Shown here: piece by piece, positions 1 to 10,244 of the stretch
Layout of the letters: each line of letters begins with the position of its first letter
Numbering within the stretch: position 1 is the stretch's first letter
DNA from: an uncultured Lachnospiraceae bacterium
GTDB taxonomy: Bacteria; Bacillota; Clostridia; Lachnospirales; Lachnospiraceae
Direction of reading: 5' to 3'
Assembly: GCA_945827765.1 (NCBI GenBank)
Contig: CALZPS010000036.1
Location: 1 to 10,244 of the forward strand
DNA: 10,244 nucleotides
Notes under the pieces: generated by a model
What the model was told of the DNA's origin: nothing
Databases searched by the model: none
What the model saw: only the letters and a program-made list of their open reading frames with translations
Program-made: the position numbers and the translations under genes

Positions 1-422
1 GATGCGGCAGCGGTATTCTGGGAATGCTGGCATTAAAATTTGGTGCGGCTTATTCGGTGGGAACCGATCTGGATCCTTGCGCCATCACTGCCACACATGA
101 AAATATGGAAGTAAACCAGATTTCCGATGACCAGTATGAAGTGATGATTGGAAATATTATCAATGACAAAGCGGTGCAGGATAAGGTGGGATACGAATCC
201 TATGATATCGTGGTTGCCAATATTCTGGCGGAGGTTCTGGTAGAACTGACCCCGGTTATTGTAAATCAATTAAAACCGGGCGGGATTTATATCACCAGCG
301 GAATCATTGACGATAAGGAACAGACTGTGGTAGAATGCGTGCAGAAGGCGGGACTGGAAGTACTGGAAGTGACTTATCAGGGCGAATGGGTATCCGTCAC
401 GGCAAAAAAGAGCAGGAGTTGA
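1..422 (+). CDS. prmA: Ribosomal protein L11 methyltransferase, 3' part
   Basis: PrmA uses S-adenosylmethionine to methylate ribosomal protein L11 in the cytoplasm. The reading frame is open to the left edge (first whole codon at position 3) and ends with TGA at 420-422, so 139 residues are visible. The family is about 310 residues long, so roughly 170-180 N-terminal residues, including the L11-binding domain, lie outside the window. The visible part starts inside SAM motif I (CGSGILGMLALKFGA). It continues with the acidic motif (GTDLDPCAITATHENM), the PrmA-typical active-site strand VVANILAEVL, and a C-terminal GEWVSVTAKK. An internal ATG at 24 is in frame but lies within motif I, so it is not the real start. 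It is followed after 3 nt by rsmE; prmA-rsmE is a common pairing in Bacillota. The gene is incomplete only because of the window edge; I see no frameshift. Confidence 0.93.
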   Translation, partial: CGSGILGMLALKFGAAYSVGTDLDPCAITATHENMEVNQISDDQYEVMIGNIINDKAVQDKVGYESYDIVVANILAEVLVELTPVIVNQLKPGGIYITSGIIDDKEQTVVECVQKAGLEVLEVTYQGEWVSVTAKKSRS

Positions 423-425
423 GCG

Positions 426-1178
426 ATGAATCATTTTTTTGTGTCTCCGTCACAGGTGGGGAATGGACAAGTCATCATCGAGGGCAGTGATGTCAACCAC
501 ATCAAAAATGTGCTGCGCATGAAAAGCGGAGAGTTGATGGAGGTCAGTGATGGTACCGGAAAACGTTATTTATGTGAACTGAAAGAGATGCAGTCAGACC
601 GGATTTTGTTGGAAGTTGCAGATATATGGGCGGATGACGTGGAACTGGACGCTCACATTTATCTGTTTCAGGGACTTCCCAAAAGTGATAAAATGGAGCT
701 GATTATTCAGAAGGCGGTGGAACTGGGTGCTTTTGAAATTATCCCGGTGACGACAAAGCGCGCGGTGGTCAAACTGGATGAGAAGAAAGCGGATAAAAAA
801 GTGCTGCGATGGAATGCAATTGCCGAAGGGGCGGCGAAACAGTCCGGCCGCAGCATCATTCCGCAGGTGCGCAGTGTAATGAGTTTTCATCAGGCGCTTG
901 AGTATGCAAAAGAGTTGGATGTCCGCCTGATTCCCTACGAGAAGGCGAAGGGAATGGCAGCGACAGAGCAGGCGTTAGAACAGGTGACACCGGGTAAATC
1001 AGTGGCTGTGTTTATTGGACCGGAAGGTGGTTTCGAAGAATCGGAGATCGAACAGGCGATGGAAAACGGCGTGATTCCCGTGTCTCTTGGCAGAAGAATT
1101 CTGCGCACGGAGACGGCAGGATTCACTGTTTTGTCGATTCTGATGTATCACTTGGAATGCCGCCGACATAAGGTATAA
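426..1178 (+). CDS. rsmE: 16S rRNA (uracil1498-N3)-methyltransferase RsmE
   Basis: A SPOUT-class methyltransferase of 250 residues, the usual RsmE length, that makes m3U1498 in 16S rRNA on the small subunit. An N-terminal PUA-like domain covers about residues 1-70 (MNHFFVSPSQ, then VNHIKNVLRMKSGE). The trefoil-knot catalytic domain carries the family hallmarks: KSDKMELIIQKAVELGA (86-102), AEGAAKQSGRSIIP (133-146), FIGPEGGFEESEIEQ (196-210) and LGRRILRTETA (221-231), which form the SAM pocket. The ATG at 426 has AGGAG at 414-418 with a 7-nt spacer and follows the prmA stop by 3 nt, so the two are very likely co-transcribed and perhaps translationally coupled. Nothing is missing or unusual. The product is sure; the methylated base is inferred from the family. 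Confidence 0.97.
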   Translation: MNHFFVSPSQVGNGQVIIEGSDVNHIKNVLRMKSGELMEVSDGTGKRYLCELKEMQSDRILLEVADIWADDVELDAHIYLFQGLPKSDKMELIIQKAVELGAFEIIPVTTKRAVVKLDEKKADKKVLRWNAIAEGAAKQSGRSIIPQVRSVMSFHQALEYAKELDVRLIPYEKAKGMAATEQALEQVTPGKSVAVFIGPEGGFEESEIEQAMENGVIPVSLGRRILRTETAGFTVLSILMYHLECRRHKV

Positions 1179-1209
1179 ATAAGATAAAACATAGAAAAGG
1201 AACAAAGTT

Positions 1210-2367
1210 ATGGAAGTTTATCTGGATAATTCCGCGACAACTGCCTGTTATCCACAGGTCGGGGAATTGGTTTATAAAGTGATGTGCCGAGACTATGGCA
1301 ATCCGTCCTCCATGCACCGTAAAGGTGTGGAGGCAGAACACTATATTAAGAGATCCAAAGAGCAGCTGGCAAAAATACTGAAGGTCAAAGAAAAAGAAAT
1401 TGTATTTACGTCGGGCGGTACCGAGAGTGATAATCTGGCGTTGATTGGTGCGGCGAGGGCAAATCGCCGCAGAGGAAATCATCTGATTACTTCGATGATT
1501 GAACATCCGGCTATTTTAAATACAATGCGTCATCTGGAAGAAGACGAGGGTTTCCGCGTCACGTATCTCCCGGTGGATTCTTTCGGCAGAATTAAGTTGA
1601 CAGCATTAAAAGAGGCACTCTGTGAAGAAACGATACTGGTTTCTGTCATGTACGTGAACAATGAGGTCGGTGCGGTGCAGCCGATTGAAGAGGCGGCAAA
1701 AATCGTGAAGGCATACAATCCGCAGATTTTGTTTCACACAGATGCGGTACAGGGATTTGGAAAATATCATATTTATCCGAAACGACAGGGAATCGATATG
1801 CTCTCTGCCAGCGGTCACAAAATCCATGGACCGAAAGGAGTAGGTTTTCTTTATCTGAACGAGAAAGTGAAAATCCAACCCATCCTATTTGGCGGGGAGC
1901 AGCAGAAAAATATTCGTTCCGGTACGGAAAATGTGCCGGGAATTGCCGGACTTGGTCTGGCTGCGGAGATGATTTACCACGATTTGGATGTCAAAGTGGC
2001 ATTGATGCGTGATTTGAAATCGTATTTTCTGGCGGGCATTTCTAAACTGGAGCACACGACCGTCCATGGTCTGACGGATGAAAACAGTGCGCCGCATATT
2101 ATCAGTGTGGGGATCGCAGGCATTCGGAGTGAAGTGCTTCTTCACACACTGGAGGAAAAGGGGATTTATGTCTCATCAGGCTCTGCCTGCGCATCAAATC
2201 ACCCGGCAATCAGCGGGGTGCTCAAGGGTATCGGAGCATCGAAAGAATACCTTGATGCCACGCTGCGTTTCAGTATGTCCGAGTTTACAACTCGGCAGGA
2301 AATTGACTATACGCTGGAAACGTTATATAATTGTGTTCCGATGCTGCGCAAATATACGAGACATTAG
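1210..2367 (+). CDS. Cysteine desulfurase (NifS/NifZ-type), partner of ThiI
   Basis: A PLP-dependent class V aminotransferase-fold enzyme (385 residues) that takes sulfur from cysteine and carries it as a persulfide. Visible signatures: LDNSATT (5-11), TSGGTESDN (67-75), His99 in EHP, HTDAVQ (176-181; Asp178 for the PLP ring nitrogen), the PLP lysine K204 in SGHKIHGPKG, RSGTEN (236-241) and the persulfide cysteine C327 in SSGSACAS. The start at 1210 has an AAAGGA-type site (1197-1201) with 8 nt spacing. It lies 31 nt after rsmE and 19 nt before thiI. In Bacillus subtilis the equivalent neighbour of thiI is NifZ, a dedicated sulfur donor to ThiI; by context this gene should do the same for s4U8 in tRNA. 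A broader role in iron-sulfur cluster assembly cannot be excluded from sequence, but no scaffold gene (iscU/sufU) is adjacent. Confidence 0.94.
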   Translation: MEVYLDNSATTACYPQVGELVYKVMCRDYGNPSSMHRKGVEAEHYIKRSKEQLAKILKVKEKEIVFTSGGTESDNLALIGAARANRRRGNHLITSMIEHPAILNTMRHLEEDEGFRVTYLPVDSFGRIKLTALKEALCEETILVSVMYVNNEVGAVQPIEEAAKIVKAYNPQILFHTDAVQGFGKYHIYPKRQGIDMLSASGHKIHGPKGVGFLYLNEKVKIQPILFGGEQQKNIRSGTENVPGIAGLGLAAEMIYHDLDVKVALMRDLKSYFLAGISKLEHTTVHGLTDENSAPHIISVGIAGIRSEVLLHTLEEKGIYVSSGSACASNHPAISGVLKGIGASKEYLDATLRFSMSEFTTRQEIDYTLETLYNCVPMLRKYTRH

Positions 2368-2386
2368 TATAGAAAGGGACGAAACG

Positions 2387-3568
2387 ATGAAATTTCATTC
2401 ATTTTTGATTAAATATGGAGAGATTGGTATTAAAGGGAAGAACCGCTATATGTTTGAGGATGCGCTGGTGCGCCAGATCCGCTTTGTCCTCAAGGATGTG
2501 GACGGCAGATTTTTCGTGCATAAATCCTATGGCAGAGTCTATGTGGATTGCGAGGGAGAGTACGATTATGAAGAGACGATAGAAGGGCTGAAAAAGGTGT
2601 TCGGTATTGTGGGCATCTGTCCTGTGGTTCGTCTGGAGGACAAAGGCTTTGAGGAACTGAAAAAAGAAGTTGTCGCCTATATGGATGAAATGTATGCAGA
2701 CAAGAACCAGACGTTCAAAGTGGAGGCTCGCAGAAGTAAAAAGACGTATCCGCTGACATCGATGGAAATGAACTGCGAACTCGGAGGAGTGATTCTTGAT
2801 GCATTTCCGCAGATGCGGGTCGATGTCCACAAGCCGGATATTCGTCTGAACGTGGAAGTGCGGGAGGAAATATATTTGTATTCGGAAATTATTCCGGGTC
2901 CCGGAGGAATGCCAATCGGCACGAACGGCAGCGCAATGCTTTTGCTGTCCGGCGGTATTGACAGTCCGGTTGCCGGATATATGGTATCGAAACGAGGAGT
3001 GGCTCTGGAGGCAACCTATTTCCACGCGCCTCCGTACACCAGCGAGCGGGCAAAAGAGAAGGTTGTGGATCTGGCAAAACTGGTGGCAAAGTATGCCGGA
3101 CCAATCAGGCTGCATGTGGTGAATTTTACAGATATTCAGTTATATATTTATGAGAAATGCCCGCATGAGGAACTGACCATTATCATGCGCCGTTATATGA
3201 TGAAGATTGCGGAACATTTTGCCAAAGAAGACGGTTGTCTGGGACTGATTACCGGGGAGAGTATCGGTCAGGTGGCAAGTCAGACGATGCAGAGTCTGGC
3301 GGTGACGAATGCGGTGTGCACATTGCCGGTGTATCGTCCTTTGATTGGCTTTGACAAGAAAGAAATTGTAGAAATTTCGGAAAAGATTGACACATACGAG
3401 ACTTCCATCCTGCCCTTTGAGGACTGCTGCACGATTTTTGTGGCGAAACATCCGGTGACCAGACCGGTGCTGGAGAGAATCGAAAAATCAGAGCAAAATC
3501 TGCAGGAGAAGATTGATGAATTGATGCGCACGGCGATTGAGACGACTGAAATCATAGAGGTGCGATAG
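2387..3568 (+). CDS. thiI: tRNA 4-thiouridine synthase ThiI (short, no rhodanese domain)
   Basis: ThiI adenylates U8 of tRNA and inserts sulfur to give s4U, and in some bacteria also feeds the thiamine thiazole path. From the ATG at 2387 the protein is 393 residues, close to the Bacillus form (about 400). Layout: N-terminal ferredoxin-like part (FLIKYGEIGIKGKNR, 6-20), THUMP domain (about 60-165), PP-loop ATPase domain with SGGIDSP (188-194), then LITGESIGQVASQT (287-300) and a Cys-Cys pair in PFEDCCTIF (343-351). It ends without a rhodanese domain, unlike E. coli ThiI, so sulfur must come from the desulfurase upstream. I chose 2387 rather than the in-frame ATG at 2078: AAAGGG at 2373-2378 gives 8-nt spacing, homology begins exactly here, and the earlier start would overlap the desulfurase by 290 nt. 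A terminator follows directly. Confidence 0.96.
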   Translation: MKFHSFLIKYGEIGIKGKNRYMFEDALVRQIRFVLKDVDGRFFVHKSYGRVYVDCEGEYDYEETIEGLKKVFGIVGICPVVRLEDKGFEELKKEVVAYMDEMYADKNQTFKVEARRSKKTYPLTSMEMNCELGGVILDAFPQMRVDVHKPDIRLNVEVREEIYLYSEIIPGPGGMPIGTNGSAMLLLSGGIDSPVAGYMVSKRGVALEATYFHAPPYTSERAKEKVVDLAKLVAKYAGPIRLHVVNFTDIQLYIYEKCPHEELTIIMRRYMMKIAEHFAKEDGCLGLITGESIGQVASQTMQSLAVTNAVCTLPVYRPLIGFDKKEIVEISEKIDTYETSILPFEDCCTIFVAKHPVTRPVLERIEKSEQNLQEKIDELMRTAIETTEIIEVR

Positions 3569-3574
3569 AGGTCA

Positions 3575-3604
3575 AAAGGGCTGCCTCACAAGAGACAGCC
3601 CTTT
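3575..3604. terminator. Hairpin terminator, probably bidirectional
   Basis: Inverted repeat: AAAGGGCTGCCTC (3575-3587) pairs with GAGACAGCCCTTT (3592-3604) around the 4-nt loop ACAA, with one mismatch (C3584/A3595), so 12 of 13 pairs. It sits between the thiI stop (3568) and the stop of the convergent HPr-like gene (3630). The A- and T-rich ends of the stem give a short U run in both directions (four U on the minus-strand transcript, three on the plus). That fits a shared terminator for two converging transcripts. The U tract is short, so efficiency on the plus strand is uncertain. Confidence 0.8.
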
Positions 3605-3629
3605 CATCAACAAAAGTAACAGATGAGAT

Positions 3630-3866
3630 TTATTTGATGATATATGGAGCCAATGCTGCCATGATATCATCAAGCTCGCCTTCCGCATGGATGTTCAAAT
3701 CAATCGGTTTGGATAAATCCAGACTGAAGATTCCCATGATAGATTTTGCATCTATGACATATCTTCCGGAAACTAAATCGAAATCATTGTCGTATTTTGT
3801 AATTTCATTTACAAATGCCTTTACTTTGTCGATTGAGTTTAAAGAAATCTGTACTGTTTTCATCAT
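3630..3866 (-). CDS. HPr-fold protein lacking the active-site histidine (Crh-like)
   Basis: A small cytoplasmic protein of 78 residues (77 if the second ATG at 3863 is used). The minus-strand site AGGAGG (complement of 3874-3879) lies 7 nt before the ATG at 3866. I recognise the HPr fold from TKYDNDFDL followed by AKSIMGIFSLDLSKPIDL, which lines up with the Bacillus HPr stretch SKYDADVNL...LKSIMGVMSLGIAKGAEI. The serine of KSIMG corresponds to regulatory Ser46 of HPr, the target of HPr kinase. The N-terminal GIHARPA loop with catalytic His15 is absent: the segment reads SLNSIDKVKAF. It therefore cannot act as a normal PTS phosphocarrier; it resembles Crh in keeping Ser46 and losing His15, though it need not be an orthologue. 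It is monocistronic, with its own promoter, and converges on thiI. Function unknown; a regulatory role in carbon metabolism is inference. Confidence 0.85.
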   Translation of the reverse strand: MMKTVQISLNSIDKVKAFVNEITKYDNDFDLVSGRYVIDAKSIMGIFSLDLSKPIDLNIHAEGELDDIMAALAPYIIK

Positions 3867-3895
3867 AATAATACCTCCTCGCTGCACAAAATGAT

Positions 3896-3914
3896 GTGAG
3901 AACTTATTTCTCAC
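3896..3914. repeat. Perfect 7-bp inverted repeat at the predicted start of transcription
   Basis: GTGAGAA (3896-3902) and TTCTCAC (3908-3914) form a perfect palindrome around a 5-nt loop. On the minus strand this falls at about +1 to +17 from the promoter at 3919-3947. It is therefore either an operator over the start site or a 5'-terminal hairpin in the mRNA of the HPr-like gene. It lies about 17 nt upstream of that gene's ribosome binding site, so it should not occlude it. Confidence 0.6.
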
Positions 3915-3918
3915 GTAC

Positions 3919-3947
3919 ATTCTAAGTGATAGTGGGGCAAAAGTCAA
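3919..3947 (-). promoter_or_regulatory. Sigma-A-type promoter of the HPr-like gene
   Basis: Read on the minus strand: -35 TTGACT (complement of 3942-3947), a 17-nt spacer, and -10 TAGAAT (complement of 3919-3924). Each box matches consensus at 5 of 6 positions and the spacing is ideal. The predicted start of transcription is near 3912, giving a leader of about 45 nt that begins in the inverted repeat at 3896-3914 and contains the AGGAGG site. Confidence 0.8.
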
Positions 3948-3974
3948 GAAACAGTAGGGAAAAAATGGAATAAA

Positions 3975-3994
3975 AAGTCTGAACAAGTCTGAAC
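3975..3994. repeat. Two exact tandem copies of a 10-bp unit upstream of mtaB
   Basis: AAGTCTGAAC occurs twice head to tail (3975-3984 and 3985-3994), 32 nt before the mtaB start, in the 160-nt gap between the divergent HPr-like and mtaB genes. A 10-bp period puts both copies on the same face of the helix, as for a regulator's direct-repeat site. I could not find a convincing -35/-10 pair for mtaB around it, so its role is open. Confidence 0.5.
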
Positions 3995-4026
3995 TGTTAC
4001 ACAAAAAGTACTAGGAGAAATATTCG

Positions 4027-5316
4027 ATGAAAAAAGCAGCATTGCATAATTTAGGATGTAAGGTAAATGCATACGAGACCGAGGCGATGCAGGAAATACT
4101 TGAAAATGCAGGATATGAAATCGTACCATTTGCGGAAATTGCCGACATTTATATCATCAATACCTGCACTGTGACAAACATCGCTGACAGAAAGTCGCGT
4201 CAGATGCTGCATCGGGCAAGAAAGCAAAACCCGGATGCCATCATCGTTGCGGCAGGATGTTATGCGCAGGCACAGGAAAATGAAAAGCATCCCATTGAGC
4301 CTTGTGTGGATATTGTGATTGGAAATAACAGAAAGAAAGATTTGCTGCAGATTCTGAAACAGTATGAATTGCAGCGTCAGAAAACAAAAGAGGTCATTGA
4401 TATCAACCACACGAAAGAATACGAAACATTGCATCTGACCAAAACCGGGGAACATACGAGAGCCTATATTAAAGTACAGGATGGCTGCAACCAGTTTTGC
4501 TCCTATTGTATCATCCCGCTGGCGAGAGGACGTGTGCGCAGCCGCACGACGGAGGACGTGGTAAAAGAAGTGACTGCGCTGGCAGAAAACGGATATAAAG
4601 AGGTTGTACTGACGGGAATTCATCTGAGCTCATACGGCCTTGATTTGGAGCAGGGGCACAGCCTGTTGTCCCTGATTCTGGCAGTTCATAAAATAGAGGG
4701 GATTCAACGTATCCGCCTGGGGTCGCTGGAACCTCGTATCATCACGGAAGAGTTTGCCCGTACGATTGCAGCTCTGCCGAAAATATGTCCGCATTTTCAC
4801 TTGTCTTTGCAAAGTGGCTGTGATGCGACGCTCAAAAGGATGAATCGCCGCTATACAAGCGAAGAATACTATGAGAAATGTGTACTCCTGCGGAAATACT
4901 TTGATCATCCTGCCTTGACTACGGATGTGATTGTTGGATTTCCGGGGGAAACGGAAGAAGAATTTGCCGCCTCAAAGGCATTTGTGAATAAGGTGGATTT
5001 TTACGAGACACATATTTTTAAATATTCCCGTCGCGAGGGAACAAAGGCGGCTGTCATGGATGGACAGGTGCCGGAGCCGGTAAAGACGAGACGCAGCAAC
5101 GAGATGCTGGAGATGGGGATTGAAAAACAGCGAAAATATGAAGAGAGTTTTCTTGGTAAAGAGGTGGAAGTGCTGATAGAAGAGCCGGCCATGCTGGATG
5201 GAAGACAGGTGCAGAGCGGACATACGAGGGAATATCTGAAAGTTGTGCTGGAAGGAAATGAAAACAGACAAAATGAGTTGGTGAAACTGAGGCTGACAAA
5301 AGAGATGTTGAGATAA
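4027..5316 (+). CDS. mtaB: tRNA t6A37 methylthiotransferase MtaB
   Basis: A radical-SAM methylthiotransferase of 429 residues that converts t6A to ms2t6A at position 37 of ANN-decoding tRNAs. Three domains are visible. The N-terminal MTTase domain (about 1-130) has cysteines C11 (NLGCKVNAYE), C47 (NTCTVTN) and C78 (AAGCYAQ) for one [4Fe-4S] cluster. The radical-SAM core (about 140-370) has C154, C158 and C161 (DGCNQFCSYCIIPLARG) for the second. A TRAM RNA-binding domain (about 375-429) follows. LGSLEP (231-236), LSLQSGCDATLKRMNR (259-274) and DVIVGFPGETEEEF (300-313) are further family blocks. The NLGCKVN start and the short inter-domain spacing favour MtaB over MiaB or RimO. ATG at 4027 with AGGAG at 4013-4017 (9-nt spacer). 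It stands alone: divergent from the HPr-like gene, and followed by a separate promoter for ireB. Confidence 0.95.
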   Translation: MKKAALHNLGCKVNAYETEAMQEILENAGYEIVPFAEIADIYIINTCTVTNIADRKSRQMLHRARKQNPDAIIVAAGCYAQAQENEKHPIEPCVDIVIGNNRKKDLLQILKQYELQRQKTKEVIDINHTKEYETLHLTKTGEHTRAYIKVQDGCNQFCSYCIIPLARGRVRSRTTEDVVKEVTALAENGYKEVVLTGIHLSSYGLDLEQGHSLLSLILAVHKIEGIQRIRLGSLEPRIITEEFARTIAALPKICPHFHLSLQSGCDATLKRMNRRYTSEEYYEKCVLLRKYFDHPALTTDVIVGFPGETEEEFAASKAFVNKVDFYETHIFKYSRREGTKAAVMDGQVPEPVKTRRSNEMLEMGIEKQRKYEESFLGKEVEVLIEEPAMLDGRQVQSGHTREYLKVVLEGNENRQNELVKLRLTKEMLR

Positions 5317-5323
5317 AAGCTAC

Positions 5324-5352
5324 TTGAAATTTGCGGCATTCTATATTAGAAT
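5324..5352 (+). promoter_or_regulatory. Sigma-A-type promoter of the ireB-ruvX-DUF1292 operon
   Basis: -35 TTGAAA (5324-5329), a 17-nt spacer (5330-5346) and -10 TAGAAT (5347-5352) lie just after the mtaB stop. The predicted start is near 5359, leaving a leader of about 54 nt before ireB. No terminator is visible between mtaB and this promoter, so read-through from mtaB is also possible. A TTGACA at 5382-5387 has no matching -10 box and is probably chance. Confidence 0.75.
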
Positions 5353-5412
5353 AGTAAATAGAGTGACTGGCAACTTAGGTTTTGACATGTAAGCACAAAT
5401 GGAGGAAAAATA

Positions 5413-5676
5413 ATGAGCGATTTAAGTAACACACAGTTCTTTCAGGTTGAGCCGGGACCGCAGATTTCCGCGAAGGATATTCTGGAAATCGTGTTCAAGG
5501 CTTTGAAAGAGAAAGGGTACAATCCGGTAAACCAGATTGTTGGTTATGTGATGTCCGGTGATCCGACATATGTGACCAGCTATAACGGGGCTCGCAGCTT
5601 GATTATGAAAGTTGAGCGGGATGAGCTGGTTGAAGAACTGTTAAAAGCGTATATTGAGAAAAATTCCTGGGAATAA
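5413..5676 (+). CDS. ireB: IreB family regulatory phosphoprotein
   Basis: An 87-residue protein of the IreB/UPF0297 (DUF965, Bacillus YrzL) family. In Enterococcus faecalis IreB is phosphorylated by the PASTA kinase IreK, dephosphorylated by IreP, and affects cephalosporin tolerance. The hallmark core [30 protein letters not shown] (residues 33-62), the longest conserved block of the family, is intact and followed by [17 protein letters not shown]. The N-terminus [10 protein letters not shown] keeps a threonine at position 7, one of two reported phosphosites in the enterococcal protein; the other (Thr4) is Leu here. Start ATG at 5413 with GGAGG at 5401-5405 and an ideal 7-nt spacer. First gene of an operon with ruvX and DUF1292, an order conserved in Bacillota. 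No kinase gene is in the window. Confidence 0.95.
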
Positions 5677-5682
5677 TATGCG

Positions 5683-6123
5683 ATGAGAATCATGGGTTTA
5701 GATTATGGGACAAAGACAGTGGGTGTGGCAATCAGCGATGCCCTATGTTTGACTGCCCAGGGGATAGAGACAATTGAACGGAAAGAAGAGAACAAACTGC
5801 GGCGAACCTGTGCGCGGATCGAGGAATTGATTCGTGAGTATGGGGTGGAGCAGATTGTGCTGGGCTTTCCGAAACACATGAATAACGATGTGGGGGAACG
5901 TGCGGAAAAATCTTTGGAGTTTCAAAAGATGCTTGAGAGACGAACCGGTCTGGAGGTCGTAATGTGGGATGAAAGGCTGACCACCGTAGCGGCAGAACAG
6001 GTTTTGATGGAGAGCGGTATCAGGCGTGAAGACCGCAAGAAATATATTGACAAGATTGCAGCGGTATTTATTCTGCAGGGGTATCTGGATTCACTCGCAG
6101 TGCAGAAAAAGCAGATGGAATAG
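5683..6123 (+). CDS. ruvX: RuvX/YqgF-family nuclease (pre-16S rRNA processing)
   Basis: A 146-residue RNase H-fold protein of the YqgF family (Bacillus YrrK). Annotated as a putative Holliday junction resolvase; genetic work in E. coli ties YqgF to 5'-end maturation of 16S rRNA. The acidic active-site positions are present: Asp7 in [16 protein letters not shown], Glu97 in WDERLTT and Asp123 in KKYIDKIAA. The [18 protein letters not shown] block (57-74) is typical. The ATG at 5683 comes 6 nt after the ireB stop with only a weak site (GGGA, 5669-5672), so translation is probably coupled to ireB; an in-frame ATG at 5692 would leave MGLDYG as the start and is the alternative. The TAG at 6121-6123 is 14 nt before the DUF1292 gene. 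Confidence 0.95.
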
Positions 6124-6137
6124 ATGAGGACAATTCA

Positions 6138-6398
6138 ATGGAAAAAATCAAATTTACCTTTGAAGACACGGACGAGACAGTAGATTTTTATGTACTCGAA
6201 CAGACGAAAATCAATGGCTGTTCCTACATACTGGTGACAGATTCTGAGGAAGATGATGCCCAGTGTCTGATTTTGAAAGAAAACAGTGTGACAGATGATA
6301 AGGACAGTATCTATGATATTGTTGAGGATGATACCGAACTTCTGGCAGTCTCCAAGGTGTTTGAGGAATTGCTGGAAGATGTGGATATTGAATTGTAA
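6138..6398 (+). CDS. DUF1292 family acidic protein (YrzB-like), function unknown
   Basis: An 86-residue protein of the DUF1292 family (Bacillus YrzB), whose function is not established. It is very acidic: 27 of 86 residues are Asp or Glu against about six Lys and no Arg. The family pattern is visible: KFTFEDTDETVDFYVLEQTKINGCSYILVTDSEED, then CLILKE and a C-terminal acidic helix VFEELLEDVDIEL. The ATG at 6138 has GAGGA at 6126-6130 with a 7-nt spacer. It is the last gene of the ireB-ruvX unit, in the same order as in Bacillus. No signal peptide or membrane segment is seen, so it is a soluble cytoplasmic protein. Confidence 0.9.
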   Translation: MEKIKFTFEDTDETVDFYVLEQTKINGCSYILVTDSEEDDAQCLILKENSVTDDKDSIYDIVEDDTELLAVSKVFEELLEDVDIEL

Positions 6399-6403
6399 AA
6401 GTG

Positions 6404-6504
6404 TGGCCGGAGAAAAGCAGTGATTTCCTGCCGCTTAGTTTTCGTGCATAATCAGTGGAGACAGGTGAGTTTTGAAAAAGTCACTGCTCATGTAAACCGG
6501 CTGG
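6404..6504 (+). promoter_or_regulatory. Possible structured leader upstream of RNase J
   Basis: The 145-nt gap between the DUF1292 gene and the RNase J start holds nested complementary segments: GCCGG (6406-6410) with CCGGC (6497-6501), GCAGTGA (6417-6423) with TCACTGC (6481-6487), and CCTG (6427-6430) with CAGG (6462-6465). Together they could fold one long branched stem ending about 24 nt before the ribosome binding site. A single 7-bp match in a gap this long is not rare by chance; only the nesting makes it notable. It matches no riboswitch class I can name. I found no convincing promoter in the gap, so RNase J may be read from the ireB promoter. Confidence 0.3.
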
Positions 6505-6528
6505 AATAGTTACAAAAAATTGAGATAT

Positions 6529-6546
6529 GGAGGTGTCAGTTTTTTG
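6529..6546 (+). promoter_or_regulatory. Ribosome binding site and TTG start that fix the RNase J N-terminus
   Basis: GGAGGTG (6529-6535) is followed after about 8-10 nt by TTG (6544-6546). An earlier in-frame TTG at 6520 has no ribosome binding site and would place the GGAGG inside the coding sequence. With 6544 as residue 1 the metal-binding histidines become H74, H76, D78 and H79, the numbers reported for Bacillus subtilis RNase J1, which supports this start. Confidence 0.8.
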
Positions 6547-8214
6547 AGAAAAGAGAATATTGGAAAGCTGCGTATTATCCCTCTGGGAGGATTAGAGCAG
6601 ATAGGTATGAATATTACTGCCTTTGAATACGAAGACAGTATTATTGTGGTGGACTGTGGTCTGGCATTCCCGGAGGATGATATGCTGGGAATTGATTTGG
6701 TCATCCCGGATGTGACTTATCTGAAAGATAATATTAACAAAGTTAAAGGCTTTGTCATCACACACGGGCATGAGGATCATATCGGGGCTCTGCCGTATGT
6801 TTTGAAAGATATTAATGTACCCATTTATACGACAAAATTGACGATGGGCATCATTGAGAATAAATTAAAAGAGCATAATCTTCTGCGGACGACGCGCAGA
6901 AGAGTAGTCACACATGGACAATCTATCAATCTGGGTCAGTTCAGGATTGAATTTATCAAGACAAACCATAGTATACAGGATGCATCTGCGCTGGCCATCT
7001 ATTCACCGGCGGGCATTGTGGTGCATACCGGTGACTTTAAAGTGGATTATACGCCGGTATTCGGAGATGCCATTGATTTGCAGCGTTTTGCGGAGCTGGG
7101 CAGAAAAGGTGTGCTGGCTCTGATGTCAGACAGTACCAATGCGGAGCGCAAAGGTTTCACCCAGTCAGAAAAGACAGTAGGTATCACATTTGACCATATT
7201 TTTGCGGAGCATCAGAATACCAGAATCATCATTGCTACATTTGCATCCAATGTCGACCGTGTGCAGCAGATTATTAATTCGGCGTACAAATATCGCCGCA
7301 AGGTGGTAGTAGAGGGGCGCAGTATGGTAAATATCATATCCACTGCCTCGGAGCTTGGATATTTGAATGTGCCGGAGAATACCTTGATTGAAATTGATGA
7401 GATGCGCAATTATCCGCCGGAGAAGATGGTGCTGATTACTACCGGCAGTCAGGGAGAGTCTATGGCAGCACTTTCCCGGATGGCGGCGGATGTGCACCGC
7501 AAGGTGACGATTGAGCCGAATGATACGATTATTTTCAGTTCTAATCCGATACCGGGTAATGAAAAATCAGTTTCCCGTGTCATCAATGAGCTGTCTGCAA
7601 AGGGAGCAAATGTCATTTTCCAGGATGCGCATGTATCGGGACATGCCTGTCAGGAAGAGCTGAAATTGATTTATTCTCTGGTGAAACCGAAGTATGCCAT
7701 TCCGGTGCATGGGGAATACCGCCATCTGCGGGCAAATTCCGAAATTGCAATGTCCCTTGGCATTCCGAAGGAAAATGTATTCATCATCCAGTCCGGTGAT
7801 GTGCTGGAACTGAGTGAAGAGAGCGCGAGGGTTGCGGACAAGGTACACACAGGAGCAATTCTGGTGGATGGTCTGGGTGTCGGTGATGTCGGCAATATTG
7901 TGCTGCGCGACAGACAGCATCTGGCAGAGGATGGTATCATTATCGTGGTGCTCACGCTGGAAAAAGGCACAAACCGTCTGTTGGCGGGACCGGATATTGT
8001 ATCGAGAGGTTTTGTCTATGTGCGTGAATCGGAAAGCCTGATGGAAGAGGCCAGAAATGCCGTGTCGGAGAGTTTGGAGAGATGTCTTTCCGGGCGGTAT
8101 GTGGACTGGAATAAAATCAAGCTGGCTATCCGCGATTCCATGAATGATTATATCTGGCGTAAGACGAAGAGAAGACCGATGATTATCCCGATTATTATGG
8201 ATGTAGACCGGTGA
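6544..8214 (+). CDS. rnj: Ribonuclease J
   Basis: A metallo-beta-lactamase/beta-CASP ribonuclease with 5'-to-3' exonuclease and endonuclease activity, central to mRNA decay and rRNA maturation in Bacillota. From the TTG at 6544 it is 556 residues, practically the length of Bacillus RNase J1 (555). Metal ligands: HGHEDH (74-79), H142 (KTNHS), D164 (HTGDFK) and the later H389 (IPVHGEYRHLRAN, 386-398). The beta-CASP part holds SDSTNAERKGFTQSE (195-209), TTGSQGESMAALSRMA (299-314) and HVSGHACQEEL (363-373). A C-terminal domain (about 450-556) includes VLTLEKGTNRLLAGPDIVSRGF. All catalytic residues are present. It sits between DUF1292 and the TrmR-like gene, the position held by mltG in Bacillus subtilis. 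The next gene starts 10 nt after its stop. Whether a second paralogue (J2) exists elsewhere cannot be told. Confidence 0.96.
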   Translation: MRKENIGKLRIIPLGGLEQIGMNITAFEYEDSIIVVDCGLAFPEDDMLGIDLVIPDVTYLKDNINKVKGFVITHGHEDHIGALPYVLKDINVPIYTTKLTMGIIENKLKEHNLLRTTRRRVVTHGQSINLGQFRIEFIKTNHSIQDASALAIYSPAGIVVHTGDFKVDYTPVFGDAIDLQRFAELGRKGVLALMSDSTNAERKGFTQSEKTVGITFDHIFAEHQNTRIIIATFASNVDRVQQIINSAYKYRRKVVVEGRSMVNIISTASELGYLNVPENTLIEIDEMRNYPPEKMVLITTGSQGESMAALSRMAADVHRKVTIEPNDTIIFSSNPIPGNEKSVSRVINELSAKGANVIFQDAHVSGHACQEELKLIYSLVKPKYAIPVHGEYRHLRANSEIAMSLGIPKENVFIIQSGDVLELSEESARVADKVHTGAILVDGLGVGDVGNIVLRDRQHLAEDGIIIVVLTLEKGTNRLLAGPDIVSRGFVYVRESESLMEEARNAVSESLERCLSGRYVDWNKIKLAIRDSMNDYIWRKTKRRPMIIPIIMDVDR

Positions 8215-8224
8215 GAGGGCAACT

Positions 8225-8869
8225 ATGATAGTAGATGAACGGATTGTGACATTCATCAACTCCATGGAGACAGAAAACAGTGAAATATTGGAGACGATTG
8301 AGAGAGAGGCGCTTGCCGCAAAGGTGCCGATTATACGCAAGGAAATGCAGAGCTTTCTCAAGACACTCCTGATGATTTTGAAACCTATGCGCGTTCTGGA
8401 AGTTGGAACGGCCGTAGGTTTCTCAGCCATTTTGATGAGTGAATTGATACCGGCAGACGGCCGGATTACAACGATAGAAAATTATGAAAAGAGGATTCCT
8501 CTGGCAAAAGATAATTTCCGGCGGGCGGGGAAGGAAGAAGTTATCACCCTGCTGGAAGGAGATGCACTTGACATTCTGCCGACACTGACGGAAGAATATG
8601 ATTTCATTTTTATGGATGCGGCGAAGGGACAGTATATCCATTTTCTGCCGCAGGTACTGCGGCTTTTGAAACGCGGAGGGGTGCTATTGTCGGATAATGT
8701 GATGCAGGATGGAACAGTGATAGAATCCCGCTTTGCGGTAGAGCGCAGAGACCGCACGATTCATGCCCGAATGAGAGAATATCTCTATGAGTTGAAACAT
8801 CATGATCTTTTACAGACTTCGATTCTTCCTCTGGGGGACGGAGTGGCGTTGAGCGTGAAAAAAGGGTAA
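8225..8869 (+). CDS. trmR: O-methyltransferase, probable tRNA 5-hydroxyuridine methyltransferase TrmR
   Basis: A 214-residue class I SAM-dependent O-methyltransferase of the metal-dependent COMT-like group (Bacillus YrrM/TrmR). TrmR methylates 5-hydroxyuridine at tRNA wobble position 34 to 5-methoxyuridine. Motifs: SAM motif I VLEVGTAVGFSA (57-68), acidic ribose-binding E85 in TTIENYE, metal-ligand D131 in FMDAAKGQY (129-137), and D157-N158 in LLSDNVMQDG. The ATG at 8225 follows the RNase J stop by 10 nt with a GAGGG-like site overlapping that stop region. The U32 gene next door is the family that makes the 5-hydroxyuridine substrate, and the same two genes are adjacent in Bacillus (yrrM-yrrN-yrrO), which raises the TrmR call above a generic O-methyltransferase. 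Substrate is inferred from family and context. Confidence 0.88.
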   Translation: MIVDERIVTFINSMETENSEILETIEREALAAKVPIIRKEMQSFLKTLLMILKPMRVLEVGTAVGFSAILMSELIPADGRITTIENYEKRIPLAKDNFRRAGKEEVITLLEGDALDILPTLTEEYDFIFMDAAKGQYIHFLPQVLRLLKRGGVLLSDNVMQDGTVIESRFAVERRDRTIHARMREYLYELKHHDLLQTSILPLGDGVALSVKKG

Positions 8870-8897
8870 GGAAAGGCTAAAAAAGGTAAGAAGAGAA

Positions 8898-10130
8898 ATG
8901 AAAAGACATCCTGAACTGCTGGTTCCGGCGAGCAGCTTAGAAGTATTGAAGACTGCGGTCGTGTTTGGCGCAGATGCGGTGTATATCGGCGGAGAGGCAT
9001 TTGGGCTGCGGGCAAAAGCAAAAAATTTCTCCATGGAAGATATGCGCTCGGGCATCGCATTTGCCCATGAGCACGATGTGAAGGTTTATGTAACGGCAAA
9101 TATTCTGGCGCACAATGCAGATTTGGAAGGAATACGGACTTATTTTGAAGAGTTGAGAGAGATTAAACCGGATGCCCTGATTATTGCAGATCCGGGAGTG
9201 TTTGAGATTGCCAAAGAAGTCTGCCCGGAGATAGAGCGCCATGTAAGTACACAGGCAAATAATACTAATTACGCAACGTACAATTTCTGGTATAGACAGG
9301 GCGCAAAGCGAGTGGTGTCCGCGCGTGAACTATCGATGCAGGAAATCGGGGAACTGCGGGCACATATTCCCGCGGATTTAGAGATTGAGACTTTTATTCA
9401 TGGGGCAATGTGTATTTCCTACTCGGGGCGATGCCTTTTGAGTAATTATTTCACCGGCCGGGATGCCAATCAGGGAGCGTGTACGCATCCGTGTCGCTGG
9501 AAGTATGCGGTGGTAGAAGAGACGCGCCCGGGCGAGTACATGCCGGTCTATGAGAATGAGCGTGGAACTTATATATTCAATTCCAAAGATTTGTGTATGA
9601 TTGAACACATTCCGGAATTGATCGATGCCGGTATTGACAGCCTGAAGATCGAGGGCCGCATGAAAACGGCACTTTACGTGGCGACGGTAGCGAGGACCTA
9701 CCGCAGGGCATTGGATGATTACATGGAAAGCCCGCAGAAGTACCGGGCAAATATGCCGTGGTATCAGGAACAGATTTCCAACTGCACATACCGTCAGTTT
9801 ACAACCGGATTTTTCTTTGGAAAACCGGACGAACATACACAGATATATGACAGCAACACCTATGTAAAGGAATATATTTATCTGGGAATCGTCGGTGGGG
9901 AAAAGGACGGATTATATCGGATAGAACAGCGCAACAAATTCTCGGTCGGGGATGAGATTGAAATCATGAAACCGGACGGGCGGGATGTGCCTGTCAAAGT
10001 TGGTCGTATCATCAATGAAGATGGGGAAGAGCAGGACAGCGCTCCGCATCCCAAACAGGTATTGTATGTGGATTTGCAGGGGCAGGCAGAAATCTATGAT
10101 ATTTTGCGGGTTCGGGCACCCGTGCAATGA
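8898..10130 (+). CDS. U32 family protein, probable tRNA uridine-34 hydroxylase (TrhP/YrrO-like)
   Basis: A 410-residue member of family U32, long called a collagenase-like peptidase. Members TrhP (E. coli) and YrrN/YrrO (Bacillus) are needed for 5-hydroxyuridine at tRNA position 34. N-terminal TIM-barrel part: ELLVPASSLEVLKTAVVFGADAVYIGG; then the U32 signature ETFIHGAMCISYSGRC (164-179), NQGACTHPCRWKY (191-203) and SLKIEGRMKTALYVATV (248-264); a C-terminal beta domain follows (about 325-410). Cysteines C172, C179, C195 and C233 have nearly the spacing of the four cluster ligands in UbiU, suggesting a [4Fe-4S] cluster; C199 is a fifth candidate. The ATG at 8898 is 28 nt after the trmR stop behind a purine-rich stretch with a weak site. 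It ends at TGA 10128-10130, so it is complete despite the nearby contig end. Only one U32 gene is seen here, versus two in Bacillus. Confidence 0.92.
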   Translation: MKRHPELLVPASSLEVLKTAVVFGADAVYIGGEAFGLRAKAKNFSMEDMRSGIAFAHEHDVKVYVTANILAHNADLEGIRTYFEELREIKPDALIIADPGVFEIAKEVCPEIERHVSTQANNTNYATYNFWYRQGAKRVVSARELSMQEIGELRAHIPADLEIETFIHGAMCISYSGRCLLSNYFTGRDANQGACTHPCRWKYAVVEETRPGEYMPVYENERGTYIFNSKDLCMIEHIPELIDAGIDSLKIEGRMKTALYVATVARTYRRALDDYMESPQKYRANMPWYQEQISNCTYRQFTTGFFFGKPDEHTQIYDSNTYVKEYIYLGIVGGEKDGLYRIEQRNKFSVGDEIEIMKPDGRDVPVKVGRIINEDGEEQDSAPHPKQVLYVDLQGQAEIYDILRVRAPVQ

Positions 10131-10200
10131 GCGCGTTTGCCACGGTAGAATTGAGCGGCAAAATGGAATAAATTATTTTTTGAATGAGTGAACATAGAAA

Positions 10201-10244
10201 CTGTCTCTTATACACATCTGACGCTGCCGACGATACTCCTTGTG
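10201..10244 (+). other. Illumina Nextera adapter read-through (not genomic DNA)
   Basis: Bases 10201-10219 are exactly the Tn5 mosaic end in the outgoing orientation (CTGTCTCTTATACACATCT). Bases 10220-10233 continue as the Nextera read-1 transposase adapter (GACGCTGCCGACGA). Bases 10234-10241 read TACTCCTT, the reverse complement of i5 index S507/N507 (AAGGAGTA), and 10242-10244 (GTG) are the first bases of the P5-side sequence. The whole 44 nt is explained by untrimmed short-insert reads. The true genomic sequence ends at 10200; nothing here should be annotated as a gene. Confidence 0.98.

Follow-up and report, generated by a model that had tools for sequence, protein, structure and literature searches.

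Untrimmed Nextera adapter with kit indices at the contig ends of a draft bacterial genome

The last 44 letters of the window, by which we mean the whole 10,244-nt stretch of DNA analysed here, are leftover Nextera adapter with a barcode and are not bacterial. They almost certainly represent read-through of an untrimmed Nextera (Tn5 tagmentation) library that was assembled as genome. Adapter at contig ends is an already known kind of laboratory artefact and of low biological interest; the present analysis extends the initial annotation by showing that the artefact spans the whole genome and involves a second index, by finding 54-nt forks and false proteins in annotated records, and by showing how far the barcode can be used for identification.

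Adapter letters in the window and in its draft genome

Read directly, the end of the window at 10201-10244 consists of CTGTCTCTTATACACATCT GACGCTGCCGACGA TACTCCTT GTG. Letter comparison with the 33-nt Nextera read-1 adapter gave a match of its reverse complement to 33 of 33 bases at 10201-10233. This part comprises the Tn5 19-nt mosaic end (10201-10219, minus strand, present as reverse complement on the plus strand), which is an exact and the sole match in the window, and the remainder of the read-1 adapter (10220-10233, minus strand), an exact match to the reverse complement of TCGTCGGCAGCGTC. It is followed by the 8-nt i5 index at 10234-10241 (minus strand), where TACTCCTT is the reverse complement of kit index 507 (AAGGAGTA on the minus strand), and by GTG at 10242-10244 (minus strand), the three opening bases of the P5 side (GTGTAGATCT...). 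The left end of contig 81 extends further into the P5 side (...TACTCCTTGTGTAGATCT), and ends such as this one support an index length of 8 nt and not 10 nt. The window thus ends in an exact mosaic end with the read-1 tail, an 8-nt kit index and then P5 sequence, as had been claimed in the initial annotation, which described a match of the last 44 bases without mismatch. A search for the mosaic end that tolerated up to 3 mismatches gave one hit in the window compared to a mean of 0.01 over 200 shuffles, a single one of which gave a match.

The earlier naming of the index as S507 also holds, given 98 exact copies of the read-1 adapter with index 507 in the same genome and the names of i5 507 and i7 702 standing with matching letters in a table within the excerpt of PMC7589761 available to us, there within oligos bearing other tails. 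Oligos containing the read-1 adapter sequence are given in the excerpt of PMC8185305.

The window is contig 36 of a draft genome of 302 contigs and 1.81 Mb which is 69% complete. This draft genome contains 248 copies of the 19-nt mosaic end (119 forward, 129 reverse), compared to 0 copies of the reversed mosaic end used as a control on the same contigs. If every copy occupies one end, as at all examined copies, at least 248 of the 604 contig ends are capped. The read-2 adapter followed by an index was found in 121 copies; among the 100 of these that were listed, the i7 index is CGTACTAG (702) in 99 and one base off in the other.

We examined 109 end stretches (8 mosaic-end loci, 100 further stretches and the window), a sample that leans to larger contigs. 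The adapter was located at the contig end in 108 of them, the exception being the left end of contig 9, which lacks adapter and had been chosen as control. These 108 ends comprise 42 of the read-1 type, 65 of the read-2 type and one read-2 copy with a deleted base. All 41 whole i5 indices among the examined ends are 507, and 59 of the 60 whole i7 indices are 702, the remaining one being a base off; the adapter lies at the ends of many unrelated contigs, with a single index pair. The exact order of adapter, index and P5, the number of mosaic ends against none in the control and the presence of one i5 and one i7 index support the read-through. From the library chemistry, reads of short inserts would leave the bacterial DNA and continue through the mosaic end, the read-1 adapter and the i5 index to the P5 side.

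Tail lengths and contig breaks

The adapter tails of the examined ends cluster at 44-47 nt, where 88 of 108 lie, with extremes of 26 and 53 nt, and the 100 error-free tails of at least 41 nt have a mean of 45.4 nt (sd 1.45). If read length alone set the tails, a broad spread would be expected. Every tail of at least 50 nt contains an adapter error: this length is reached by four of five error-bearing ends vs 0 of 105 error-free ends (Fisher p about 9e-7), two of the five having been picked differently, from a later sample of 60 ends, than the error-free ones. The fifth error-bearing tail has two errors and 39 nt. Errors in long tails would be expected if exact adapter copies alone collapse in the graph. 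A de Bruijn assembler of an order of about 55 would extend contigs into the adapter until a shared adapter node is reached, and this node would set the usual 44-47-nt tail, a pattern that is observed and for which the mechanism is proposed. An equal-base model of this collapse predicts 5.3, 18.4, 43.7 and 29.8 tails of 44, 45, 46 and 47 nt, where 16, 25, 28 and 19 were seen; it thus finds the right place with too narrow a spread, so that the collapse step is approximate only. In 120 stretches from a viral collection the tails range from 33 nt, a floor set by the search pattern, to 120 nt, which is a loose comparison as these stretches stem from many assemblies. One viral contig (IMGVR_UViG_3300000510_000121, L222) of 4.7 kb carries the adapter internally at 2154-2186, which suggests a chimeric join.

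To this collection of ends we added 60 further ends absent from the matches listed, which together with the left ends of contig 9 and of the window amount to 62. A partial mosaic end at the terminus was found in 0 of these 62, and in two of them, on contigs 53 and 81, the adapter is present but its mosaic end differs at one base. When these 60 ends were compared with each other and with the 108 junctions, three pairs emerged in which exactly the last 54 nt of a clean contig recur in another contig, which passes into adapter at the start of the shared stretch (clean/adapter-bearing contigs 4/81, 64/13 and 88/49; in the pair 88/49 one of the 54 shared nucleotides agrees with the final base of the adapter by chance). 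The graph was thus forked by the adapter itself at these three sampled places. The exact 54-nt overlap suggests a graph order of about 55, although both the assembler and k are deduced from these overlaps, whose length would equal k with some assemblers and k-1 with others. A further pair, contigs 98 and 105 with short matches to contig 90, was rejected as a fork and is an inexact repeat. The right end of contig 98 (L423) and the left ends of contigs 105 (L412) and 90 (L112) have this repeat in common, with the palindromic core TGACATGCAAGCATGTCA; it is perhaps a small dispersed repeat.

Where genomic reads continue as well, adapter would make a false fork and a break, as observed at the three places, and where they stop, as apparently at the window, it would cap a gap. 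On balance it is probable that a measurable share of the contig breaks in this draft genome are false forks, consisting of an adapter-bearing and a clean contig which share exactly 54 nt, that adapters thus cause and do not merely mark fragmentation, and that the index-bearing ends form a built-in library tag for auditing the provenance of bins. Forks with exactly 54 shared nucleotides offer an easy way to recognise breaks that might disappear on reassembly after re-trimming.

Between 426 and 10130 the window is an ordinary housekeeping cluster, in which all ten scanned proteins except one HPr-like frame are encoded on the plus strand. These proteins are an RNA methyltransferase (PF04452), a class-V aminotransferase, ThiI, a UPF0004/radical SAM protein, IreB, RuvX, a DUF1292 protein, ribonuclease J, a peptidase U32 and the HPr-like frame; the latter (3630-4004, minus strand) shows a weak match to the PTS-HPr domain (27.0 bits vs a cut-off of 23) and has its neighbours on the opposite strand. 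The last real gene of the contig is the intact peptidase U32 family gene (8898-10130, plus strand; Pfam PF01136 and PF16325), whose DNA is 74-78% identical in 11 of 11 same-genus genomes searched. It is followed by the last genomic bases ahead of the adapter (10131-10200), which are intergenic. Same-genus DNA matches stop at or before about 10109, so that 10131-10200 stand without a check from relatives; the position of the junction is fixed by the start of the adapter.

The initial annotation explained the end of the contig by an assembly break, which is incomplete in view of the three forks at which the adapter itself made the break. At the window the contig more likely ends at a coverage gap or because its neighbour was left unbinned, since no other contig of the bin matched its end: a search of its own genome with 8898-10200 returned the window alone. 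No other contig of the genome matched its left end either. The end of the window may also be adapter-made, with its continuation in a separate unbinned contig that overlaps it by the 54 nt preceding 10201. The three sampled forks in the same draft genome have such an anatomy; however, the own-genome search gave only the window, and the gene that follows the U32 gene after 201 bp in a relative (L010), presumably an OPT-type transporter, was undetected in the draft genome, where an empty answer shows little at 69% completeness. We regard this continuation as possible but rather unlikely.

A different origin of the breaks would be single Tn5 insertions in a library of very low input, in which case adjoining contigs should share the 9-nt target duplication. 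This would fit the many adapter-bearing ends of one genome, but among 5,778 pairs of the 108 examined junctions (of at least 248 mosaic ends) none shares 9 nt in the required orientation, where 0.02 were expected by chance, and this origin was rejected as very improbable; at the window's own junction one flank is known. A real Tn5/IS50-type transposon end in the chromosome is practically inconceivable and was rejected: the 19-nt mosaic end is indeed the Tn5 recognition element (excerpt of PMC11075570), but it is followed by 25 bases of read-1 tail, kit index (8 nt) and initial P5 sequence, the read-1 and read-2 forms both occur many times in one genome, and no transposase was detected in the 10 proteins of the window that were scanned, a set to which neither the truncated first gene nor the gene at 8225-8869 belongs.

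False reading frames and false proteins

Read-through adapter also provides false starts for reading frames. On the minus strand, a 67-aa frame (10012-10215) begins within the adapter with GTG at 10215-10213 and reads (V/M)YKRQ..., in agreement with the earlier claim of a frame beginning MYKRQ from 10215. It is partly antisense to the conserved U32 gene. Among six relatives the matching frame (from 10130 downward) has an early stop in one (L013), and in the other five it is open to about the stop of the window's frame with low similarity; a real gene at 10012-10215 is doubtful. A second minus-strand frame of 14 aa (MCIRDS..., 10173-10217) starts within the adapter with ATG at 10217. Among the 108 examined ends, 48 have a frame whose start codon lies inside the adapter and which stays open across the whole 200-nt flank used; over all 108, there are also 72 frames with at least 50 open codons that lead outward into the adapter.

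Public records show that gene callers may begin or finish proteins inside adapter. A search of 50,697 phage records with the 44 nt gave 27 matches, among which one phage is represented by duplicates; in 72,556 plasmid records it gave 9. Most of these matches cover the adapter part alone. An annotated gene lies under the adapter match in 12 of the 27 phage matches, and in all four phage records inspected of those 12 the annotated protein contains adapter-derived residues: VUF54202.1 starts with MCIRD, VUF54226.1 and VUF53887.1 contain RQMCIRDS and AASDVYKRQ, respectively, inside, and VUF52988.1 has the C-terminal end VSYTHLTLPTICSV. In the phage records H11, H17, H20 and H21 the Nextera adapter is located far from the ends, and in all of these except H11 it coincides with an annotated gene for a terminase or recombinase. 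The four VUF proteins support the creation of false protein ends by translated adapter, which the initial annotation had stated for N-termini, and adapter-capped contigs can accordingly give predicted proteins false ends.

The description of MYKRQ as a known artefact peptide in databases stands in part. In published work on intentional insertions, DVYKRQ is what the Tn5 end encodes (excerpts of PMC11075570, PMC4106830 and PMC3066235); the peptide also occurs in PMC9917459. However, none of the papers met in the literature search describes DVYKRQ, MYKRQ or MCIRDS as an artefact of databases, and the single MYKRQ paper found concerns a fish oestrogen receptor.

The index pair and adapter in other assemblies

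The earlier term "readable sample index" was correct in that the index can be read (507), but it is not specific to the sample, as the 702/507 pair is present in three other public genomes. These were found by searching for i7 702 in 18 genomes taken from the matches to the read-1 adapter followed by 507 and GTGTA, of which there are at least 100 in named genomes, 80 of them listed; they hold 70 (SRR5240745_bin.31, read-2 adapter with 702), 19 (ERR1855548_bin.5) and 5 (Kitasatospora phosalacinea) copies. Among the matches listed, stretches of ERR1855547 carry i7 701 (5 copies) and ERR1855549 i7 703 (1 copy). The pair 702/507 thus recurs in projects that look unrelated by name. The barcode denotes a kit index pair and not a sample, and an index pair is a hint of provenance and not a sample identity.

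Using a pattern that misses the read-1 form, we detected the read-2 form in 4 of 295 relatives, with 135 copies in the window's genome, 121 in G163, 33 in G177 and 2 in G278. In 20 stretches the relatives G163, G177 and G278 carry other i7 indices (TACGCTGC, GCTACGCT and TGGTTCAG); the left end of contig 17 of G278 (L359) has TGGTTCAG. TGGTTCAG is not known as an index of the Nextera kits. In a draw of 398 genomes from the phylum, either adapter form was found in seven, including the window's genome (240 copies) and six others with 1, 1, 1, 2, 3 and 8 copies, and in none of the remaining 391. Dense capping by adapter is therefore rare but not unique.

Adapter copies are present in phage, plasmid, viral-contig and genome collections. 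The adapter left in public assemblies resembles that of the window in the same read-1 adapter, the kit index and the position at the contig end, whereas the window's genome differs in its density of 248 mosaic ends per 604 contig ends. Two uncultured metagenome-assembled genomes, Blautia sp. ERR1855548_bin.5 and Lachnospiraceae SRR5240745_bin.31, share the i5-507/i7-702 pair and have similar tails, mostly of 42-48 nt in the places seen, but are genomes distinct from the window's. Engineered Tn5 insertions, which introduce DVYKRQ or CLLYTS linkers into proteins, translate the same 19-nt end (excerpts of PMC11075570, PMC4106830 and PMC3066235); in contrast to the adapter of the window, which was never in the organism, these insertions are deliberate and really present in the DNA.
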